From Dyella marensis (lineage in GTDB: Bacteria; Pseudomonadota; Gammaproteobacteria; Xanthomonadales; Rhodanobacteraceae): a DNA stretch of 64,000 nt. Below the pieces are notes generated by a model, which made no database searches, was not told the DNA's origin, and saw only the letters and a list, made by a program, of their open reading frames with translations. Below, in pieces: positions 1 to 64,000 of this stretch (within the stretch, counting starts at the first letter, position 1; every line of letters starts with the position of its first letter). A program made the translations under genes and the position numbers. The stretch lies in assembly GCF_900112865.1 (NCBI RefSeq), contig NZ_FONH01000003.1, positions 266,005 to 330,004 on the forward strand. The letters are read 5' to 3'.

Positions 1-1207
1 TGAGCGTGTTGCCATCCCAGGTGGCGATGGTCTGGGCATCGCCAGTGGCGAGCTCGCGGTCGCCGAGCCTGTGCAGGTACTTGTAGGCGAAGTACGCGGG
101 CTTGCGGATGCCCTGCGGATTGAGCAGCCCGAAGCCGCCCTGGAACGGCGCAGTGGGCGGGCCCGGTTCCTCGAACAGATCGCTGAAGGTCCAGTAGCTC
201 ATGCCCTGCGCGAGGCCATCCACCGCCTTGAGCTTGCTCAGGATGTAGGCCGCGCTCAGGTAGGCATCGTGCACCGCGTCGCGCGGCGTGTAGCTGGTGC
301 TCCATTCGGTGAAATACAGCGGCAGGCCGGGGCGCGCGGAAGCCTGGATCTGCTGCCGCACGCGGCGCACGTCGCCGACGATGGCATCGGGCGAGGGCGA
401 GAGCTTGGTGTCTTCCTTGCCTTGCTCGTCGAGAAAGCCGCCGTCGACGCCATAGGTGTGCGTGGCGATGAAGTCGAGCGGCACATCGTCTTTCGCCGCG
501 TGGGCGATGAATTCTGGCACCCATGCTGCACCGGCCGTCGCCGGACCGCCCACCCGCAATTGCGGGTCGACGCGCTTGAGCGCACGGGCGGTGGCGTCGT
601 ACAGGGCGAAGTAGGCGGCCTGGTCCGCGCCTTCCCAGAAGCCGGCCAGGTTGGGCTCGTTCCAGACCTCGAAATACCAGCGGCGGATTTCCTCGCGGCC
701 ATAGCGCTGTTCGAGGTGGCGCGCGAAAGTGTCGATCAGCGCGGTCCACTTCGCCAGGTCCGGATGCGAGGTGTTGCCCTTCCAGTAGAAGATGTGCTGG
801 TCGGACGTCTTCATCGCCTCGGGCGTGAAGCCCAGTTCGACGAAGGGGCGGATGCCCATCGCCAACAGGCGGTCGTACAGCGTGTCGATCTTGGTCCAGT
901 CGTAGTTCGGCTTGCCCCCATCTTCGCGATAGGTGCCGAGCACGTCGTGGAAGATGGCGTGGAAGCGGATGTAGCGGAAACCCAACTCGTCACGGACTGT
1001 CTTGAGCTGGGCGAGGCTGTCGTCACGCAACAACGTGCCGGGGTAGTCCGAGCCGATGGAAAAGGTTTCGAAGCCGCTGCGCGGCGTGGTCGGTCCGGCG
1101 ACGTCGATGGAGATCGGGCGGATCGGCGTTTGCGCGTGGACTGCGCCCTGGAACATCAGCAGCAGCGCCATCGCGCGCACGGCACCACGTTTTCCCCATC
1201 CGTTCAC
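1..1207 (-). CDS. GH39 beta-xylosidase-like glycoside hydrolase (3' end cut by window)
   Basis: Secreted glycoside hydrolase of family 39, expected to remove xylose from the non-reducing end of xylo-oligosaccharides. I chose a GTG start preceded by GGAGAGG; an in-frame ATG lies at 1222. The N-terminus has basic residues (WGKR), a hydrophobic stretch and AHAQ-like cleavage, so export is likely. The acid/base Glu of WNEPN is about residue 184 and the nucleophile Glu of FTEWS about residue 301. This 117-residue spacing is, from memory, the one in characterised GH39 xylosidases. About 402 codons are visible and the C-terminal end lies outside the window. Substrate is inferred from the family; a related GH39 specificity is possible. 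Confidence 0.85.
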   Translation of the reverse strand, partial: MNGWGKRGAVRAMALLLMFQGAVHAQTPIRPISIDVAGPTTPRSGFETFSIGSDYPGTLLRDDSLAQLKTVRDELGFRYIRFHAIFHDVLGTYREDGGKPNYDWTKIDTLYDRLLAMGIRPFVELGFTPEAMKTSDQHIFYWKGNTSHPDLAKWTALIDTFARHLEQRYGREEIRRWYFEVWNEPNLAGFWEGADQAAYFALYDATARALKRVDPQLRVGGPATAGAAWVPEFIAHAAKDDVPLDFIATHTYGVDGGFLDEQGKEDTKLSPSPDAIVGDVRRVRQQIQASARPGLPLYFTEWSTSYTPRDAVHDAYLSAAYILSKLKAVDGLAQGMSYWTFSDLFEEPGPPTAPFQGGFGLLNPQGIRKPAYFAYKYLHRLGDRELATGDAQTIATWDGNTL

Positions 1208-1463
1208 CAGCCCTCTCCCCATCCGGTATCGCGTCGCCGGATCGTATCGGCGCACATCGAGGATGCGGGGAAAAGCGCGGCGCGGCTGATGCAAAACGTA
1301 AGCCGGCACGGCGGATATCGCAAAGCCGCACACGGCCGGCGAGAGACCGCTGCCGGCGATGCCGCGGCGCGGCATATGTCACGCCGTGCGTGACGAGGCC
1401 ACCAGCCGCACAGCCCGCTTTGCTACGCTCCCGCCCACGAATCCGGCGAGGGGATGCAGGGGC

Positions 1464-3233
1464 ATGGCGGTGGAACACCAAGGGGTGGCGTTGCTGCCGG
1501 TCATTACGTTGCTGGCGGCCGGTGTCATCGCGGCGCCGCTGTTCAAGCGGCTGGGCCTGGGCGCGGTGCTGGGTTACCTGGCCGGCGGGCTGGCGATCGG
1601 GCCGTTCGGGCTGAAGGTCTTCACCGACCCAGGCGCCATCCTGCAGGTGGCCGAGCTGGGCGTGGTGATGTTCCTGTTCCTGATCGGGCTGGAAATGCAT
1701 CCTTCGCGGCTATGGAGCCTGCGCCGGCAGATCTTCGGCCTGGGCTTGGCGCAGGTTGCCGTCTGCGCGGTCGCGCTCACCTTGGTTGGCGTCCTGACCG
1801 GCTACCCGGTGGCGCCTTCGTTCGTGGCCGGCGCCGGCTTCGTGCTGACTTCCACCGCGATCGTGATGCAACTGCTGGAGGAGCGCCGCGAAGTGAACGA
1901 GCCCAGCGGCCAGCGCATCGTCTGCGTGCTGCTGCTGGAAGACCTGATGATCGTGCCGCTGCTGGCGGCGGTGGCATTCCTGGCGCCGATCGCGCCGGGC
2001 AGTCCGCTGGCGCATCGCGGCATCGACTGGAGTGCGATCGGCATCGGCGCGGGCTCGATCGTCGGCCTGCTGCTGGCCGGTCGCTATCTGCTCAATCCGT
2101 TCTTCGGCCTGCTGGCGAATGCCCGCGCACGCGAGGTGATGACCGGTGCCGCCTTGCTGGTGGTGCTGGGCTCGGCTTATGCGATGCAGCTGGGCGGCCT
2201 GTCGATGGCGATGGGCGCGTTCGTGGCGGGCGTGTTGCTGTCCGAGTCCTCGTACCGGCATCAGCTGGAAGCGGACGTGGAGCCGTTCCGCGGCATCCTG
2301 CTGGGACTGTTCTTCATCGCGGTGGGCATGTCGCTGGACCTGCGCGTGGTGGCGGCGAGCTGGCGGATCATCCTGTTCTACGTGTTCCTCTACATGGTTG
2401 CCAAGGCGCTGGTGATCTACGCGGTGGCGCGGCTGTTCCGCTCTTCGCATCGCGAGGCGACGGATCGCGCGGTGTTCATGGCGCAGGGCGGCGAGTTCGC
2501 CTTCGTGCTGTACGCCGCGGCGTCAGCCGCGGGCATCATCGACGCCGAGCAGAATGCGCAGCTGACGGCGATCATCATTCTTTCCATGGTGCTGACGCCG
2601 CTCGCGATCGCCGCGATGAACGCGATTCGCACGCGCCTTCGCCCATCCACCGAGGGCTATGAGCGGCCCGACGGGTTGAACGGCGCGGCCCTGGTGATCG
2701 GCTTCGGCCGGGTGGGGCAGATCGCCAGCCAGTTCCTGTTCGAACGCGGCTACGAGATCTCGATCATCGACACCGACGTGGAGATGATCGACACCGCGCG
2801 CAGCCTGGATTTCAAGGTGTATTACGGCGACGGCACGCGCCTGGACATCCTCGAGGCGGCCGGCGCGGGACGTGCGGGCGTGGTGCTGGTGTGCGTGGAC
2901 AAGGCCGAGGAAGGCACGCGCATCACCGAGCTGGTCAAGGCCGAGTTTCCACTGGTGCCGGTGCTGGTGCGCGCGGTCGACCGCCGCCACAGCATCGACC
3001 TGATCAAGGCCGGCGCGGACCTGGAGGTGCGCGAGACCTTCGAGTCGGCATTCCTGCTGGGCCAGGCCGCGCTGACCAGGCTGGGCGTGGACCGCGCGGA
3101 GATCGACGAGATCGCCCAGCGCCTGCGCGAACGCGACCGCGAGCGGTTGCAGATGGAGATCACGGGCGGCATGTTCGCGGGTCGCGCCTTGTTCAGCGGC
3201 AAGCGCAAGGCGGCGGATAACGGCGAGAGCTGA
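1464..3233 (+). CDS. Monovalent cation:proton antiporter, Kef type (CPA2)
   Basis: Inner-membrane K+/H+ (or Na+/H+) antiporter. Residues 1-380 form a hydrophobic exchanger domain with about 12 membrane segments. Residues 405-525 form a TrkA-N/RCK domain beginning with the Rossmann motif GFGRVGQ and followed by DTD, which would bind NAD(H). The 589-residue length matches KefB/KefC proteins. I start at MAVEHQG, just before the first membrane segment and behind AGGGGC; the reading frame stays open upstream to 1359 without coding character. No KefF/KefG accessory gene is adjacent, so glutathione gating is uncertain. Confidence 0.9.
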   Translation: MAVEHQGVALLPVITLLAAGVIAAPLFKRLGLGAVLGYLAGGLAIGPFGLKVFTDPGAILQVAELGVVMFLFLIGLEMHPSRLWSLRRQIFGLGLAQVAVCAVALTLVGVLTGYPVAPSFVAGAGFVLTSTAIVMQLLEERREVNEPSGQRIVCVLLLEDLMIVPLLAAVAFLAPIAPGSPLAHRGIDWSAIGIGAGSIVGLLLAGRYLLNPFFGLLANARAREVMTGAALLVVLGSAYAMQLGGLSMAMGAFVAGVLLSESSYRHQLEADVEPFRGILLGLFFIAVGMSLDLRVVAASWRIILFYVFLYMVAKALVIYAVARLFRSSHREATDRAVFMAQGGEFAFVLYAAASAAGIIDAEQNAQLTAIIILSMVLTPLAIAAMNAIRTRLRPSTEGYERPDGLNGAALVIGFGRVGQIASQFLFERGYEISIIDTDVEMIDTARSLDFKVYYGDGTRLDILEAAGAGRAGVVLVCVDKAEEGTRITELVKAEFPLVPVLVRAVDRRHSIDLIKAGADLEVRETFESAFLLGQAALTRLGVDRAEIDEIAQRLRERDRERLQMEITGGMFAGRALFSGKRKAADNGES

Positions 3234-3356
3234 GCGCTGCGACGGGTAATGAGCGGGGCGGAACAGAACCTGCCGATCGCCTGATGTTCGCGTTCGTGTG
3301 GCCGCTTGCTAAGCTCGCGGCGATCGCGCGCTTGGCGGGCGAACCGGGGGCAGTCA

Positions 3357-4454
3357 ATGAAAGGGAACCGTTCGGCATGCGGTTGGCATAGGCAACTGGC
3401 GTGGTTCATGCGCCATGGCGTCATCGCCATCGCTGTACTCGGTGCGATGCCTGCATTGGCACAGGATGCAGATCGGGACGCTTTCGTAACGCGTGGGGCC
3501 CTGGCTGGCGATCAGCTATGGCTGCGCAACGACCAGGGCGAGCTCTCCACCATTCGCGTGAACGGCAAGGAGCGAGTGTCGCGGCCGATCGCACAGCCGG
3601 TGGCCGATATCTGTGCCTTCGACGGAGCAGCGCTGGCGGTATCCGTGGAAGACGATGGCACCTGGGTGGTGTTCCGTCCGGAACATGCGGAACAAGAGCG
3701 TGTGTCGATCAAGCCGGTGGCGCCCAACGGCGGTCCCATTCTGGATTGCCGGAGTGGCGTCATATCGATCGTCGGCTCCCAGCAGCTTGCCACGCTCGAT
3801 CGTTTCGGCGCGGGAGCCGTGCCGCACACGGTCAAGTTGAGCAAGCCGATCGGTCGCGGCATCAGCACGGCTGTTTATGGCGATGCGGGACATCTGTATG
3901 TCGGCACCGGGAATGGCGAGTTCGGTGGCGGTCTCTGGGTTGTCGATCGGTTTACGGGTGTCGTGACGGGCGGCGATGGCGAAGACGACCTGATGCGGGG
4001 CTGCGATGAAGCTGCAGGCGAACTCGGTTGCTCATCAATCAATGATTTCGCGGCCATTCCGTGGAAACCCGGCTGCGTAGCGGTGGCCATCGGCCTGCAG
4101 CACATGATGAGCAGCGGGGCGCTGGTCGAACTGTGCGGCAGCTCGTTTCGCCAGCTGTATCGATCCCCGTATACCTCCGGCTGGATGCGCAGCGTCCTGC
4201 AAGGCAGGCGCTCTCCGGAAACAGTGCCGTTCTATGGTCTGCTTGCCAAGCCGGGGAGCCTGCTGGTGGCAGGTCTCGATCGTCTTTATGAGATCGGCCC
4301 GAAGGGTTTGATGAGCACGGACGAATATCCAGAGTTCACCAGCATCGGTGGCGTGGACGTCAGTTTCGGGCGCCCCGACGTGATCCTGGTCCGTACCGCC
4401 GTCAGCCAGCACAAGGCCTTGAGCAGCGAGACGCCATTGATGGTGCCGCGCTGA
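3357..4454 (+). CDS. Secreted protein of unknown function, possible beta-propeller
   Basis: 365-residue protein I cannot assign. The start MKGNRSACGW follows CCGGGGG. A hydrophobic stretch ending at ALAQD looks like a signal peptide (a second possible start is MRHG at 3408). The mature part contains repeated blocks of 40-50 residues with beta-rich patterns (DGAALAVSVEDDG, GDAGHLYVG), which suggests a propeller, but no family motif is clear. Base composition is visibly less GC-rich in third positions than the neighbours. It converges on the next gene with 43 bp between. Confidence 0.7.
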   Translation: MKGNRSACGWHRQLAWFMRHGVIAIAVLGAMPALAQDADRDAFVTRGALAGDQLWLRNDQGELSTIRVNGKERVSRPIAQPVADICAFDGAALAVSVEDDGTWVVFRPEHAEQERVSIKPVAPNGGPILDCRSGVISIVGSQQLATLDRFGAGAVPHTVKLSKPIGRGISTAVYGDAGHLYVGTGNGEFGGGLWVVDRFTGVVTGGDGEDDLMRGCDEAAGELGCSSINDFAAIPWKPGCVAVAIGLQHMMSSGALVELCGSSFRQLYRSPYTSGWMRSVLQGRRSPETVPFYGLLAKPGSLLVAGLDRLYEIGPKGLMSTDEYPEFTSIGGVDVSFGRPDVILVRTAVSQHKALSSETPLMVPR

Positions 4455-4462
4455 GGAAGACG

Positions 4463-4488
4463 CCGGACGCCACGCCAGTGGCGCCCGG
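4463..4488. terminator. Hairpin between convergent genes
   Basis: CCGG and CGCCAC on the left pair with GTGGCG and CCGG on the right around a GCCA loop, in the 43-bp gap between two convergent stop codons. There is no T run on either side, so it is a weak candidate bidirectional terminator. Confidence 0.4.
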
Positions 4489-4497
4489 CCAACGCGA

Positions 4498-5229
4498 TCA
4501 TTGCACCGTCAGGAAGTAAGTCAGCGTCCTGGTCATGCCATTCATGTCCGTCATGCGGCTCACCAGCGTGTGCTGCCCCGGCCGCAGCGGACGGAACATC
4601 AGGTAGTAGCCGTAATTGATCGCCGGTTGCCAACCGGTGGTGATGCATGGGTCGAAGGTGGTCTGCAGGCTGGGGTCGCCCTTGAGGGAGTACAGGTTCT
4701 CCGAGGTGTAGAGGTAGTCGTCGACGCCGTGGACGGGACGGCCGTCGAGCGAGACCTGCATGTTGCCCATCATCGGGTAGGTCTTCGCGTCGGCCACCAG
4801 GAAGTCGTACAGCGACTGGCCCGGCTTCGGCCCGAAGTTCGGATCCGGGCAGGGATAGGTGTCGCTGACGAAGCCGAGCATCAGCAGCAGCGCCTTGCCG
4901 TGCGCCACCGTGCAGGCGCGGGCTACATCGCCGGCCATCATCATCGGCATGGCGGCCGGTGCCAGGTTCCACACCGGGCCATCCTGCCCTACCGCGCAGG
5001 ACGCACCGGTGCTGTCGAACAGCGGATTGCTGGCGAAGGGCTGGGCGTACAGCCATTGCATGGAGCGATCGGCCCAGCCGTAGATGCTCTTGCCGAAGGG
5101 GCGCGCATCCTTGGGATACAGCAGGGGATTGGGTCCGTAGCCGAGCAGGTCGTTGCCCGGCGGCTCGGCTGCCTGCGCGGCGGAAAGAGTGGCGCAGGCG
5201 AACAGCAGGCCACAGAACGTCTTGTGCAT
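4498..5229 (-). CDS. Secreted hypothetical protein with GQDGPVW motif
   Basis: 243-residue exported protein. The ATG follows AAGGAG at good spacing, and the first 20 residues end in AQAAE, a typical signal peptidase site. The body holds SCAVGQDGPVWNL and RACTVAHGKALLL. These resemble an uncharacterised secreted family (consensus roughly GQ-GPVWFLAG ... R-CTVP-GKALF-P) seen in many proteobacteria. Cysteines in the two motifs could form a disulphide. It is divergent from the AraC regulator across 252 bp, so that regulator may control it; this is inference. Function unknown. Confidence 0.75.
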   Translation of the reverse strand: MHKTFCGLLFACATLSAAQAAEPPGNDLLGYGPNPLLYPKDARPFGKSIYGWADRSMQWLYAQPFASNPLFDSTGASCAVGQDGPVWNLAPAAMPMMMAGDVARACTVAHGKALLLMLGFVSDTYPCPDPNFGPKPGQSLYDFLVADAKTYPMMGNMQVSLDGRPVHGVDDYLYTSENLYSLKGDPSLQTTFDPCITTGWQPAINYGYYLMFRPLRPGQHTLVSRMTDMNGMTRTLTYFLTVQ

Positions 5230-5481
5230 AACGCTCTCCTTGTGGGGTGGATTGGGGACGGTGGACTTCCGCCAGTACAGCTTGTGCGTGTGCACGTGAG
5301 AGCGCTTCCAGAAACCTGCCCGGTTGCGTTCGGCCACCGGGCGGGTTGTGCGGCGCAACCGCACAGCCTGGCGTGCCGCGCTGTGGCGTGCTTCCGGAAA
5401 CGTGCTTTCGTGCGCTGGCCCGGTTCGCCCCGTCCGGACGGGCGTATGATCGGCTGCGGATGCCGGCGGGGGCGTAGGCGA

Positions 5482-6339
5482 ATGTCCATCGTGCAGACGG
5501 TGTTGAGTTCATCGCACTTCAAGGTGATGACCCAGGATTGCAGCTATCCGCGCGTGAACTGCGGTCACGGCGGGGGCGAGCCTGGGCGCTTCCTGCTCAC
5601 GCGGCGTGGCGCGTTCTCGATCCAGGTCGGCAGCCGGCACTGCCTGGCGCGGCCCGGGCAGGCGGTATTCCTGGGCCGCGACGTGGAGTACCGCGTGACG
5701 CACCCGGACCATCGCGGTTGCGCCTGCTGCACCGATGTGTGGCTGGACGAAGCGTGGCTGGATGCGCTGGGACTGGAGCGCGCCGATGCTCCCGCCTGCC
5801 TGGATGTCCAGCACGATCTGCACCTGCAGCAGGCGCATGTGGAGATGCTGCAGGGCATGCGGCGCGAGCCGGATGTGCTGGAGGCCGAGGAGGCCATGCT
5901 GGCCGTGCTCGACGGGTTGATGCATGGCGGCGAGCCGCCGCGCGCGACGAGTGGCGGCATCACCCGCCAGGTGTGGCGGGTGCAGGAGGCGATCGTTGCC
6001 AATCCCGGCGACAACCTCGGCATCGACGAACTGGCGCGGATCGCCGGTTGCTCGTCTTTCCATCTGTGCCGGATCTTCCGCCAGGGCACGGGGCAATCCT
6101 TGCGTCAGTTCCGCCTGCAGCAGCGGCTGGGTACGGCGCTGGGGCGGCTGGGCGAGGGCGAGGAAGATCTCGCGGCGCTGGCCTGCGATCTGGGCTTCAG
6201 CAGCCATAGCCATATGACGGATGCGTTCCGGCAGACGCTTGGCGCCACCCCGAGCGAGTTGCGCGAGACATTGCGGCGAAGCGAGTTGGCGACGCTGAGG
6301 GCGCGGTTGCTGGCGACGCCGGGTCAGCGCCTGCACTGA
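5482..6339 (+). CDS. AraC family transcriptional regulator
   Basis: 285-residue DNA-binding regulator. The N-terminal 150 residues form a small cupin-like sensing domain with several cysteines (C20, C27, C80, C82, C83). Two helix-turn-helix units follow at about 183-202 (IDELARIAGCSSFHLCRIFR) and 231-252, with the family signature DLGFSSHSHMTDAFR and ATPSEL. I start at MSIVQT and ignore the long open frame upstream, which overlaps the divergent gene. The likely target is the divergent secreted protein or itself. The effector is unknown. Confidence 0.9.
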   Translation: MSIVQTVLSSSHFKVMTQDCSYPRVNCGHGGGEPGRFLLTRRGAFSIQVGSRHCLARPGQAVFLGRDVEYRVTHPDHRGCACCTDVWLDEAWLDALGLERADAPACLDVQHDLHLQQAHVEMLQGMRREPDVLEAEEAMLAVLDGLMHGGEPPRATSGGITRQVWRVQEAIVANPGDNLGIDELARIAGCSSFHLCRIFRQGTGQSLRQFRLQQRLGTALGRLGEGEEDLAALACDLGFSSHSHMTDAFRQTLGATPSELRETLRRSELATLRARLLATPGQRLH

Positions 6340-6402
6340 GGTGCCGGTTCCGGGGCGCGGCGCGGCTTGCGGTAAGCTCCCCGGTTCCAGGGGAGATGGG
6401 TT

Positions 6403-7566
6403 ATGGATGGCCGGGGAAACGCATTGCGCCTGTTGTTGATCGCGGGGAACTGGCTGGCGCGTGCGCTGCAGACCTTGCTGGTCTTGGCCAGTTGCATGGT
6501 CTGCATCGCCTACGGGTTTGCGCTGTTTGGCGATGGCTCGTTTGGCTGGGCCTTATTGCTCTGGACCACGCTGCAGTACCCGGCGATCGTCATTCACGAG
6601 CTTGGCCATTGCGCAGGCGCGCGCCTCGGCGGCATGCGCGTGCACACGGTGCAGATCTCGGCGTTCGAATTCAATCCGCTGCGGCGTGGATTCCGCTGGC
6701 GCTGGCGTCCGCTTCCCAGAAAAGCCGGGATCGGCGGTTACGTCATCGCCTATGTGGACCCGGCCACGCCACCGCGGCGAGCGAGAGTGCTGATGACCGC
6801 GAGTGGTCCGGCGCTGAACCTGGTGTTCGCGGCGATCTTGTTCGGCCTGGGCGAGCTGTTGCGGCCACGTGCCTTGGGCTGGCTTTGCCTGATGTTCGCC
6901 GTCATCAACGCCATGATGGGACTGGTCAACCTGGTGCCGCATCTGGGGCATCTGGCAAACGATGGCCTCCAGCTCTGGCAGCTGTGGAGAGCCGGGCCTG
7001 ACTATGTAGAACCGCCGCATGCGCGCCTGGCTGGCGCGAGCATGGCCGGCTGTACCGCCGATCGCCTGCCCGAGGAGGATCTCGCGGCGATGGAGGCCGA
7101 CGGTCCGGTGATGCGGCTTTTCGCCTTGTGGTATCGGCTGAAGGGCGATCAGAACCGCGGCGAATGGATGCGGGCGGTGGCGAGGCAGCAGGCGATGGAC
7201 GAGGCAGTGGCGGAGATCGATCCTCGCCTGCTCGCTCCATGGAACGATCTGCTGGCGCTGTTGCGCGCGGAGCTTGCCTTCAGTCGCGCGCTGGCATCGA
7301 ACGATGCCACTGCCCTCGGCCAGGACCTGCTGCCGCCCAGACTGGCCTGGTACATGCCGCATTTCCAGGCTCGTTGCCTGGCCTTGCAGGCTGCGCTGAA
7401 CGGCGAACGGGAAGCATGCGAGCACTGGCTCGACGCCTGCCGCAGGGAGGCCGGGCAATCCAAGGATGCCGCGGTTCCGTTGAGCGAAGCCATGCTCGGC
7501 GGTCAGGTGCGGGCGTTGCTCGATCGTGTAAGGCCCGCCGTCAGCGCGGAACCCACGCTCGCTTAG
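6403..7566 (+). CDS. M50-like (site-2 protease type) membrane metalloprotease homologue
   Basis: 387-residue inner-membrane protein. H65-E66-L-G-H69 is the zinc-binding HExxH, placed in a hydrophobic helix as in site-2 proteases. Further on, SGPALNL (about 134-140) and NLVPHLGHLANDG (176-188, Asp187) match the usual second metal-site motif N-x-x-P-...-D-G. About four membrane segments lie in residues 1-190. The C-terminal 190 residues are soluble, Cys/Arg-rich and of unknown fold. Typical S2P members have a PDZ domain, which I do not see. It overlaps the convergent gene by a shared TTA/TAG stop. Proteolytic role is inferred from the motifs only. Confidence 0.75.
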   Translation: MDGRGNALRLLLIAGNWLARALQTLLVLASCMVCIAYGFALFGDGSFGWALLLWTTLQYPAIVIHELGHCAGARLGGMRVHTVQISAFEFNPLRRGFRWRWRPLPRKAGIGGYVIAYVDPATPPRRARVLMTASGPALNLVFAAILFGLGELLRPRALGWLCLMFAVINAMMGLVNLVPHLGHLANDGLQLWQLWRAGPDYVEPPHARLAGASMAGCTADRLPEEDLAAMEADGPVMRLFALWYRLKGDQNRGEWMRAVARQQAMDEAVAEIDPRLLAPWNDLLALLRAELAFSRALASNDATALGQDLLPPRLAWYMPHFQARCLALQAALNGEREACEHWLDACRREAGQSKDAAVPLSEAMLGGQVRALLDRVRPAVSAEPTLA

Positions 7567-8645
7567 CGTGCGGCCGTCGCGCGCCTGGACGCATTGACCC
7601 AATTGACCTCCCAGGTCTTGCCGCCGTCCGCGGAGAACGCCTGCTCGTCGCTGTTCGAACCCTTGGCCAGATGGAGAAACGAAAACCGCGCCAGGATCGC
7701 CTTGCCGTGGTAACTCTCCTGGTCGTAGAAATCGCCGCGCCCGTCGGCGAAGGCGCCGATCATCGGCGTGCCGAACACGCCGCTGTCGCTGCTGACGAAG
7801 TCCAGGCTCCATTGCCGGGACTTCGGATTGAACAGGCGCAGCGACAGGAATTGCAGATGGCCGGACGGTCCCTTGGTGTCGATCTCGGCGAGGTTGGCGC
7901 GGCCGTTCCACAGCTTGCGCACCTGCACGCTGCCGTCGAGCGCCGTCCATCCGGACTGGCCGGAGAGCGGATGCTCCATGCGCGACATGTGGATATCCCA
8001 GCTGCCCAGTTGCCAATCGAAATCGTGTTGCCCCGGCTCGTTGCCGACGGGCTTGAAGGCGGTCACCGCTTCGCCGGGTTTGACGCGGGTGAGGTCGGCG
8101 ATGAAGTTGGCTTCCCAGGTCTTGCCGCCGTCGTCCGAGTAGTCCTGCTCGTAGCTGTGCGCATCGGGCGAGGTGACCGTCCAGATGCCGCGCAGCAGGA
8201 CGGCGCGCCCCTCATGCAGCTCCTGGCTGTAGAACTCGCCGCGGTTGCGTTCGAAGCGGCCGACCGAGGGCGTTTCCAGCCTGCCTTCGTCGCTGTCGGC
8301 GAAGTACTGGCGCCACTGATGCGCGGCGGGGTCGTAGAGGAACACGGTCATCCCTTCGAAGCGGCCATCGGCGCCGTCCGCTTCGATCTCCTCGACCTGC
8401 GCCTTGCCGCCCCAGATCGGGTTCACCCGGACGGTGCCGCGCATTTCCGCCCATTCGGTGCTTCCGGACAACGGTTGCTTGAGCACGCGGATATGGGTGT
8501 GCCAGGTACCCAGGTTGAAGTCGAAATCGTGGCTGCCGTCGGTGGGCGCGGCGTGGACGGGCGGTTGGCGGTCGGCCCAGGTCGGGGCGGATGCGAGGCC
8601 CAGCGCGATGGCGGAGCAGAGCAGGAGCTTCATCGTCGCGTGCAT
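7563..8645 (-). CDS. Secreted two-domain HDFDF (DUF1579-like) protein
   Basis: 360-residue protein with a signal peptide ending near TWADRQ. It contains two tandem copies of one domain: the first opens with HDFDFNLGTWHTHI and the second with HDFDWQLGSWDIHM. Both close with D-GGKTWEAN/EVNW. The family resembles DUF1579, a ligand-binding fold without a known reaction. A one-domain relative lies at 15550-16119. The two genes share an upstream motif (8706-8746 and 16177-16217) at nearly the same distance from the start, which suggests common control. Function unknown. Confidence 0.8.
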   Translation of the reverse strand: MHATMKLLLCSAIALGLASAPTWADRQPPVHAAPTDGSHDFDFNLGTWHTHIRVLKQPLSGSTEWAEMRGTVRVNPIWGGKAQVEEIEADGADGRFEGMTVFLYDPAAHQWRQYFADSDEGRLETPSVGRFERNRGEFYSQELHEGRAVLLRGIWTVTSPDAHSYEQDYSDDGGKTWEANFIADLTRVKPGEAVTAFKPVGNEPGQHDFDWQLGSWDIHMSRMEHPLSGQSGWTALDGSVQVRKLWNGRANLAEIDTKGPSGHLQFLSLRLFNPKSRQWSLDFVSSDSGVFGTPMIGAFADGRGDFYDQESYHGKAILARFSFLHLAKGSNSDEQAFSADGGKTWEVNWVNASRRATAAR

Positions 8646-8705
8646 GGCGCAGCTCTCACAGGCGGGGAGATGCTGCGCAAGCTACGCGTGCCAATGGTTC
8701 GCTTA

Positions 8706-8746
8706 AATAGCCACTTTCGTTGGTTTTGGCATGACCACTTTGTGGG
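8706..8746 (-). promoter_or_regulatory. Conserved upstream motif, copy 1 (AAGTGG direct repeats)
   Basis: Read on the gene strand: CCCC, N4, AAGTGGTC, then a CCAAA-rich middle, then AAGTGGCTATT. The two AAGTGG half-sites are direct repeats about 25 bp apart. It lies 61 bp upstream of the start of the two-domain HDFDF gene. The same pattern lies 58 bp upstream of the paralogue at 16119. Direct repeats of this spacing fit AraC-type binding sites, but the regulator is not identified. Confidence 0.55.
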
Positions 8747-8761
8747 GCCGCGAGAGACAGC

Positions 8762-9259
8762 TCAGAACAGATCGGCCAGCAACTTGAACTCCCGATCCGG
8801 CGTTGCGCCGAGGAAACGTTCCGGATGGAAGTCGCCGCCGAATGCCACGTTGTAGGTGACTTCGGAATAGAACTGCCCGCTGTAGCTCACGTGCCGTCCA
8901 TTGATCATCAGCCGCGCGTACTCGCCAGGCGCAAGGCGGATCGCCTGCGGACGCGGCGCGCGAGGCGGCTTGCCCTCATGCGTGCCGGGCAGCAGCCCCA
9001 GCGCGAGCTGGCCATCGTCCAGCCACTGCAAGCGCAGGCTGCGTTCCAGTCGCGGAAGGGAAGGGGCCGTGCCCGATGCCAGGCGGTCGACGCGAAAGTC
9101 GTTCCACTCCGCGATGCGGAAATACTCGGCCTGGTAATGCGCATCCATCGCGGTCAATGGCATCGCGCGCGGCAGGGCGACGCGCTCGCTTGCACGCGGA
9201 GCGCCACGCGTGGCCTTGGTCCAGAGGATTTCGACGATCTGTACGGCAACCGGCGGCAT
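8762..9259 (-). CDS. Hypothetical protein
   Basis: 165-residue soluble protein that I do not recognise. It has no signal peptide or membrane segment. It is rich in charged and aromatic residues, with an even coding pattern over its whole length (for example FRIAEWNDFRVDRL and YNVAFGGDFHPERFLG near the C-terminus). The start is the first ATG of the open frame. It runs ahead of the HDFDF gene on the same strand, 116 bp away with the conserved motif between, so it is probably a separate unit. Confidence 0.65.
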   Translation of the reverse strand: MPPVAVQIVEILWTKATRGAPRASERVALPRAMPLTAMDAHYQAEYFRIAEWNDFRVDRLASGTAPSLPRLERSLRLQWLDDGQLALGLLPGTHEGKPPRAPRPQAIRLAPGEYARLMINGRHVSYSGQFYSEVTYNVAFGGDFHPERFLGATPDREFKLLADLF

Positions 9260-9353
9260 GGCGTGAGTCCTTTCGAGCCGCGCAAGCTTAACGGGTGCGG
9301 ATGGGGCTGGTGCAAACGGTTATTGTAGACAGTGCGTTGGAACAGGGGGACGT

Positions 9354-9812
9354 ATGTCGGGTAAGGACGATCTGGCGGCATGGAAGCAGCAGGGCCCGGT
9401 GTGGCTATGGCGCTACGTCGAGAACTTCCGCAACTTCACCGGATGGCATTTCACTGCGGACCAGGAGGGCAGTCGCTCGCTGCTGGCCTTGCTCGATCTG
9501 CTGGAGGCGACGGGCGACGCATCGCTCTATCGAACGGTGCAGGTGGCGCAGCTGACGCCGGAAATCCTGGCCGTGCCCAACAACCGGTCGGCGCGCGCCA
9601 CATCGCCCGCACGGTGGCGGTTGCGCTATGCGCAGGCACCGGAGGAGTGGACGTTCGTGGAGGAGGGCGACACGCTGGTGTTCACCGTGGGTACGCAAGG
9701 CGTGCGGAAGTTGCGCGAGTCGGTGGAGGCGGTACTCCGGCGCGACGGAGATTTCTGCATCGGGTCGGATCCTCACCAGTTGTGGTTCTGGTGGCGGCGG
9801 GGCTCGCCATGA
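9354..9812 (+). CDS. Hypothetical protein
   Basis: 152-residue soluble protein of unknown function. The ATG follows AGGGGG at close spacing. The sequence has a WLWRYVENFRNFTGWHF block and a Trp-rich end (HQLWFWWRRG), but no motif I can name. Its upstream neighbour is divergent (94 bp) and its downstream neighbour convergent, with a strong 16-bp-stem hairpin between, so it is transcribed alone. Confidence 0.65.
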   Translation: MSGKDDLAAWKQQGPVWLWRYVENFRNFTGWHFTADQEGSRSLLALLDLLEATGDASLYRTVQVAQLTPEILAVPNNRSARATSPARWRLRYAQAPEEWTFVEEGDTLVFTVGTQGVRKLRESVEAVLRRDGDFCIGSDPHQLWFWWRRGSP

Positions 9813-9821
9813 CCGCATAAA

Positions 9822-9861
9822 GCAAACGGCACGCGAGAACGATCCCTCGCGTGCCGTTTGC
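9822..9861. terminator. Bidirectional terminator hairpin
   Basis: A perfect 16-bp stem (GCAAACGGCACGCGAG and its complement) with an 8-nt loop lies between convergent genes ending at 9812 and 9912. Read on the minus strand the stem is followed by TTTAT, which suits termination of the SDR gene. Confidence 0.8.
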
Positions 9862-9911
9862 ATCTCGCGCATCAGCGCTGCCTCGATGAGCTGCAGCGCT
9901 TACGTCGTCGA

Positions 9912-10658
9912 TCAGCGCGCGCCACCCGCTGCGTACAGCTTCTCGCCGGTCAGCCAGTACGAGTCGTCGGATGCCAGGAACACCGCGATGGTGGCGATGT
10001 CCTGCGGCTGGCCGATGCGGCCCAGCGGGGTGTGGGCGATGGCTTCCTGGTGGAAGTCCGAGCCGATGAAGCCGGCGGTCACGGTGCCTTCCGTCTCCAC
10101 CATGCCGGGGTTGAGCGCATTGACGCGGATCTTGCGCGGGCCGAGCTCGCGCGAGAGCACGCCGGTGATGGCGTCGACGGCGCCCTTGGTGGCGGTGTAG
10201 ACCGAGCCGCCCGGCGGCACGATGCGGGTCACCAGCGAGCCGATATTGATGATGCTGCCACCTTCGCCCATGTGCTTGGCGGCGGCCTGGGTGGTCAGCA
10301 GCAGGCCGAGCACATTGACGTTGAACTGCTTGTGGAAGTGGTCTTCGGTGATCTGTTCCAGCGGAGCGAATTCGTACACGCCGGAGTTGTTGACCAGGAT
10401 GTCCAGGCGGCCGAATTCCTTCACGGCGGCGTCGGCGATGGCCTGCGCATCGGCGGCCTGGGCGACGTCGCCCTTCACGGCCACGGCCTTGCCGCCGGCC
10501 TTGGTGATGGCGTCGACCACCGCGTCGGCGCCGGCCTTGCTGGACGCGTAGTTGACGACCACGGCGGCGCCTTCGGCGGCGAGCGCCTTGGCGATACCGG
10601 CGCCGATGCCCTTGGATGCGCCGGTGACCAGCGCGACTTTGCCTTTGAGCTTGCTCAT
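9912..10658 (-). CDS. SDR family oxidoreductase (FabG-like)
   Basis: 248-residue short-chain dehydrogenase/reductase, NAD(P)(H)-dependent. It has TGASKGIG at 12-19 (cofactor binding), NNSG in place of the usual NNAG near residue 90, then catalytic Ser in NIGSL and YTATK. The C-terminus, with a late SYWLTGE motif, suggests a glucose-dehydrogenase/FabG-like subfamily. The substrate cannot be read from sequence. It is divergent from an ArsR-like regulator, with three GAACTA half-sites in the 102-bp gap, so it is probably that regulator's target. Confidence 0.9.
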   Translation of the reverse strand: MSKLKGKVALVTGASKGIGAGIAKALAAEGAAVVVNYASSKAGADAVVDAITKAGGKAVAVKGDVAQAADAQAIADAAVKEFGRLDILVNNSGVYEFAPLEQITEDHFHKQFNVNVLGLLLTTQAAAKHMGEGGSIINIGSLVTRIVPPGGSVYTATKGAVDAITGVLSRELGPRKIRVNALNPGMVETEGTVTAGFIGSDFHQEAIAHTPLGRIGQPQDIATIAVFLASDDSYWLTGEKLYAAGGAR

Positions 10659-10712
10659 GACGGTTTTCCTGTCAGGTGGTTTGAGGGCGAACTGCCCGGT
10701 TCAGTAATTCAA

Positions 10713-10741
10713 TAGTTCGCAACATATGAACTAACGAACTA
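10713..10741. promoter_or_regulatory. Putative operator with GAACTA half-sites
   Basis: TAGTTCG (10713-10719) is inverted against CGAACTA (10735-10741). A further GAACTA at 10728-10733 forms a direct repeat with the last one and a tighter palindrome (AGTTC-N9-GAACT) with the first. It lies in an AT-rich patch between the divergent SDR and ArsR-like genes, the expected place for an autoregulatory site. Confidence 0.6.
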
Positions 10742-10760
10742 CAAGTCAAGGGCTGCTAAG

Positions 10761-11147
10761 ATGGCCGCCATGAGACCGCTAGTTCATCCCTCCGTCGACG
10801 ACGTCACCGTGGAAGGCATCCTCCACGCCCTGGCCGACCCGGTACGGGTGGCCATCTATGCGGGGCTCGCCGCCTCGGAGAAAGGCAGCAGCTGTTCGGC
10901 GTTCCTGCAGTTGGACAACCGCGAGATTCCGAAGTCTACGCTCTCGCAGCATTTCCGCGCCTTGCGCGAAGCTGGCCTGATCCGCAGCGAGCGCCAGGGC
11001 GTGGAGATGCGCAACACCACGCGTTGCGCCGAGATCAACAGTCGCTTCCCTGGCCTGCTGCCGGCGCTGATGGGTGCGTACCAGCAGCAGCTGATCGACC
11101 GGATGAAGGCGGCCAAGCGCAAGGGAAGCAAGGCAAAGAGCGGTTGA
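10761..11147 (+). CDS. ArsR-like helix-turn-helix regulator
   Basis: 128-residue winged-helix repressor. HALADPVRVAIYAGL (about 24-38) is the family's first helix region, and KSTLSQHFRALREAGLIRSERQG (60-82) is the recognition helix plus wing. No Cys-rich metal site of the ArsR type is seen in the recognition region, so it may sense a small molecule rather than a metal. Two in-frame ATGs (10761, 10770) are possible. It is divergent from the SDR gene with a three-half-site operator between. The basic C-terminus is KAAKRKGSKAKSG. Confidence 0.85.
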   Translation: MAAMRPLVHPSVDDVTVEGILHALADPVRVAIYAGLAASEKGSSCSAFLQLDNREIPKSTLSQHFRALREAGLIRSERQGVEMRNTTRCAEINSRFPGLLPALMGAYQQQLIDRMKAAKRKGSKAKSG

Positions 11148-11247
11148 TCGCGTTACCCCGGTCGCTAAAGAATCTGACAGCGCCGGCCGTCGCCGAAGGG
11201 CCCAATGAGCACACCCGGACGTCGGGTGCCATCAACGAGCCAAGGCC

Positions 11248-11397
11248 ATGTCTGAGAAAACCTGTGCCGCCTGCGACTGCGAACTGGATGCCAATGCGAT
11301 CCAGGTAAAGATCGGCGGCAAGACCGTCGAAGTGTGCTGCGAAGAATGTGCGGAGAAGCTGCGCGAAGCGCATGCCTCGGCCGCTTCCGGTCGCTGA
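11248..11397 (+). CDS. Small Cys-rich protein (CxxCxC ... CCxxC)
   Basis: 49-residue protein with AAGG before the ATG. Six cysteines are arranged as C6-x-x-C9-x-C11 and C30-C31-x-x-C34, separated by a beta-like QVKIGGKTVEV stretch and followed by a helix ending HASAASGR. The layout resembles the small metal-binding treble-clef/YHS/TRASH proteins, so zinc or copper binding is likely but not shown. It is followed after 20 bp by a GC-rich hairpin with TTTT, which supports it as a separate expressed gene. Confidence 0.75.
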   Translation: MSEKTCAACDCELDANAIQVKIGGKTVEVCCEECAEKLREAHASAASGR

Positions 11398-11417
11398 TCG
11401 TCGCGAAGACCGAAACC

Positions 11418-11444
11418 GGGCCGCTCCATCGGGCGGCCCTTTTC
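11418..11444 (+). terminator. Intrinsic terminator of the small Cys-rich gene
   Basis: GGGCCGC pairs with GCGGCCC over an 8-nt loop and is followed by TTTTCGTT. It lies 20 bp after the stop codon at 11397 and just before the convergent AraC gene end. Confidence 0.8.
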
Positions 11445-11452
11445 GTTGGGAC

Positions 11453-12277
11453 TCAGGTCGATTGCTTGAACGCGCTCGGCGAGCGTCCGTAGGCCTGGCG
11501 GAACGCATTGGCGAAATGGCTGTGGCTGGAGAAGCCCAGGTCCGCGGCGAGCGCGGAGAGGTCCTCGCTGCGCGGCACCAGGTCCAGCGCGCGCGCCAGG
11601 CGCAGGTGCAGGTGGTAGCGGTACAACGGCACGCCTTCCACCTGACGAAACACCTGGGTCAGATAGACCGGCGAGCAGCCGATCTCCGCGCCGATGTCGG
11701 CCAGCGTCCAGCGTCGCGACAGGTCGCTGGCGAGCAGCACTTTCACGCGGTCGGCCAGGCGACGCCGTGCGTGCGTGGTGGCCAGCTCGCGCGCGCTGCG
11801 CGGGCCGAGGCTGCGGCCGATCAGGGTGAGCAGCAAGGCCTCGGCTTCCAGCGGTTCGATGCTGTCGCCTTCGAGGTTGTGGCGCAGCAGCGCCACCAGG
11901 GCTTGCGCGCGCGGATCGATCGGTTGCGCTTGCCGGTTGAAACCGACCTTGTCGCCGCCCTGGCGCAGCAGCGCGCGCGGCGCCAGTTCTTCCAGCATCG
12001 CGTCCGGCAGTTCCACCGAAAGGCAAGCGTCGCCACCGTTCACCGGATGGCTGACCTGGTAGCCCTCGCCCGCGTTGAAGAACAGCATGTGGTTGGCATC
12101 GGCCACGGACTGGTCGCTGCCGACGTGGCGCACGTACACGCCGCGATACGGGAACACCAGATTGGTCGACGCGGCGCATTCTTCCGCACTGCGATGCCGG
12201 CAGGCTCCGTCGCAGCGCACATTGCGCAGCGCCACGGTGTCGGTGCTCAGCCAGCGATCGACGTGGAAGGTGGACAT
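11453..12277 (-). CDS. AraC family transcriptional regulator
   Basis: 274-residue regulator. The N-terminal cupin-like domain carries a cysteine group (C22, C26, C34) that could bind metal or sense redox state. The two helix-turn-helix units are at about 191-212 (TLADIGAEIGCSPVYLTQVF) and 241-262 (DLGFSSHSHFANAFRQ). It shares the C-terminal signature of the regulator at 5482. It is transcribed in the same direction as, and 38 bp after, the DUF4198 gene that ends the four-gene operon. It may therefore be co-transcribed or regulate that operon, but there is no direct evidence. Confidence 0.9.
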   Translation of the reverse strand: MSTFHVDRWLSTDTVALRNVRCDGACRHRSAEECAASTNLVFPYRGVYVRHVGSDQSVADANHMLFFNAGEGYQVSHPVNGGDACLSVELPDAMLEELAPRALLRQGGDKVGFNRQAQPIDPRAQALVALLRHNLEGDSIEPLEAEALLLTLIGRSLGPRSARELATTHARRRLADRVKVLLASDLSRRWTLADIGAEIGCSPVYLTQVFRQVEGVPLYRYHLHLRLARALDLVPRSEDLSALAADLGFSSHSHFANAFRQAYGRSPSAFKQST

Positions 12278-12315
12278 GCCGCGCAGGATAGCCGGATTGA
12301 GGAGCGGGAAGTGGT

Positions 12316-13134
12316 TCAGGGATAGCCGAAGGCCAGGCTCGAAAAGGACGTCTCGAAGTCCATGTCGTCGCCGGGCGGCAGCGGCCGGGTCCAGATCACG
12401 TTGAGCAGCCAGCTGCCATGGGCGGGCACGCTGAACACGGCGCGCCCGGCAGCGTCGGTGCGATGGGTTTCCACCGGGCTTTCGTCATGTTCCAGGCGGG
12501 TCAGCTTGACCAGTGCGCCGGGCAGGGGCTGGCCGAGGTAGAGCACGTGGATGGGAAGTTCGTCGCTGTGCGGTAGGGCGTAGGGATTGCGCTCCGGCAC
12601 GATTTCCAGGGTAAGGCCGAGCGGGCGGGTGGCGATCGCGGTGTCGGTGCCGGGCGGTCCTACTTGCATCAAGGCCTTGGCATGGCGCCCGTAGCGTTCG
12701 GCGCCGTCGCGATCCATGCGCCGGGTGCGCTCGCGTTCGGCGAGCGCCGGGGTGAGTCCCTCTGCGCGGAGGTAATCGTTGAAGCGGATCGCCGGCAACG
12801 AGGTCATCGCACGGTTGTCGGTCTCCAGCACCAGCAGGTGGGTGCCGGGCGTTGCCAGTTGCAGATCGGCATCCGCATCGGCGGCGCCGACGTGCAGGCG
12901 CGCATGCAGGTCGATCGCGGCACCGCCCGGGTCGATCGCCTGGAAACGCGTGATGCGCCGCGCCGCGATCGGCGAGCGTTGGCGGTAAGGACCGTGCCCG
13001 ACCTGCAAAGTCAGCGGCACGGTCGCCTGCGGCGCAACCCGGTATTGCGAAGGCTGCAGCCAGAAATCGTGCGCGGCGGCAGGCATGGCCGCGAGCGCGA
13101 GCAGAACGCTACCCAACCAGGTATGCATGTTCAT
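12316..13134 (-). CDS. DUF4198 periplasmic protein (metal-uptake associated)
   Basis: 272-residue exported protein. The signal peptide would be cut after AMPAAA to leave HDFWLQPS, so the mature protein starts with histidine; HDFW is the hallmark of DUF4198. Two beta-sandwich-like halves follow, with GAALVKLTR-type bacterial-Ig features in the second half (about 190-260). DUF4198 proteins are often encoded beside nickel/cobalt uptake systems, as far as I recall. Its ATG overlaps the stop of the preceding membrane gene (ATGA), so translation is coupled. It is the last gene of the four-gene operon. Confidence 0.85.
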   Translation of the reverse strand: MNMHTWLGSVLLALAAMPAAAHDFWLQPSQYRVAPQATVPLTLQVGHGPYRQRSPIAARRITRFQAIDPGGAAIDLHARLHVGAADADADLQLATPGTHLLVLETDNRAMTSLPAIRFNDYLRAEGLTPALAERERTRRMDRDGAERYGRHAKALMQVGPPGTDTAIATRPLGLTLEIVPERNPYALPHSDELPIHVLYLGQPLPGALVKLTRLEHDESPVETHRTDAAGRAVFSVPAHGSWLLNVIWTRPLPPGDDMDFETSFSSLAFGYP

Positions 13135-13616
13135 TCGAGATGATCCGGCAGATAGCCCGGCGTCACGGGCAGATAGGGCAGGGCCGCGGCAAGCACCGCG
13201 ATGGCGATCAGCCAGCTGGACATCACCTTCGCCGCGACCGGCACGCGCCAGCGCACCGCGAGCAGCGCCGGCACCAGCGCGAGCATGCACAGCCAGGCCG
13301 CGGGCAGGTGATACCAGTGCCCTTCGAACGCGATCATCGCTCCGCTGCACAGTCCGGCATCCACTGCCAACAGGATGGCCAGTTGCGCTGACAACCCGCG
13401 TGGCAGATGCACCGTGGCGGCGCATGCGATCACGCTCAGCCAGCCGCAGAGAAACACCAGGTCGACGGTGGCCTGCGGCAGTGTCAAAGCGAATCCGCAT
13501 ATCGCAGATATCGCCATTGTCAGGAAGCACGCCATCCGCACGCTCCGCGGCGCAAATGCCAACGCCACCCCGAATGCCGCGCACAGCAGCATGGCCGCCG
13601 CGACGCCGCCCCTCAT
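13131..13616 (-). CDS. Small polytopic membrane protein of unknown family
   Basis: 161 residues, almost all hydrophobic, with about five or six predicted membrane segments and no signature I recognise. Polar points that might matter are AFEGHWYHLP (a His pair in a loop at about 108-117) and the C-terminal PGYLPDHLE. Both ends overlap neighbours by ATGA, so it lies between HupE/UreJ and DUF4198 as an obligate operon member. It could be a partner or energising subunit of the transporter. That is inference from position only. Confidence 0.75.
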   Translation of the reverse strand: MRGGVAAAMLLCAAFGVALAFAPRSVRMACFLTMAISAICGFALTLPQATVDLVFLCGWLSVIACAATVHLPRGLSAQLAILLAVDAGLCSGAMIAFEGHWYHLPAAWLCMLALVPALLAVRWRVPVAAKVMSSWLIAIAVLAAALPYLPVTPGYLPDHLE

Positions 13617-14212
13617 GACACGGCCCTCAGCAGGAACCAGCAGCCGGCCGCGCCGATCAAGGCGCCCAGGCCGCGTGCAAGCCGCCGGCCGACTGGCCGC
13701 GCGCACAGCAGACCAAGCGCGATACCCACCGCGTGCAGCAACCCCGTCGCCAGCACGAAGCCGCTGCTGTAACCCACCGGATCCGCCGCCGCGGGCAACT
13801 CGCGTCCATGCGCATAGCCATGGAACAACGCGAACAACGCCACCACCGCAACCGCCAGCCATGCCGGCGCCCGCCAGGCCAGCGCAATGCACGCACCGAG
13901 CACCAGCACCGACAGCGCGATGCCGCTTTCCACCGGCGGCAGCGGTGCGCCGAACATGCCGAGCATCGCGCCGCCGACCATCATCGCGGGGAATACCACC
14001 GGCAGCACATGCACCAGCGGGCGACCGAGGAACGCGCCCCACAGGCCGACCGACACCATCGCCAGCAGATGATCCGCGCCCGACAGCGGGTGGGCGAAGC
14101 CGGCGAGAAAGCCACCGGCCAGGCCGGTGCCGGTGTGCGCATGGACGGGCAGCGCGAGTACGCATGCACCGGAGAGCACGGCACCTATGCCGATGGAGCG
14201 CGGCGAACTCAC
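13613..14212 (-). CDS. HupE/UreJ family metal permease
   Basis: 199-residue inner-membrane protein. HPLSGADHLLAM at 41-52 is the family's metal-binding motif, in the first membrane helix. The signal sequence ends in PVHA, so the mature N-terminus would be HTGTG; an N-terminal histidine is a known metal ligand in related nickel permeases. Five or six more segments follow, with HGYAHGRELP around 130. HupE/UreJ proteins take up nickel (or cobalt). No hydrogenase or urease genes are in the window, so the end use is unknown. It overlaps both neighbours by ATGA. Confidence 0.88.
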   Translation of the reverse strand: MSSPRSIGIGAVLSGACVLALPVHAHTGTGLAGGFLAGFAHPLSGADHLLAMVSVGLWGAFLGRPLVHVLPVVFPAMMVGGAMLGMFGAPLPPVESGIALSVLVLGACIALAWRAPAWLAVAVVALFALFHGYAHGRELPAAADPVGYSSGFVLATGLLHAVGIALGLLCARPVGRRLARGLGALIGAAGCWFLLRAVS

Positions 14213-15438
14213 TGATACGCTCCGGCCGCAGCCGCTTGCGCATCCGGCGCGGCGAGGAACGGGAACACGCTGTCCGACTGTTCGCGTTCGTCGCGCGTCA
14301 ACCCGTCGCTGACGCTGTCCGTGGTGCCGTCGACCAGCATCGAGCGATAGACATTGGAAGCGCTATAAGTCGGCGTGCGGCCGCCGCAATCCTTGGCCAG
14401 GGCGGGATCGCCGCCCAGTGCCGCGCGCTCCACCGCGAAGAACTGCGTGCAGGTGGCGGAGGCACTGTTGACCCACAGGCGATCGTCCGCGAGCAGCGCG
14501 GCCAGCCGGTGGTAGCGCTGTGCCGGCGGCGCTTTGGCATTGGCCAGCCACTGGTTGCCGCACTTGCCGTCGAAGCCGTCGTACAGGCCGAGGTTGCCGG
14601 CGATCTCGTCGACGAACTTCGCCCCGTCCGCGGGCGTGGCCATGTTGTAGGTCTCCTTGAACGCGTCGCTGATTTCGTCGGGAGCCAGCGTGCCGAGCAG
14701 CGCATTGCCGGTGAGCGGCCGGCCGGCGCGATCGATCTGCCGCGTCGGGCCCTGCGTGGCAGCCCATACCGCGAGCAGCGGCCCGCCCTTGCTCACCGCG
14801 CCGAGGTCGATGGATACGACGATCGCCGACGTCGTCCAGCCGGCAAGCAGGTTCTTTGCGGGTCCGCCCTGGGTGTGCGCCCACTCGTCGGCGACGGCGT
14901 GCACGGTGGCCGCATCGAACGCGGGGCAACCGGCGGCATCCACCTTGGCGCCTGCTTCGAGCGCGGCATGCGCCTTGTCATAGGCGGCGCGGGTGCCTTT
15001 GACGTTGTTGAAGAACGGATCGTCGCGCGGGCCGGCGAACACGCGGAAGCTGCCGTGCTCGCTCGCCAACCCCTGCGTGTCGCCCGGATTGCCGTGCGCC
15101 GTATCCGTGTCGCCCGCGGTGCAGGTGACATCCGTGCCGGAACGGAAGCGGCAGCGGATGGCGGTGCTGGCGCCGGTGTGGCCGAAGCGCTTGCCGCTGT
15201 CGATATGGAAGACGTAGTCGAGCTTGTCGGAGAAGGTATGCCCGACGATGTCCATCACCAGGTTCAGGTGCTTGCCGTCGGGCGAGGTCCAGGCATAGAG
15301 GTCGCCGATGTCGGCGCGCGGGTCGCCGATCACCGACGGGGTGTCGAGATGGTCCGAGGCGTGGGTGTTGGCGGTGAAGGCCAGGCTCAGGCCGAGGCAG
15401 GCCAGCGCCTGCAGCCGCATGGCAGCTGTGCGTTTCAT
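14209..15438 (-). CDS. DUF4331 secreted protein, first gene of the operon
   Basis: 409-residue exported protein. The signal peptide ends near TNTHA and the mature protein starts SDHLDTPSVIGDPRADIGDLYAW, the signature of DUF4331 (S-x-H-x-x-x-P, then D-DLY-W/F). It has cysteines spaced for several disulphides (CRFRSGTDVTC, CPAF, CGNQW, CTQFF, CGGRT). The function of DUF4331 is not known to me. I start at MKRTAAM; an earlier in-frame ATG at 15516 would spoil the signal peptide. Its stop overlaps the HupE start (ATGA), so it is tied to metal transport by position. Confidence 0.85.
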   Translation of the reverse strand: MKRTAAMRLQALACLGLSLAFTANTHASDHLDTPSVIGDPRADIGDLYAWTSPDGKHLNLVMDIVGHTFSDKLDYVFHIDSGKRFGHTGASTAIRCRFRSGTDVTCTAGDTDTAHGNPGDTQGLASEHGSFRVFAGPRDDPFFNNVKGTRAAYDKAHAALEAGAKVDAAGCPAFDAATVHAVADEWAHTQGGPAKNLLAGWTTSAIVVSIDLGAVSKGGPLLAVWAATQGPTRQIDRAGRPLTGNALLGTLAPDEISDAFKETYNMATPADGAKFVDEIAGNLGLYDGFDGKCGNQWLANAKAPPAQRYHRLAALLADDRLWVNSASATCTQFFAVERAALGGDPALAKDCGGRTPTYSASNVYRSMLVDGTTDSVSDGLTRDEREQSDSVFPFLAAPDAQAAAAGAYQ

Positions 15439-15448
15439 AAGGGCGTCG

Positions 15449-15469
15449 CTCGTGTGGGGTAGGCACGAG
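15449..15469 (-). promoter_or_regulatory. Inverted repeat upstream of the DUF4331 operon
   Basis: CTCGTG and CACGAG form an inverted repeat with a 9-nt spacer, 11 bp ahead of the DUF4331 start codon, within the only 111-bp gap that can hold the operon promoter. It could be an operator or a leader hairpin. Confidence 0.35.
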
Positions 15470-15549
15470 CAGTAGGCCCGACAGGGCGGGAGGCGGGCTA
15501 TCAAAATCTTTAGCAAGCCTGCCGCCGTCTTGCCCCGGCATGGGGCGGC

Positions 15550-16119
15550 TCAGGCGCGGGTGTAGCGCATGATCCAGTTGGTTTCCCAGCTGCGGCCTGC
15601 GTCCGGGGAGAACGCCTGTTCCCATTGGCAGGTGTCCGCCGCGATCGGCGTGAAGATGCCGCGCACCTTGACCGACCTGCCCTCGAAGGTTTCGTCGGAG
15701 AGGAAGGTGCCGATGCCATGCTCGAAGCGGCCGAGGCCGGGCGCGTCGATGGCGATCGGCCTGGCGCCATCGAGATACCAGTCCGCCCACTGGCCGCTGG
15801 CGGCGTCGTAGCCGCGGATGCCCAGGCCGTTGTAGGTCTTTCCGCCGCGGCGCGACTCGCTCTCGTTGATATTGACCGCGCCGCCCAGCAGCGACTGGCA
15901 GCGCGAAGTGCCCTCGAACTCGTCCCAATCCTTGCTTCCCGCCAGCCGCTTGCGCAGGCGCCGGTGGTGCACGCGCCAGTTGCCGAGGAAGAAATCGAAG
16001 TCATGTACGCCGGAGGCCGGTGGCGGCGTCGCGCCCTGGCCATCCAGGACGAACAAGGCGGGCAGGGCGGCCAGGGTCCATTGCAGGACCTGGCGCCGGA
16101 CCGGGTCGATCTCGTGCAT
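15550..16119 (-). CDS. One-domain HDFDF (DUF1579-like) protein
   Basis: 189-residue protein homologous to each half of the protein at 7563-8645. The shared features are HDFDFFLGNWRVHHRRL after a hydrophobic leader and the closing SPDAGRSWETNWIMRYTR. The N-terminus (RRQVLQWTLAALPALFVL) has two arginines before a hydrophobic run, so export, perhaps by Tat, is possible but the Tat motif is imperfect. ATG follows GAGGTG. It carries the same upstream motif as its paralogue, 58 bp before the start. It is followed by the DUF4331 operon on the same strand. Function unknown. Confidence 0.8.
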   Translation of the reverse strand: MHEIDPVRRQVLQWTLAALPALFVLDGQGATPPPASGVHDFDFFLGNWRVHHRRLRKRLAGSKDWDEFEGTSRCQSLLGGAVNINESESRRGGKTYNGLGIRGYDAASGQWADWYLDGARPIAIDAPGLGRFEHGIGTFLSDETFEGRSVKVRGIFTPIAADTCQWEQAFSPDAGRSWETNWIMRYTRA

Positions 16120-16176
16120 GCGGCACCTCGACGTGATGGGGGCGGCGGCACCATGCGCCGGGCACGGCGACACCGG

Positions 16177-16217
16177 AATAGCCACTTGGCGAGGTTTGGC
16201 CGGACCACTTCGGCGGG
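16177..16217. promoter_or_regulatory. Conserved upstream motif, copy 2 (AAGTGG direct repeats)
   Basis: Read on the minus strand: CCCC, spacer, AAGTGGTC, a CCAAACC core, then AAGTGGCTATT, matching 8706-8746 with one base less in the middle. It is 58 bp ahead of the one-domain HDFDF gene and also directly upstream of the divergent isochorismatase-like gene, so it might control both. Confidence 0.55.
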
Positions 16218-16254
16218 GGCTATGATTCCCGTCTCGCCACTCGATGCGGATCTC

Positions 16255-16794
16255 ATGACTTCGGCCCTACTTGTGATCGACATGCAGCAAGGCCTGTGCA
16301 CCGGCGAATGGGCGGCGCACGACATCGAGCGGGTGCTGCAGCGGATCAACGACCTGATCGACCGTGCCCGCGCGGCACGGGTGCCGGTGGTGCTGATCCA
16401 GCACGAGGAGGCCGAGGGCGACCTGGTGCATGACACGCCCGGATGGCAACTGGTAGATGGCCTGCACTGGCGGCCCGACGATCCGCGCGTGCGCAAGGCC
16501 ACGCCGGATTCCTTCTATGAGACGGAACTGGGCCAGCTGCTGCAGCAGCGCGGCATCGACCGCCTGGCGATCTGCGGCCTGCAGAGCGATTTCTGCATCG
16601 ACACCACCGTGCGGCACGCGCTTGCGCTGGGCTACCACGTCAGCCTGGCCGGCGATGCGCACTCCACGGTGGACAATGATGTGCTGCGGGCGGAGCAGAT
16701 CACCGCGCACCACAACTGGGTGTTGGCGCGGCTGCAGGCCTATGGCACGCGGATGGAAGTGGTGCCGGCGGAGCAGATCCGGTTCGGCGGCTGA
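16255..16794 (+). CDS. Isochorismatase-family cysteine hydrolase
   Basis: 179-residue hydrolase with the family's catalytic triad: D9 in VIDMQ, K81 and C114 (SDFCIDTTVR). Family members cleave isochorismate, nicotinamide, N-carbamoyl compounds or similar amides; the substrate here is unknown. I start at MTSALLV because that is the usual family N-terminus. An ATG at 16222, behind GGCGGGGGC, would add 11 residues. It is divergent from the one-domain HDFDF gene, with the AAGTGG motif in the gap. Confidence 0.85.
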   Translation: MTSALLVIDMQQGLCTGEWAAHDIERVLQRINDLIDRARAARVPVVLIQHEEAEGDLVHDTPGWQLVDGLHWRPDDPRVRKATPDSFYETELGQLLQQRGIDRLAICGLQSDFCIDTTVRHALALGYHVSLAGDAHSTVDNDVLRAEQITAHHNWVLARLQAYGTRMEVVPAEQIRFGG

Positions 16795-17026
16795 GTGCGT
16801 ACGGGTTTCTTACGCACGATACCCATCCTTTTCACCCTGCTGAACCTTTTCCCAGCAAGTTGTTGCGCCGCGGAATGACGCGGCGATGACGCTCGCTCAT
16901 CCTGCGCGGCGAATCCGGGCACGCGCCAATAGAAGAGCGGGCATCTCGCGATGACTCGTTCCGTTGGCGCGTACGCCTGCCGGTGCCTTAGGGGGGCGCC
17001 CACTTAAAAGAGGGAGGAATGGAGTC

Positions 17027-19957
17027 ATGAGTCAGGGCATCGCGCCGCGCATGCGGCTTGGTCATGGAATCGCTCGCCGGCCGCTCGCTGCGGCCTGCAT
17101 CGCCGCCTCGTTGATGGCCGGCACCGCTGCCGCGCAGGACACGCAGGCGCCGCAACAGCAACCGCCTCAACAACAGCAGCCTCCGGCGCAGGGCAACCCG
17201 CCTGATGCACAGAAGAAGCCCGCGCCGGGCCAGGTCAGCAACCTGCAGGAAGTGGTGGTCACCGGCATTCGCGGCAGCATCGAGAGCTCGATCCGCGCCA
17301 AGCAGAACTCCGACAGCATCATCGAGGCGATCTCGGCCGAGGACATCGGCAAGCTGCCGGATGCGAGCATTGCCGAAAGCCTGGCGCGGCTGTCGGGCCT
17401 GGCGACGCAGCGCGTGGACGGGCGCGCCAATGTGATCTCGATCCGCGGCCTGTCGCCGGATTTCGCCGGCACCACGCTCAACGGGCGCGAGCAGGCGACG
17501 ATCGGCGAGAACCGCGGCGTCGAGTACGACCAATATCCCTCCGAGCTGATCAGCGGCGCGGCGGTGTACAAGACGCCGGATGCGAGCCTGGTCGGGCAGG
17601 GGCTGTCCGGCACGGTGGACCTGCATACGATCAAGCCGCTGGATCTGCCCAAGCGCGCCATCGCGATCAACCTGCGTGGCGAGCACACCACCAACGACAA
17701 GCTCAACCCCGGTTCGGGCGTGGGCGACATGGGGCATCGCGCAAGCTTTTCGTATATCGACCAGTTCTTCGATCACACCCTGGGCGTGGCCGTTGGCTTT
17801 GCCCAATTGGATTCGCCGATCCAGGAGAAGCAGTACCAGGCGTGGTGGTGGAGCGTGGACAACGGCTCGGCCGGCATCGAGCAGAACTGGGGCGGCCCGC
17901 ACACGCCCGGGCTGCCGGACAATGTGCTTTCGCAGGAGGGCATGCAGTTGCGTTCGCAGTCGGAGAACCAGCTGCGCAACGGCTTGATGACGGTGCTGGA
18001 GTGGGCGCCGGGTGAGCACTACCACACCACGCTGGATCTCTATTACTCGACCTTCAACGAGCGCAAGTACAAGAACGGTGCGCAGTGGTCGAGCAGTCCG
18101 TACAACTCCAACGGTATACCGGTGTACAGCGATGTGGGCATCACGCCGGCCTCGCCGTATCCGATCGTCACCTCCGGCACGATGAGCAATATCGCGCCGA
18201 TCCTGCAGAACGAATACAGCAAGGAAAAGGACAAGCTGTTCTCGGCCGGCTGGAACCATCAGTACGACTTCGGCAACGGCTGGGTGATTACCGGCGACCT
18301 GTCGTACTCCATGGCCAAGAAGCGGTTGCGCGATGCCTACCTGTTCAGCGGCCTGGCGGGCAACCCGACCACGGACGTGTATTTCCGTACGCCTACCGGC
18401 GACGATTATCCGTACTTCCGCCCTGGCGTGGACCTGGCCAACCCGGCGAGCGTGGTGTTCACCGACCCGGACAACTACGGCTACAACGGCCGCGAAGAGT
18501 TCGACAAGCAGAAGGACACGATCAAGGCCGCGCGCTTCCAGGTCTCGCATCCGGTGGGCTGGATCTTCAGCACGGTGGACGTGGGCGCGGCCTACTCCGA
18601 GCGCAAGAAGACCAAGCAGGCCGACGTGTTCTTCGCCTGGCTCAACGGCAATGGCGACGGCGCCGGCAACGGGCCCTACGATCACACCATGGGCGTGCCG
18701 GTGGGCTCGGCCTTCCTGCGCGGGCCGACCTCGCTGAGCTACGGCGGCATCCCCGGCATTCTCAACTACAACGTGCTCGATGCACTGGGTAGCCAGTTCT
18801 ACCTGACCCAACGCAACGGACAGTCGGACTGGAGCCGCAATTACTCGATCACCGAGAAGGTGCCGGTCGCCTACGCCAAGTTCAATATCGACACGCATCT
18901 CGGCGACGTGCCTTTGCGCGGCAATGTCGGCGTGCAGTTCGTGCGCACCGACCAGTCGTCCACCGCCGTGCAGACCAATGGCGATGCGCGGGTCGGCACT
19001 CTCACGGGCGGCGCCAAGTACAACAAGTTCCTGCCCAGCCTGAACCTGGTGGCGCAGATCGCCGACGGCCAATACCTGCGCTTCGGTTTTGCCAAGACCA
19101 TGGCGCGCGGCCGCATCGACGACGAGAAGGTGTCCAGCTCCGCTTCGGTGGCGCGCGTCACCGAGGGTCCGGCAGCCGGGCAGGTGCTGTGGTCGGGCAG
19201 CGGCGGCAACCCGCAGTTGCGGCCGTATATCGCCGTGGGCACCGACCTGTCGTGGGAGAAGTACTTCGGCAAGTCGAGCTATGTGGCGGTGGCGGTGTTC
19301 AACAAGAATCTGCTGAACTACATCTATAACAAGACCGTGCTGGACTTTAATTTCGACAAGGCCGGCTTCGTCAACGACAACCCCACGCTGACGCCGACCA
19401 GCCCGATCGGCTCGTTCACCCGTCCGGAAAACGGCACCGGCGGACGCATGGAGGGCCTGGAACTGTCCGGTGCGTTCGAGGGTGGCCTGCTCTCGCAGTC
19501 GCTGGATGGTTTCGGCCTGCAGGCGAACTTCTCGTTGACCAACAGCTCGATTCCGGAGAGCTCCGTCTCGTCCATTCCAGGTGGTCCGAAGACGTTGCCG
19601 GGCCTGTCGCGCAAGGTCGCCAACCTGGCCCTGTACTACGAGAAGTACGGTTGGTCGATCCGCGTGGCCGAGCGCTATCGCTCCTCGTTTACCGGCGAGA
19701 CGGTGCCGCTGTTCGACCAGCTCGGCTATGTGAAGGTGCTGGCCGACAAGCAGACCGATCTGCAGATCGGCTACGCGTTTGCGGACGACACGCGCTTCAA
19801 TGGCCTGTCGCTGCTGCTGCAGGTCAACAACCTGAGCAACTCGCCGCAGAAGACGCAGCAGATCTCCGGCCTGCCGAACAATGTGCAGATCGGGCGTCCG
19901 CTGGACTACGTGACCTGGGGCCGCACGGTGATGTTCGGACTGAACTACAAGCTCTGA
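17027..19957 (+). CDS. TonB-dependent receptor (Xanthomonas/Caulobacter type)
   Basis: 976-residue outer-membrane transporter. ATG follows AGGGAGG. A signal peptide ends at TAAAQD, then a Q/P-rich linker, then LQEVVVTGIRGS and the plug domain (about 75-200) with EDIGKLPDASIAESLARL and ISIRGLSP. This is the plug of the TonB-Xanth-Caul subfamily, whose members import plant-type glycans or other large substrates. The barrel fills the rest and ends with GRTVMFGLNYKL. The substrate is unknown. It is transcribed alone, with a 232-bp gap upstream and a strong terminator downstream. Confidence 0.93.
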   Translation: MSQGIAPRMRLGHGIARRPLAAACIAASLMAGTAAAQDTQAPQQQPPQQQQPPAQGNPPDAQKKPAPGQVSNLQEVVVTGIRGSIESSIRAKQNSDSIIEAISAEDIGKLPDASIAESLARLSGLATQRVDGRANVISIRGLSPDFAGTTLNGREQATIGENRGVEYDQYPSELISGAAVYKTPDASLVGQGLSGTVDLHTIKPLDLPKRAIAINLRGEHTTNDKLNPGSGVGDMGHRASFSYIDQFFDHTLGVAVGFAQLDSPIQEKQYQAWWWSVDNGSAGIEQNWGGPHTPGLPDNVLSQEGMQLRSQSENQLRNGLMTVLEWAPGEHYHTTLDLYYSTFNERKYKNGAQWSSSPYNSNGIPVYSDVGITPASPYPIVTSGTMSNIAPILQNEYSKEKDKLFSAGWNHQYDFGNGWVITGDLSYSMAKKRLRDAYLFSGLAGNPTTDVYFRTPTGDDYPYFRPGVDLANPASVVFTDPDNYGYNGREEFDKQKDTIKAARFQVSHPVGWIFSTVDVGAAYSERKKTKQADVFFAWLNGNGDGAGNGPYDHTMGVPVGSAFLRGPTSLSYGGIPGILNYNVLDALGSQFYLTQRNGQSDWSRNYSITEKVPVAYAKFNIDTHLGDVPLRGNVGVQFVRTDQSSTAVQTNGDARVGTLTGGAKYNKFLPSLNLVAQIADGQYLRFGFAKTMARGRIDDEKVSSSASVARVTEGPAAGQVLWSGSGGNPQLRPYIAVGTDLSWEKYFGKSSYVAVAVFNKNLLNYIYNKTVLDFNFDKAGFVNDNPTLTPTSPIGSFTRPENGTGGRMEGLELSGAFEGGLLSQSLDGFGLQANFSLTNSSIPESSVSSIPGGPKTLPGLSRKVANLALYYEKYGWSIRVAERYRSSFTGETVPLFDQLGYVKVLADKQTDLQIGYAFADDTRFNGLSLLLQVNNLSNSPQKTQQISGLPNNVQIGRPLDYVTWGRTVMFGLNYKL

Positions 19958-19980
19958 AGCGCACGCGGTTTCCGCGCATG

Positions 19981-20012
19981 AAACGCCCGGCGCGAGCCGG
20001 GCGTTTCTTTTT
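19981..20012 (+). terminator. Intrinsic terminator of the TonB receptor
   Basis: AAACGCCCGGC pairs with GCCGGGCGTTT over a GCGA loop and runs into CTTTTT. It lies 24 bp after the receptor stop codon. Confidence 0.92.
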
Positions 20013-20044
20013 GGCATCGTCTCAACCGCTGAGATAACCACTCC

Positions 20045-20052
20045 CTATAAAA
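20045..20052 (+). promoter_or_regulatory. Possible -10 element for DUF763 gene
   Basis: TATAAAAT stands out in GC-rich sequence between the receptor terminator and the DUF763 start, giving a 5' leader of about 110 bases. No clear -35 box is seen. Confidence 0.35.
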
Positions 20053-20169
20053 TCCCGGCGATCCCGCGCCACGGCCTGTCCCCGTCGCGCCGCCGCCTTC
20101 GCCGCGCATGGAAGCCCGCCTCGGCGAGGCGGCGGGGATCGCACCTGTTTTCCCTGGAGTACCCCTCAT

Positions 20170-21444
20170 ATGACACGCCGATCCGGAAGCGCCGACCTGT
20201 CGCTGCACGGCGGGCGCGTGCCGCGCTGGCTGGCCGAGCGCATGAGCCGGCTCGGCGCGTTGATGGCGCAGGCGATCGTGCACGAATACGGTCGCGACGA
20301 ACTGCTGCGCCGGCTGGCGCATCCGTTCTGGTTCCAGTCCTTCGGCGCGGTGATGGGCATGGACTGGCATTCCTCCGGCATCACCACCAGCGTGATCGGC
20401 GCGCTCAAGCGCGGTCTCGGGCCGCTGGAGCACGAGCTTGGCATCCATGTCTGCGGCGGTCGCGGCCGGCATTCGCGCGCGACGCCGGGCGAGCTGGTGG
20501 CGATCGGCGAGCGCGTGGGTTTCGATGGTGCGGCGTTGGCGCAGGCGAGCCGGCTGGTGGCGAAGGTGGACAGCGCGGCGGTGCAGGACGGCTTCGACCT
20601 GTACCTGCACGGTTTCATCGTGGCCGACGACGGTCGCTGGGTGGTGGTGCAGCAGGGCATGAACGGCGAACGACGGCAGGCGCGCCGTTATCACTGGCTG
20701 TCGGAGGATCTGAAGAGTTTCGTCGACGATCCCCACGCCGCGGTGGACGGACCGGAACAGGGGCGCATCGTCAATCTCGCCGACCGTCGTGCGCAGGCCT
20801 CGCGCGAGGCGCAACTGGAACTGCTGCGCACGCTCGGGCCGGACGGCATCGTGCGCGAATGGCGCGGGATCGATCGTGCCGTTGCACCGGCGCCTTCGCT
20901 CGAGCAGGTGCCGCTGCAGCTCGGCTTGCTGCCGCACCTGATCCTGCCCGACCACCACGACGTGCGCGGCAGCGACGTGGTGCTGCGCCGCCTGCACGGC
21001 AACCTCGCCGCGGCGGCGGAGAACGGGCCGAAGGATTTCACCGAGCTGCTGCAGCAGCCGGGCGTCGGTGCACGCACCGTGCGTGCCCTGGCGATGGTGG
21101 CCGAGGTGCTGCATGGCGCGCCGTGCCGTTTCAGCGATCCGGCGCGCTTCTCGATGGCCCACGGCGGCAAGGACCGCCATCCGTTCCCCGTGCCCACGCG
21201 CGTGTACGACCACACCATCCAGGTGCTGAAGTCGGCGGTGACGCAGGCGAAGCTGGGACGCGAGGAGGAACTGGCCGCGCTGAAACGCCTGGACGAGCAG
21301 TCGCGCAGGCTGGAGCGGCATGCGCGCGGGCCGGCGGTGGAGCAGCTGATCGCGGAGGAGCGGCGGCGCTCGCATGAGTATGGCGGGCGCAGTGTGTTCG
21401 GATGGGAGCATGCGCCTGACACGAACAAGCGTAGGTTGGGGTGA
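20170..21444 (+). CDS. DUF763 domain protein
   Basis: 424-residue soluble protein covering the whole DUF763 family: SGSADLSLHGGRVPRWLAERM at the start, GAVMGMDWHSSGITTSVIGALK (about 55-77), HVCGGRGRHSRATPGEL (94-110), FVDDPHAAVDG and a late HGGKDRHPFPVP. Function is unknown; the many conserved His/Asp/Arg suggest an enzyme or nucleic-acid protein. TGGAG precedes the start. The last four residues (RRLG) and the stop codon are encoded by repeat element A1, so the native C-terminus was probably altered when the repeat arrived. Confidence 0.88.
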   Translation: MTRRSGSADLSLHGGRVPRWLAERMSRLGALMAQAIVHEYGRDELLRRLAHPFWFQSFGAVMGMDWHSSGITTSVIGALKRGLGPLEHELGIHVCGGRGRHSRATPGELVAIGERVGFDGAALAQASRLVAKVDSAAVQDGFDLYLHGFIVADDGRWVVVQQGMNGERRQARRYHWLSEDLKSFVDDPHAAVDGPEQGRIVNLADRRAQASREAQLELLRTLGPDGIVREWRGIDRAVAPAPSLEQVPLQLGLLPHLILPDHHDVRGSDVVLRRLHGNLAAAAENGPKDFTELLQQPGVGARTVRALAMVAEVLHGAPCRFSDPARFSMAHGGKDRHPFPVPTRVYDHTIQVLKSAVTQAKLGREEELAALKRLDEQSRRLERHARGPAVEQLIAEERRRSHEYGGRSVFGWEHAPDTNKRRLG

Positions 21445-21469
21445 GCCGGCAGGCTCGCCCCAACCTACG
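21430..21469. repeat. Repeat family A, copy 1 (short form)
   Basis: CGTAGGTTGGGG and CCCCAACCTACG flank a 16-nt centre. It overlaps the end of DUF763 (stop TGA in GGGGTGA) and ends 4 bp before the convergent DUF899 stop, so it fills the whole junction. Confidence 0.9.
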
Positions 21470-21473
21470 CGGC

Positions 21474-22178
21474 TCAGTCGTACTGCAACTTCGGATACCA
21501 GTCTTTCCCACGCCCTTCCGGCGTCATGTCCAGCAAAGTCCACAGCGGCATCGGGTCCGGCGCGCCGCGCGGATCCTGGCCGGGGTCGGCCGTCTCCATG
21601 CCCATCTCCGCGCTCCAGAAATGGCGAATGGTGCCGTCGCGCCGCGTGAACACGTTGATCGAAGGCATGTCGCTGCCGTCCGGCGCGATGCCGCGGAAAT
21701 CGCGCGTGTAGTTGCCGTTGAGGTCGGTGTACAGCGGCAGGTCGCGCCAGCCGCGCTCCTGCTTGAACGCGAGCAGGCGCTGGATCGGCGCGCCGGCCAC
21801 GACCGCCAGCGCGACGCGCTGCTGGATATCGCGTGCCTCGCCGTTCCACGCACCCAGCAGCGAGGTGCACATCGGACAGGGCCGTTCGCGCTTGGCGCCG
21901 AACATGTAGCTGTAGACCACCAGGCTCTGCCTGTCGCCGAACAGCGCGGCGAAATCGAGCGCGCCATGTTCGCCTTCGAAGCGGTAGTCGCCGGTGATCG
22001 CGGGGCCGGGCGGCAGCGCGCGCCGCTGCGCGGCCACGCGCTCGATCTGGCGGCGCAGTTCGATCTCTTCGGTCAACAGCGCCGTGCGCGCCTTGCGGTA
22101 TTCGGCGCTCTCGCCGGGAATGGTGACGTCATTGCGGGCCGCCAGCTCAGCGGCGGGAACCAGGGGTTTGTCACTCAT
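21474..22178 (-). CDS. DUF899 thioredoxin-like protein
   Basis: 234-residue soluble protein of the DUF899 family, a thioredoxin-fold group. The redox-type motif C101-P-M-C104 follows VVYSYMFGAKRERP. The later block SVNVFTRR-like DMPSINVFTRRDGTIRHFW is also typical. The ATG follows AGGAGG. It lies 29 bp after the GST gene on the same strand, so both form an operon, divergent from the MarR-led operon. A role in thiol or peroxide chemistry is plausible but unproven. Confidence 0.85.
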   Translation of the reverse strand: MSDKPLVPAAELAARNDVTIPGESAEYRKARTALLTEEIELRRQIERVAAQRRALPPGPAITGDYRFEGEHGALDFAALFGDRQSLVVYSYMFGAKRERPCPMCTSLLGAWNGEARDIQQRVALAVVAGAPIQRLLAFKQERGWRDLPLYTDLNGNYTRDFRGIAPDGSDMPSINVFTRRDGTIRHFWSAEMGMETADPGQDPRGAPDPMPLWTLLDMTPEGRGKDWYPKLQYD

Positions 22179-22207
22179 CTTGAAAGTCCTCCTGCGGGTG
22201 GGGAAGT

Positions 22208-22867
22208 TCAGTCGCGGTCGGGCGCGCCGAGCGGGAACAGCGGACGGTAGAGCCGCGCTTCGTCGACGGCGCGTGCGAATGAGGGACGTGCGAGCAGGCG
22301 CTTGCGGTAGGCGATCACATTCGCAAAAGCCGGGTCGATCGGATGTGTCCAATCGGCATAGAACAGGAACGGTGCGGCGCCGCAATCGGCGAGGGTGAAG
22401 CGCTCGCCCGTGGCCCACTCGCGCCCGGCCATGCTGCGGTCGAGCCAGCCATAGGCGGCGTCGAGCATCTCGCGTGCTTCCTTGACGCCGTGGGCGTCCT
22501 GCGTGCCTTGCGGGCGGATCGCATCGAACACCACTTTCTGTTGCGGGGTGGCAATGTAGTTGTCGAAGAAGCGATCCATCGCGCGCACTTCCAGCGCCTC
22601 GCGCGGATCCTCCGGCAACAGCCGCACGGGGCCGGGGTGATGCAGTCCCAGGTATTCGATGATCGTGCTCGCCTCCGCCACCATGCGCCCGTCGTCGACC
22701 AGCAGGGGGAAGCGCTTGACCGGCCACATCGACAACCACTCGCCGATCGCTTCCGGATGCTCGGGCGAGAGTTCTCGCCATTCGAACGGCGTGCCGTTCT
22801 CGTAGAGCGCGATCAGCACCTTCTGGCTGTAGGAGGAGAAGGGGTGGGCGTAGAGCTGCAGGGCCAT
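22208..22867 (-). CDS. Glutathione S-transferase family protein
   Basis: 219-residue protein with an N-terminal thioredoxin-like domain (residues 1-80: LYAHPFSSYSQKVLIALYENG, then KRFPLLVDDG and EASTIIEYL, the glutathione-binding SxxI motif) and an all-helical C-terminal domain (90-210). It probably conjugates glutathione to electrophiles. First gene of a two-gene operon with DUF899. It is divergent from a MarR regulator, a common arrangement for xenobiotic-response genes. Repeat B1 has inserted in the shared promoter region. Confidence 0.9.
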   Translation of the reverse strand: MALQLYAHPFSSYSQKVLIALYENGTPFEWRELSPEHPEAIGEWLSMWPVKRFPLLVDDGRMVAEASTIIEYLGLHHPGPVRLLPEDPREALEVRAMDRFFDNYIATPQQKVVFDAIRPQGTQDAHGVKEAREMLDAAYGWLDRSMAGREWATGERFTLADCGAAPFLFYADWTHPIDPAFANVIAYRKRLLARPSFARAVDEARLYRPLFPLGAPDRD

Positions 22868-22954
22868 GGGGGCTCCGTTGGGTGTGTGTGGATATGAAGG
22901 CGACGAATGAGAGGGCAGGGGATCGACATGGTTGGTATCGCGAAGCCCCCAACT

Positions 22955-23087
22955 CGTCATTCCGGCGCAGGCCGGAATCCAGTAACGACCACGCTCGGCA
23001 GGACGACGCCATTACAGACATTGCTTTAACGATGGCGCGACAACCGAACGATGTCGCTACTGGATTCCGGCCTGCGCCGGAATGACG
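22955..23087. repeat. Repeat family B, copy 1
   Basis: 133-bp element with terminal inverted repeats reading CGTCATTCCGGCGCAGG inward (GGAATCCAGTA follows on the left, TACTGGATTCC precedes on the right). It sits in the divergent promoter region between GST and MarR. Its interior is unlike the other copies. Confidence 0.9.
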
Positions 23088-23101
23088 GGGGGGGTAAATA
23101 A

Positions 23102-23127
23102 GAAGGAAAACTTTGCAGTTTTCCTTC
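23102..23127. promoter_or_regulatory. Putative MarR operator palindrome
   Basis: GAAGGAAAACT and AGTTTTCCTTC form a perfect 11-bp inverted repeat around TTGC, 22 bp ahead of the MarR start and beside repeat B1. Its size and position fit a MarR-family operator; a leader hairpin is the alternative. Confidence 0.6.
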
Positions 23128-23149
23128 GTAACCCCTAGCATGCCGCCCC

Positions 23150-23617
23150 ATGCCCCCGCCGACCCCCAAGCCCGACGCCACCCACGCCCTCGCCGTGGAA
23201 ATGCGCATGGTGTTCGGCCAGCTGGCGCGCCGCCTGCGCAAGCAGGGCCGCACGGATCAGTTGACGTCCGCACAGACCTCCGTGCTGATCCAGCTCGAGC
23301 GGCAGGGGGCCGCCACGGTCACCGCGCTGGCCCACGCCGAGGGCGTGCGGCCGCAGTCGATGGGCGCCACGGTCGCCTCGCTGGAAGCGCTGGAGCTGGT
23401 GGCCGGCGCGCCGGACCCGGCCGACGGCAGGCAGACGCTGTGGGCGCTGACGCCCGCCTGCCACGAACTGGTCCGCGCCAGCCGCGCCGCGCGCGAGGAC
23501 TGGCTGGACCGCCTGCTGCGCGAACAGCTCGACGCCCGCGAGCAGGCTCAGCTCGCTGCCGCGATGCCGCTGCTGCGCCGCCTGCTCGATGCGTCGACGG
23601 AGCCGCGCGTACCCTGA
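23150..23617 (+). CDS. MarR family transcriptional regulator
   Basis: 155-residue winged-helix repressor. The recognition region is TVTALAHAEGVRPQSMGATVASLEALELV (about 62-90), followed by the wing with D-x-R-like PDPADGRQTLWALT. Flanking helices form the dimer interface. It leads an operon with the isochorismatase-like gene (61-bp gap) and MFS exporter, and is divergent from GST/DUF899. It probably represses both arms through the palindrome at 23102-23127, an inference from layout. Confidence 0.9.
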   Translation: MPPPTPKPDATHALAVEMRMVFGQLARRLRKQGRTDQLTSAQTSVLIQLERQGAATVTALAHAEGVRPQSMGATVASLEALELVAGAPDPADGRQTLWALTPACHELVRASRAAREDWLDRLLREQLDAREQAQLAAAMPLLRRLLDASTEPRVP

Positions 23618-23678
23618 TCGCTTTCCCACCCCGCGCGCCCGCGCGGCGCGTCGTTTCCCCGCAACGACGGAGTTCCCA

Positions 23679-24236
23679 ATGAGCATCACCGCGATCGACG
23701 CGAAGACCGCACTCATCCTGATCGACCTGCAGAAAGGCATCGTCGGCTCCAATACCGCGCATCCGGTCGACGCCGTGCTCAAGCATGTGCGCGAACTCGC
23801 CGATGCATTCCGCCGCCACCAGCTGCCGGTGGTGCTGGTCAATGTCACCGGCGGCGCGCCGGGGCGCGTGGAGCAGCGCGCGAGCGGCGAGCGTCCGGCG
23901 GACTGGGCCGAGCTGGTGCCTGAGCTGGATGCGCAGTTGGGCGATCTGCGCGTGACCAAGCAGACCTGGGGCGTCTTCGCCAGCACTGGCCTGGCCGATG
24001 AATTGCGCAGGCTGGGTGTCACCCAGGTGGTGATCGGCGGCATCTCCACCAGCATCGGCGTGGAATCCACCGCGCGGCAGGCGTTCGAAGGCGGCTTCAA
24101 TGTCACCCTGGCGATCGATGCGATGACCGATACCAAGGCCGAGGCGCACGACAACAGCATCGCGCGCATCTTCCCGCGCCTGGGCGAGACCGGCCGCACG
24201 CGCGAGATCGTCGAGCGCCTCGACGCCCGCGCATGA
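23679..24236 (+). CDS. Isochorismatase-fold protein lacking the catalytic cysteine
   Basis: 185-residue protein with the isochorismatase fold. D16 (LIDLQKG) and K94 (VTKQTWG) of the triad are present. The cysteine position is Gly127 in GGISTSIGVESTAR, where the relative at 16255 has SDFCIDTTVR. It therefore belongs to a subgroup without the usual nucleophile and may not be a hydrolase. It lies between the MarR and MFS genes in one operon, which suggests a role in handling a small toxic compound. Confidence 0.85.
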   Translation: MSITAIDAKTALILIDLQKGIVGSNTAHPVDAVLKHVRELADAFRRHQLPVVLVNVTGGAPGRVEQRASGERPADWAELVPELDAQLGDLRVTKQTWGVFASTGLADELRRLGVTQVVIGGISTSIGVESTARQAFEGGFNVTLAIDAMTDTKAEAHDNSIARIFPRLGETGRTREIVERLDARA

Positions 24237-24270
24237 GCGACGGCACGGCATCCGCGACGGACACGGGCCG

Positions 24271-25557
24271 GTGCTAGGCGCGTTCCGCTCGCTGCGCAGC
24301 TACAACTACCGCGTGTGGGCGGCCGGCGGCCTGGTTTCCAACGTCGGCACCTGGATGCAACGCACCGCGCAGGATTGGCTGGTGCTGACCGAGCTGACCC
24401 AGAAGAACGCCACCGCGGTGGGCATCGTGATGGCACTGCAGTTCGGCCCGCAGCTGGTGCTGCTGCCGCTTACCGGCTATGCAGCCGACCACTTCGACCG
24501 GCGCAAGCTGCTGTTCGCCACGCAGGGCCTGATCGGCGCGCTGGCGCTGGGCCTGGGCCTGCTCACGCTCGGCGGCTGGGTGAAGCTGTGGCATGTGTAT
24601 CTGTTCGCCGGCTTGCTCGGCGCGGTGGCGGCGTTCGATGCGCCGGCGCGGCAGACTTTCGTATCGGAACTGGCCGGCGAGGAAGACCTATCCAACGCGG
24701 TGGCGCTCAATTCCACCTCGTTCAACGCGGCGCGCATGATCGGCCCGGCGGTGGCCGGCGCGCTGCTGGCCTCGATGAGCGCGGGCTGGGTCTTCCTGAT
24801 CAATGCGCTTTCTTACGTGGCGGTGCTCGCCTCGCTGTGCATGTTGAAGGCCGACCAGCTGCATCCGCGGCTGCGTCCCGCGCGCCATCGCGGCAGCCTG
24901 ATGGAAGGTTTTCGCTATGTGTGGCACCGGCACGACCTGCGCGCGGTGCTGCTGATGCTGTTCCTGATCGGCACCTTCGGCCTGAATTTCCCGATCTTCA
25001 TTTCCGCGATGGTGGTGAAGGCCTTCCACGGCGAGGCGGACCAATACGGCCTGCTGACCTCGCTGATGGCGGCAGGCTCGGTCGCCGGCGCGCTGTTCGC
25101 GGCGCAGCAGGCGCGGCCGCGGCTGAGTTATCTGATCGCCGCGGCGCTGTGCTTCGGCGTGGGCTGCGTGCTGGCAGCGGCGATGCCCACCTATGTGTGG
25201 TTCGGCGTGATGCTGGTGGCGGTGGGCATGGCCGCGCAGACCTACACCACCTCCACCAACAGCCTGGTGCAGTTGTCGACGGAGCCGGCGATGCGCGGGC
25301 GGGTGATCGCCATCCAGTTCGCCATCGCCCTGGGCGGCACGCCGATCGGCGCGCCGCTGGTGGGCTGGGTGGCCGATACGCTGGGGCCGCGCTGGTCGCT
25401 GGGGCTGGGTGCGTTATCGGGCCTGGCGGCGGTCGCAGTCGGTTGGCGTTATTTCGTGCGCTACCGGCAGTTGCGCATGTTCGTCGAGGGCGGGCGCCTG
25501 CGCTTCAGCGTGTCGTTGACCACCGAGGCGAGCAGGGCGGCGGCGGAACAGCCTTGA
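24271..25557 (+). CDS. MFS transporter (drug/siderophore exporter type)
   Basis: 428-residue inner-membrane transporter with 12 predicted segments. Features of the DHA3/EntS-like group include SNVGTWMQRTAQDWLVL near residues 20-36, ADHFDRRKLL in the first cytoplasmic loop and the cluster NAVALNSTSFNAARMIGPAVAGAL. The start is GTG at 24271; no ATG is available in frame after the preceding stop. It is third in the MarR operon, 34 bp behind the isochorismatase-like gene, so export of the inducing compound is a reasonable guess. Confidence 0.9.
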   Translation: MLGAFRSLRSYNYRVWAAGGLVSNVGTWMQRTAQDWLVLTELTQKNATAVGIVMALQFGPQLVLLPLTGYAADHFDRRKLLFATQGLIGALALGLGLLTLGGWVKLWHVYLFAGLLGAVAAFDAPARQTFVSELAGEEDLSNAVALNSTSFNAARMIGPAVAGALLASMSAGWVFLINALSYVAVLASLCMLKADQLHPRLRPARHRGSLMEGFRYVWHRHDLRAVLLMLFLIGTFGLNFPIFISAMVVKAFHGEADQYGLLTSLMAAGSVAGALFAAQQARPRLSYLIAAALCFGVGCVLAAAMPTYVWFGVMLVAVGMAAQTYTTSTNSLVQLSTEPAMRGRVIAIQFAIALGGTPIGAPLVGWVADTLGPRWSLGLGALSGLAAVAVGWRYFVRYRQLRMFVEGGRLRFSVSLTTEASRAAAEQP

Positions 25558-25572
25558 GCGGGACAAAAAAAG

Positions 25573-25603
25573 CCGCGTCCGCCGGGTGTGGTGGCGGACG
25601 CGG
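25573..25603. terminator. Terminator hairpin
   Basis: CCGCGTCCGCC pairs with GGCGGACGCGG over a 9-nt loop. A run of A bases just left of it means that on the minus strand the stem is followed by a T run, so it can stop transcription from the small secreted gene as well as from the MFS gene. Confidence 0.75.
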
Positions 25604-25685
25604 GAAGAAGCGCCTACAGGGGTGGAGAGGCGCGAGCTACGAGGTCGGTCCGGCGTCCCGGCCGGGCGCGCGAGATATGCCGATC

Positions 25686-25725
25686 CCGGCGTGAGGCGGC
25701 CGTGAATGCAGCGGCCTCACGCCGG
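25686..25725. terminator. Second hairpin, after the minus-strand gene
   Basis: CCGGCGTGAGGC and its exact complement form a 12-bp stem just 7 bp past the stop codon at 25732. No T run follows, so it may protect the mRNA 3' end or assist the hairpin at 25573. Confidence 0.55.
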
Positions 25726-25731
25726 TGGCGG

Positions 25732-26199
25732 TCATTGCGGCGCGATGTGCGTGCTGCATTCCACCGGGTCGGTGCAGGGCGTATCCGCGGCGCGCAGGCG
25801 CAGCGAGCCGTCCGATGCGGGGGTGGCGGTCACCTGCAGCGTGCCGTCGTTGTAGACCGTCTCGCCGGTCGTCGGCGCCGCATCCGCCGCTCCGGCGGTG
25901 AGGTTGGCGCCCGAGCCCATCGGCAGGACCAGGAACTGGCCGCCGGCGGTGGCAAACGCGCCCAGCACGCGGCCGTTGAGATCGTTGACCTGCACGAAGC
26001 GCACGCCGTCGCGCTGGAACACATAGACATGCCAGCGCGGGCTGGCGCTGACGTCCGGTGCATTGGGCCAGGCCTGGCCGAGGCCGGAGGCAGGCCCGGT
26101 GGCCTGCGCAGCCAGGGGCGCCAGGGCGAACAGGACGAACGCAAACAGGGACAACGGACTGCGCCGGAACGCGCCGCGATGCGTGATGGAACGAGTCAT
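25732..26199 (-). CDS. Small secreted protein of unknown function
   Basis: 155-residue exported protein. It starts at MTRSITH behind AAGG; an upstream ATG at 26217 is possible. The signal peptide ends at AAQATG. The mature part is beta-rich with WHVYVFQRDGVRFVQVNDLNGRVLGAF, GGQFLVLPMGS and two C-terminal cysteines (CTDPVEC) that may form a disulphide. No family recognised. It is divergent from the CxxCH protein gene across 364 bp and followed by two hairpins. Confidence 0.7.
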   Translation of the reverse strand: MTRSITHRGAFRRSPLSLFAFVLFALAPLAAQATGPASGLGQAWPNAPDVSASPRWHVYVFQRDGVRFVQVNDLNGRVLGAFATAGGQFLVLPMGSGANLTAGAADAAPTTGETVYNDGTLQVTATPASDGSLRLRAADTPCTDPVECSTHIAPQ

Positions 26200-26563
26200 G
26201 GCCTTACCCCCTTTCATGGGTGTGGTGGTTACGCGCACTGCACGAGCTCCCCCAGGCTAGCGCCGTCCGCGCGCAGATGCTGCGACGTCTTAGTCCGGTT
26301 GGCGCCAAGGCGGAGTCTTTTTACAGACTCCCGCCCGTCACATCGTCTGCACGCCGCTGGCGCGACCTTACCGCCGCCGCGCCAGGGGGGCGCATCAGGG
26401 GGCATCGCAGAACCATCTCCCAGCCCAGGATTCCTGGCGACGCAGGTCGCCGGCAAGCGATCGGCATGAGGCCGGTCCGGGGTCAGCCGCATCCGGACGA
26501 GAAGGAGGCGCGGACGCAAGGTCCACGCCCAGGGGGTTCATTTATGCAAAGGGAGCAGATGCA
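26200..26563. other. Intergenic region between divergent genes
   Basis: 364 bp with no convincing gene on either strand. A partial inverted repeat at about 26309-26335 (GGAGTC, TTTTTACA, GACTCC) is the main structure. It might be a regulatory site for one of the divergent genes. No clear -10 box was seen. Confidence 0.5.
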
Positions 26564-27907
26564 ATGCGCATGAATCGATTAGGGATATGGGGAGCGCTGG
26601 CCGCGCTGAGCTTCGTCGCCGGAGCGGCGAACGCGGGCACCTTTCCGGATTTCGGCTACAAGCCGCCGTCCAGCTATACCGGCGCCTTGTTCCAGTTGAG
26701 CCAGGATTATCCGAAGCAGATGCCGAACTCGGCGCCGCCGGCTTTCTTCGCCCAGGTGCCCAAGCCGCTGACCAACGATTTCGAGAAGTGGCGGCCGTAC
26801 GTGGACGAGGTGAAGAAGTATTGCCTGGAAGGCAATGTGGAAACCGACTGGGTGGTGCAGAAGAACCGCGTACGCCGCTGGTACCACGCGCCGTGGCAGC
26901 ACTACGGCCCGGATGGCCGCGAAGGCGTGCATGGCCTGACCAAGGAAGCGCAGATCCAGCCGCTGCAGCTCGCGCCGACCCAGAAAACCGCCGGCCAGAC
27001 CTATGCGGTGGGCATCTACAACGACCTCGGCGGCTACACCTTCGGCCAGGTCTGGAAGGATCCGCAGAATCCCGATCCGCGCTACACCTCCAAGCCCAAC
27101 AGCTTCCCGAACGGCACCGTGGTGTGCAAGGCGCTGTTCGCCGACGTGGTGCAGTCCGAGGTGCCGTTCCTGCAGAACCCGGTGCAGTGGGATGCGTACA
27201 TCACCGACTCGTTCAAGTCGTCCAACCGCGTGATGCGCAAGGTCGCGCTGATCCAGATGGACTTCGCCGTGCGCGACACGCGCATTCCGGGCACGGGCTG
27301 GATCTTCGGCACCTTCCAGTACAACGGCGCCAAGACCGGCAAGGCGGGCTGGGACAATCTAGTGCCGGTAGGCGTGATGTGGGGCAACGATCCGCAGGAC
27401 AACGGCAACACGTACAGCAATCCGCAGCCGACGGTCACCAAGATCAACCCCAACCTGAAAGAGACGGCGATCAACGCCAACACCAGGGAATTGCCACCCA
27501 CCCACCTGGGTTGGAATGGCCGCCTCAACGGACCGGTGGACAATCCGGTCAGCGCCTGCATGAGCTGCCACATGACGGCGGAAGCGCCGGCGGTATCGCC
27601 GATGAATCCGACCTTCCAGGCCAATCCGCCACCGATGGGTTCGCCCGAGTGGATGCGCTGGTTCCAGAACGAACCGGCCGGCCAGCCGTTCGATCCGGGC
27701 AAGGCCTTGAGCACGGACTACAGCCTGCAGCTGGCCGGTGGCCTGCAGAACTTCTATGACTGGAAGTGCAACCAGGGCGGCGTGTTCGTCAACGGCGGCG
27801 ACGCCTGCACCAATCGCGCGAACGTGCGGCTGCAGCTCAATGCCGTGCCGAAGCCGGTGAAGATCTTCAAGGTGACCCGCGATCCGGGCCTGGACGATAT
27901 CCACTAA
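26564..27907 (+). CDS. Secreted protein with a single c-type haem motif
   Basis: 447-residue periplasmic protein. The signal peptide ends at GAANAG. A single haem-binding motif, C-M-S-C-H, occurs at about residues 329-333 (SACMSCHM), followed by Met-rich AVSPMNPTF that could supply the axial ligand. Most of the protein (40-310) is of unknown fold and rich in Trp/Tyr/Pro. Four other cysteines are scattered. The single haem late in a large protein resembles secreted oxidases or surface haem proteins of unknown role. Covalent haem attachment is expected from the motif but not shown. It is monocistronic, with a hairpin after the stop. Confidence 0.75.
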   Translation: MRMNRLGIWGALAALSFVAGAANAGTFPDFGYKPPSSYTGALFQLSQDYPKQMPNSAPPAFFAQVPKPLTNDFEKWRPYVDEVKKYCLEGNVETDWVVQKNRVRRWYHAPWQHYGPDGREGVHGLTKEAQIQPLQLAPTQKTAGQTYAVGIYNDLGGYTFGQVWKDPQNPDPRYTSKPNSFPNGTVVCKALFADVVQSEVPFLQNPVQWDAYITDSFKSSNRVMRKVALIQMDFAVRDTRIPGTGWIFGTFQYNGAKTGKAGWDNLVPVGVMWGNDPQDNGNTYSNPQPTVTKINPNLKETAINANTRELPPTHLGWNGRLNGPVDNPVSACMSCHMTAEAPAVSPMNPTFQANPPPMGSPEWMRWFQNEPAGQPFDPGKALSTDYSLQLAGGLQNFYDWKCNQGGVFVNGGDACTNRANVRLQLNAVPKPVKIFKVTRDPGLDDIH

Positions 27908-27912
27908 GGAAA

Positions 27913-27954
27913 GCATGCGTCCACCCTCTTCCGAGGGGGAGGGTGGATCCATGC
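27913..27954 (+). terminator. Hairpin after the CxxCH gene
   Basis: TCCACCCTC (27920-27928) pairs with GAGGGTGGA (27939-27947), extended outward by GCATG/CATGC. It starts 6 bp after the stop. It lacks a T run and directly precedes repeat A2. Confidence 0.55.
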
Positions 27955-27960
27955 CGGCGC

Positions 27961-28051
27961 AGGTTGGGGTGAGCCGCAGGCGAAGCCCGACATGGGAGCC
28001 TCAAGACGTATCGCAACGTTGGGGTTCGCCTGCGGCTCACCCCAACCTACG
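27961..28051. repeat. Repeat family A, copy 2
   Basis: AGGTTGGGGTGAGCCGC starts the element and its complement GCGGCTCACCCCAACCT ends it. The 24-bp arms flank about 40 bp. It lies between the hairpin at 27913 and the convergent ArsR stop at 28074. Confidence 0.9.
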
Positions 28052-28073
28052 CTGGCGCTGGGTCGAGCGAAGA

Positions 28074-28421
28074 TCAGTCTTCGACGAAGTTTTTCAGGCG
28101 CAGCAGCGCGGCGTCCCATTGCGCCGCGATCGCGTCGAGCGAACGGCGCGCTTCCTCGATGCGCGACAGCTCCAGTTCCCAGCGCCGCTCGCGCCCCAGC
28201 TTCGCATCGCGCACCAGTCCCGCTTCCGCCAGCACCTGCAGGTGCTTGGTCACCGCCTGCCGGCTGATCTCGGTGCCGACGGTGAGCTGGGCGATCGACA
28301 TCGCGCCGCCGGCGCAGAGCAGGGCGACCAGGCGCAGGCGGGTGGCGTCGCCGAGCGCGGCGAACACCGGGGCCGCGCGCTGCAGCACGGGCACGGCGAT
28401 GGATTTACTGCGTGTCGACAT
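28074..28421 (-). CDS. ArsR family regulator
   Basis: 115-residue winged-helix repressor: FAALGDATRLRLVALLCAGG (about 20-39), then SIAQLTVGTEISRQAVTKHLQVLAEAGLV as the DNA-binding helices. There are no metal-site cysteines, so it belongs to the ArsR type paired with SRPBCC proteins. Its start overlaps the end of the SRPBCC gene by 17 bp, so the two are translationally linked. It probably binds the two palindromes at 28904-28961. Confidence 0.9.
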   Translation of the reverse strand: MSTRSKSIAVPVLQRAAPVFAALGDATRLRLVALLCAGGAMSIAQLTVGTEISRQAVTKHLQVLAEAGLVRDAKLGRERRWELELSRIEEARRSLDAIAAQWDAALLRLKNFVED

Positions 28422-28869
28422 GGCGGCGGATGTTTTCCATCTGGGCGTCCCAGCCGCCGCTGTTCATGCGGTAGGCCTCCTGGCGGCGCGCGGCCGGGAT
28501 GCGGTCGAAGCCGGATTCGACCACGCGCAGCAAGGTGCCGCCGGCCTGTTCCTCCAGCGTGAACTCCACCAGGGTGGTGGGCTCGTCCGAGTAGTCGTTG
28601 TTGGGATCGATCGCATACGGATGCCAGCGGAACGAGAGATAGCGCTCCGGCTCGATGCGTTCGACCAGCGCCTCGAACACGACGTGTTCGTAGCCGGGGT
28701 AGGTGATGTTGCCGCGCGTGTATTGGCCGGGCACGAAGCGCTGGCCGGTGAGCTTGACGCCGAACCAGCTGCCGAAGGATTCGGCATCGGCGAGTGCCTG
28801 CCACACGCGCGAGCGCGGGGACTTGAGCTGGACCTGGCGTTCGATGCGGTCGGTCGACGAAACGTTCAT
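28405..28869 (-). CDS. SRPBCC (AHSA1-like) domain protein
   Basis: 154-residue protein with the START/Bet v1-like ligand-binding fold: ERQVQLKSPRSRVWQALAD at the start, FGSWFGVKL, and SGGWDAQMENI at the end, all typical of AHSA1-type proteins. It would bind a hydrophobic ligand. The ATG follows CGGAGG. It is the first gene of a two-gene operon with an overlapping ArsR regulator. This pairing is common and usually of unknown physiological role. Confidence 0.88.
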   Translation of the reverse strand: MNVSSTDRIERQVQLKSPRSRVWQALADAESFGSWFGVKLTGQRFVPGQYTRGNITYPGYEHVVFEALVERIEPERYLSFRWHPYAIDPNNDYSDEPTTLVEFTLEEQAGGTLLRVVESGFDRIPAARRQEAYRMNSGGWDAQMENIRRHVDTQ

Positions 28870-28903
28870 GCGGTCCTCCGGGGATCGGGTGGGGCAGGTT
28901 GAA

Positions 28904-28923
28904 ATGCAACTTGGAGGTTGCAT
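28904..28923. promoter_or_regulatory. ArsR operator candidate 1
   Basis: ATGCAAC and GTTGCAT form a perfect inverted repeat with a 6-nt spacer, 35 bp upstream of the SRPBCC start. A second site lies one period of 40 bp away. Confidence 0.65.
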
Positions 28924-28943
28924 GTTAGGTCGCTCGCCGTTTA

Positions 28944-28961
28944 AATGCAACCAACCGGTTG
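28944..28961. promoter_or_regulatory. ArsR operator candidate 2
   Basis: ATGCAACC with GGTTGC around AACC, the same half-site as in the neighbour at 28904-28923. Centres are 40 bp apart, so dimers could bind on one face of the helix. Confidence 0.6.
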
Positions 28962-29061
28962 CCTATGGCCGGGGCCGCTTTTCTGCCTGTTCCCAGTCAT
29001 GTTCCGCGCTGGCCATGGTGCTAACGTGTCGCGCCGTCGTATCCGCTACACGAATCCCCGC

Positions 29062-29877
29062 ATGACACATCCGTTCTGGCGCGCTCTCGTCGCCATCCTG
29101 CTGCTCACCTGTGCGCATTGCGCGCTCGCCCAGACGCCGCGCAGCGTCATGCTGGAAGACCTCACCTGGACCGAGCTGCGCGATGCGCAGCAGGCCGGCA
29201 AGACCACCATCATCATTCCGATCGGCGGCACCGAGCAGAGCGGCCCCGGCGTCGCGCTCGGCAAGCACAACGCACGCGCGGCCTTCCTCGCGCGCAGGAT
29301 CGCCGAGCGCCTGGGCGATGCGCTGGTGGCGCCGGTGGTGGCCTATGTGCCGGAAGGCGCGATCTCGCCGCCGCAGGGCCATATGAAATTCCCCGGCACT
29401 ATCACCGTGCCCGATGCGGCTTTCGAAGCCACGCTGGTCTCGGCGGCGCAGAGCTTCGCGGCGCATGGCTTCCGCAACGTGGTGTTCCTCGGCGACCACG
29501 GCGGTTACCAGAACGACTTGAAGCGCGTGGTGGCGCAGCTGGACAAGGCCTGGGCCGGCAAACCGGTGCACGCCTTGGTGCCTGCCGCGTATTACCAGGC
29601 CAGCTCAGACGGCTACGCCGCCATGCTGCGCAAGCAGGGCTATCGCGACGACGAGATCGGCATGCATGCCGGTCTTGCCGATACCTCGCTGCAACTGGCG
29701 GTGGCGCCGCAGATGGTGCGCCTCGATGCGCTCAGGCGCGGCCCGAAACTGGGCGCCGCCGACGGCGTGTTCGGCGGCGATCCGCGCCGCTCCAGCGCCG
29801 CGCTCGGCCAGGCCGGCGTCGATGCTATCGTTGCGCGCACCGTGGACGCGATCCGCCAGGCCACGGCCGGCCGCTGA
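29062..29877 (+). CDS. Creatininase-family amidohydrolase, secreted
   Basis: 271-residue protein with a signal peptide ending at CALAQ. Creatininase-family landmarks are PIGGTEQSGPG (metal-ligand Glu), GDHGGYQND and MHAGLADTSLQL. The usual forms are GS-EQHGPHLP, GNGHGGN and HAGE-ETS, so some ligand positions differ: Ser for the first His, and Ala/Asp changes in the last motif. Export is unusual for this family. It may have lost or changed catalytic chemistry. It precedes the beta-propeller gene by 50 bp in the same direction, probably an operon. Confidence 0.82.
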   Translation: MTHPFWRALVAILLLTCAHCALAQTPRSVMLEDLTWTELRDAQQAGKTTIIIPIGGTEQSGPGVALGKHNARAAFLARRIAERLGDALVAPVVAYVPEGAISPPQGHMKFPGTITVPDAAFEATLVSAAQSFAAHGFRNVVFLGDHGGYQNDLKRVVAQLDKAWAGKPVHALVPAAYYQASSDGYAAMLRKQGYRDDEIGMHAGLADTSLQLAVAPQMVRLDALRRGPKLGAADGVFGGDPRRSSAALGQAGVDAIVARTVDAIRQATAGR

Positions 29878-29927
29878 GCTCACGGGCCGGGCTTTCCCTC
29901 ATCCCTCGAAGAACCAACGGAACTCCC

Positions 29928-31115
29928 ATGATGTCTCGATCCCTTCGCGCGCCGCGGCTTGCCACTTTCGCAAGCGCGCTGGCCGGCCTTGGCCTTTCCC
30001 TCGCCGCGCAGGCCGCACCGCCGGTGCAGACCGTGGCCGGCATGCCCGCCGTGGTCAATCCGGCCAACATGTACACCGAGGCGCGCGCCGGCAACTTCAG
30101 CCCGGCGGTGAAGGGCGCGCTCGAGCGCATCTACGTGCCGAACCTGCGTTCGGACACGGTGTCGGTGATCGACCCGGCCACCTACAAGGTGATCGACACG
30201 CTGCCGGTGGGCCGCAGCCCGCAGCACGTGGTGCCGGCGTGGGATCTGCAGACGCTGTGGGTGACCAACAACGCCGAAGGCCGCAGCGATGGCAGCCTCA
30301 CGCCGATCGATCCGAAGACCGGCAAGGCCGGCAAGGCGATCGAGGTGGACGATCCGTACAACATGTACTTCACCCCGGATGGCAAGGAAGCGATCGTAGT
30401 GGCCGAGGCGCACGCGCGGCTCGACTTCCGCGATGCGCACACCATGCAGCTGCACAACAGCCTCGACGCGCCGCAGTGCAAGGGCATCAACCACGCCGAC
30501 TTCTCCATCGACGGCCACTACGCCATCTTCACCTGCGAGTTCGGCGGCAAGCTGGTCAAGATCGACATGGTCAAGCGCAAGGTGCTCGGCTATCTCGACC
30601 TCGATGCCAAGGGCATGCCGCAGGACATCCGCGTCTCGCCGGACGGCAAGGTGTTCTACGTGGCCGACATGATGGCCGACGGCGTCTTCATGGTGGACGG
30701 CGACAGCTTCACCAAGATCGGCTTCGTCAAGACCGGCATCGGCACGCACGGCCTGTATCCCAGCCGCGACGGCAGCAAGCTGTACGTCGCCAACCGCGGC
30801 TCCAACCACGTGCACGGCGAGCGCCGCGGCAACAAGAAGGGCGTGAACAAGGGCAGCGTGTCGGTGATCGATTTCGCCACGCGCCAGGTGGTGGCCAACT
30901 GGCCGATCCCCGGCGGCGGCAGCCCCGACATGGGCAATGTGAGCGCGGACGGCAAGACGCTGTGGCTGTCGGGTCGTTACGACGATCTGGTCTATGCCTT
31001 CGATACCGCTACCGGTGCGGTGCGCAAGATCAAGGTCGGCGCCGAGCCGCACGGGCTCGCGGTGTGGCCGCAGCCGGGGCGGTATTCGCTGGGGCATACG
31101 GGCATCATGCGCTGA
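29928..31115 (+). CDS. YVTN-type beta-propeller secreted protein
   Basis: 395-residue exported protein (signal peptide ending AAQAAP). It contains repeated propeller blades with the YVTN-like pattern: IYVPNLRSDTVSVIDPATYKVIDTLPVG, FYVADMMADGVFMVDG, LYVANRGSN, then GSVSVIDFATRQVV. Such proteins are usually periplasmic or surface scaffolds, often near PQQ or cytochrome systems. Two ATGs begin the gene; the first is used. Likely co-transcribed with the creatininase-like gene upstream. Ligand unknown. Confidence 0.85.
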   Translation: MMSRSLRAPRLATFASALAGLGLSLAAQAAPPVQTVAGMPAVVNPANMYTEARAGNFSPAVKGALERIYVPNLRSDTVSVIDPATYKVIDTLPVGRSPQHVVPAWDLQTLWVTNNAEGRSDGSLTPIDPKTGKAGKAIEVDDPYNMYFTPDGKEAIVVAEAHARLDFRDAHTMQLHNSLDAPQCKGINHADFSIDGHYAIFTCEFGGKLVKIDMVKRKVLGYLDLDAKGMPQDIRVSPDGKVFYVADMMADGVFMVDGDSFTKIGFVKTGIGTHGLYPSRDGSKLYVANRGSNHVHGERRGNKKGVNKGSVSVIDFATRQVVANWPIPGGGSPDMGNVSADGKTLWLSGRYDDLVYAFDTATGAVRKIKVGAEPHGLAVWPQPGRYSLGHTGIMR

Positions 31116-31126
31116 GGCGCAACCGC

Positions 31127-31219
31127 GTAGGTTGGGGTGAGCCGCAGGCGAACCCCAACATCCATCGCGCCCATTTGCACCGCGATGTCGGGGTTCGCCT
31201 GCGGCTCACCCCAACCTAC
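31127..31219. repeat. Repeat family A, copy 3
   Basis: 93-bp element with arms GTAGGTTGGGGTGAGCC and GGCTCACCCCAACCTAC. It begins 11 bp after the propeller stop and ends 16 bp before the convergent GIY-YIG stop. Confidence 0.92.
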
Positions 31220-31235
31220 AGCAGCCACGCGGATG

Positions 31236-31493
31236 TCAGGGCTTCAGGAAGTCGATCTTCTTCCCCTTCGGCAACTGCTTGATCTCCCATTCCGCGCGCG
31301 ACGCTGCCGCGCGATCCGCATACGACCTGGAACCCAGCAATCGCAACGGCGGATGCGAGCGCGTATACCGCGCGCCCTTGCCATCGACGTGCGCCCGATA
31401 GCGCGCCTCCAGATCGTTGGTGATGCCGGCGTAATACGAACCGTCGCGACATTCGATCAGGTAGAGGAACCAGGGGCGTTCTTCGTTGGGCAC
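31236..31493 (-). CDS. GIY-YIG nuclease family protein
   Basis: 85-residue single-domain protein of the UPF0213/YhbQ type: FLYLIECRDGSYYAGITND at the start (the GIY-YIG variant YLI...YAG), then LEARYRAHVDGKGARYT with the catalytic-type Arg, and the Glu in RAEWEIKQLPKGKK. The start is GTG at 31493. The window has no other in-frame start nearby. Family members cut DNA weakly in vitro, but the cell role is unclear. Confidence 0.85.
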   Translation of the reverse strand: MPNEERPWFLYLIECRDGSYYAGITNDLEARYRAHVDGKGARYTRSHPPLRLLGSRSYADRAAASRAEWEIKQLPKGKKIDFLKP

Positions 31494-31522
31494 GGTGGCA
31501 GCAGGGCGGTGGCGGCGGCCGG

Positions 31523-31528
31523 TATAAT
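31523..31528 (+). promoter_or_regulatory. Possible -10 box of the yjdM gene
   Basis: A perfect TATAAT in very GC-rich sequence, 32 bp upstream of the ATG at 31560. No good -35 box at the right spacing. Confidence 0.4.
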
Positions 31529-31559
31529 CGCCGGTCGTCCATCTCGCAGGAACCCCGCC

Positions 31560-31901
31560 ATGTCCGACATCCCCGCCTGTCCGCGCTGCGGCATGGAAAA
31601 CACCTACCCGGACGGCGACAACTACGTCTGTCCCGACTGCGCCCACGAATGGCCGATGGCCGCCGCCGCGACGGAAGAGGAAGCGATGCTGGTGCGCGAC
31701 GTCAACGGCAACGTGCTCAACGGCGGCGACACCGTGGTGGTGATCAAGGACCTCAAGGTGAAGGGGTCTTCCATTGTGCTCAAGCAGGGCACGGTGATCC
31801 GCAATATCCGCCTGGTCGACGGCGATGCGGAGCACATCGAAGGCAACTCCGACAAGATCAAGGGCCTGGTGCTGAAGGTCTGCTTCCTGCGCAAGGCCTG
31901 A
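31560..31901 (+). CDS. yjdM: Zinc-ribbon protein YjdM/PhnA
   Basis: 113-residue protein. The N-terminal zinc ribbon is C8-x-x-C11 (ACPRCG) and C24-x-x-C27 (VCPDCAHEW). The C-terminal domain has RDVNGNVLNGGDTVVVIKDLKVKGSS and VIRNIRLV, the YjdM signature. It was once called PhnA because of its place near phosphonate genes, but it is not a phosphonate enzyme in most genomes and its function is unresolved. ATG follows a TATAAT at 31523 and AGGA. Confidence 0.9.
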   Translation: MSDIPACPRCGMENTYPDGDNYVCPDCAHEWPMAAAATEEEAMLVRDVNGNVLNGGDTVVVIKDLKVKGSSIVLKQGTVIRNIRLVDGDAEHIEGNSDKIKGLVLKVCFLRKA

Positions 31902-32000
31902 GCCCGCGGCACGCGTCCCGGAAGCGGCGCTCAAGAAATCCCGTTGGCGGCCGATAGGGCGGTAATCGTCCATCGCCGCCGTCCGGAGCCGTTCCGCCTC

Positions 32001-32369
32001 ATGCACAAAACGCCTGCCCGCCTGAGCGGCAACCGCGTCGACTGGGACGACGAGCGCCTCGCCGCCCTGCTGAAGAAGACTGAGGGCTGGACCCTGGACA
32101 ACCGCGACACCGCGGAGCCGCTGGAGGTGCAGTTGCACGTCGGCTGGGGCGCATCGACCGGGCGGCATGCCAGCCTGGTGTGGGAGCGCGATCAGGCCGT
32201 GGTGGTGGTGACCGCTTTCGCCATCGCAGTCGGCGAGCACGTGCGCATCGACCGCCATGCGGGCGAGGAGGTGCGCAGCGCCTGGGGCGTGGTGGTGGAC
32301 GGGCGCGAAGGCTTCCGCGCCGGGGATCGCGAAACCGGCGCCTGGGTGCACTGGGTGCACATGCGCTGA
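32001..32369 (+). CDS. Hypothetical protein, tandem paralogue 1
   Basis: 122-residue soluble protein. It shares a clear homologous frame with the gene at 32481: GWTLDNRDT, QLHVGWGASTGRHASLVWERDQAV, VRIDRHAG and the ending WVHWVHMR. No family recognised. The second copy starts 111 bp downstream, so the pair arose by tandem duplication followed by strong divergence. Its start ATG is the only one that keeps the homologous N-terminal region. Confidence 0.7.
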   Translation: MHKTPARLSGNRVDWDDERLAALLKKTEGWTLDNRDTAEPLEVQLHVGWGASTGRHASLVWERDQAVVVVTAFAIAVGEHVRIDRHAGEEVRSAWGVVVDGREGFRAGDRETGAWVHWVHMR

Positions 32370-32480
32370 GATCTGCCGGAACGGCGGCACCGTTCACCCA
32401 AAATCGGCGCGAAAACGGCACAATCGCCGCATCCCGCGGCGCGCGAGGCGTGCCGCTCCCGATCGCGAGGTGCCGCGCCC

Positions 32481-32855
32481 ATGTCCTTCCACAAGCCCCC
32501 GTCCAAGTGGGAATCCAACAAGGTCGACTGGTCCGATCCGGACCTGAAGGCCTTGCTCGACCGCTCGGTGGGCTGGACGCTGGACAACCGCAGCGGCTTC
32601 GACGCGCAGCGGGTGGAAGTGCATATCGGCTGGAGCGCCGGCGGCGGCCGGCCGGCCTTGCTGGTGTGGGAACGCGGGCAGGCCCTGGTGCTGGAGACGC
32701 AGTTCCCGATCCCGAAGGACGAGAAGGTGCGCATCGACCGCATGACCACCGCCGGCCTGCGCAGCGTGTGGGGCGTGGTGGCGGACGGGCGCAAGGGCAC
32801 CCGCGAGGGAGACTTGGAAAACAATATCCACGTGCACTGGGTGCACATGCAGTAA
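32481..32855 (+). CDS. Hypothetical protein, tandem paralogue 2
   Basis: 124-residue soluble protein, the relative of the gene at 32001: SVGWTLDNRSG, EVHIGWSAGGGRPALLVWERGQAL, VRIDRMTT, SVWGVVADGRKG and HVHWVHMQ. Identity is roughly half, so both copies seem to be under selection. The invariant W and H residues (VWER, HWVHM) are candidates for a binding site. Function unknown. No hydrophobic leader is visible. Confidence 0.7.
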   Translation: MSFHKPPSKWESNKVDWSDPDLKALLDRSVGWTLDNRSGFDAQRVEVHIGWSAGGGRPALLVWERGQALVLETQFPIPKDEKVRIDRMTTAGLRSVWGVVADGRKGTREGDLENNIHVHWVHMQ

Positions 32856-32895
32856 GCGGGGCGCGCAGACCGGCGGTCCGCACGCCCCGGAGGCT

Positions 32896-33390
32896 TCAGG
32901 CCGCCGCCTTGCGGATCTGCTCGAGGTCGATCTTGCCCATCTGCATCACTGCGCCCATCGCGCGCGCCGCCTTGTCCTGCTCCGTGCCGGTCATCAGCCG
33001 GATCAGCTCCTCGGGCACGATCTGCCACGACAGGCCGTAGCGATCCTTCAGCCAGCCGCAATGGCTTTCCGCGCCGCCGCCGGCGACGAGGCCGTTCCAG
33101 AAATGGTCGATTTCCTGCTGCGAGCGGCACTGCACGACCAGCGAGACCGACTCGTTGAACTTGAAGATCGGGCCGCCGTTGAGGGCGGTGAAGGCCTGGC
33201 CGTCGAGCTCGAAGGCCACCGTCATCACGTCGCCTTCCTTGCGTCCGGACGCCTGGGCCACTTCCTTGGTGTAGCGCGCCACGTGGGTGATGCGCGAGTT
33301 CTCGAACAGGGATACGTAGAGCCTGGCCGCCTCTTCGGCCTCGTGGTCGAACCACAGGAATGGGGTGATGCGCTGGAATCGGCTGGTCAT
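32896..33390 (-). CDS. VOC family protein (PhnB-like)
   Basis: 164-residue protein of the glyoxalase-like fold used in PhnB and 3-demethylubiquinone methyltransferase-like proteins: QRITPFLWFDHEAEEAARLYVSLFENSRI at the start, TVAFELDGQAFTALNGGP, and HCGWLKDRYGLSWQIVPEEL near 105-125. The family has two beta-alpha-beta-beta-beta units that often bind metal. The substrate is unknown. It is transcribed away from the paralogue pair and after a terminator of the exbD gene. Confidence 0.9.
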   Translation of the reverse strand: MTSRFQRITPFLWFDHEAEEAARLYVSLFENSRITHVARYTKEVAQASGRKEGDVMTVAFELDGQAFTALNGGPIFKFNESVSLVVQCRSQQEIDHFWNGLVAGGGAESHCGWLKDRYGLSWQIVPEELIRLMTGTEQDKAARAMGAVMQMGKIDLEQIRKAAA

Positions 33391-33472
33391 CGCTGGATCC
33401 TCGTGAGTGGGTGGCAAAGACGCCGCAAGGTGGCGTTCCATCCAGGCGACGAACGGCGAAATCGGGAATCGA

Positions 33473-33504
33473 CACGAGGGGACGAAAAAATCCGTCCCCT
33501 CGTG
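33473..33504 (-). terminator. Terminator of the exbD gene
   Basis: CACGAGGGGACG and CGTCCCCTCGTG form a perfect 12-bp stem with an A-rich (T-rich on the transcribed side) loop. It begins 11 bp after the exbD stop at 33515. Confidence 0.75.
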
Positions 33505-33514
33505 CCGGCTCGGC

Positions 33515-33907
33515 CTATCGCGCGAAATCGATGCCGGCCAGGCCTTGCGCCTTGGCCTGCGCCAGCACGTGGGCCACGGCCTGGTACGCCGCGCCGTCGG
33601 CGGCGTTGATGACCAGGCGCGGCGGTTCGGCCTGCTGCGCGGCGACGGCGAGCTGGGTGTCGAGCTGGCCCTGGTCGATCGGCGTGTCGTTCCAGTACAG
33701 CGAGCCGTCGGCCTGGATCGCCAGGCGGATCGGCTCGGCCGCGGGGAGCGCCTTGCCGCCGGCGCCGGGCAGGTCGATGCGGGTGCGGTGGGTCACCACC
33801 GGCGCGGTGATCATGAAGATGATCAGCAACACCAGCAGCACGTCCACCAGGGGCGTGACATTGATGCTGGAGATGGCACTGCTTTCGGCACGGACAGAGA
33901 AAGCCAT
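33515..33907 (-). CDS. ExbD/TolR family protein without an adjacent ExbB
   Basis: 130-residue inner-membrane protein with one segment at about 20-40 (INVTPLVDVLLVLLIIFMITAP), containing the proton-pathway Asp of the PLVDV motif. The periplasmic domain (50-130) includes DGSLYWNDTPID. AGGAGG precedes the start. No exbB, tonB or tolQ gene is next to it, so it must join a motor encoded elsewhere. It could serve TonB receptors such as the one at 17027. Confidence 0.88.
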   Translation of the reverse strand: MAFSVRAESSAISSINVTPLVDVLLVLLIIFMITAPVVTHRTRIDLPGAGGKALPAAEPIRLAIQADGSLYWNDTPIDQGQLDTQLAVAAQQAEPPRLVINAADGAAYQAVAHVLAQAKAQGLAGIDFAR

Positions 33908-34095
33908 GTTCTTCCTCCTGGCGAAGCGTCGATGTGGTCGAGCGGAATGCCGCGGCCGTTGGGGGATGCCGGGGCGAATCCAGGTTACTGCGCTCCGCGC
34001 GAATCCCGCCATGGGGGGCGCTGCGGCCAGGCAGGATGAACCATCCGGGACATGCCCAGTCTCATCCTGGTGGCGATGAAGCGAGGAACGAAGCA

Positions 34096-34971
34096 GTGAA
34101 GAAACAGCAGAACTCATTCGGTGCGTGGCTGGTGGCGGCGATCGTGGTGGCCGGAGCGATCGCGGGTGGCGTGTATCTATGGCGCAAGGGACTGCAGAAC
34201 CCGGAGGCCGCGGCGCCTGCGCCGGCTACGGCCGCCAGCAGCGCCGCGCCGGCGGCCGCGTCGTCAGCGATCCGCCATCCGATCGCCGAGGCCGGGCCGG
34301 CCGCGGCATCGACCGCGGCGCTGCCGGCGCTCGACGGCAGCGACGGCACGGTTGCCGACGAACTCGCGCGCCTGGGCGGCGACGATCTCGCCGGCCTGCT
34401 GCTGCGCGAGCAGATCATCCCGCGCATCGTCGCCACGGTGGATGCGCTGCCGCGCCAGGGCGTGGCCACGCGCATCCTGCCGCTGCGCACGCCGCGCGGC
34501 GCGTTCGCGGTGGACGAGCAGGAAGGCAGCATCGAACTGTCATCGCGCAATGCCGAGCGCTACACGCCGTATGTGCGGGTGGTCGATGCGGTGGACGCGC
34601 GCCAGGCAGTGGCCTGGTACGTGCGCTACTACCCGCTGTTCCAGCAGGCCTATCGCGAGCTCGGCTACCCGCGCGGCTATTTCAACGACCGGCTGGTCGC
34701 AGCGATCGACAACATGCTCGCCGCGCCGGACCTCACCGCGCCGATCGCACTGGTCCGCGGCGATACCTATTACCGCTTCGTCGATCCGTCCCTGCAGGGG
34801 CTCTCCGCTGGACAGAAGCTGCTGCTGCGCATGGGGCCGGCGAACGCGGCGAAGATGAAGGCGAAGCTGCGCGAGATTCGTGCGGCGCTGGTGGGGCAGG
34901 GCCCTTCCATGTCCTCGACGCCCAAATTGGAATCCTTCTCCAGCCGGGAGAAGGTGCCGGCAGGCGGATGA
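34096..34971 (+). CDS. DUF3014 membrane-anchored protein
   Basis: 291-residue protein with one N-terminal membrane segment (FGAWLVAAIVVAGAIAGGVYLWR), an Ala/Pro-rich linker (35-75) and a DUF3014 domain (about 80-275) with GDDLAGLLLREQIIPRIVATVDALPRQG and the RYTPYVRVVDAVDARQAVAWYVRYYPLFQQAYRELGYP block typical of the family. Start is GTG. The last 14 codons (from LESFSS) and the stop codon are encoded by repeat C1, so the C-terminal tail is likely acquired. Function unknown. Confidence 0.85.
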   Translation: MKKQQNSFGAWLVAAIVVAGAIAGGVYLWRKGLQNPEAAAPAPATAASSAAPAAASSAIRHPIAEAGPAAASTAALPALDGSDGTVADELARLGGDDLAGLLLREQIIPRIVATVDALPRQGVATRILPLRTPRGAFAVDEQEGSIELSSRNAERYTPYVRVVDAVDARQAVAWYVRYYPLFQQAYRELGYPRGYFNDRLVAAIDNMLAAPDLTAPIALVRGDTYYRFVDPSLQGLSAGQKLLLRMGPANAAKMKAKLREIRAALVGQGPSMSSTPKLESFSSREKVPAGG

Positions 34972-35051
34972 GGGTGCGGGCGGAGCGGTGCGCATCACTT
35001 CCGCGCTCCGCCCGTACCCTCACCCCCACCCCTCTCCCGGAGGGAGAGGGG
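34927..35051. repeat. Repeat family C, copy 1
   Basis: About 125 bp with three nested hairpins: CCTTCTCC with GGGAGAAGG at the left, GCGGGCGGAGCG with CGCTCCGCCCG in the centre, and CCCCTCTCCC with GGGAGAGGGG at the right. It overlaps the end of the DUF3014 gene. Confidence 0.85.
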
Positions 35052-35285
35052 CTTCCCACGCGACACTTTGCGAGCTTTCCCATCGCTGCGACTGAGGGTC
35101 GCGAGGTAAAGTGCTCGTCCGTTGCGCCGTGCAATGTGGCGCGGCGGACTTGCATTTCTATACTTGTTGGTTCAATAATCCACGCCTCGCCGAGGCTTCC
35201 TTTTGTGCCGTCACGCCAGCCAGCGCTGGCCGTTCCGGCTGCACCGTCCCGGCCGCTCGCTTCGCTCTCGCAAGGAACCCCACCC
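35052..35285. other. Leader of the Bcr/CflA gene
   Basis: 234 bp with no gene. It is AT-rich in parts (TTGTTGGTTCAATAATCC at about 35164-35181), which could hold the promoter, and is followed by GC-rich leader sequence up to the start at 35286. No specific regulatory element was recognised. Confidence 0.4.
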
Positions 35286-36494
35286 ATGAATACCCGGCTT
35301 TTCGGGGCGGCGCTCATTCTGGGCCTGCTGTCGGCCATCGGGCCGTTCGCCATCGACATGTACCTGCCGGCGCTGCCGACCATCCGCGAGGCGCTGCGCA
35401 CCGACGTGGATACGGCGCAGATGAGCCTGATGGCGTTCTTCGCCGCGGTGGGCATCGGCCAGCTGATCTACGGGCCGGTGTCGGACATGGTGGGGCGCAA
35501 GCCGCCGATCTATTTCGGCCTGGTGCTGTTCGCGCTGGGCAGCATCGGCTGCGCGATGGCGCCGGACATCCACATGCTGATCGCGTTCCGCTTCGTGCAG
35601 GGCCTGGGCGCCTGCGCCGGCATGGTGATCCCGCGCGCCATCGTGCGCGACATGCATACCGGGCACGACGCCGCGCAGCTGATGTCGCTGTTGATGCTGG
35701 TGTTCAGCGTGTCGCCGGTCCTGGCGCCGCTGACCGGCAGCCTGGTGATCCGCCTGACCAGCTGGCGCGGCATCTTCTGGACGGTCGCCGTGGTCGCAGT
35801 ATTTGGTCTGGTGCTGGCGGCGACCGCGCTGAAGGAGACGCGGCCGCGCGAGGCGCGCGTGGCGAGCAACGCGCGCACCGCGCTGGCCGCCTACGGCACG
35901 CTGCTGCGCGATCCGCATTACCTCGGGCTGGTATTCATCTGCTCGTTCGGCGTGGCGAGCTTCTTCGCCTATCTCGCCAACTCGTCGTTCGTGCTGATCG
36001 ACCACTACGGCCTGTCGCCCACGCTGTATGGCCTGGCCTTCTCGGTCAACGCGGTGTCCTTCATCGGCGCGGCGCAGTTCACCGGCGCGCTGGGCAAGCG
36101 CTACGGCCTGCCGCGCTTGGTGCGCAGCGCGGTGGTGGGCTACAGCCTGGTGATGGTGGCCCTGCTGCTGCTCAACCTGGCCGGCATCGACAACCTCGGC
36201 GTGATGATGGCGCTGCTGTTCGTCGGCTACGGCTTCCTGGGCCTGGTGATGCCCAGCTCCGCCGTGCTGGCACTGGAAGAGCACGGCAAGATCGCCGGCA
36301 CCGCCTCGGCGTTCCTGGGCACCATCCAGTTCGCCACCGGCGCGTGCGTGATCGGCGTGGTCGGCCGCTTCCTCGACGGCACGGCGCGGCCGATGCTGGC
36401 CGGCATCGCGGCCTGTTCGGTGATCGCACTGGTGCTGGCGCAGCGCACGCTGCGCCAGCGGCCCGCACCGGTGGCGGAAGCGTCGGCCGATTGA
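35286..36494 (+). CDS. Bcr/CflA family multidrug efflux MFS transporter
   Basis: 402-residue inner-membrane drug/H+ antiporter with 12 segments. Family motifs: FAIDMYLPALPTI in segment 1 (the D-x-Y-LPALP signature), YGPVSDMVGRKPPI (motif A, GPVSD-GRK) and RFVQGLGACAGMVIPRAIVRD (motif C-like). Its usual cargo includes bicyclomycin, chloramphenicol or similar compounds; the cargo here is unknown. It converges on the next gene with a 4-bp gap. Start ATG follows AAGGAACCCCACCC. Confidence 0.93.
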   Translation: MNTRLFGAALILGLLSAIGPFAIDMYLPALPTIREALRTDVDTAQMSLMAFFAAVGIGQLIYGPVSDMVGRKPPIYFGLVLFALGSIGCAMAPDIHMLIAFRFVQGLGACAGMVIPRAIVRDMHTGHDAAQLMSLLMLVFSVSPVLAPLTGSLVIRLTSWRGIFWTVAVVAVFGLVLAATALKETRPREARVASNARTALAAYGTLLRDPHYLGLVFICSFGVASFFAYLANSSFVLIDHYGLSPTLYGLAFSVNAVSFIGAAQFTGALGKRYGLPRLVRSAVVGYSLVMVALLLLNLAGIDNLGVMMALLFVGYGFLGLVMPSSAVLALEEHGKIAGTASAFLGTIQFATGACVIGVVGRFLDGTARPMLAGIAACSVIALVLAQRTLRQRPAPVAEASAD

Positions 36495-36498
36495 GCGC

Positions 36499-36996
36499 TC
36501 AGGTCAGCACGGTATGCGCATGAAACGGCAGTAAGGTCGCGCCCGTCCGCGCTACTGCCGGTTCCGCCTGCTCGAGCTTGTCCTTGCTTGCGTCCAGTAC
36601 CACCAGGATGTGGCCGGAGGCGATTTCGGCGCTGAACTTGCGATGGATCACGTCCGGCACCTCGCTGCCGATCAGCGCGCCGGTCCAGCCGCCGACAGCG
36701 GCGCCAGCCACCGCCGCGAAGCCCGCGCCCGCCAGGGGCACGCCCAGCGGCGGCACTGCCGCGGCGAGCAGCCCCAGCAACAGGCCGGAGCCACCCCCGC
36801 AGGCCACGCCGCGGAGCGCCGACGGCACGAAATCGGTGCGCCCGGTCATGCGGTGGTCGGGGATGTTCTTCAGCTCGATATCGTCGCGGGCGACCAGGCA
36901 GATATCGCTGTCGTCGATGCCGGCGTCGAGCGCGGCGTGCATGGCGGCGCGCGCGGCGTCCAGGTCGGGCGTGCTGAATACGCAACGGGTCTTCAT
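36499..36996 (-). CDS. Glycine-zipper membrane protein of unknown function
   Basis: 165-residue protein. A soluble front (1-60, TPDLDAARAAMHAALDAGIDDSDICLV) resembles the N-terminal part of DUF1269-type stress proteins. Then comes a hydrophobic glycine/alanine-rich segment (about 65-110: GGGSGLLLGLLAAAVPPLGVPLAG), then a soluble tail (IHRKFSAEIASGHILVVLDAS). The arrangement fits a membrane-bound stress-type protein, but no catalytic site is visible. Ends are complete. Confidence 0.7.
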   Translation of the reverse strand: MKTRCVFSTPDLDAARAAMHAALDAGIDDSDICLVARDDIELKNIPDHRMTGRTDFVPSALRGVACGGGSGLLLGLLAAAVPPLGVPLAGAGFAAVAGAAVGGWTGALIGSEVPDVIHRKFSAEIASGHILVVLDASKDKLEQAEPAVARTGATLLPFHAHTVLT

Positions 36997-37200
36997 GGGC
37001 GACCTCCCGCCGGCAATCCGGCGCGGTGTGCCCCGCGCGGTGCGGTCATCCGGGCCGCCGCGCGGAGCGTGGCTTCCTGGCGCTATTGTTGGCCCGCGAA
37101 AGTGAGCATTGCGTGCCGCTGGTGTTATCGCTGCGTGGCATGCTCCCCCGCGTCACGAGGCTTGCGCTAAGGTGCGCGCCGATGCACAGCGATTGCCGCC

Positions 37201-37800
37201 ATGACACCGAACGTCTTTGACACGCCCCAGCTGGACCTGCTGGGCGGCCAGACCGAGCCTGCGCAGACGCATCGCCTGTTCTTCGCGCTGCTGCCGGACG
37301 AGGCCACGTGCGCCGCGTTCGCGCAGGTCGCCGATACGCTCAAGGCCGGCCAGCCCGGCCTGCGCGCGCGCTGGGTGGCGCCGGCGCGCTACCACGCCAC
37401 GGTGCATTTCCTCGGCGACCATCCGATGCTGCGCGGCGACATCGTGCAGGCTGCGGCGCGCGCCGGCGACGGGCTGCAGGCGGGCGCGTTCGACTGGACG
37501 CTGGACTATGTCGCCAGCTTCCACGGCCGCGAACCTCCCTGCGTGCTGCGTTCCTCGGTGGTACCCGCGCCGTTGCAGGAGCTGTGGACCCGGCTGCGCG
37601 AAGGCCTGATCCGCGCCGGCCAGGGCGTGCACCTGTCGCGCACCTTCACCCCGCACGTCACCCTGGGCTACAGCCGCGGCGGCATGCTGCAGGAGACGCC
37701 GGTGGGACCGCTGGCCTGGCGGGTGGAGCGGCTGGCGCTGGTGCACAGCGTGGTGGGGCAGGGCGACTATCGGCTGCTGCATACGTGGGCGCTGGCCTGA
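37201..37800 (+). CDS. thpR: RNA 2',3'-cyclic phosphodiesterase
   Basis: 199-residue 2H phosphoesterase. The two catalytic H-x-T-x motifs are H65-A-T-V (RYHATVHF) and H152-V-T-L (PHVTLGYSR). Length and spacing match ThpR/LigT, which opens 2',3'-cyclic phosphates and is linked to tRNA half-molecule repair. Both motifs are intact. No partner gene is adjacent. It is followed by repeat A4 starting 8 bp after the stop. Confidence 0.92.
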   Translation: MTPNVFDTPQLDLLGGQTEPAQTHRLFFALLPDEATCAAFAQVADTLKAGQPGLRARWVAPARYHATVHFLGDHPMLRGDIVQAAARAGDGLQAGAFDWTLDYVASFHGREPPCVLRSSVVPAPLQELWTRLREGLIRAGQGVHLSRTFTPHVTLGYSRGGMLQETPVGPLAWRVERLALVHSVVGQGDYRLLHTWALA

Positions 37801-37808
37801 CGTTGATC

Positions 37809-37893
37809 GTAGGTTGGGGTGAGCGCAGCGAACCCCAACGTGGCGGCAGGGTGAGGTTTCCGTTGGGGTTCGCTGCGCTCATCCCAGCCTGCG
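37809..37893. repeat. Repeat family A, copy 4
   Basis: 85 bp with arms GTAGGTTGGGGTGAGCG and a degraded right end, CGCTCATCCCAGCCTGCG. It starts 8 bp after the thpR stop and precedes a gene in the same direction. Confidence 0.85.
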
Positions 37894-37982
37894 TCGCGCT
37901 GGCGCAGCCCTGCCGAAAGTCCTTGGCTCGCCCTGGCGGTTTGGGCGCACAATGCCGCTCCCAGCCCTCGCGGAGTTCCGTC

Positions 37983-38756
37983 ATGCGTACGACCGTTCTC
38001 GCTGCGTTGATCGCCCTCGCCCTGCCGCTCGCCGCCTCCGCCGCGCAACCGTCCAAGCCGGCCGGCGCGATACCCGCGAACATCGCCGCCGCCGTCGCCG
38101 ATCCGGCGCGCAAGGCCGATGCCGCCAACAACGATGCGCGCCGCAAGGGCGGCGAGCTGCTGGCCTTCGCGCAGGTCAAGCCGGGGCAGAGCGTGGTCGA
38201 CCTGATTCCCGGTGGCGGTTATTTCACCCGCCTGTTCAGCGCCGCCGTCGGCGCCAAGGGACACGTATATGCCGTGTGGCCCAACGAATACGCGCAGGAA
38301 GCCGATTCCGACGTGAAAGGCTCCAACGCGCTGGCCGCCCAGCCGCACTACAAGAACGTCAGCGTGCTGCTGCAGCCGGGCAACCAGTTCAGCGTGCCCA
38401 AGCCGGTGGACATGGTGTTCACCTCGCAGAACTACCACGACTATCCGGACAAGTTCATGGGCAACATCGACCCGGCCGTGCTCAACAAGCAGGTATTCGA
38501 TGCGCTCAAGCCGGGTGGCTTGTACGTGATCGTCGATCACGTGGCGGAAGCCGGTTCGGGCATGCGCGACACCGACACGCTGCACCGCATCGACCCGGCC
38601 ATCGTGAAGAAACAGGTGGAAGCGGCCGGCTTCGTGTTCGACGGCGAGAGCGAGGTGCTGCGCAATCCCGCCGATCCGCACAACATCAAAGCGTTCGACA
38701 AGTCCATCCGCGGCCATACCGACCAGTTCGCGTATCGGTTCCGCAAGCCGGGCTGA
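37983..38756 (+). CDS. Exported class I SAM-dependent methyltransferase-like protein
   Basis: 257-residue protein with a signal peptide (cut after AASAA) and a methyltransferase fold: GQSVVDLIPGGGYFTRLFS (about 67-85; the D-x-x-x-G-G-G-Y-F motif I), then VDMVFTSQNYHDY (motif IV) and ALKPGGLYVIVDH (motif V-VI). The family is widespread and annotated as class I methyltransferase with a leader; a periplasmic SAM enzyme is hard to understand because SAM is cytoplasmic. Substrate unknown. It leads the small CC-rich gene by 4 bp. Confidence 0.85.
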   Translation: MRTTVLAALIALALPLAASAAQPSKPAGAIPANIAAAVADPARKADAANNDARRKGGELLAFAQVKPGQSVVDLIPGGGYFTRLFSAAVGAKGHVYAVWPNEYAQEADSDVKGSNALAAQPHYKNVSVLLQPGNQFSVPKPVDMVFTSQNYHDYPDKFMGNIDPAVLNKQVFDALKPGGLYVIVDHVAEAGSGMRDTDTLHRIDPAIVKKQVEAAGFVFDGESEVLRNPADPHNIKAFDKSIRGHTDQFAYRFRKPG

Positions 38757-38760
38757 GCGT

Positions 38761-38970
38761 TTGACGGATTCGCATGACCATCCTTCGCCGGAAGGCTTCG
38801 CGCCTTCCGGCGATCCGCGACCAGTCAAGCCCATCGAGCCCGATGCGCTCGACTGCTGCGGCGAGGGCTGCGTGCCCTGCATCTACGACCTGTACGAAGC
38901 GGCGCTCGATCGCTACCAGGCCGAGCTCGCCGCGTGGCTGGAACGCCACCCCGACGCGCTGGAAAACTAG
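38761..38970 (+). CDS. Oxidoreductase-like domain small protein
   Basis: 69-residue protein with the PF09791-type motif DCCGEGCVPCIYDLYEAALDRY (about 31-52): CC-x-x-GC-x-x-C, then Y-x-LYE. This short cysteine-rich motif is found in fungal oxidoreductase-like and bacterial small proteins and probably binds metal. It starts with TTG because no ATG or GTG is in frame. It lies 4 bp behind the methyltransferase gene and its stop overlaps the convergent HDOD gene by 3 bp. Confidence 0.75.
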   Translation: MTDSHDHPSPEGFAPSGDPRPVKPIEPDALDCCGEGCVPCIYDLYEAALDRYQAELAAWLERHPDALEN

Positions 38971-40016
38971 CAGCCTTTCTCGCGCGGCATCGCATCGAAC
39001 TGATGCTGCAGATCCTGCTGGCAGCGCGCCACCTGCGCGGGCGCGAAGCGCTTCGGCCAGGCCTGGCTGAGATCCGGCATGGTGTCGAGCACGCCATGGT
39101 CGCGCAGCAGCTGCGCCATCGACAGGTAGTGCGCGACATGCAGCGTCCTGCCCAGCGGCGACATCGTCTCCGGCGCTTCTTCCTCGGCGTGTTCCAGCAA
39201 CGCCTGGATCACCGGCCCGGGCATTTCCCAGTGGCGCGCCGCGCGCAGCGTGAGGCTGGCGCCGAGCTGGGCGCAGCCGTCGAGGAAGAAGGGACTGAGC
39301 GTCTCCGGCGAAGGAATCTCCTCCATGCTCAGCAGATGGATCACCGCACCGGTGCCCGTATTGGACACGATGCCGGCGAGGTAGGCCTCGAACGGATCGC
39401 AGCCGGCGAACTTGCCGAGGAAGGCGCTGGCATGCGCGCAGCGTTCCGCGTGATCCCACAGCCGCTGTCCCGCGACCAGGCCGTGCGCGCCGGCGCTGGC
39501 CTGCAGGATCGGCTTCATCATGTGCTGCGTGGCCACGCGGCGCAGCCCGTCCTGGCCCAGCAGCACCACCGCGTGCTGCAGGCTCTGGATCGAATGCAGC
39601 GTGCGGTAGTAGATGCTGCGGCTCACCCGCATCACCTCGCCGACCAGCATCGGGTCGCGCCCGACCAGGCGCGCCAGCTCGGCGCCGGCCACGTCGTCGT
39701 TCTTCAGTGCATGCAGCAGCTGCGGCAGCACCGCAGGCAGGCGCGGCAGGCTGCGCACGTCGAAGCGTTCGCCGACGATCTGCAGGCGCCGCAGCAGGGC
39801 GGCTTCGTGCGGGTTGTCGCCTTCCTGCGCGTCGGGCAGGCCGAGCATGAAGCGCTGGAAGCGTCCGGCCAGCATGGCCAGTTCCGGCGCGGGGGCGGCC
39901 GGCGGCGGCGCGGGGGCGGCGGCCGGCGTCCTGGCGGGGCGCTGGAACTGGGCGCGCACCAGCGGCGTCGGTGCGGGCAGGGGCGAGGGGGCGAACAAGC
40001 GCCTTAGCCAGTACAT
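38967..40016 (-). CDS. HDOD domain protein
   Basis: 349-residue protein. A proline/alanine-rich N-terminal region (1-50) is followed by an HDOD domain (about 75-290): [35 protein letters not shown], then [16 protein letters not shown] and a degenerate HD region ([16 protein letters not shown]). HDOD is an inactive HD-GYP relative found in signal-transduction and chemotaxis-linked proteins. It carries no EAL/GGDEF partner. The start ATG is the first after a long upstream frame that belongs to another gene. Confidence 0.87.
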
Positions 40017-40205
40017 CGTGTCGTTCTCCCCTGGTCCCGCGGACGCGGCTTCCCCCGCCGGGTTATCGGCTGCCCGGATCAAACCTGTAGACGCGGGCCG
40101 GCGCGGATCGCCCGACTTGCAGGCCGCGCCACGTTTTCTGTACCGGCCAGGCTGGCAATGCCCGCGTCCGCCCCCAGATCGGAGGCTTCGTCGCGAGGAC
40201 ACTCC

Positions 40206-41204
<999 letters not shown>

Positions 41205-41213
41205 CGCTTTTGC

Positions 41214-41337
41214 CGTCATTCCGGCGCAGGCCGGAATCCAGTAGCGATATCGCCGGCTTTTCGCGAGAGCCTATCCAATCGCTTTCGCGAAAATCCAGCA
41301 TAGTCGCCACTGGATTCCGGCCTGCGCCGGAATGACG
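41214..41337. repeat. Repeat family B, copy 2
   Basis: 124 bp with CGTCATTCCGGCGCAGG at the left and its complement at the right. The interior has its own inverted repeat (TTTTCGCGAGAG with CTTTCGCGAAAA). It fills the junction between convergent genes, 9 bp from one stop and 2 bp from the other. Confidence 0.93.
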
Positions 41338-41339
41338 AG

Positions 41340-42170
41340 CTAATCGCGATCGACCAGCCCCTGCAGCGCCATCGCCGCCGCAGGATTCAAATGCTTCGCC
41401 GCGCTGATGAAGTAAATGAAGACATCGCGCGGCTCCGTCTTCGCCAGCGGCGCGGCGAAATGCGGCAGCTCCTCGCTATCCTCGCCACGGGCCCAGCGCC
41501 GCGCGCGATCCGCCCACGCATCCAGCGCAGCGGCGGGATAGCCGGTGGGCTCGCCATCCGCCGAACGCATCAGCCGCGCATAACTGAAATCGCCCGTCAG
41601 ATCCGCAAGGTTCGGATACTCGGGCGAATCGGTATACACGGTGGGAATGCGCTGCGACCGCGCCAGCGCCACATAGTCCTCGCACAGAAAGCTGCGATGC
41701 CGCACCTCCAGCACATGCCGCAGCGGCTTGCCGTTCAAGCTGCGCGGCAGCAGGTCCAGGAATGCCGCCAGGTCATCCGCATCGAACGCGCGCGACGGCG
41801 GCAGTTGCCACAGGATCGGCCCGAGGCGGTCGCCCATCTCGGCCAGGCCGCCATGCACGAAACCGTCGATGCCCTTGCCGGTGGCGGCGAGGCGCTTGCC
41901 CTCGGTGACATAGCGCGGCGCCTTCAGCGAGAACACGAAGCCCTCCGGCGTCTGGGCCGCCCAGCGCCCGTAGGTCTCGGCTTTCTGCGCGCCGTAGTAG
42001 GTACCGTTGATCTCGATCGCGCGCAGGTGGCGGCTGGCGTATTCCAGCTCGCGCCGCTGCACCAGGCCCTCGGGGTAGAAATTCTTGCGCCAGGGCGCGT
42101 AGTTCCAGCCGCCGATGCCGACGCGGATGCGTTCGGCGCGGGGCGTGGCGCTGCTGAAGAGATCGTCCAT
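41340..42170 (-). CDS. DUF72 domain protein
   Basis: 276-residue protein with the TIM-barrel-like DUF72 fold: RVGIGGWNYAPWRKNFYPEG (about 15-34), YASRHLRAIEINGTYYG, FVFSLKAPRYVTE, LGPILWQLPPS, then the closing VFIYFISAAKHLNPAAAM. All family landmarks and the usual length are present. Reaction unknown; the conserved Trp/Tyr/Glu pattern suggests a sugar or aromatic ligand. The stop codon is 2 bp from repeat B2. Confidence 0.92.
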   Translation of the reverse strand: MDDLFSSATPRAERIRVGIGGWNYAPWRKNFYPEGLVQRRELEYASRHLRAIEINGTYYGAQKAETYGRWAAQTPEGFVFSLKAPRYVTEGKRLAATGKGIDGFVHGGLAEMGDRLGPILWQLPPSRAFDADDLAAFLDLLPRSLNGKPLRHVLEVRHRSFLCEDYVALARSQRIPTVYTDSPEYPNLADLTGDFSYARLMRSADGEPTGYPAAALDAWADRARRWARGEDSEELPHFAAPLAKTEPRDVFIYFISAAKHLNPAAAMALQGLVDRD

Positions 42171-42312
42171 CGGCTCGGCTTCGCGGGTGTTGCGGGGCCG
42201 GCGATGATGCCATGGCAGGGCGTGAACCCGCGGTCGTGACTTCAGGCACGCGCCGCCGTCCGGGCCGGGGCGTATCCAGGCGCATCGCCGTTCCGGCATC
42301 GGGGGATCGTCC

Positions 42313-43296
42313 ATGAAACCGCTCGCTTACGCCTTGCTGTCGCTGGGCCTCGCCATGGCCTCGATGGCCATGGCCGATACGCGCGAAGCCGCGCCGGAGA
42401 TCTTCGCGCCGGGCGTGGTGTCCGGCCCGGCCAACGAGGACTCGGCCGCGTTCTCGCCCGATGGCCACACGGTGTTCTTCGATCGCATCAGCTGGCCCAA
42501 CGCGGTGATCCTGGAATCGCACAAGATCGGCCATGCCTGGTCGGAGCCGAAGATCGCGCCGTTCTCGGGACAGTGGCTGGACCACGATCCGGCCATGGCG
42601 CCGGACGGCTCTTTCCTGGTGTTCACCTCCAACCGCCCCGACACCCCCGGCGGCAAGGCGCTCGACGGCGTGATGGCCAACGGCAAGGTGCTGCACGCCG
42701 CGGGTGGGCATCTGTGGCGCGTCGAGCGCAAGGGCGACGGCTGGGGCGAGCCGGTGCGCCTGCCCGACGCGGTCAACACCAGCACGCGCACTTATGCGCC
42801 GAGCGTGGCCGCCGATGGCAGCGTGTATTTCCAGCGTCCCGGCGACGACGACGATTTTCGCCTGTACCGCACGCAATACCGCAACGGCGCCTACCAGGCG
42901 CCGGAACTGGTGGCGCTGGGCGATGCGGCCGCGCACAAGCTCGACCCCGCGATCGCGCCGGACGAGTCCTTCATCGTGTTCGACGCCGACTATGCGGGGA
43001 AGGGCAAGCCCGATCGCCTGTACATCGCCTTCCGCGAAGGCACCGGCTGGGGCGCGCCGGTCGACCTGGGCGACGCGGTCAACGCCGGCGATCCCTGGGG
43101 TGCGCACCTGGGGCCGGATGGCCACACGCTGTACTTCAGCAGCCATCGCGCGGAGAAGGTGAGCTACCCGCGCACGCGCGAGCAGGCGGAGAAGGACCTG
43201 GCGCGCATGCAGGCCTGGGACAACGCCAGCGAGAACATCTGGTCGGTGTCGCTGGCGCCGTGGCTGGAAGCACGCGGCAAGCCCGCGCACGGCTGA
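42313..43296 (+). CDS. Secreted TolB-like (PD40 repeat) protein
   Basis: 327-residue exported protein with a signal peptide ending at MAMADT. Four PD40-type beta-propeller repeats: NEDSAAFSPDGHTVFF, HDPAMAPDGSFLVFTSNR, KLDPAIAPDESFIVFD and GAHLGPDGHTLYFSSHR. Its family is outer-membrane-related or surface-exposed and of unknown role. It is followed after 95 bp by the serine hydrolase gene in the same direction. The start ATG follows GGGGGATCG. Confidence 0.83.
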   Translation: MKPLAYALLSLGLAMASMAMADTREAAPEIFAPGVVSGPANEDSAAFSPDGHTVFFDRISWPNAVILESHKIGHAWSEPKIAPFSGQWLDHDPAMAPDGSFLVFTSNRPDTPGGKALDGVMANGKVLHAAGGHLWRVERKGDGWGEPVRLPDAVNTSTRTYAPSVAADGSVYFQRPGDDDDFRLYRTQYRNGAYQAPELVALGDAAAHKLDPAIAPDESFIVFDADYAGKGKPDRLYIAFREGTGWGAPVDLGDAVNAGDPWGAHLGPDGHTLYFSSHRAEKVSYPRTREQAEKDLARMQAWDNASENIWSVSLAPWLEARGKPAHG

Positions 43297-43391
43297 GTTG
43301 GCAGGCGCCCCGGCGCCGCGTGACTTCCCGCGCTGGCGCCGGCGCGGCTTTGCCGCGATAGTTGGCCGCTTTCGCCAAGCTGGAGCCGACG

Positions 43392-45035
43392 ATGTCCCGA
43401 CGAGTGCTGTCCCCGCGCCTGGCCTGCTGCGCCGCGCTGCTGGCCTTTGCCGTTGCCCCGGTCCGGGCGCAGCCGCCACTGCAGGACGCCGCGCCGGCCG
43501 CCGCCGCCAGCGCCGCGCTGCCGGCGCAGCTGCAGGACTTCCAGGCCTACGTCGACAGCGCGCGCAAGCAGTTCGACGTGCCCGGCATCGCCGTGGCCAT
43601 CGTCAAGGACGGCAAGGTGGTGCTGGAGCAGGGCTTCGGCGAAAAGGAAACCGGCAAGCCGGGCGCGGTCGACGCGCATACGCTGTTCGCCATCGCCTCC
43701 AACACCAAGGCCTTCACCGCAGCCGCGCTGCAGATCCTGGCCGAGCGCGGCAAGCTGAAGATGGACGATCGCGTGATCGACCATCTGCCGTGGTTCCAGA
43801 TGTCCGATCCGTATGTCACGCGCGAGATGCGCATCCGCGACCTGCTGGCGCACCGCAGCGGCCTGGGTCTTGGCGCCGGCGACCTGCTGTACTGGCCGCC
43901 GACCAGGTACAGCACCAGGGAAGTGGTCGAGCGCCTGCGCGAAGTGCCGCTGGCCACCAGTTTCCGCAGCGCCTACGCCTACGACAACATCCTGTTCGCG
44001 GTGGCCACGCTGGTGATCGAGCAGGCCTCGGGCCAGAGCTATGCGGACTTCATCCGCGACAACCTGTTCAAGCCGGTGGGCATGGACGAGTCGCTGGTCG
44101 ACATGACGTATCTGAAGCCTGGCATGGACGTGGCCATGGGCCATGCCAAGTTCGACTTCAAGGACCTGAAACCGGTGCCGCCGATGGCCTGGGTCAACAA
44201 TCCCGGTGCCGGCGGCATCTACGCCAGCGTGCACGACCTGGCCAGGTGGATGAACGTGCAGCTCGCCGGCGGCGCGCTGTCCGATGGCAAGCAGCGTGTG
44301 TTCAAGGAAGAGAGCCAGAAGCAGATGTGGTCGATGCTCACGCCGATGCGCATCGGCGAGCCGCCGGTGCCGGAACTGGCCGCGACCAAGCCGAACTTCG
44401 CCGGCTACGGCGAGGGCTGGTTTCTCTCCGACTATCGCGGACAGCGGCTGGTGTGGCACACCGGCGGCTGGCCCGGCATGGTCTCGCGCCTGACCCTGGT
44501 GCCGGAGTTCAAGCTCGGCGTGGTGGTGCTGACCAACCAGGAATCCGGCGCCGCGTTCAACGCCGTCACCTATCGCGTGCTCGACGCCTACCTGGGCCGT
44601 GACAAGACCGACTGGGTCGCCGCCTACGCCGCGGCGGTGAAGAAGTCGGAAGACAAGGCCGACGACAGCTGGAAGAAGCACGAGGCCGCGCGCGACAAGC
44701 ACAGCAAGCCTTCGCTGGCGCCGGCCAGGTACGCCGGCACCTATCGCGATCCGTGGTATGGCGACGTCGTGGTCGCGCAGGAAGGCGGCAAGCTGCGCCT
44801 GCGTTTCAGCAAGACGCCGCAGCTGGTCGGCACCATGACGGCCTGGCAGCACGACACTTTCGTGGTGCGCTGGGACGATCGCTCGCTCAACGCCGATGCC
44901 TTCGTCAGCTTCACGCTCGACGCCGACGGCCAGATCCGCGAAGCGCGCATGCAGCCGGTCTCGCCGCTGACCGACTTCAGCTTCGACTTCCAGGACCTGC
45001 GCCTGGCGCCGGTGAAGAACGCCAAAGAAGGTTGA
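43392..45035 (+). CDS. Exported beta-lactamase-fold serine hydrolase
   Basis: 547-residue protein with a signal peptide ending at PVRAQP. The penicillin-binding fold has all three motifs: S103-N-T-K106 (SxxK), Y197-D-N199 (YxN) and H356-T-G-G (KTG equivalent). The C-terminal 150 residues, after a charged linker (KKSEDKADDSWKKHEAARDKHSK), form a DUF3471-like beta domain (LAPARYAGTYRDPWYG). The family includes esterases, D-aminopeptidases and penicillin-binding proteins, so the substrate is open. It shares a 63-bp gap, with a terminator-like hairpin, with the esterase gene. Confidence 0.88.
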   Translation: MSRRVLSPRLACCAALLAFAVAPVRAQPPLQDAAPAAAASAALPAQLQDFQAYVDSARKQFDVPGIAVAIVKDGKVVLEQGFGEKETGKPGAVDAHTLFAIASNTKAFTAAALQILAERGKLKMDDRVIDHLPWFQMSDPYVTREMRIRDLLAHRSGLGLGAGDLLYWPPTRYSTREVVERLREVPLATSFRSAYAYDNILFAVATLVIEQASGQSYADFIRDNLFKPVGMDESLVDMTYLKPGMDVAMGHAKFDFKDLKPVPPMAWVNNPGAGGIYASVHDLARWMNVQLAGGALSDGKQRVFKEESQKQMWSMLTPMRIGEPPVPELAATKPNFAGYGEGWFLSDYRGQRLVWHTGGWPGMVSRLTLVPEFKLGVVVLTNQESGAAFNAVTYRVLDAYLGRDKTDWVAAYAAAVKKSEDKADDSWKKHEAARDKHSKPSLAPARYAGTYRDPWYGDVVVAQEGGKLRLRFSKTPQLVGTMTAWQHDTFVVRWDDRSLNADAFVSFTLDADGQIREARMQPVSPLTDFSFDFQDLRLAPVKNAKEG

Positions 45036-45043
45036 ACCCATCC

Positions 45044-45072
45044 GGCGGCGGCGCCGAAGCGCTGCCGCCTTT
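45044..45072 (+). terminator. Terminator or attenuator between two hydrolase genes
   Basis: GGCGGCGGCGC pairs imperfectly (one mismatch) with GCGCTGCCGCC over GAAG-type loop bases and is followed by TTTCTCG. It lies 8 bp past the serine hydrolase stop and 26 bp before the next start. Confidence 0.5.
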
Positions 45073-45098
45073 CTCGTCAGGTTTTCAGGGAGAACGCC

Positions 45099-46718
45099 AT
45101 GCTGCTTCGCCGTCCCGTCGCCGCCGCGCTGCTGGGCCTTGCGCTCGTCGCCGGCGCGCAGGCCCGCACCGACGCGCCTGCCGCGCATCACTACGTCCAG
45201 GTGCAGTTGGGCGGCGCGCAGAAGGCGCCGGTCGGCGGCCGCCTGCTGCTGTTCGTCACCAGCGCCGCGGCCGCGAAGGCCGAAACAAAGGACGGCAAGG
45301 TCGAGGAAGTGGACGTCAATCCGCTGCAGCCGGACCAGACCCTGGTCGCCGCGCGCGAAGTTGCGCGCCTGGCGCCCGGCGAGACGGCGATCCTGGATGC
45401 GGACGACATCGCCTTCCCGGGCCCGCTGGCCAAGCTGCCGCCGGGCGACTACCTGGTGCAGGCCGTGCTCGACGCCAACCACAACTACAACTACAGCGGG
45501 CGCGGCCCCGGCGACGTGGTCAGCGAGGTGACGCCGCTGCATCTGCCGGCAGCCAGCTTGCCGACCTTGCAGTTGACGAAGACGCTGCCTGCGCGCGAGG
45601 CGTGGACGCTGCCGCCTTCCGCGCCGAAGGAAATGCGTGACGCCGTCGCGGGCGCGCGCGAACACGCGCAGGCGATCGACTTCGTCAGTCCCGCGCTGTC
45701 GGCGTTCTGGGGCCGTCCGATCCATATGCGCGGCTGGGTGCTGCTGCCGCCGGACTACGACGCGAAGAAGGCGGAGCGTTATCCGGTGGTGTATTACACG
45801 CACGGCTTCGGCGGCGGCGGCGATCGCCTGTACGGCCCGATCGTCAACAGCTACGTGGCGACCGGCAAAGGCGAGATGCCGCCGATGATCTGGGTCTTCC
45901 TCGACGAGTCCAGCCCCACCGGCACGCACGAGTTCGCCGACTCGGTGAACAACGGACCGTGGGGCAAGGCGCTCACCGAGGAACTGATTCCCTCGCTGGA
46001 AAAACAGTACCGCATGGACGGCAAGCCGCAGGGGCGCTTCCTCAACGGCCATTCCTCCGGCGGCTGGGCCACGCTGTGGCTGCAGACGCGCTATCCGAAA
46101 GTGTTCGGCGGCACCTGGTCGACCTCGCCGGATCCCAGCGATTTCCATGACTTCACCGGCGTCGATCTGTACCTGTCCAACGCCAACGCGTATCGCAAGC
46201 CGGATGGCTCGGCCAATCCGCTGATCCGCGACAAGGGCAAGGTGCTGGCGACTTTCGAGCAATACGCGAAGCTCGAGCGCGTGCTCGGCGAATACGGCGG
46301 CCAGCTCGCTTCGTTCGACTGGGTGTTCTCGCCGCGCGGCGCCGATGGGCGGCCGCAGCCGATGTTCGATCGCGATACCGGCGCCGTCGATCCGGCGGTG
46401 GCGGCGTACTGGATCGAGCACTACGACATCGCGCATCGCCTGCAGCAGGAATGGCCGGCGCTGAAGCCGGACCTGGACGGCAAGATCCACCTGATCGTCG
46501 GCACCGCCGATACCTTCTACCTCGACGGCGCGGCGCATCGCCTGAAGGCGGTGCTCGATGGTCTGCATGCGAAGGCCGAGGTGCGCTTCATTCCGGACCG
46601 CACGCATTTCGACCTGTACGTGCAGGGCGACGATCGTTGGGCCTTGCTCAAGCAGATCACCTGGGAGATGTACGGCATCGCGCGCCCGGGTTCGAAGTTG
46701 AAGCCGCCCGCGAAGTGA
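45099..46718 (+). CDS. Exported alpha/beta-hydrolase esterase
   Basis: 539-residue protein with a signal peptide ending at AQART. The N-terminal 180 residues are beta-rich (GDYLVQAVLDANHNYNY) and the C-terminal 330 form a PF00756-type esterase. The nucleophile is Ser in GHSSGG (NGHSSGGWAT), with the acid probably in GTADTF and the base in DRTHFD at the end. It is a large member of the feruloyl/enterochelin esterase-like family. CAGGGAG precedes the ATG. Its own terminator at 46980 lies 260 bp away because repeat C2 intervenes. Confidence 0.87.
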   Translation: MLLRRPVAAALLGLALVAGAQARTDAPAAHHYVQVQLGGAQKAPVGGRLLLFVTSAAAAKAETKDGKVEEVDVNPLQPDQTLVAAREVARLAPGETAILDADDIAFPGPLAKLPPGDYLVQAVLDANHNYNYSGRGPGDVVSEVTPLHLPAASLPTLQLTKTLPAREAWTLPPSAPKEMRDAVAGAREHAQAIDFVSPALSAFWGRPIHMRGWVLLPPDYDAKKAERYPVVYYTHGFGGGGDRLYGPIVNSYVATGKGEMPPMIWVFLDESSPTGTHEFADSVNNGPWGKALTEELIPSLEKQYRMDGKPQGRFLNGHSSGGWATLWLQTRYPKVFGGTWSTSPDPSDFHDFTGVDLYLSNANAYRKPDGSANPLIRDKGKVLATFEQYAKLERVLGEYGGQLASFDWVFSPRGADGRPQPMFDRDTGAVDPAVAAYWIEHYDIAHRLQQEWPALKPDLDGKIHLIVGTADTFYLDGAAHRLKAVLDGLHAKAEVRFIPDRTHFDLYVQGDDRWALLKQITWEMYGIARPGSKLKPPAK

Positions 46719-46726
46719 GGACAAAG

Positions 46727-46921
46727 CCCCTCTCCCACTGGGAGAGGGGTTGGGGTGAGGGTACGGGCGGAGCGCAAGAGTGACGTGCATCGCTCCGGCC
46801 GAACCTTCATCCGGCTGCCGCCACCTTCCTCGCTCCTCAGAGCCGCGCACATCCATGTGCGCTCCCCGCGTGCTCTCCCACGGGGACTACCTTCGGGTCG
46901 CCGGAGGGAGAAGGATTCCAA
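46727..46921. repeat. Repeat family C, copy 2 (inverted relative to copy 1)
   Basis: About 195 bp: CCCCTCTCCC and GGGAGAGGGG, then TACGGGCGGAGCG and CGCTCCGGCCG, and finally GGAGGGAGAAGGATTCC, the complement of the start of copy 1. Some 70 extra bases sit between the parts. It starts 8 bp after the esterase stop. Confidence 0.85.
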
Positions 46922-46979
46922 ATTGATAGCTCCATGAAAGCGGTGCGCAAGAGCTTGCGAAACAGCACGATGAATGATG

Positions 46980-47019
46980 AACGCGCCATGCCCCCACGGA
47001 TGGCGCGTTGTTTTTTTTG
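46980..47019 (+). terminator. Strong intrinsic terminator
   Basis: AACGCGCCAT and ATGGCGCGTT form a perfect 10-bp stem over a 10-nt loop, followed by GTTTTTTTT. Upstream is repeat C2 and, beyond it, the esterase gene, so it most likely ends the esterase mRNA. Confidence 0.92.
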
Positions 47020-47133
47020 ATGCATAGTCGCGCCGCGTGCGCCGGTCGGCGCATGCGCTTCGCGGCGGCATGGGGCAACGGGCGGCACCCGCGGCGAAGC
47101 AACGGAAGCTCATTCGCGCTGGAGGGAGTGAAG

Positions 47134-47649
47134 ATGAAATCGTTCGTTTCGATCGCAGTATTGGCCGCCTGCTTGCTGGCAGGTCCCGCGGCGTTCGCGC
47201 AGCAGGCGTCGGCGCCGGCCGGTTCCACCGGGCAGTGCAAGGACGGCAGCTATACCGATCACGCCACCAAGAAGGGAGCCTGCTCCGGCCACAAGGGTGT
47301 GAAGGAGTGGTACGCGGCGGCGGCTGCGGCCGCGGCCACCGCACCGGCCGCAGTGCCTGCCGCAGCACCGGCGCCCGCCGCCGCGCCCGCGCCGCAGGCC
47401 GCACCCGCCGCAGCACCGGCGCCCACCGCCGCCGCCGCGCCGAAGAAACCGATGCCGATGCCGCCTTCACCGAACTCCACCCCGGCGCCGGGCGGCGGTC
47501 CGGGCATGGTGTGGGTCAACGCGAGCAGCAAGGTCTATCACTGCCCGAGCGACAAGTGGTACGGCAAGACCAAGCAGGGCTCGTACATGAGCGAAGCCGA
47601 CGCCAAGGCCAAGGGTTATCACGGCGATCACGGCAAGAGCTGTTCGTAA
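47134..47649 (+). CDS. DUF3761 secreted protein with Ala/Pro linker
   Basis: 171-residue exported protein. After a signal peptide (cut after AFAQ) comes the DUF3761 motif TGQCKDGSYTDHATKKGACSGHKGVKEWY (about residues 30-60), then a low-complexity A/P linker of about 55 residues, then a C-terminal module WVNASSKVYHCPSDKWYGKTKQGSYMSEADAKAKGYHG (about 125-163). The two modules may bind DNA, peptidoglycan or metal; none is proven. GGAGGGAG precedes the ATG. The linker is prone to slippage and may vary in length between strains. Confidence 0.85.
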   Translation: MKSFVSIAVLAACLLAGPAAFAQQASAPAGSTGQCKDGSYTDHATKKGACSGHKGVKEWYAAAAAAAATAPAAVPAAAPAPAAAPAPQAAPAAAPAPTAAAAPKKPMPMPPSPNSTPAPGGGPGMVWVNASSKVYHCPSDKWYGKTKQGSYMSEADAKAKGYHGDHGKSCS

Positions 47650-47658
47650 ACGCCTGGC

Positions 47659-47766
47659 GTAGGTTGGGGTGAGCCGCAGGCGACTGCGAAGGCAGGATGC
47701 CGTAGCGAACATCCGCACAGCGGATGGCCCGAAGGGCGGGCTGCTGATGCAGCCCGTAACCCCAAC
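47659..47766. repeat. Repeat family A, copy 5 (rearranged)
   Basis: It begins GTAGGTTGGGGTGAGCCGC 9 bp after the DUF3761 stop, but the right half is disturbed and contains another inverted repeat (GGGCTGC... GCAGCCC). It ends in TAACCCCAACG. Confidence 0.75.
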
Positions 47767-47784
47767 GTCGCAGCGTTGAAGCCG

Positions 47785-47820
47785 AAAAGGGCTGGCGTTT
47801 CCGCCAGCCCTTTTCTTGTT
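47785..47820 (+). terminator. Terminator in duplication unit 1
   Basis: AAAAGGGCTGGCG pairs with CGCCAGCCCTTTT over TTTC and is followed by CTTGTTT. It can terminate the DUF3761 mRNA and, with the opposing A run, minus-strand transcripts. Confidence 0.9.
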
Positions 47821-47848
47821 TGGCACATGTCGCGTGCATTTCCAAAGC

Positions 47849-47984
47849 CGTCATCCCGGCGCAGGCCGGGATCCAGTAACGACCACTTTGAATCGTGCGT
47901 TGCGTACATCCCAGGTCGTTTTGGCAACGCTGCGCCATCGTCAAGCGGTGTCGCTACTGGATCCCGGCCTGCGCCGGGATGACG
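47849..47984. repeat. Repeat family B, copy 3
   Basis: 136 bp with CGTCATCCCGGCGCAGG at the left and its complement at the right. It is near-identical to copy 4 because both lie in the tandem duplication. Confidence 0.92.
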
Positions 47985-48007
47985 ATCAAGAACCGCCGCC
48001 GCATCGC

Positions 48008-48042
48008 TTTCGCGGCTTACTCGCCCGTTACCACCGGCAGGA
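48008..48042 (-). pseudogene. Orphan C-terminal fragment of the ester hydrolase gene
   Basis: Read on the minus strand this gives LPVV, then Thr-Gly-Glu and a stop, followed by a GCCGCGAAAGCG tail, against LPVVSGK, stop and the same tail at the true gene end (48291). It is a by-product of the 272-bp duplication and is not translated as part of any gene. Confidence 0.75.
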
Positions 48043-48055
48043 CAGCGTTGAAGCA

Positions 48056-48092
48056 AAAAAGGGCCGGCGTTTCCGCCAGCCCTTTTCTTGTT
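48056..48092 (-). terminator. Terminator of the ester hydrolase gene (unit 2)
   Basis: Same hairpin as at 47785, but GGGCCGGCG against CGCCAGCCC has one mismatch. On the minus strand it is followed by TTTTTT, so it can end the ester hydrolase mRNA from 48291, with repeat B4 in between. Confidence 0.8.
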
Positions 48093-48120
48093 TGGTACAT
48101 GCCGCATGCATTTCCAAAGC

Positions 48121-48256
48121 CGTCATCCCGGCGCAGGCCGGGATCCAGTAACGACCACCTTGAATCGTGCGTTGCGTACATTCCAGGTTGCTTTGGCAAC
48201 GCCGCGCCATCATCAAGCGATGTCGCCACTGGATCCCGGCCTGCGCCGGGATGACG
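48121..48256. repeat. Repeat family B, copy 4
   Basis: 136 bp, ends as in copy 3. It lies between the ester hydrolase stop and its terminator, 34 bp from the stop. Confidence 0.92.
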
Positions 48257-48290
48257 AGCGGGGATCGCCCGCTCCGTCGCTTTTCGCGGC

Positions 48291-50228
48291 TTACTTGCCC
48301 GATACCACCGGCAGGCTGATCGCGCTCAGCGTTCCCGGTGCATGCCACACGCGCTGCGTCGCCTTGCGGTAGTCGCCCGGCTTGGCGTCGAAGATATTCG
48401 GCACGAAGGTCTGCGGGTTGCGGTCGTACAGCGGGAACAGCGTCGACTGCACCTGCACCATGATGCGGTGGCCGGGCTGGAACACGTGGTTCACCGTCGG
48501 CAGGCCGAAGCGGTACAGCAGCGGCTGGTCCGCGGCGATCGCCTGCGGATGTTCGAAGCTGGTGCGGTAGCGGCCGCGGAAGATATCCAGCGAGATCGGC
48601 AGCTCGTAGCCGCCCATGTCGGGATCCGAAGCGATCGTATCCGGATACACGTCGATCAGCTTCACCGCCCAGTCGCTGTCGGTGCCGCTGGTCGACGCGT
48701 ACAGATTCACCTGCGGCGCGCCGCCCACGTGCAGCGGCGCCGTCAGCGGTTCGCTGACATAGGTAAGCACGTCCGGACGGCCGTCGACGAAGCGCTGGTC
48801 GGTGACCAGCCAGCGCGTCCACGCGTCGTGGTCGGCGAAATGCACCGGGCGCGGCAGGTACGGCACCGGCTTGGCCGGATCGGAGACGTATTCGTCGTAC
48901 TTCGACGCGCTGTCGGCCGGTGCATTGAACGACAGCTTGCCGTCGGCTTCCAGGTACAGCGCCTTCGGCTTGCTCGCGCAGCCGCTGTCGCAGCTGAGCG
49001 GCCACGACTTGAAGCGGTCCCAGCGGTTCTCGCCGGTGTTGTAGATCAGCACCGGCGGCGTGTTCGCCTTCGGGGCGCCGTCCACCAGGTACTGGTCGAA
49101 GAATGGCTTGAGCACGTCGCGGCGGAATTGCAGCGCGGTGTCGCCGTCCCACTTCAGCGGGCCCAGCGAGGTGCCGTCGTAGTTCACCTGGCTGTGGCGC
49201 CACGGGCCCATCACCAGGAAATTCTTGTCGTTGCCCTTGTCCTTGGGCTCGGTCGCTGCGTAGCTGTGGATCGCACCCCACATGTCTTCCTGGTCCCACA
49301 GGCCCTGCAGCCACATGGTGGGCACCTTCAGCGGCTGCTGCGCCATGATCCTGTCCAGCGCCTGGCCCTGCCAGAAGGCATCGTAGGCGGGGTGCTCGTC
49401 GAGCTTCTTCCAGAACGGCAACTGCTCGAAGCCGTTGGCGCGCGCGTAGTCGCCGGCAGAGCCTGCGTCGAGGAAGTTGCTGTAGTCGTCGTAGCCGTCG
49501 CGCGGCGCGGAGGAGCCCTTGCCCTTCTGCGCGGTCTGGCCGCGGATGTAGTCGAAGTTGGTCTGGCGATACGCGCCGTAGTGGAACCAGTCGTCGCCCA
49601 TCCAGCCGTCCACCATCGGGCTTTCCGGCGCGGCCACCTTCAGCGCGGGATGGGGGTTGATCAGCGCCATCACCACGGTGAACCCTTCGTACGAAGAGCC
49701 GAGCATGCCGACCTTGCCGTTGGATTCGGGGATGTTCTTCACCAGCCAGTCGATGGTGTCGTAGGCGTCGGTGGAGTGGTCGACCTCGCTGGCATTGAGC
49801 GGGCCGCGCAGCGGACGCGTCATCACGTACTCGCCTTCGGAACCGTACTTGCCGCGCACGTCCTGGAACACGCGGATATAGCCGCCGCGCACGAACACTT
49901 CGTCGCCCTGCGGCAGCTCGGCCAGCATGCTCGGCGATTCCAGCCGCGCGGCGCGGCCGCTGGCGTTGTACGGCGTGCGCGTGAGCAGGATCGGCGCGTG
50001 CTTCGCGCCCCTGGGGATCACGATCACGGTATGCAGCTTGACGCCGTCGCGCATCGGGATCATCACCTCGCGCTTGACGTAGTCGAAGCCGGCGGTGGGC
50101 GATTCGAACTTGGCGGGGATGTCCGGCGTCAGCGGCGCGGTCTGCGCCTGGGCCAGGCTGGCGCCAAGGACCGCGACCAGCGCGGCGGCGAGAATGGACG
50201 TACCGGACAACGAGCGGCTCATCGGCAT
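48291..50228 (-). CDS. Alpha-amino-acid ester hydrolase (X-Pro dipeptidyl-peptidase superfamily)
   Basis: 645-residue secreted serine hydrolase that would cleave alpha-amino acid esters and beta-lactam side chains. A signal peptide ends near LAQAQT; GGAGG precedes the ATG at 50228. The nucleophile is S179 in GSSYEG. D312 (WDQED) and H345 (GPWRHS) complete the triad. With an offset of five residues these match the Xanthomonas citri enzyme as I remember it (S174, D307, H340). D213, E314 and D315 then match its carboxylate cluster that binds the alpha-amino group. The C-terminal jelly-roll domain is complete. The gene's last codons are duplicated downstream. Confidence 0.92.
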   Translation of the reverse strand: MPMSRSLSGTSILAAALVAVLGASLAQAQTAPLTPDIPAKFESPTAGFDYVKREVMIPMRDGVKLHTVIVIPRGAKHAPILLTRTPYNASGRAARLESPSMLAELPQGDEVFVRGGYIRVFQDVRGKYGSEGEYVMTRPLRGPLNASEVDHSTDAYDTIDWLVKNIPESNGKVGMLGSSYEGFTVVMALINPHPALKVAAPESPMVDGWMGDDWFHYGAYRQTNFDYIRGQTAQKGKGSSAPRDGYDDYSNFLDAGSAGDYARANGFEQLPFWKKLDEHPAYDAFWQGQALDRIMAQQPLKVPTMWLQGLWDQEDMWGAIHSYAATEPKDKGNDKNFLVMGPWRHSQVNYDGTSLGPLKWDGDTALQFRRDVLKPFFDQYLVDGAPKANTPPVLIYNTGENRWDRFKSWPLSCDSGCASKPKALYLEADGKLSFNAPADSASKYDEYVSDPAKPVPYLPRPVHFADHDAWTRWLVTDQRFVDGRPDVLTYVSEPLTAPLHVGGAPQVNLYASTSGTDSDWAVKLIDVYPDTIASDPDMGGYELPISLDIFRGRYRTSFEHPQAIAADQPLLYRFGLPTVNHVFQPGHRIMVQVQSTLFPLYDRNPQTFVPNIFDAKPGDYRKATQRVWHAPGTLSAISLPVVSGK

Positions 50229-50402
50229 GAAACCTCCAGGCAGGGCCGCAAGGCGGTCCATCGCGGGCGGCGTGAAGGGGACGGGAGAATGAACGCCGAC
50301 TTTACGGGCATCGCCGGATGGTGCCCACCATGACTTCTTGCCTATGGCCTGCCTTCCTCTCCGGGACTGGCGTCGCATGCGCAGGATCGGAACCGCGGGG
50401 CA

Positions 50403-50546
50403 GTGGCGGCACGCGGATTCTCAAGGTGGCTGCCGGCGAGCGGGCACGAGCCGTACGACGTGCCGCTGTCCCATCACTACCTGGACGACCCCGAGCAGAT
50501 GCTGGAGGCGTCGCTGCGCACGGATATCCATCTGCCGCTGGCGTAG
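50403..50546 (+). pseudogene. Remnant of an AraC/GyrI-like effector-binding domain
   Basis: In the + frame ending in TAG at 50546 the sequence reads RWLPASGHEPYDVP, then SHHYLDDPEQMLEASLRTDIHLPLA and stop. This closely follows the end of GyrI-like effector-binding domains found at the C-terminus of AraC regulators. Nothing upstream in this frame resembles the rest of such a protein, and the preceding 100 bases do not code. It is probably a 3' relic left after deletion. Confidence 0.6.
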
Positions 50547-50559
50547 CGTCCGGTGGGCC

Positions 50560-53004
50560 TCACGTGGCCGGCGGCACCGGCCCGGGCGGTGCCGCCTGCA
50601 CGTCGACGCCCGTTCTCGGTTCCGGCGCCGGGCGGCGCAGCACCATGTCCTGCGGCGTCGACATCGGCAGCTGCGCGGCGGCCAGCTTGTCGAGCATGTC
50701 GAACAGCAGGTCGCTCTTCACCGCGGCGACTTCGCGCGGGCTGCCCACATAAGCGGTGCAGACGAAGATCAGCGATCCGCCGTCGACGGTGTCCAGCTGC
50801 ACGCTCGGCTTGGGCGTTTCCAGCGTGGATGGGTGTTCGCCCATCACGCCGAGCAGCACCTTGCGGGCCTTGCCCGCCTCGGTGCTCAGCGGCATCGGCA
50901 GGCGGATCTGCACGCGGCCCAGCGCGCCGGCCTGGGTCACGTTGCGCACGTTCTGGGTGATCAGTTGCGAGTTCGGCACGATCACGGTGGAGCGGTCGCC
51001 CTGCTGGATCTCGGTGGCGCGCACGTTGATGCGCTTGATGTCGCCTTCGACGCCCGCGCCGGGCAGGCTGACCCAGTCGCCCACTTTCACCGGACGCTCC
51101 GCCAGCAGGATCAGGCCGGAGATGAAGTTCTGCACGATCGCCTGCAGGCCGAAGCCGATGCCCACCGACAGCGCCGAGGCGACCCAGGTGATGCTCTGCA
51201 GATCCACCTTCAGCGTGGCCAGCACCAGCACGAACACCAGCACGCCGCAGACATAGCCGAGCAGGGTGACGATGGACATCTGCATGCCCGGCTCGAGCGC
51301 GGTCTTCGGCAGCAGGCGCTGCGACAACCAGCGCTTGACGATGCGCATGACCGCCACGCCAGCCACCAGCACCACCAGCGCCTTGAAGATGTTGCCGGGC
51401 ACGATCGGCAGCGTGCCGATGCTGCGCACGGCGAACAGCTGGCCGCCGCGGGCGAGCAACTCTTCGGGGCCGGCGCCGTAGGGCGCGAGCAGCAGCGGGA
51501 TGGCCAGCAGGAGCAGGAAGGCGCGGCTCACGCCGGACAGCACCACCGCGGTCTGTTCCAGCCTTACCGGCGACACGCCGAACGATTCCTGCAGTCGCAG
51601 GCCGCTGCGCGAATCCGGCGAGAACACCGTCTCGAACACGTCGTTCAACAGATGCATCAGCAGGTACACCGAGCCGACGATCACGCCGCCGCGCAGCATC
51701 GCCTTCGCCTCGAAGAAGGCGAAGGCGATATAGCCGGTGACCAGGCTGAGGAAGACGGTGATGACGCCGGCGAAGGCCGCCGCCACCAGCAGGCCCACCC
51801 ACAGCGGGCGCTTGCCCGGCGCGGTGCCCGCGGCGAGCAACGCGCGCCGCGCGCGGCCCATGCGCATCAGCGCGGCGGCGATCAGTCCGGTCACCAGCAG
51901 GGCGAGCAGGCCGTTGACCGCCACGGTGGCCGACAGCGAGGCGGAGACCTGCACGGTCACGCGCTCGGCCAGGGCGAGCAGCAGCGCGCACCAGGCCAGC
52001 AGCGGCGGGAACGGGCGCAGGCGGCGCGCCAGGTCGTCGCTCAGCGCCGGCACGCGCCAGGACGGGCGGCCCGCGCTGAGCAGCGCGCGGCCCAGGCCGG
52101 CGATGTACGCCGCGATCCAGGCGAAGATCACCAGCGAGGCGGCGAGGCCCCCGATCTCCTCGCCCAGCGTGCCGTTCCAGTCCAGCGCCAGGTACAGCAG
52201 GTAGGCGGCGAAGCCGAAGGTCAGCGTGGTGCCGAGGGTGATGAACAGGGCCAGTGCGCTGCGCCGCAGATGGCCGGCCGGCATGCGGTCGGTGGTCAGG
52301 CGCAGCAGCGCGTGCTCGAGTGCGCGGCGGCCCACGCTGAACAGCGCGGCGGCGGCGATCAGGCAGATGAAGAACGGCGTGCGGTTGCCGGGCTGCCAGG
52401 CCTTGCTCACGGCGGTCCATGTATCCCGTCCGAGTTCGGCGAGGCCGGCGCGGTCGTCCGGCGCATTGCGCGACAGCGAGGACCAGAACGCGAGGCTGAG
52501 CGGCGAGGACGTGCGCTGGCTGAGCCGCGCCTCGAACAGCTGGCGCCGCAGCGCGGAGATCTGGCCGAACAGCTGCGCGCTTTCCAGGCTCACCGTCTTG
52601 GCCTGCTTGACCTGCGCGTCGAGGTCGGCCTTGTCCTTGCTCAGCTGCCTGCGCTGGTTGGCCACTTCCGGCGGCTCTGCCGGCTGGCCTTTGTCCGGAG
52701 CGGGGCCGAGCACGTCGAGCTTGGCCTTGAGCGCGTCCGATTGTGGCGAAAGCGACGCGACCAGCTGATCGGCCTGCTGCTGCAGCGCCTGGGAGCGCAC
52801 GCGCAGGTCCTGCAGGGCGGCATCGCCGAGCTTGTCGGTGTCGGCGACGGACTGGCGCAGCTGCTCGAGCTGGCTGTTGAGCTGGTCCACGGTGACCGGC
52901 GCGGCGGCCGGCGCCGGGGTATCGGGCGCGTCCTGGGCCAGGGCGAGGGAGCCGCTGCCGATGGCGAGCGAAAGGATCAGCGCGATGCGAAACAGGATGG
53001 ACAT
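50560..53004 (-). CDS. Large mechanosensitive (MscS-type) channel with DUF3772
   Basis: 814-residue protein with a signal peptide (ending ALAQD), an N-terminal periplasmic coiled-coil/DUF3772 region (30-200), about eleven membrane segments (210-640) and a C-terminal MscS domain with the pore-lining GIGFGLQAIVQNFISGLILL and the beta domain VGDWVSLPGAGVEGDIKRINVRATEI. It protects against osmotic downshock; the large type resembles MscK. The ATG is at 53004; a 13-codon upstream extension to 53043 is possible. Transcribed alone, away from endonuclease V. Confidence 0.92.
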   Translation of the reverse strand: MSILFRIALILSLAIGSGSLALAQDAPDTPAPAAAPVTVDQLNSQLEQLRQSVADTDKLGDAALQDLRVRSQALQQQADQLVASLSPQSDALKAKLDVLGPAPDKGQPAEPPEVANQRRQLSKDKADLDAQVKQAKTVSLESAQLFGQISALRRQLFEARLSQRTSSPLSLAFWSSLSRNAPDDRAGLAELGRDTWTAVSKAWQPGNRTPFFICLIAAAALFSVGRRALEHALLRLTTDRMPAGHLRRSALALFITLGTTLTFGFAAYLLYLALDWNGTLGEEIGGLAASLVIFAWIAAYIAGLGRALLSAGRPSWRVPALSDDLARRLRPFPPLLAWCALLLALAERVTVQVSASLSATVAVNGLLALLVTGLIAAALMRMGRARRALLAAGTAPGKRPLWVGLLVAAAFAGVITVFLSLVTGYIAFAFFEAKAMLRGGVIVGSVYLLMHLLNDVFETVFSPDSRSGLRLQESFGVSPVRLEQTAVVLSGVSRAFLLLLAIPLLLAPYGAGPEELLARGGQLFAVRSIGTLPIVPGNIFKALVVLVAGVAVMRIVKRWLSQRLLPKTALEPGMQMSIVTLLGYVCGVLVFVLVLATLKVDLQSITWVASALSVGIGFGLQAIVQNFISGLILLAERPVKVGDWVSLPGAGVEGDIKRINVRATEIQQGDRSTVIVPNSQLITQNVRNVTQAGALGRVQIRLPMPLSTEAGKARKVLLGVMGEHPSTLETPKPSVQLDTVDGGSLIFVCTAYVGSPREVAAVKSDLLFDMLDKLAAAQLPMSTPQDMVLRRPAPEPRTGVDVQAAPPGPVPPAT

Positions 53005-53114
53005 GCCGGCATGATCCGGACGCGCGTGTGCAGGGTCAATCAAGCGCGTGCCTTTCTCTTTGACGGCCTGTTTCTTTGACGGCCTGTTCAGCGCCTTGTC
53101 GTCAGGCTTCCCCG

Positions 53115-53795
53115 ATGGACTGGATGACGACCATCGCCGACGCCGTGCCCGCCTGGGACGGCGACGTGGCCAAGGCGCGCGCCCTGCAGAGCACGCTTGC
53201 GGGCCAGGTGAGCCTGGTGGAGGACTTCGCCGAACCGGCGCGCATCGCCGGCGTGGACGTGGGCTTCGAGGAACAGGGGGCGATCACCCGCGCGGCAGCG
53301 GTATTGCTGGATGCGCGCAGTCTCCAGCCGCTGGCGCACGCGCTGGCGCGCCTGCCGACGCGGATGCCGTATATCCCGGGCCTGCTGTCGTTCCGCGAGC
53401 TGCCCGCGGTGCTGCAGGCGCTGGCCGGTCTGCCGGAGCAGCCCGGGCTGGTGTTCGTCGACGGGCAGGGCATCGCGCATCCGCGCGGCCTGGGCATCGC
53501 CGCGCACCTGGGCGTGATCACCGGACTGCCGACCATCGGCGTGGCCAAGACCATCCTGGTCGGCACGCACGCGCCGCTGGGCGAACAGCGCGGCGACAGC
53601 GTGCCGCTGCTGTTCAAGGGGCGCGCGGTGGGGACGGTGCTGCGCAGCAAGCCGAAGGTGCGGCCGCTGATCGTGTCGCCGGGGCACCGGGTGAGCATCG
53701 AAGGGGCTGCGCGACGGGTGCTGGCCGGATGTACGCGCTATCGGCTGCCGGAGGCGACGCGCTGGGCCGACAAGCTGGCATCGCGCCGCGGATGA
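53115..53795 (+). CDS. nfi: Endonuclease V
   Basis: 226-residue DNA repair nuclease that nicks near deoxyinosine. Recognisable features: D48 (GVDVG), the strand-separating wedge PYIP (85-88), E95, and D116 with the following [12 protein letters not shown] and GVAKTILVG. All catalytic carboxylates (D48, E95, D116) are present, and the length fits. I start at MDWMTT; the open frame extends to 53076. Repeat A6 begins 6 bp after the stop. Confidence 0.95.
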
Positions 53796-53801
53796 GGCCG
53801 A

Positions 53802-53908
53802 CGTAGGTTGGGGTGAGCCGCAGGCGAACCCCAACGTTGCGAAACATCCCACCACGGCGCATGGCAGTGGCTATGTTGGGGTTCGCCTGCGGCTCACCCC
53901 AACCTACG
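53802..53908. repeat. Repeat family A, copy 6
   Basis: 107 bp, CGTAGGTTGGGGTGAGCC to GGCTCACCCCAACCTACG. It fills the junction: 6 bp from the endonuclease V stop, and its right end contains the TAG stop of the convergent AraC gene. Confidence 0.93.
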
Positions 53909-54818
53909 CGTGCTCCCGCCGGAACCGCGCCGGCGTGCTCCCCATGTAATGCCGGAACGCCTTGCCGAACGCCGCTTCCGATTGATAGCCGACGTCCTGC
54001 CCGATATCCCCGGTACGCCGCCGCGTGCGCAACAACAAGTCCCCGGCGATCTGCATGCGCAAGCGCGCCAGGCATTCGCCCGGCGTCATGCCCGCGCGCT
54101 CGCCGAAATGCCGGGCGAAGCTGGCGCGCGACATGGCGGCGACGCGGCCCAGTTCTTCCAGCGTCCAGTTACGCGCCGGATCGGCCAGCATGGCCTGCAT
54201 CGCGGCGCCCAGGCGCGCGTCGGCCAGCAGCGGCAACAGGCCGGAACGCTGCGCATCCCCGGCCGCATAGGCGCGCAGGGCCAGCGCGAACAGGGCGTGG
54301 GTAAGCGCGGTGACCACGGCCAGCGCGCCGGGCTGGCGCTGGCCGGCTTCGTGGCGCATCAGCGCGACCAGGGCCTGCAGCGCGTCCAGGCCGGCGCTGT
54401 CGCGCAGCGAGACCTTGAGCGTGGCGGGCAGGGTCGACAGCAGCAGGCTGGCGGAGGCGGGTGCATAACGGAAGCGGCCGCACAGCAGGTCCAGTTCCGC
54501 CGGACCGTCCGCGTTGCGGCGCAGCGGCAGCAGGCCGTCGTGCTCGTAGCGCACCGGCGCCCGGCTGGCGCTGCCGGCGAGGTCGCGGACCAGGTGCGGC
54601 GCGCCGTGCGGGAACATCACCAGGTCGCCCGCCTCCAGCAACAAAGGGGTTTCGCCCGCGGGTTCGACCGCGCAGCCGCCGTCCAGCACCAGGTGAAACA
54701 GCGCCTCGCCGCGCGGCGCCTCGCCGTGGTCCACGGCAAAGCCGCCGGCGAACTGGCAGCGCACATCGAGGTTGCCTTGCAGTTGCGCGAGCTGGATCAG
54801 ACGGCTGAGAGCGTCCAT
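53904..54818 (-). CDS. AraC family regulator with cupin domain
   Basis: 304-residue regulator of the cupin_6/AraC type. The N-terminal half (1-130) is a cupin with ALFHLVLDGGCAVEPAG and LEAGDLVMFPHGAPHLV. The AraC DNA-binding half (210-300) has WTLEELGRVAAMSRASFARHFG and DIGQDVGYQSEAAFGKAFRHYMGSTPARFRR. The stop codon TAG is the first in repeat A6. It is divergent from the AhpD-like gene across 118 bp, a frequent pairing in which the regulator controls the neighbour. Confidence 0.9.
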   Translation of the reverse strand: MDALSRLIQLAQLQGNLDVRCQFAGGFAVDHGEAPRGEALFHLVLDGGCAVEPAGETPLLLEAGDLVMFPHGAPHLVRDLAGSASRAPVRYEHDGLLPLRRNADGPAELDLLCGRFRYAPASASLLLSTLPATLKVSLRDSAGLDALQALVALMRHEAGQRQPGALAVVTALTHALFALALRAYAAGDAQRSGLLPLLADARLGAAMQAMLADPARNWTLEELGRVAAMSRASFARHFGERAGMTPGECLARLRMQIAGDLLLRTRRRTGDIGQDVGYQSEAAFGKAFRHYMGSTPARFRREHA

Positions 54819-54936
54819 GAGACGTTCGCGCCAACAATGGAGTCGCGCGAGTATTCAGCGGAGCGGCGGGCGGCGCAACACTGCGCAGCACGGCGGGCAG
54901 GCAGGCCCGTCCTTCCCACCATTGAGGAGAACCGCC

Positions 54937-55281
54937 ATGCTCGACTGGGTCCAATACCGCAACGAACTGCTCGGCCGCATCGGCGAGATCGGCAAGCTCA
55001 GCCCCGGCACCGTCGCCGGCTACCAGACGCTCAGCAACGCGGGCGAAAAGACCGGCCACCTCGATGCCAAGACGCGCGAGCTGATTGCGCTGGCCGTGGC
55101 GGTGACCACGCGCTGCGACGGCTGTATCACCGTGCACTCCGCCGCTGCCTTGAAGCAAGGCGCCAGCCACGAGGAAATCGCCGAGGCGCTGGGCGTGGCG
55201 GTGGCGTTGAATGCGGGCGCCGCGCTGGTGTACTCGGCCCGCGTGCTGGATGCGGTCGACGCGCACGAGAAGAAGGCCTGA
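54937..55281 (+). CDS. AhpD-like carboxymuconolactone decarboxylase family protein
   Basis: 114-residue protein with the AhpD-type active site C60-x-x-C63-x-x-x-H67 (TRCDGCITVH). Such proteins are peroxidase-linked or decarboxylase-like all-helical trimers. GAGGAGAA precedes the ATG. It is divergent from the cupin AraC regulator, which may respond to the same compound. Short members such as this are usually peroxidase-like rather than true lactone decarboxylases; the function here is not certain. Confidence 0.88.
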   Translation: MLDWVQYRNELLGRIGEIGKLSPGTVAGYQTLSNAGEKTGHLDAKTRELIALAVAVTTRCDGCITVHSAAALKQGASHEEIAEALGVAVALNAGAALVYSARVLDAVDAHEKKA

Positions 55282-55392
55282 CGACCCGTTCCGGCCGCGG
55301 ACTTGCGTCCTGCGGCCGGAACCGATGCAGCAGACGAAGCACCCGAGAGAGATGCATGACATGGAAGAGAAGGATTCGACCCCGGCCACGCC

Positions 55393-55602
55393 GTGGCCGG
55401 TGGGTTGCGCGGGCAGCCGTTGCGCCTGAGCTGGTGGGCGCTGAGTTTTCCGCTGGCCGCCAGTGCGGTGGCGGCGCAGCGTTGCGCGCTGGCCCTGCCG
55501 TCGGTGTTCAGCCGCGCGCTGGCATCGGCGCCCTGGCCTGGCGCAGCCTGCGCGGGCTGGCGCGCGGCGAGACGATGCTGCAGGCCGCGCCCGCGCGCTG
55601 AG
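55393..55602 (+). pseudogene. Frameshifted remnant of a TDT/SLAC1-type transporter C-terminus
   Basis: In one frame the sequence reads LSWWALSFPLAASAVAA, the typical last membrane segment of SLAC1/TehA-like (TDT family) transporters. In another frame, further on, it reads IGALAWRSLRGLARGETMLQ and stop, as in the C-terminal tail of the same family. The two halves are in different frames, so at least one frameshift separates them, and no upstream part remains. Confidence 0.6.
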
Positions 55603-55622
55603 CGCTTTGCCTGCGCGCCGCG

Positions 55623-55628
55623 TAAAAT
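55623..55628 (+). promoter_or_regulatory. Possible -10 box of the rsmC-like gene
   Basis: TAAAAT in GC-rich surroundings, 32 bp ahead of the GTG start at 55660. If it is a promoter, the ATG at 55627 inside it cannot be the start. Confidence 0.35.
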
Positions 55629-55659
55629 GCCGGCGTTTCCGCTTTCGAAAGGCCGGCCG

Positions 55660-56727
55660 GTGAATGCTGCCGCTCTGTCCTCCGCGCACGTCGCGCTGGA
55701 GGCCCTGTTCGTTCCCATCGCCAGTGGGCAGTTGCGCTTGCCGGAGGATGGCCGCGTGCTGTTCCTCCATGCGCGCGACGGTTTCCGCCTGCGCGAGATG
55801 GCGCAGCCGGGCTGGCTCTGCGCGCAGGGCTTCAAGCCGTTCGCGGCGGAGCTGGAACGCAGCGGTCTGCGCGTCGGCGAGCCGGCGGCGGACGAGCGCT
55901 TCCCCCTGGTGCTGGTGCTGCCGCCGCGCCAGCGCGAGGAAGCGCGCGCCCTGTTCGCGCGTGCGGTACGGCATGCCGCGCCCGGCGGCATCGTGCTGGC
56001 GTGCATGCCCAATGCCGGCGGCGCGCGTTCCGGCGAGGCGGACCTGGCGCAGCTCGCCGGTGCCGTCACGCAGCTTTCCAAGCACAAGTGCCGTGTGTTC
56101 TGGAGTGCGCCGCGAGGGGATCGCGTGGATGCCGCGCTGCTCGGCGAGTGGGCTGCGTTCGACGAACCGCGCCTCAATGCCGCGGGTTACTGGAGCCGTC
56201 CTGGGCTGTTCGCCTGGGACCGCGTGGACGTGGCCTCGGCGCTGCTCGCCGCGCACCTGCCGGCCGATCTGCGCGGGCGGGTGGCGGATCTCGGCGCCGG
56301 CTACGGCTACCTGTCCGCGCAGGTGCTGGCGCGCTGTGCGCAGGTGCAGGAGATCGATCTCTACGAAGCGGAAGCGCGCGCGCTGGAACCGGCGCGGCTC
56401 AACATGGAAGCGGCGGTACGCGAGAGCGGCCACGCGGTGCAGGCGAACGTGCATTGGCACGATGTCAGCTTGGGCCTGCCGGAACGCTACGACGCCATCG
56501 TCAGCAATCCGCCGTTTCATCAACAGGGGCGCGAAGACCTGCCGGAACTGGGGCGCGCCTTTATCGCGGCAGCCGCGGCGGCCTTGTCGCCGCAGGGGAG
56601 TTTCTGGATGGTCGCCAACCGGCACCTGCCATACGAGGCCACGCTGGCGGGCCGCTTCGCCGAGGTGCGCACGGTGGTGGCGCAGGAGGGTTTCAAAGTG
56701 ATCGAGGCACGAGGCGTGCGCGCATGA
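55660..56727 (+). CDS. RsmC-like class I rRNA methyltransferase
   Basis: 355-residue SAM-dependent methyltransferase, probably for guanine N2 of 16S rRNA. The C-terminal domain (about 170-350) has DLGAGYGYLSAQVLAR (motif I) and IVSNPPFHQQ (the NPPF motif IV that binds the target base). The N-terminal domain is a degenerate copy, as in RsmC. I use GTG at 55660 behind AAAGG; the ATG at 55627 lies in a possible -10 box. The stop overlaps the RsuA-like start (ATGA), so two rRNA-modifying enzymes are coupled. Confidence 0.85.
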   Translation: MNAAALSSAHVALEALFVPIASGQLRLPEDGRVLFLHARDGFRLREMAQPGWLCAQGFKPFAAELERSGLRVGEPAADERFPLVLVLPPRQREEARALFARAVRHAAPGGIVLACMPNAGGARSGEADLAQLAGAVTQLSKHKCRVFWSAPRGDRVDAALLGEWAAFDEPRLNAAGYWSRPGLFAWDRVDVASALLAAHLPADLRGRVADLGAGYGYLSAQVLARCAQVQEIDLYEAEARALEPARLNMEAAVRESGHAVQANVHWHDVSLGLPERYDAIVSNPPFHQQGREDLPELGRAFIAAAAAALSPQGSFWMVANRHLPYEATLAGRFAEVRTVVAQEGFKVIEARGVRA

Positions 56728-57425
56728 AGCTGGTCAAGCTGATCGCCAACCTGGGCTACGGCAGCCGCAAGGACGTGGCGTGGATGTTCCGCGAGGGCCG
56801 CATCACCGATGCGCAGGGCGAGGTGCTCTACGCCGACGACAAGGTCGCGCACGAGCAGATCCATGTCGACGGCGAACCGCTCGATCCGCCGCCGGGCCTG
56901 GTGCTGATGATGCACAAGCCGGTGGGCTACACCTGCTCGCGCAAGGATCCGGGCCGCGTGGTGTTCGACCTGTTGCCGCCGCGCTACCGCATGCGCGATC
57001 CGGCGCTGTCGACGGTGGGGCGGCTGGATCGCGACACCTCGGGCCTGCTGCTGTTCACCGACGACGGCGCGCTGCTGCACCGGATCATTTCGCCGCGCGC
57101 GCAGGTGAGCAAGCTGTACGAGGCGGAGCTGGCCGGCGATCTGCGCGGCGACGAAGGTGCGCTGTTCGCCAGCGGCACGCTGATGCTGGAAGCGGAGAAC
57201 GAGCCGCTGGAACCGGCGCAACTGGAAGTACTGTCACCGCGCCGCGCGCGGCTGGCCATCACCGAAGGGCGCTACCACCAGGTGCGGCGCATGTTCGCCG
57301 CGGCGGGCAATCACGTGCAGACGCTGCATCGCGCCTCGATCGGCGGACTGGTGCTGGATGAGCAACTGGCGCCCGGCGCGTGGCGCATGCTGGCGCCGGA
57401 CGAGGTCGATGCGATCTTCGCCTGA
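56724..57425 (+). CDS. rsuA: 16S rRNA pseudouridine synthase, RsuA type
   Basis: 233-residue enzyme. The N-terminal S4 domain (1-55: KLIANLGYGSRKDVAWMFREGRI) and catalytic domain with D102 in VGRLDRDTSGLLL and EGRYHQVRRMFAAAGNHV near 190-207. D102 coincides with the position I recall for E. coli RsuA. It would make pseudouridine 516 in 16S rRNA. It is coupled to the RsmC-like gene by ATGA overlap. Confidence 0.88.
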   Translation: MKLVKLIANLGYGSRKDVAWMFREGRITDAQGEVLYADDKVAHEQIHVDGEPLDPPPGLVLMMHKPVGYTCSRKDPGRVVFDLLPPRYRMRDPALSTVGRLDRDTSGLLLFTDDGALLHRIISPRAQVSKLYEAELAGDLRGDEGALFASGTLMLEAENEPLEPAQLEVLSPRRARLAITEGRYHQVRRMFAAAGNHVQTLHRASIGGLVLDEQLAPGAWRMLAPDEVDAIFA

Positions 57426-57875
57426 GCCTCAGGACATCGCGCCGGCTCAGGACTCCACGGTCATCGTAAGAATTTGCTGGCGCGCCCGCGCCATTTCGTC
57501 TTCGCGGCGCGAACGGGCGCCCGGCTGCCACGAGACCAGATGGAATTCCGAAGCGGCCTTGTGCCTGTTTCTGGCGTCCTGGCCCGCTTTCGCGGCAATC
57601 ATCCCTGCGATCCGCTGAATCCCGCGTCCGAGCGCGGAACTCATCATTGGCATCTGCATAGTCTGAGATCCCCCCAAGGGCTGCCCCTGTGCAGCCGTGA
57701 ATGCATAGTAAACAGAAAATCGGGTATGTGTGTGAACTGTGAAATCGGTTAGGTCGAAGGTCATGCGCCTGTCCGATTTGCGTCTTGCAAAGTCCATACC
57801 GATGCCGTGGGAAGAGCCTTGCGTTCTCGCTGCACCGCCGCGATATCGGATCGACCTCCACGCCGCCGTGCCGCC
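57426..57875. other. Intergenic region with a small minus-strand ORF
   Basis: 450 bp between the pseudouridine synthase and selO. The part from about 57660 to 57870 is AT-richer (GTAAACAGAAAATCGGGTATGTG) and probably holds the selO promoter. A 70-codon minus-strand ORF covers 57447-57659. Confidence 0.6.
57447..57659 (-). CDS. Possible small hypothetical protein
   Basis: 70-codon ORF beginning MQMPMMSSALGRGIQR and ending ARQQILTMTVES. A GGGGGGATC stretch lies ahead of the ATG, and a GGCTGC/GCAGCC hairpin is in the leader. The ATG cluster (ATG CAG ATG CCA ATG ATG) makes the start ambiguous. No family match is known to me. Helical character and basic residues are present, but coding bias is moderate, so it may not be real. 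Confidence 0.4.
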   Translation of the reverse strand: MQMPMMSSALGRGIQRIAGMIAAKAGQDARNRHKAASEFHLVSWQPGARSRREDEMARARQQILTMTVES

Positions 57876-59432
57876 ATGCAAAAACTGCGTTTCGACAATG
57901 CTTTCTTGCGCGAACTTCCTGCGGATCCGGCGCAGCATGTTGCGGTGCGGCAGGTGGCGGAGGCCTACTCACGCGTCGAGCCGACGCCGGTCGCGGCGCC
58001 GAAGCTGATCGCGTGGTCGGCGGAGATGGCCGCGGAACTGGGCCTGGCCGAGAACGATCTGACCCGTCCCGAGTTCGCCCGCGTGTTCGCCGGCAATGCC
58101 CTGATGCCGGGCATGGAACCCTGGGCGGCCAACTACGGCGGGCATCAGTTCGGCGTCTGGGCAGGACAGCTGGGCGACGGCCGCGCCATCTCGCTGGGCG
58201 AGCTCGTGGACGAGCAGGGGCGGCGGCAGGAACTGCAATTGAAGGGCGCGGGGCCCACGCCGTACTCGCGCGGCGCCGATGGCCGCGCCGTGCTGCGCTC
58301 GTCGATCCGCGAATTCCTCTGCAGCGAGGCGATGCATCACCTGGGCGTGCCGACCACGCGCGCGCTGAGCCTGGTGCTGACCGGCGACACGGTGGTGCGC
58401 GACATGTTCTACGACGGCCATCCGCGCGAGGAGCAGGGTGCGATCGTCTGCCGCGTGGCCCCGTCCTTCCTGCGCTTCGGCAACTTCGAGTTGCCGGCCT
58501 CGCGCGGCGACACGGCCCTGCTGCGGCAGCTGGTGGATTTCACCATTCGCCGCGATTTCCCAGGGCTCACCGGCGAGGGAGAAGCGCTCTACGCCGAATG
58601 GTTCGGCCAGGTCTGCGAGCGCACCGCGCTGATGGTGGCGCACTGGATGCGCGTGGGCTTCGTGCACGGCGTGATGAACACCGACAACATGTCCATCCTC
58701 GGTCTGACTATCGACTACGGCCCGTACGGCTGGGTCGACAATTTCGATCCGGAGTGGACGCCCAATACCACCGACGCGGTGCGCCGCCGCTACCGCTTCG
58801 GGCAGCAGCCGGGCGTGGCCTGGTGGAACCTGAGCCGGCTGGCCGGCGCGCTGGCGCCGCTGTTCGGTGGCGTCGAACCCTTGCAGGCGGGGCTCGACCG
58901 TTATGCCGACGCATTCGCCGCGGCCGATCGCCGTTTCGTCGCCGCCAAGCTCGGCCTGGCCGAGTGCCGCGACGACGACATCGAGCTGATGAAATCGCTG
59001 CAGGCGCTGCTGGCCGAGGGCGAGGTGGACATGACCTTGTTCTTCCGCGCGTTGTCCGAGGTGGATCCGTACCTGCCTTCGCTGGAGCCGCTGCGCCACG
59101 CGTTCTACGACGAGGCCGGCCTGTGGCGCACCGACGCCGGCTTCCAGTCCTGGCTGGCGCGCTATACCGCGCGGCTGGTGGAGGATCCGCAGACACGCGA
59201 GGCGCGCCGCGCGCTCATGCACGGCGTCAATCCGCGCTACGTGCTGCGCAACTACCTGGCCCAGGAAGCGATCAACCGCGCCGAGCAGGGCGACTACGCC
59301 GGCATCCACGAGCTGCTGGACGTGATGCGCCACCCATACGACGAGCAGCCCGGCCGCGAGCGGTTCGCGCAGAAGCGGCCGGACTGGGCCCGGCAGAAGG
59401 CGGGGTGTTCGATGCTGTCCTGCAGTTCCTGA
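57876..59432 (+). CDS. selO: SelO pseudokinase, protein AMPylase
   Basis: 518-residue protein of the SelO/YdiU family that transfers AMP to Ser, Thr or Tyr of target proteins. Family motifs: [20 protein letters not shown] (about 86-105), [20 protein letters not shown] (120-139), [11 protein letters not shown] (264-274) and DYGPYGWVD (280-288). The C-terminus ends CSMLSCSS, two Cys that suit the redox regulation known for SelO. I start at MQKLRFDN; the open frame upstream to 57807 shows no coding sign. Confidence 0.93.
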
Positions 59433-59494
59433 GCTGACCTTCCGCGGCAACTGCTGACGCGATCGAGCGATGTTTGCCACAAGGGCTGGCCGTG

Positions 59495-59518
59495 TCGTTT
59501 CGCCAACCGGCGAAACGA
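59495..59518. promoter_or_regulatory. Perfect palindrome before the hydrolase gene
   Basis: TCGTTTCGCC and GGCGAAACGA form a perfect 10-bp inverted repeat with AACC in the centre. It lies 63 bp past the selO stop and 57 bp before the hydrolase ATG, so it may be an operator (LacI/TetR-like) or a poor terminator without a T run. Confidence 0.45.
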
Positions 59519-59575
59519 TGCCGCTCCCGGATCGGCAGGATGGTGGCCGCCACCTTCCCCCACGAGGCCCATCGC

Positions 59576-60550
59576 ATGTCCCTGCTGCTCGCCATCGGCC
59601 TGGCGGCCACGCTGCCCGCAACGCAAACCTCCTATCTGCCCGCGGGCGAAGGACAGCGCGTGGCGCTGCACTGCATCGCGCCTGACGGTCCGGTCCGCCA
59701 CGCCGCTCTGTTCGTGCATGGCGCCAGCTTTCCGACCATGCTCGCGGCCGGTTTCGAATTCGCTCCAGGCGATTCGTGGATGGGCTTCATGGCGCGCCGC
59801 GGTTTTCTCGCCTGCGGCCTGGATTTCCTCGGCTTCGGCGATGCCAGCCGTCCGCCCGCGATGGATGCTGCCGCCGACAAGGCTGAGCCCGTCACGCGCG
59901 CGCCGGCAGCGGCGAAGCAGATCGCCCTTGCCGTGGAAGAGCTGCGCGGCAAGCGCCATCTGGACGTCCATCTGATTGCGCATTCCTGGGGCACCATTCC
60001 CGCGGCCGAATATGCGGCCGAGCATCCGGGCAAGCTGGCCTCGCTCACCCTGTTCGGGCCGGTGGTGCCGACGGGCGCGAGCGAAACGGCGCAGGCGAAA
60101 GCGTGGTGGAACATCACCGCGCAGGAGCGCTACCGGCAGTTGCTGTTCGAGGATGTGCTGCCCAAGGGACTGCGCCTGATCGAACCGGCCGTGACGCAGC
60201 GCTGGGCGAAGGCGTTCGATGCCTCGGTGCCGCATGTGCAGGGCGATGCGCCCGGCGCTCTGCGAATTCCGGCCGGACCGTCGGCCGACATTCCCGCGGC
60301 GCAGGCCGGCACCTATCCCTACGATCCGGCGAGCATCACCGCGCCGGTGTTCGCTGTCTATGGCGACTACGACACGGTGGTAAACGATAGCCAGGCCGCG
60401 GCGTTCCTGCGGCGCTTCACCGCCAGCCCGCTGATGTGGCGCCTGCGCATCGATCACGGCACGCATGTCATGCATCTGGAGCGCTATCGCCATTCGCTCT
60501 ATCGCAGCGTGGCGGCCTTCATCGATGCGGCGGAGGAGGCGCGGCCATGA
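59576..60550 (+). CDS. Alpha/beta hydrolase with signal peptide
   Basis: 324-residue hydrolase. Nucleophile Ser in AHSWG (HLIAHSWGTI, about 135-144), an acid in VYGDYDTVV and His in DHGTHVMHL. The oxyanion motif is LFVHGASF. The N-terminus has a short hydrophobic run (SLLLAIGLAATLPAT) consistent with export. Its TGA overlaps the ATG of the next gene, so the two are co-translated. Substrate unknown. Confidence 0.87.
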   Translation: MSLLLAIGLAATLPATQTSYLPAGEGQRVALHCIAPDGPVRHAALFVHGASFPTMLAAGFEFAPGDSWMGFMARRGFLACGLDFLGFGDASRPPAMDAAADKAEPVTRAPAAAKQIALAVEELRGKRHLDVHLIAHSWGTIPAAEYAAEHPGKLASLTLFGPVVPTGASETAQAKAWWNITAQERYRQLLFEDVLPKGLRLIEPAVTQRWAKAFDASVPHVQGDAPGALRIPAGPSADIPAAQAGTYPYDPASITAPVFAVYGDYDTVVNDSQAAAFLRRFTASPLMWRLRIDHGTHVMHLERYRHSLYRSVAAFIDAAEEARP

Positions 60551-60879
60551 TGGCGGTGATCTTCGAAGTCTGGCCCGCGGAGGGATGCCGCGAGGCTTAT
60601 CTGGATATCGCCGCACAGCTGCGTCCGCTGCTGGAAGATATCGATGGCTTTATCTCCGTCGAACGCTTCGAGAGCCTGTCCGAACCGGGCAAGCTGGTGT
60701 CGCTCTCGTTCTGGCGGGATGAGGAGGCGGTGACTGCGTGGCGCGAACTGGAGGCGCATCGTGCGGCGCAGGCGCGGGGGCGCGGCGGGGTGTTTCGCCA
60801 CTATCGGTTGCGGGTTGCGCAGGTGCGCCGCGATTACGGCATGCACGACCGTGCGCAAGTCCCCCGCAGGTCGGGGTAA
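60547..60879 (+). CDS. Antibiotic biosynthesis monooxygenase (ABM) family protein
   Basis: 110-residue ABM-type dimeric beta-barrel protein: MAVIFEVWPAEGCREAYLDIAAQLRPLLEDIDGFISVERFES, then SLSFWRDEEAVTAWRE and FRHYRLRVAQVRRDYG. Family members include haem-degrading and quinone-forming oxygenases. It overlaps the hydrolase by ATGA. The last residues (RRSG) and the TAA stop come from repeat A7, in the same frame as in the DUF763 gene, so the C-terminal tail is probably not native. Confidence 0.85.
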   Translation: MMAVIFEVWPAEGCREAYLDIAAQLRPLLEDIDGFISVERFESLSEPGKLVSLSFWRDEEAVTAWRELEAHRAAQARGRGGVFRHYRLRVAQVRRDYGMHDRAQVPRRSG

Positions 60880-60965
60880 GCCAACGGCGAACCCCGGCAA
60901 GGCCTCGCGTCGCGATCGTCCCGTTGGGGTTCGCTGCGCTCACCCCAACCTGCGCCGGAATGACG
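60865..60965. repeat. Repeat family A copy 7 fused to a family B end
   Basis: It starts CGCAGGTCGGGGTAAGCC and ends CTCACCCCAACCTGCG, then runs into CCTGCGCCGGAATGACG, the exact end of family B. The two share CCTGCG, so the fusion point may be a recombination within that shared stretch. Confidence 0.75.
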
Positions 60966-61018
60966 GCAAAACTCTTGCGCGGCATGGCAGACTCCGGCGG
61001 CCGGTTTCGGACGCGAAG

Positions 61019-61525
61019 ATGGTGATGGCCGCTGCGCAAACAAGTCGTGGATCCCGGATGGCCGTGTGGGCGCTGCGGCTCGCCGGCGCGGCCTGGACCT
61101 TGCCCAACACGCTGCTGGGCCTGCTCGCCGGCCTGGCCTGCCTGTGCTTCGGCGCGCGCGTGCGCTGGCGCCGCGACGAACTCGCGCTTACCTTCATCCG
61201 CGTGCGCCGGCCGGGGCGCGGCGGCGGTGCGCTGACCCTGGGCAACGTCATTCTCTACACGGGCGACGAACTGGACACGCCCTGCCTGACCTACGCGCAC
61301 CGCGCGGGCCATGGCGTGGAGCTGCCGATCTCGCTGGCCGCGCACGAACGCGCCCACGTCTACCAGTACATGCTGCTCGGCCCGCTGTTCCTGCCGCTGT
61401 ACCTGCTGTGCGGCGGCGTCAGCGCGCGCAACCCGTTCGAGCGTGCCGCCGACCGCTATGCGCGCGACGGCGGCGCGGCGTGGTGGCCCTGGCCGCTCAG
61501 AGCGGGTAGCGGATCACCAGGTTGA
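61019..61525 (+). CDS. Membrane-associated HExxH protein of unknown function
   Basis: 168-residue protein. The hydrophobic front (MAVWALRLAGAAWTLPNTLLGLLAGLACLCF) is followed by a basic stretch and, at about 113-117, H-E-R-A-H in LAAHERAHVYQYMLLGPLFLPLYLL. A later acid, NPFERAADRYAR, could be a third ligand, so a zincin-like metal site is possible but unproven. Starts at 61025 or 61058 are also possible. Its 3' end overlaps the convergent porin gene by 29 bp. Confidence 0.65.
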   Translation: MVMAAAQTSRGSRMAVWALRLAGAAWTLPNTLLGLLAGLACLCFGARVRWRRDELALTFIRVRRPGRGGGALTLGNVILYTGDELDTPCLTYAHRAGHGVELPISLAAHERAHVYQYMLLGPLFLPLYLLCGGVSARNPFERAADRYARDGGAAWWPWPLRAGSGSPG

Positions 61526-62912
61526 TGCTGTTGTTCCAGTAGCCGGAGCCGCCGTTGCTGGCCGACGCGGCCGAGCTGCGCGCCAGCTGCAGGTCCAGGC
61601 GGCCGTTGCCGGGCAGGCGCCCTTGCAGCGAGATGCCGGCGGTATAGACGCCCGCGCCGTTACCGTCGATCACCTGGCGCCCGCCCGAGAGCAGCGCGCG
61701 CAGTTTCCATTCCGGATTGAAGCTGTACACGCCGACCAGGCCGAACTGGCCGGAGCGATAGTTGCGCGGATTGAAGTACACGCCGCGGCTGGGCTCGCTG
61801 CTGTGGAAGATGCGGCCGGAGAACTCGCCGCCGATCGCCGCTTTGGTGCCGGGAATGTCATAAGGGCTCAGCAGCACGCGCAGCACGCCGCCGTCGCGAT
61901 GGTTGCCGTCGTTGAAGTTCTGCCGGTAGTAGGTGGGCAGCACGTACAGGCGCGGCGCGGGACGCAGGCTGACGCCGGCGCTGAACAGGTTGTAGAGCAG
62001 GCGATGGTCGATCGCCGTGTCGGTCGGTACCGGCGCGCGCTCGGCGCCGGCGGTGACGCTGAACACGTCGCTGGGCTGCAGGGTCCAGTCGGCATTGCCC
62101 TGCACGTAGTGCCAGCCGTTGCTGCGGCCGGGACCGACGCGCAGGTTGACCGACTGGTCCTCGCCGACGCGCAGCTGGCCGGTCAGCGACAGGTCGTCCA
62201 TGCGGCGCGTGACGCCGTCGTGGTCGATATGCGTAGTGCCGGCGGCGACGCCCCAGCGCTGGGTGAAGTCCTCGCCGGAGGACGGCGCGAAGCGATACGC
62301 GGCGCCGACGCGCCAGGTGTCCAGGCCGTCGCTGTCGTGGCTGTAGCCGAAACCGCCTTCCACCTGGGCGGCACGGTTGAAGGCGACGTCGTCCTTGAGC
62401 AGGCGGTACTGCGTGCCGAGATAACCGCCGGCGTCGGGCGCGGGCGCGGCGTCCAGGTACGGCTGGCCGCGGTCCAGCCAGCCCAGTGCCTGGTCGGCGC
62501 GCAGCAGTTCCACCGTAGGGCGGGTCTGGCTCATCGCATAGGGCGCGACCAGCGAGCGCGCTTCGCGCGGGTAGTCGCGCGCATTGAGCGCCTGCGCCAG
62601 CCCGGTGGATGCGGCCTGGCGGGCGCTGTCGTCCGGCGCTGCCTCGCGGGCGATGCGGAACGCGCGCTCCGCGGCGGCGTAGTCGCCCAGCCACAGGGTG
62701 GACTGGCCCAGGCCCATGGCCGCGGCAAAGCGCTCGTCGCGCGTGCCGTTGCCGGCCAGCGCGGCGGCGAAGCGGTCGCGCGCCTGCGCGGGCTGGCTGG
62801 CGGCCATCGCGGCGCGGCCGGCGTGCAGATCGTCGGCCACCGTGGCGGCCTGGGCATGCAGCGCCGCGACCGGCGCGAGCGACAGCGCGAACAGCAACCG
62901 TGGCGTGTTCAT
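61497..62912 (-). CDS. TPR plus beta-barrel polysaccharide export porin
   Basis: 471-residue outer-membrane protein. A signal peptide ends near QAATV, a TPR-like helical region covers about 25-150 (AGRAAMAASQPAQARDRFAAALAGNG, WLGDYAAAERAFRIAREAAPDD), and the rest is a beta-barrel with alternating aromatic strands ending in NNSINLVIRYPL. The plan is like PgaA/BcsC-type exporters but much shorter than PgaA (about 800). Its ATG overlaps the synthase stop (ATGA), so it works with that glycosyltransferase. Confidence 0.8.
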   Translation of the reverse strand: MNTPRLLFALSLAPVAALHAQAATVADDLHAGRAAMAASQPAQARDRFAAALAGNGTRDERFAAAMGLGQSTLWLGDYAAAERAFRIAREAAPDDSARQAASTGLAQALNARDYPREARSLVAPYAMSQTRPTVELLRADQALGWLDRGQPYLDAAPAPDAGGYLGTQYRLLKDDVAFNRAAQVEGGFGYSHDSDGLDTWRVGAAYRFAPSSGEDFTQRWGVAAGTTHIDHDGVTRRMDDLSLTGQLRVGEDQSVNLRVGPGRSNGWHYVQGNADWTLQPSDVFSVTAGAERAPVPTDTAIDHRLLYNLFSAGVSLRPAPRLYVLPTYYRQNFNDGNHRDGGVLRVLLSPYDIPGTKAAIGGEFSGRIFHSSEPSRGVYFNPRNYRSGQFGLVGVYSFNPEWKLRALLSGGRQVIDGNGAGVYTAGISLQGRLPGNGRLDLQLARSSAASASNGGSGYWNNSINLVIRYPL

Positions 62913-64000
62913 TTCGTTCCCCAGCGCTTGCGCATCTTCAGCAGCTCGGCGGCATAGCCCAGCACGCAGCCGGGCTGCAGCACGATGCCGTAGAACAGCG
63001 TATAGACCAGCAGCCCCAGCGGGTTATGGCGCACCTTCAGGCCCTGCGCGCGGAACATGCGCGACTGGATGAAGAACATCAGGTAATTGACCAGCCCGGC
63101 CATCGGCAGCACCAGCAGGGTCATCGGGCCGGCCAGCCAGTAGATGCCGAAGCAGGCCAGGATCAGGCCGGGGATGAAGACCAGGGTGTAGACCAGGTCC
63201 ATGTAGGGGAACAGCAGGTTCCACCAGATGAAGAGCGTGCTCATGCGGCGCTGGAACAGCAGCGCGCCGTGTGCCTTGAACGCTTCGATCAGCCCGCGCG
63301 ACCAGCGCTGGCGCTGGCGGATGAACTGGCGGAAGCTGGTCGGCGCATTGGTGAAGGCCACCGCGTCCTCGCAGTAGCCCACGCGATGGCCCAGGCGCAG
63401 GATCGACCAGGTGAGCACGATGTCCTCGCCCACGTCTTCGGGCCAGCCGCCGACCTGGCGCAGGATGTCGGTGCGATACAGCGAGAACGCGCCCTGCGCC
63501 ACCAGGGTGCCCTGGAACAGGCTCTGCAGGCGCTTCACCGCGGCGATGCCGTGGAAGTAGTCCCACTCCTGCATGCGCGTGATCAGGTTCTGCCGCGAAT
63601 TGCGCACCAGCACGGCACCGGCCACCGCGGCGGTGTTCGGCGGATCGCTCAGATAACGCTCGACCAGGCGGCGCAGCGCGTGCTTGTAGAGGTAGGAGTC
63701 GGCATCCAGCGTGATGGTCAGCGGCTGCGTCGCATGGCGCAGGCCGACGTTGAGCGCATTGGCCTTGCCGCCATTGCACTTCAGGTCGATCACGTGCAGC
63801 CACGGATGCGCCACGCTGCGCAGCCGGTCCATGGTGCCGTCGGTGGAGCCGTCGTTGATCACGATCACTTCCAGCGTGCCGCCGTAGCACTGGCGCTCGA
63901 GGCTGGCGATGGTGGAAAGGATCGAATCCTCCTCGTTGTACGCGGCCACCAGCACGGTGATGCCCGGCAGCTCGGCGTCGGCCACCTGGCGGCGCACCGG
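62909..64000 (-). CDS. Membrane GT2 glycosyltransferase, PgaC/HmsR-like (5' end outside window)
   Basis: At least 363 residues of a processive family 2 glycosyltransferase. The catalytic motifs are VAAYNEED, INDGSTDG and DADSYLY (D-x-D), GEDIVLTW (base) and QRQRW (polymerase motif). Four or five C-terminal membrane segments follow. It resembles poly-beta-1,6-N-acetylglucosamine synthase, so a biofilm polysaccharide is likely. The N-terminal membrane part lies beyond 64000. Its stop overlaps the porin start, so they are co-translated. Confidence 0.85.
   Translation of the reverse strand, partial: PVRRQVADAELPGITVLVAAYNEEDSILSTIASLERQCYGGTLEVIVINDGSTDGTMDRLRSVAHPWLHVIDLKCNGGKANALNVGLRHATQPLTITLDADSYLYKHALRRLVERYLSDPPNTAAVAGAVLVRNSRQNLITRMQEWDYFHGIAAVKRLQSLFQGTLVAQGAFSLYRTDILRQVGGWPEDVGEDIVLTWSILRLGHRVGYCEDAVAFTNAPTSFRQFIRQRQRWSRGLIEAFKAHGALLFQRRMSTLFIWWNLLFPYMDLVYTLVFIPGLILACFGIYWLAGPMTLLVLPMAGLVNYLMFFIQSRMFRAQGLKVRHNPLGLLVYTLFYGIVLQPGCVLGYAAELLKMRKRWGTK

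Follow-up and report, generated by a model that had tools for sequence, protein, structure and literature searches.

What does a DUF4331 protein do at the head of an operon that also encodes a HupE/UreJ permease and a DUF4198 protein? We addressed this question in a 64,000-nucleotide stretch of the Dyella marensis genome (here called the window). DUF4331 is a family of unknown function that occurs in many proteobacteria, and in the literature searched, no paper turned up that names DUF4331 or PF14224. We propose, with about even confidence, that the operon encodes an envelope metal-handling unit in which a metal is captured outside the inner membrane and passed to a permease; the foremost candidates for this metal are nickel and copper. 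This reading would give DUF4331 a testable role, join three metal-linked families in a single unit, and name a regulon with its motif, candidate regulator, and targets.

Operon layout and protein families

The operon consists of four genes, given here in gene order.

14209..15438, minus strand: DUF4331 (PF14224) protein, 409 aa, ATG start; predicted mature form, S-D-H-L-D-T-P (from Ser28)
13613..14212, minus strand: HupE/UreJ (PF04955) permease, 199 aa, GTG start; predicted mature form, H-T-G-T-G
13131..13616, minus strand: 161-aa hydrophobic small membrane protein without a known family, poorly conserved
12316..13134, minus strand: DUF4198 (PF10670) protein, 272 aa; predicted mature form, H-D-F-W-L; His26 is a candidate second ligand

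These genes are present as described in the initial annotation, according to both their coordinates and Pfam. The same annotation reported ATGA overlaps throughout; all three junctions are 4-bp overlaps, but the first is not ATGA, since the overlaps read GTGA, ATGA, and ATGA in gene order. The DUF4331 protein matches its profile in two stretches (59 bits; cut-off, 27). The permease covers positions 4-179 of the 179 positions of HupE_UreJ (185.8 bits; cut-off, 23), belongs to PF04955 over its length (HupE_UreJ_2 scored 19.6 bits, under its cut-off of 24.5), and contains the previously noted metal motif, HPLSGADHLLAM. The DUF4198 protein scores 127.2 bits (cut-off, 34). The third gene product had no Pfam match over the cut-off and no NCBIfam match, its eight homologues were likewise without a family, and no position of a 19-row alignment showed a conserved H, C, D, E, M, or N. 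Between positions 9000 and 20000 of the window, no Rfam match for an RNA leader reached the gathering score. A TonB receptor at 16964-19957 (TIGR01782) was considered as a member of the unit and dropped, since it is not a common neighbor across the loci compared.

Gene neighborhoods of DUF4331

Eight of the 147 genomes of the family carry a DUF4331 protein of the window subfamily, and HupE lies next to it in all eight; a subfamily profile search found 7 of the 369 genomes of the class, the window genome among them. Among 50 named loci, 41 have DUF4198, either with HupE (20 loci) or alone with DUF4331 (21 loci), while a TPR protein occurs instead in nine; HupE is absent from 30. The order DUF4331-HupE-DUF4198 recurs, for example, in Sphingomonas, Nitrospirillum, Lysobacter, and Luteibacter; Caulobacter and Massilia have the pair DUF4331-DUF4198 with no HupE. 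A further 34 DUF4331 loci were compared; of 21 additional PF14224 genomes, 20 were retrieved (all but G683), and a weak DUF4331 with no HupE nearby in G101 and DUF4331 copies at contig ends in G037 and G113 are uncounted. These 34 loci include a HupE-type permease or DUF4198 in 26 cases, a TPR protein with an Ang-like HupE_UreJ_2 permease in 23, a TonB receptor in 8, and a stretch without permease, DUF4198, or TPR gene in 6. One locus (L130) has a divergent DUF4331 together with HupE and DUF4198. Genes at the compared loci were predicted with a codon-score gene caller, and their start codons are rough. In the phylum sample, PF14224 was found in at least 22 of the 398 genomes; the PF14224 counts are lower bounds, since the profile missed G753, which carries DUF4331 and DUF4198 and yet lies outside these 22.

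The check suggested in the initial annotation, i.e., whether DUF4331 occurs mostly without HupE or DUF4198, thus gave a negative answer for both the named and the other loci. Conservation of the gene neighborhood supports the core (DUF4331, HupE, and DUF4198) of the metal capture and uptake unit proposed there as an envelope metal-handling unit, but HupE is not a constant partner.

Predicted N termini of DUF4331 and DUF4198

The window protein represents a divergent DUF4331 subfamily: canonical members score about 416 to 516 bits with PF14224, and those scored with the subfamily profile gave 14 to 33 bits, i.e., the two are hardly alike in sequence. An AlphaFold2 model (pLDDT, 90.7; pTM, 0.91) had no Foldseek match at E <= 0.001. 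The best VIA-align match, a CBM74 protein (Z, 7.3; rmsd, 4.9; 201 aligned), was rejected as a fold relative; its Z falls in the range that VIA-align calls common, so we claim no fold family. There was no credible sequence relative in the PDB (best E, 0.095).

An ATCUN site is defined by a free amino terminus of the form X-X-His. With cleavage placed at the A-x-A type site, the predicted mature N terminus of DUF4331 is S-D-H in 47 of 48 sequences and A-D-H in one, a count that omits, as does alignment A2, four of the 50 named loci with a broken DUF4331 frame (L079, L080, L084, and L085) and that is favored by the locus search itself, whose peptide patterns included ASDHLDTP. Read in this way from the sequence, mature DUF4331 should begin with Ser-Asp/Ser-His and be an ATCUN-like candidate chelator of copper or nickel. 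DUF4331 has a signal-peptide-like start and would thus be exported, which fits a periplasmic location as well as the earlier placement outside the cell.

HupE and DUF4198 had been expected to begin with His after signal cleavage (HTGTG and HDFWL). This holds if the cut follows the A-x-A type site, and the pattern recurs in relatives: the predicted mature N terminus is A|H in 42 of 43 DUF4198 sequences and in 22 of 22 HupE sequences (one by eye). The window DUF4198 protein has a PDB relative, 9gcb, which is a nickel-bound DUF4198 (E, 1.3e-5), and PMC12537917 describes a solved DUF4198 that binds nickel at His1 and His18 with a Kd of 18 nM. Numbering the chain from His1, the profile sets LLLGH of the solved protein opposite LQVGH26 of the window protein in a stretch of negative score; His26 is kept in 18 of 23 rows and replaced in five.

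HupE and its urease- and hydrogenase-linked relatives

Ordinary HupE is regarded as a nickel importer. Residues H1, H16, D22, H23, M53, M61, H106, H110, and E113 are invariant in the window HupE group (28 rows, some of which are copies of one genome), and H1, H16, D22, H23, E70, H106, H110, and E113 are common to this group and to urease- or hydrogenase-linked HupE. The window group shares both the Pfam family and the conserved His/Asp/Glu/Met core of the urease-/hydrogenase-linked HupE/UreJ nickel permeases. The 147 family genomes contain 16 strong HupE matches, eight in DUF4331 operons and eight adjoining urease or hydrogenase genes. In an unrooted tree, the two kinds lie on opposite sides of a well-supported branch (support, 0.999). 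In residue counts that omit the truncated L223, position 4 is Thr or Ala in 22 of 22 DUF4331-linked sequences versus His in 5 of 7 urease-/hydrogenase-linked ones, M61 is present in 22 of 22 versus 1 of 7 (and in L223), and C83 is present in 20 of 22 versus 0 of 7. The window group is distinguished by the lack of the HPG start and by conserved M61 and C83. No HupE relative was found in the PDB at E <= 10.

The eight carrier genomes contain neither urease alpha (PF00449), nor [NiFe]-hydrogenase (PF00374), nor CbiC (0/8 in each case). Thus, the usual demand for nickel or cobalt is missing, as judged from these three proteins; glyoxalase I, acireductone dioxygenase, and Ni-SOD are further nickel proteins. 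The earlier remark that no hydrogenase or urease is in the window holds and extends to the whole genome assembly (PF00449 and PF00374).

A shared motif, a small peptide, and a regulator

An 18-bp motif, a 49-aa TRASH-like ORF, and the S-D-H candidate chelator are additions beyond the first reading. The motif copies, the ORF, and the neighboring regulator gene are listed here.

15497..15514, minus strand: 18-bp motif, GCTAAAGATTTTGATAGC, upstream of the operon (motif search)
11164..11181, plus strand: second copy of the motif, GCTAAAGAATCTGACAGC (motif search)
11248..11397, plus strand: 49-aa Cys-rich ORF, TRASH-like (CAACDC...CCEEC), overlooked in the first reading; homologues lie behind the same motif elsewhere
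11453..12277, minus strand: AraC-type regulator (Pfam HTH_18, 63.5 bits), with C22, C26, C34, and C85

Beside the AraC-type regulator, the motif precedes the operon, the TRASH-like peptide gene, and also PEP-mutase and alpha/beta-hydrolase genes, whose metal role is not evident and which are a counterpoint to a metal unit. The 50 DUF4331 loci (815 kb) contain 47 copies of the motif versus 0 copies of a reversed control. A one-mismatch search of eight genomes gave 20 real versus 19 control matches; of the four extra sites, two (L177 and L178) precede regulon genes and two look like noise. The exact motif was found in 33 of 398 genomes of the phylum sample, and most of these matches are due to chance, since the reversed control matched about 41; among the matches listed, six sites were inspected (L148-L150, L157, L158, and L167), four of which belong to the regulon.

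The 49-aa ORF resembles the metal-binding peptides of the TRASH domain in its C-x2-C ... C-C-x2-C pattern and in weak Pfam TRASH matches (PF08394, 20.9 bits; PF24273, 20.3 bits). It differs from them in that both matches are under the cut-off of 27 and in that the peptides are free-standing, have about 45-52 residues, and are encoded behind an AraC-linked motif. A homologue of the regulator is present in all eight operon carriers. C22, C26, C34, and C85 are found at these places in 36, 36, 32, and 26 of 37 rows, respectively. The arrangement does not require these cysteines, because the Dokdonella regulators (L184 and L185) are without C26, C34, and C85 and the motif and peptide are still there. 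The AraC-type regulator likely acts at the 18-bp motif.

Proposed mechanism

Around the established gene order, families, motif, and co-occurrence, the unit may be pictured as follows. Exported DUF4331 would bind a divalent transition metal, for which its free N terminus (Ser-Asp-His; ATCUN type) is the simplest site, and periplasmic DUF4198 would bind metal through a His1/His26 site. One or both of them may pass the ion on to HupE, an inner-membrane permease that consists of a single component, has a predicted N-terminal His, and would work in the direction of uptake. The 161-aa membrane protein may be an accessory component, and the adjoining regulator would control the operon and the TRASH-like peptide via the motif. 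If the metal is copper, the unit would import it by a route of new make-up; if it is nickel, its use in hosts without urease or hydrogenase becomes the question. A wider version, which we regard as tentative and on balance doubtful, makes DUF4331 a family-wide metal capturer with an ATCUN N terminus (S-S-H, S-D-H, or S-H-H) and a partner of several kinds of HupE; the window lineage would have a regulon with an AraC-type sensor and the TRASH-like peptide, and its HupE, with Met61 and Cys83, would carry not nickel but a soft metal such as copper.

Alternative explanations

The unit could serve metal defense instead of acquisition, buffering or detoxifying excess metal under metal induction via the AraC-type regulator, with the ATCUN and His-first proteins acting as sponges in the periplasm and the TRASH-like peptide in the cytosol. 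PMC5557971 describes a HupE/UreJ-domain gene, located within an efflux cluster, as the most induced gene of Sphingobium sp. ba1 when nickel is in excess. The TRASH-like peptide gene and, at one locus, a DUF305 gene adjoin the regulator, and the DUF305 protein CopM is a copper binder with a function in copper resistance (PMC4335983). Beside canonical DUF4331, an RND pump gene (ACR_tran; Cus-like neighbors by eye) is found at L111 and a cation-efflux gene at L102; the missing nickel and cobalt demand of the hosts would also fit. However, neither the window operon nor the motif sites inspected by eye showed a recognizable efflux pump, and HupE-type permeases are regarded as nickel importers (PMC12537917). 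We consider defense unlikely.

Alternatively, the regulator might sense an oxidant, an electrophile, or a metabolite, and the DUF4331 operon might be a later recruit to its regulon with a non-metal or cofactor-supply role. The regulator is indeed commoner than the operon (63 versus 8 of 147 genomes), and 17 regulator loci of other genomes include the motif and peptide in 15 cases, a PEP-mutase gene in 9, and a window-type DUF4331 within 1.5 kb in none (by eye). Additionally, PEP-mutase genes lie directly upstream of DUF4331 in seven Massilia loci without the regulator or motif. This explanation is nevertheless rather improbable, given that the operon proteins that have a family, DUF4331 excepted, resemble metal-binding or transport families and that HupE-type partners accompany DUF4331 also in lineages that lack this regulator.

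Uptake of nickel simply to supply a nickel enzyme, as with ordinary HupE, would agree with the family membership of HupE and with the nickel-bound DUF4198 structure, whose ligands look conserved in the window protein, but the hosts' lack of urease alpha and [NiFe]-hydrogenase and the separation of DUF4331-linked HupE in both the unrooted tree and the diagnostic residues make it very unlikely.

Comparison with known systems

The proposed metal-handling unit resembles the Ang-1-HupE_UreJ_2 "anglerase" permeases (PMC12537917, 2025) in that an exported domain that binds metal and begins with His goes together with a HupE-type permease, and the paper reports DUF4198 as a neighbor of Ang-1; an Ang-like HupE_UreJ_2 fusion is itself carried by other DUF4331 loci. 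In contrast, the window permease belongs to PF04955 and lacks an Ang domain, the binding proteins have genes of their own, and the first gene of the operon is DUF4331. DUF4198 genes also lie beside transport genes in the Fur-regulated clusters of Caulobacter (PMC3751524) and in the PepSY/DUF2271 clusters (PMC8238504); the partners and regulator differ from those described here, and the clusters point to iron or redox.

A conserved operon of DUF4331, a HupE permease, and DUF4198

Four overlapping genes on the minus strand of the window form an operon, and the families of three of them (DUF4331, PF14224; HupE, PF04955; DUF4198, PF10670) were confirmed by Pfam.

15438-14209, minus strand: DUF4331
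14212-13613, minus strand: HupE, with a GTG start
13616-13131, minus strand: hydrophobic membrane protein (161 aa), without a family
13134-12316, minus strand: DUF4198

The initial annotation reported ATGA at every junction; the second and third overlaps are ATGA, while the first is GTGA. Among 147 genomes sampled from the family, 23 encode PF14224, and 8 of these carry the window subfamily of DUF4331 (the seven other proteins are 56 to 90% identical to that of the window). HupE directly follows DUF4331 in all eight carriers; the seven besides the window each have DUF4198 as well, and each matches the third gene, three of them weakly. The operon is real and conserved. A scan of genome contigs with the peptides DDPFFNN and ASDHLDTP, which is biased towards loci with that N terminus, yielded 50 named loci (Dyella, Luteibacter, Dokdonella, Lysobacter, Sphingomonas, Caulobacter, Nitrospirillum, Massilia, Acidobacteriaceae, Corallococcus, and others), five of which are from the same genomes as members of the family sample.

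We also inspected 34 loci of other DUF4331 genes from the family and phylum samples, including 20 of the 21 further PF14224 genomes. Both sets uphold the grouping made in the initial annotation, since DUF4331 is mostly accompanied by DUF4198 or a HupE-type permease: HupE plus DUF4198 in 20 of the 50 named loci, DUF4198 without HupE in 21 (the remaining 9 have a TPR gene instead), and, in 23 of the 34 other loci, a TPR gene plus a fusion of an Ang-like domain to HupE_UreJ_2 (assigned with profiles made in this analysis; the two fusions checked by Pfam were both HupE_UreJ_2). Thus, HupE-type permeases or DUF4198 accompany DUF4331 across lineages with little common sequence. ECF sigma and anti-sigma genes are nearby in 17 of the 34 loci and a TonB receptor gene in 8; in L108, the latter is inserted within the TPR/fusion/DUF4331 group. 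DUF4198 occurs in three (L125, L126, and L130), of which L130 combines a divergent DUF4331 with a PF04955 HupE. L129 and L131 have the TPR gene only, and neither permease, DUF4198, nor TPR gene was found in the stretches of six loci (L109, L111, L118, L123, L127, and L128; L111 stops at a contig edge). In L108, L109, and L110, each locus holds two DUF4331 copies in tandem, and these make up a third group; the L109 stretch lacks a permease.

The operon belongs with the systems that pair HupE with an exported binder, as a fresh form of them. A full-text search of one library returned no paper on DUF4331 or PF14224, and no paper joining "HupE UreJ," tetratricopeptide, operon, and TonB was found.

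Mature N termini and structure of DUF4331

Cleavage sites were predicted at A-x-A-type sites. On this basis, the mature subfamily DUF4331 starts with S-D-H in 47 of 48 unbroken members and with A-D-H in one; the preceding residue is Ala in 47 of them, the other having Cys. In the wider set, Ala is followed by S-S-H or S-D-H in 33 of 37 listed proteins (including L104, counted from a separate reading because the pattern had chosen an inner site), S-H-H occurs in two (L128 and L130), and the match falls short of the N terminus in two. His follows Ala at the predicted site in 22 of 22 HupE proteins (one by eye) and in 42 of 43 DUF4198 proteins, the remaining one having a broken frame. In the 23 Ang-like fusions, a hydrophobic stretch ends in Ala (22) or Gly (1) followed by His, as judged by eye. 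AlphaFold2 modelled mature DUF4331 with confidence (pLDDT, 90.7, with 72 for the first ten residues; pTM, 0.91); the model is rich in strands, and no clear relative of it was found in the PDB.

An upstream motif and its probable AraC-type regulator

A DNA motif, RCTAAAGANNNNGAYAGC, was derived from the upstream regions of 29 loci (score, 449, versus 220 to 224 in three shuffled sets). In 30 of 53 sets, it immediately precedes DUF4331, and 36 of the 50 named loci contain it at some position, with 47 copies versus 0 reversed-pattern copies in 815,098 bases. The eight carrier genomes contain 16 exact copies (versus 0 control copies), eight of which precede DUF4331; of the others, four precede a small Cys-rich gene, three PEP-mutase genes, and one an alpha/beta-hydrolase and then a PEP-mutase gene, as assigned by eye with Pfam checks of two PEP-mutases and the hydrolase. 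In the window, the operon's motif recurs before a small gene overlooked in the initial annotation.

11164-11181, plus strand: second motif copy
11248-11397, plus strand: 49-aa Cys-rich, TRASH-like ORF, previously unlisted
11453-12277: AraC-type regulator, with Cys at 22, 26, 34, and 85

The 49-aa peptide contains C-x2-C and C-C-x2-C (its TRASH match is below the Pfam cut-off), and its homologues adjoin the regulator in other genomes. The four regulator cysteines are retained in 36, 36, 32, and 26 of 37 rows, respectively (some genomes appear twice); Dokdonella regulators lack Cys26, Cys34, and Cys85.

The regulator occurs in all eight carriers versus 55 of the 139 remaining genomes, and in 31 of the 50 named loci, where it is associated with the motif (both, 28; neither, 11; motif alone, 8; regulator alone, 3; Fisher p = 0.0007, relatedness ignored). 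In Dokdonella L184 and L185, the regulator, peptide, and PEP-mutase genes are on a different contig from the operon and the motif is at both places, which argues for control in trans. Among 17 regulator loci of non-carrier genomes (20 examined, minus the first three, which were carriers), both motif and peptide were recognized by eye in 15, and a PEP-mutase gene in 9. We infer that the regulator binds the motif.

Seven Massilia loci (L060, L062, L063, L071, L072, L074, and L083) lack both regulator and motif; a PEP-mutase family gene is immediately upstream of DUF4331 and, by eye, an XRE-like regulator gene downstream. In L181 (genome G014), the regulator, motif, and TRASH-like peptide are embedded in a gene cluster for cytochrome c oxidase (Pfam identified COX1, and genes resembling CtaG and SURF1 were recognized by eye), which may hint at copper in this one genome. 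L201 resembles L181, by eye. In one Dokdonella genome, a gene of DUF305, the family of copper-binding CopM, lies between the PEP-mutase and regulator genes (L185:8711-9067, plus strand).

Candidate metals and direction of transport

The operon most likely handles metal in the cell envelope. We consider uptake more probable than defence, given that permeases of the HupE type are regarded as importers. The less likely reading, defence, could draw on the RND pump (ACR_tran) genes (L111:513-6198) and the cation-efflux gene (L102:1733-2701) near canonical DUF4331.

An X-X-His sequence at a free amino terminus constitutes an ATCUN motif. Published descriptions of this motif concern Cu(II) and Ni(II), as in the copper importer Ctr1 (PMC8953729). 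The predicted ATCUN start of DUF4331 would be compatible with a softer metal, for instance copper, and so would the HupE residues. The 16 strong HupE hits in the 147 genomes (five weak places fall outside this classification) comprise eight in DUF4331 operons and eight beside genes for urease (seven) or hydrogenase (one), as assigned by eye with three Pfam checks (urease gamma, UreG-type GTPase, and NiFe-hydrogenase). In an unrooted tree, the two sets are on opposite sides of a branch with support of 0.999, and the HupE of L130 groups with the urease- and hydrogenase-linked set. Position 4 is Thr or Ala in 22 of 22 DUF4331-linked proteins versus His in 5 of 7 others, Met61 is present in 22 of 22 (and in truncated L223) versus 1 of 7, and Cys83 in 20 of 22 versus 0 of 7. 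The Cu preference of Ang-1 (PMC12537917) likewise fits a softer metal.

Evidence for nickel comes from DUF4198: the Ideonella protein binds Ni2+ via His1 and His18 (Kd, 18 nM), and its melting shift with Cu2+ is just -0.2 degrees (PMC12537917). Its LLLGH aligns opposite LQVGH26 of the window family, within a stretch of negative score, and His26 is retained in 18 of 23 rows. Against a nickel or cobalt demand, urease alpha, [NiFe]-hydrogenase, and CbiC were found in 0 of 8 carriers, while control genomes were positive in the same searches. Elsewhere, relatives of DUF4198 are described as responding to Fur and iron (PMC3751524). The DUF4198 profile also hits PDB entries 9mhi and relatives and 9mhk (E about 1e-15), whose chains are titled phosphoribosylglycinamide formyltransferase, which seems wrong for their sequence.

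Upstream of the operon, a DUF1579-like gene (15550-16185, minus strand; 25.6 bits versus a Pfam cut-off of 25.2) has a homologue upstream of the operon in L020 and relatives near the operon in three loci by gene clustering; a second DUF1579-like gene (7563-8645, minus strand) was assigned by eye.
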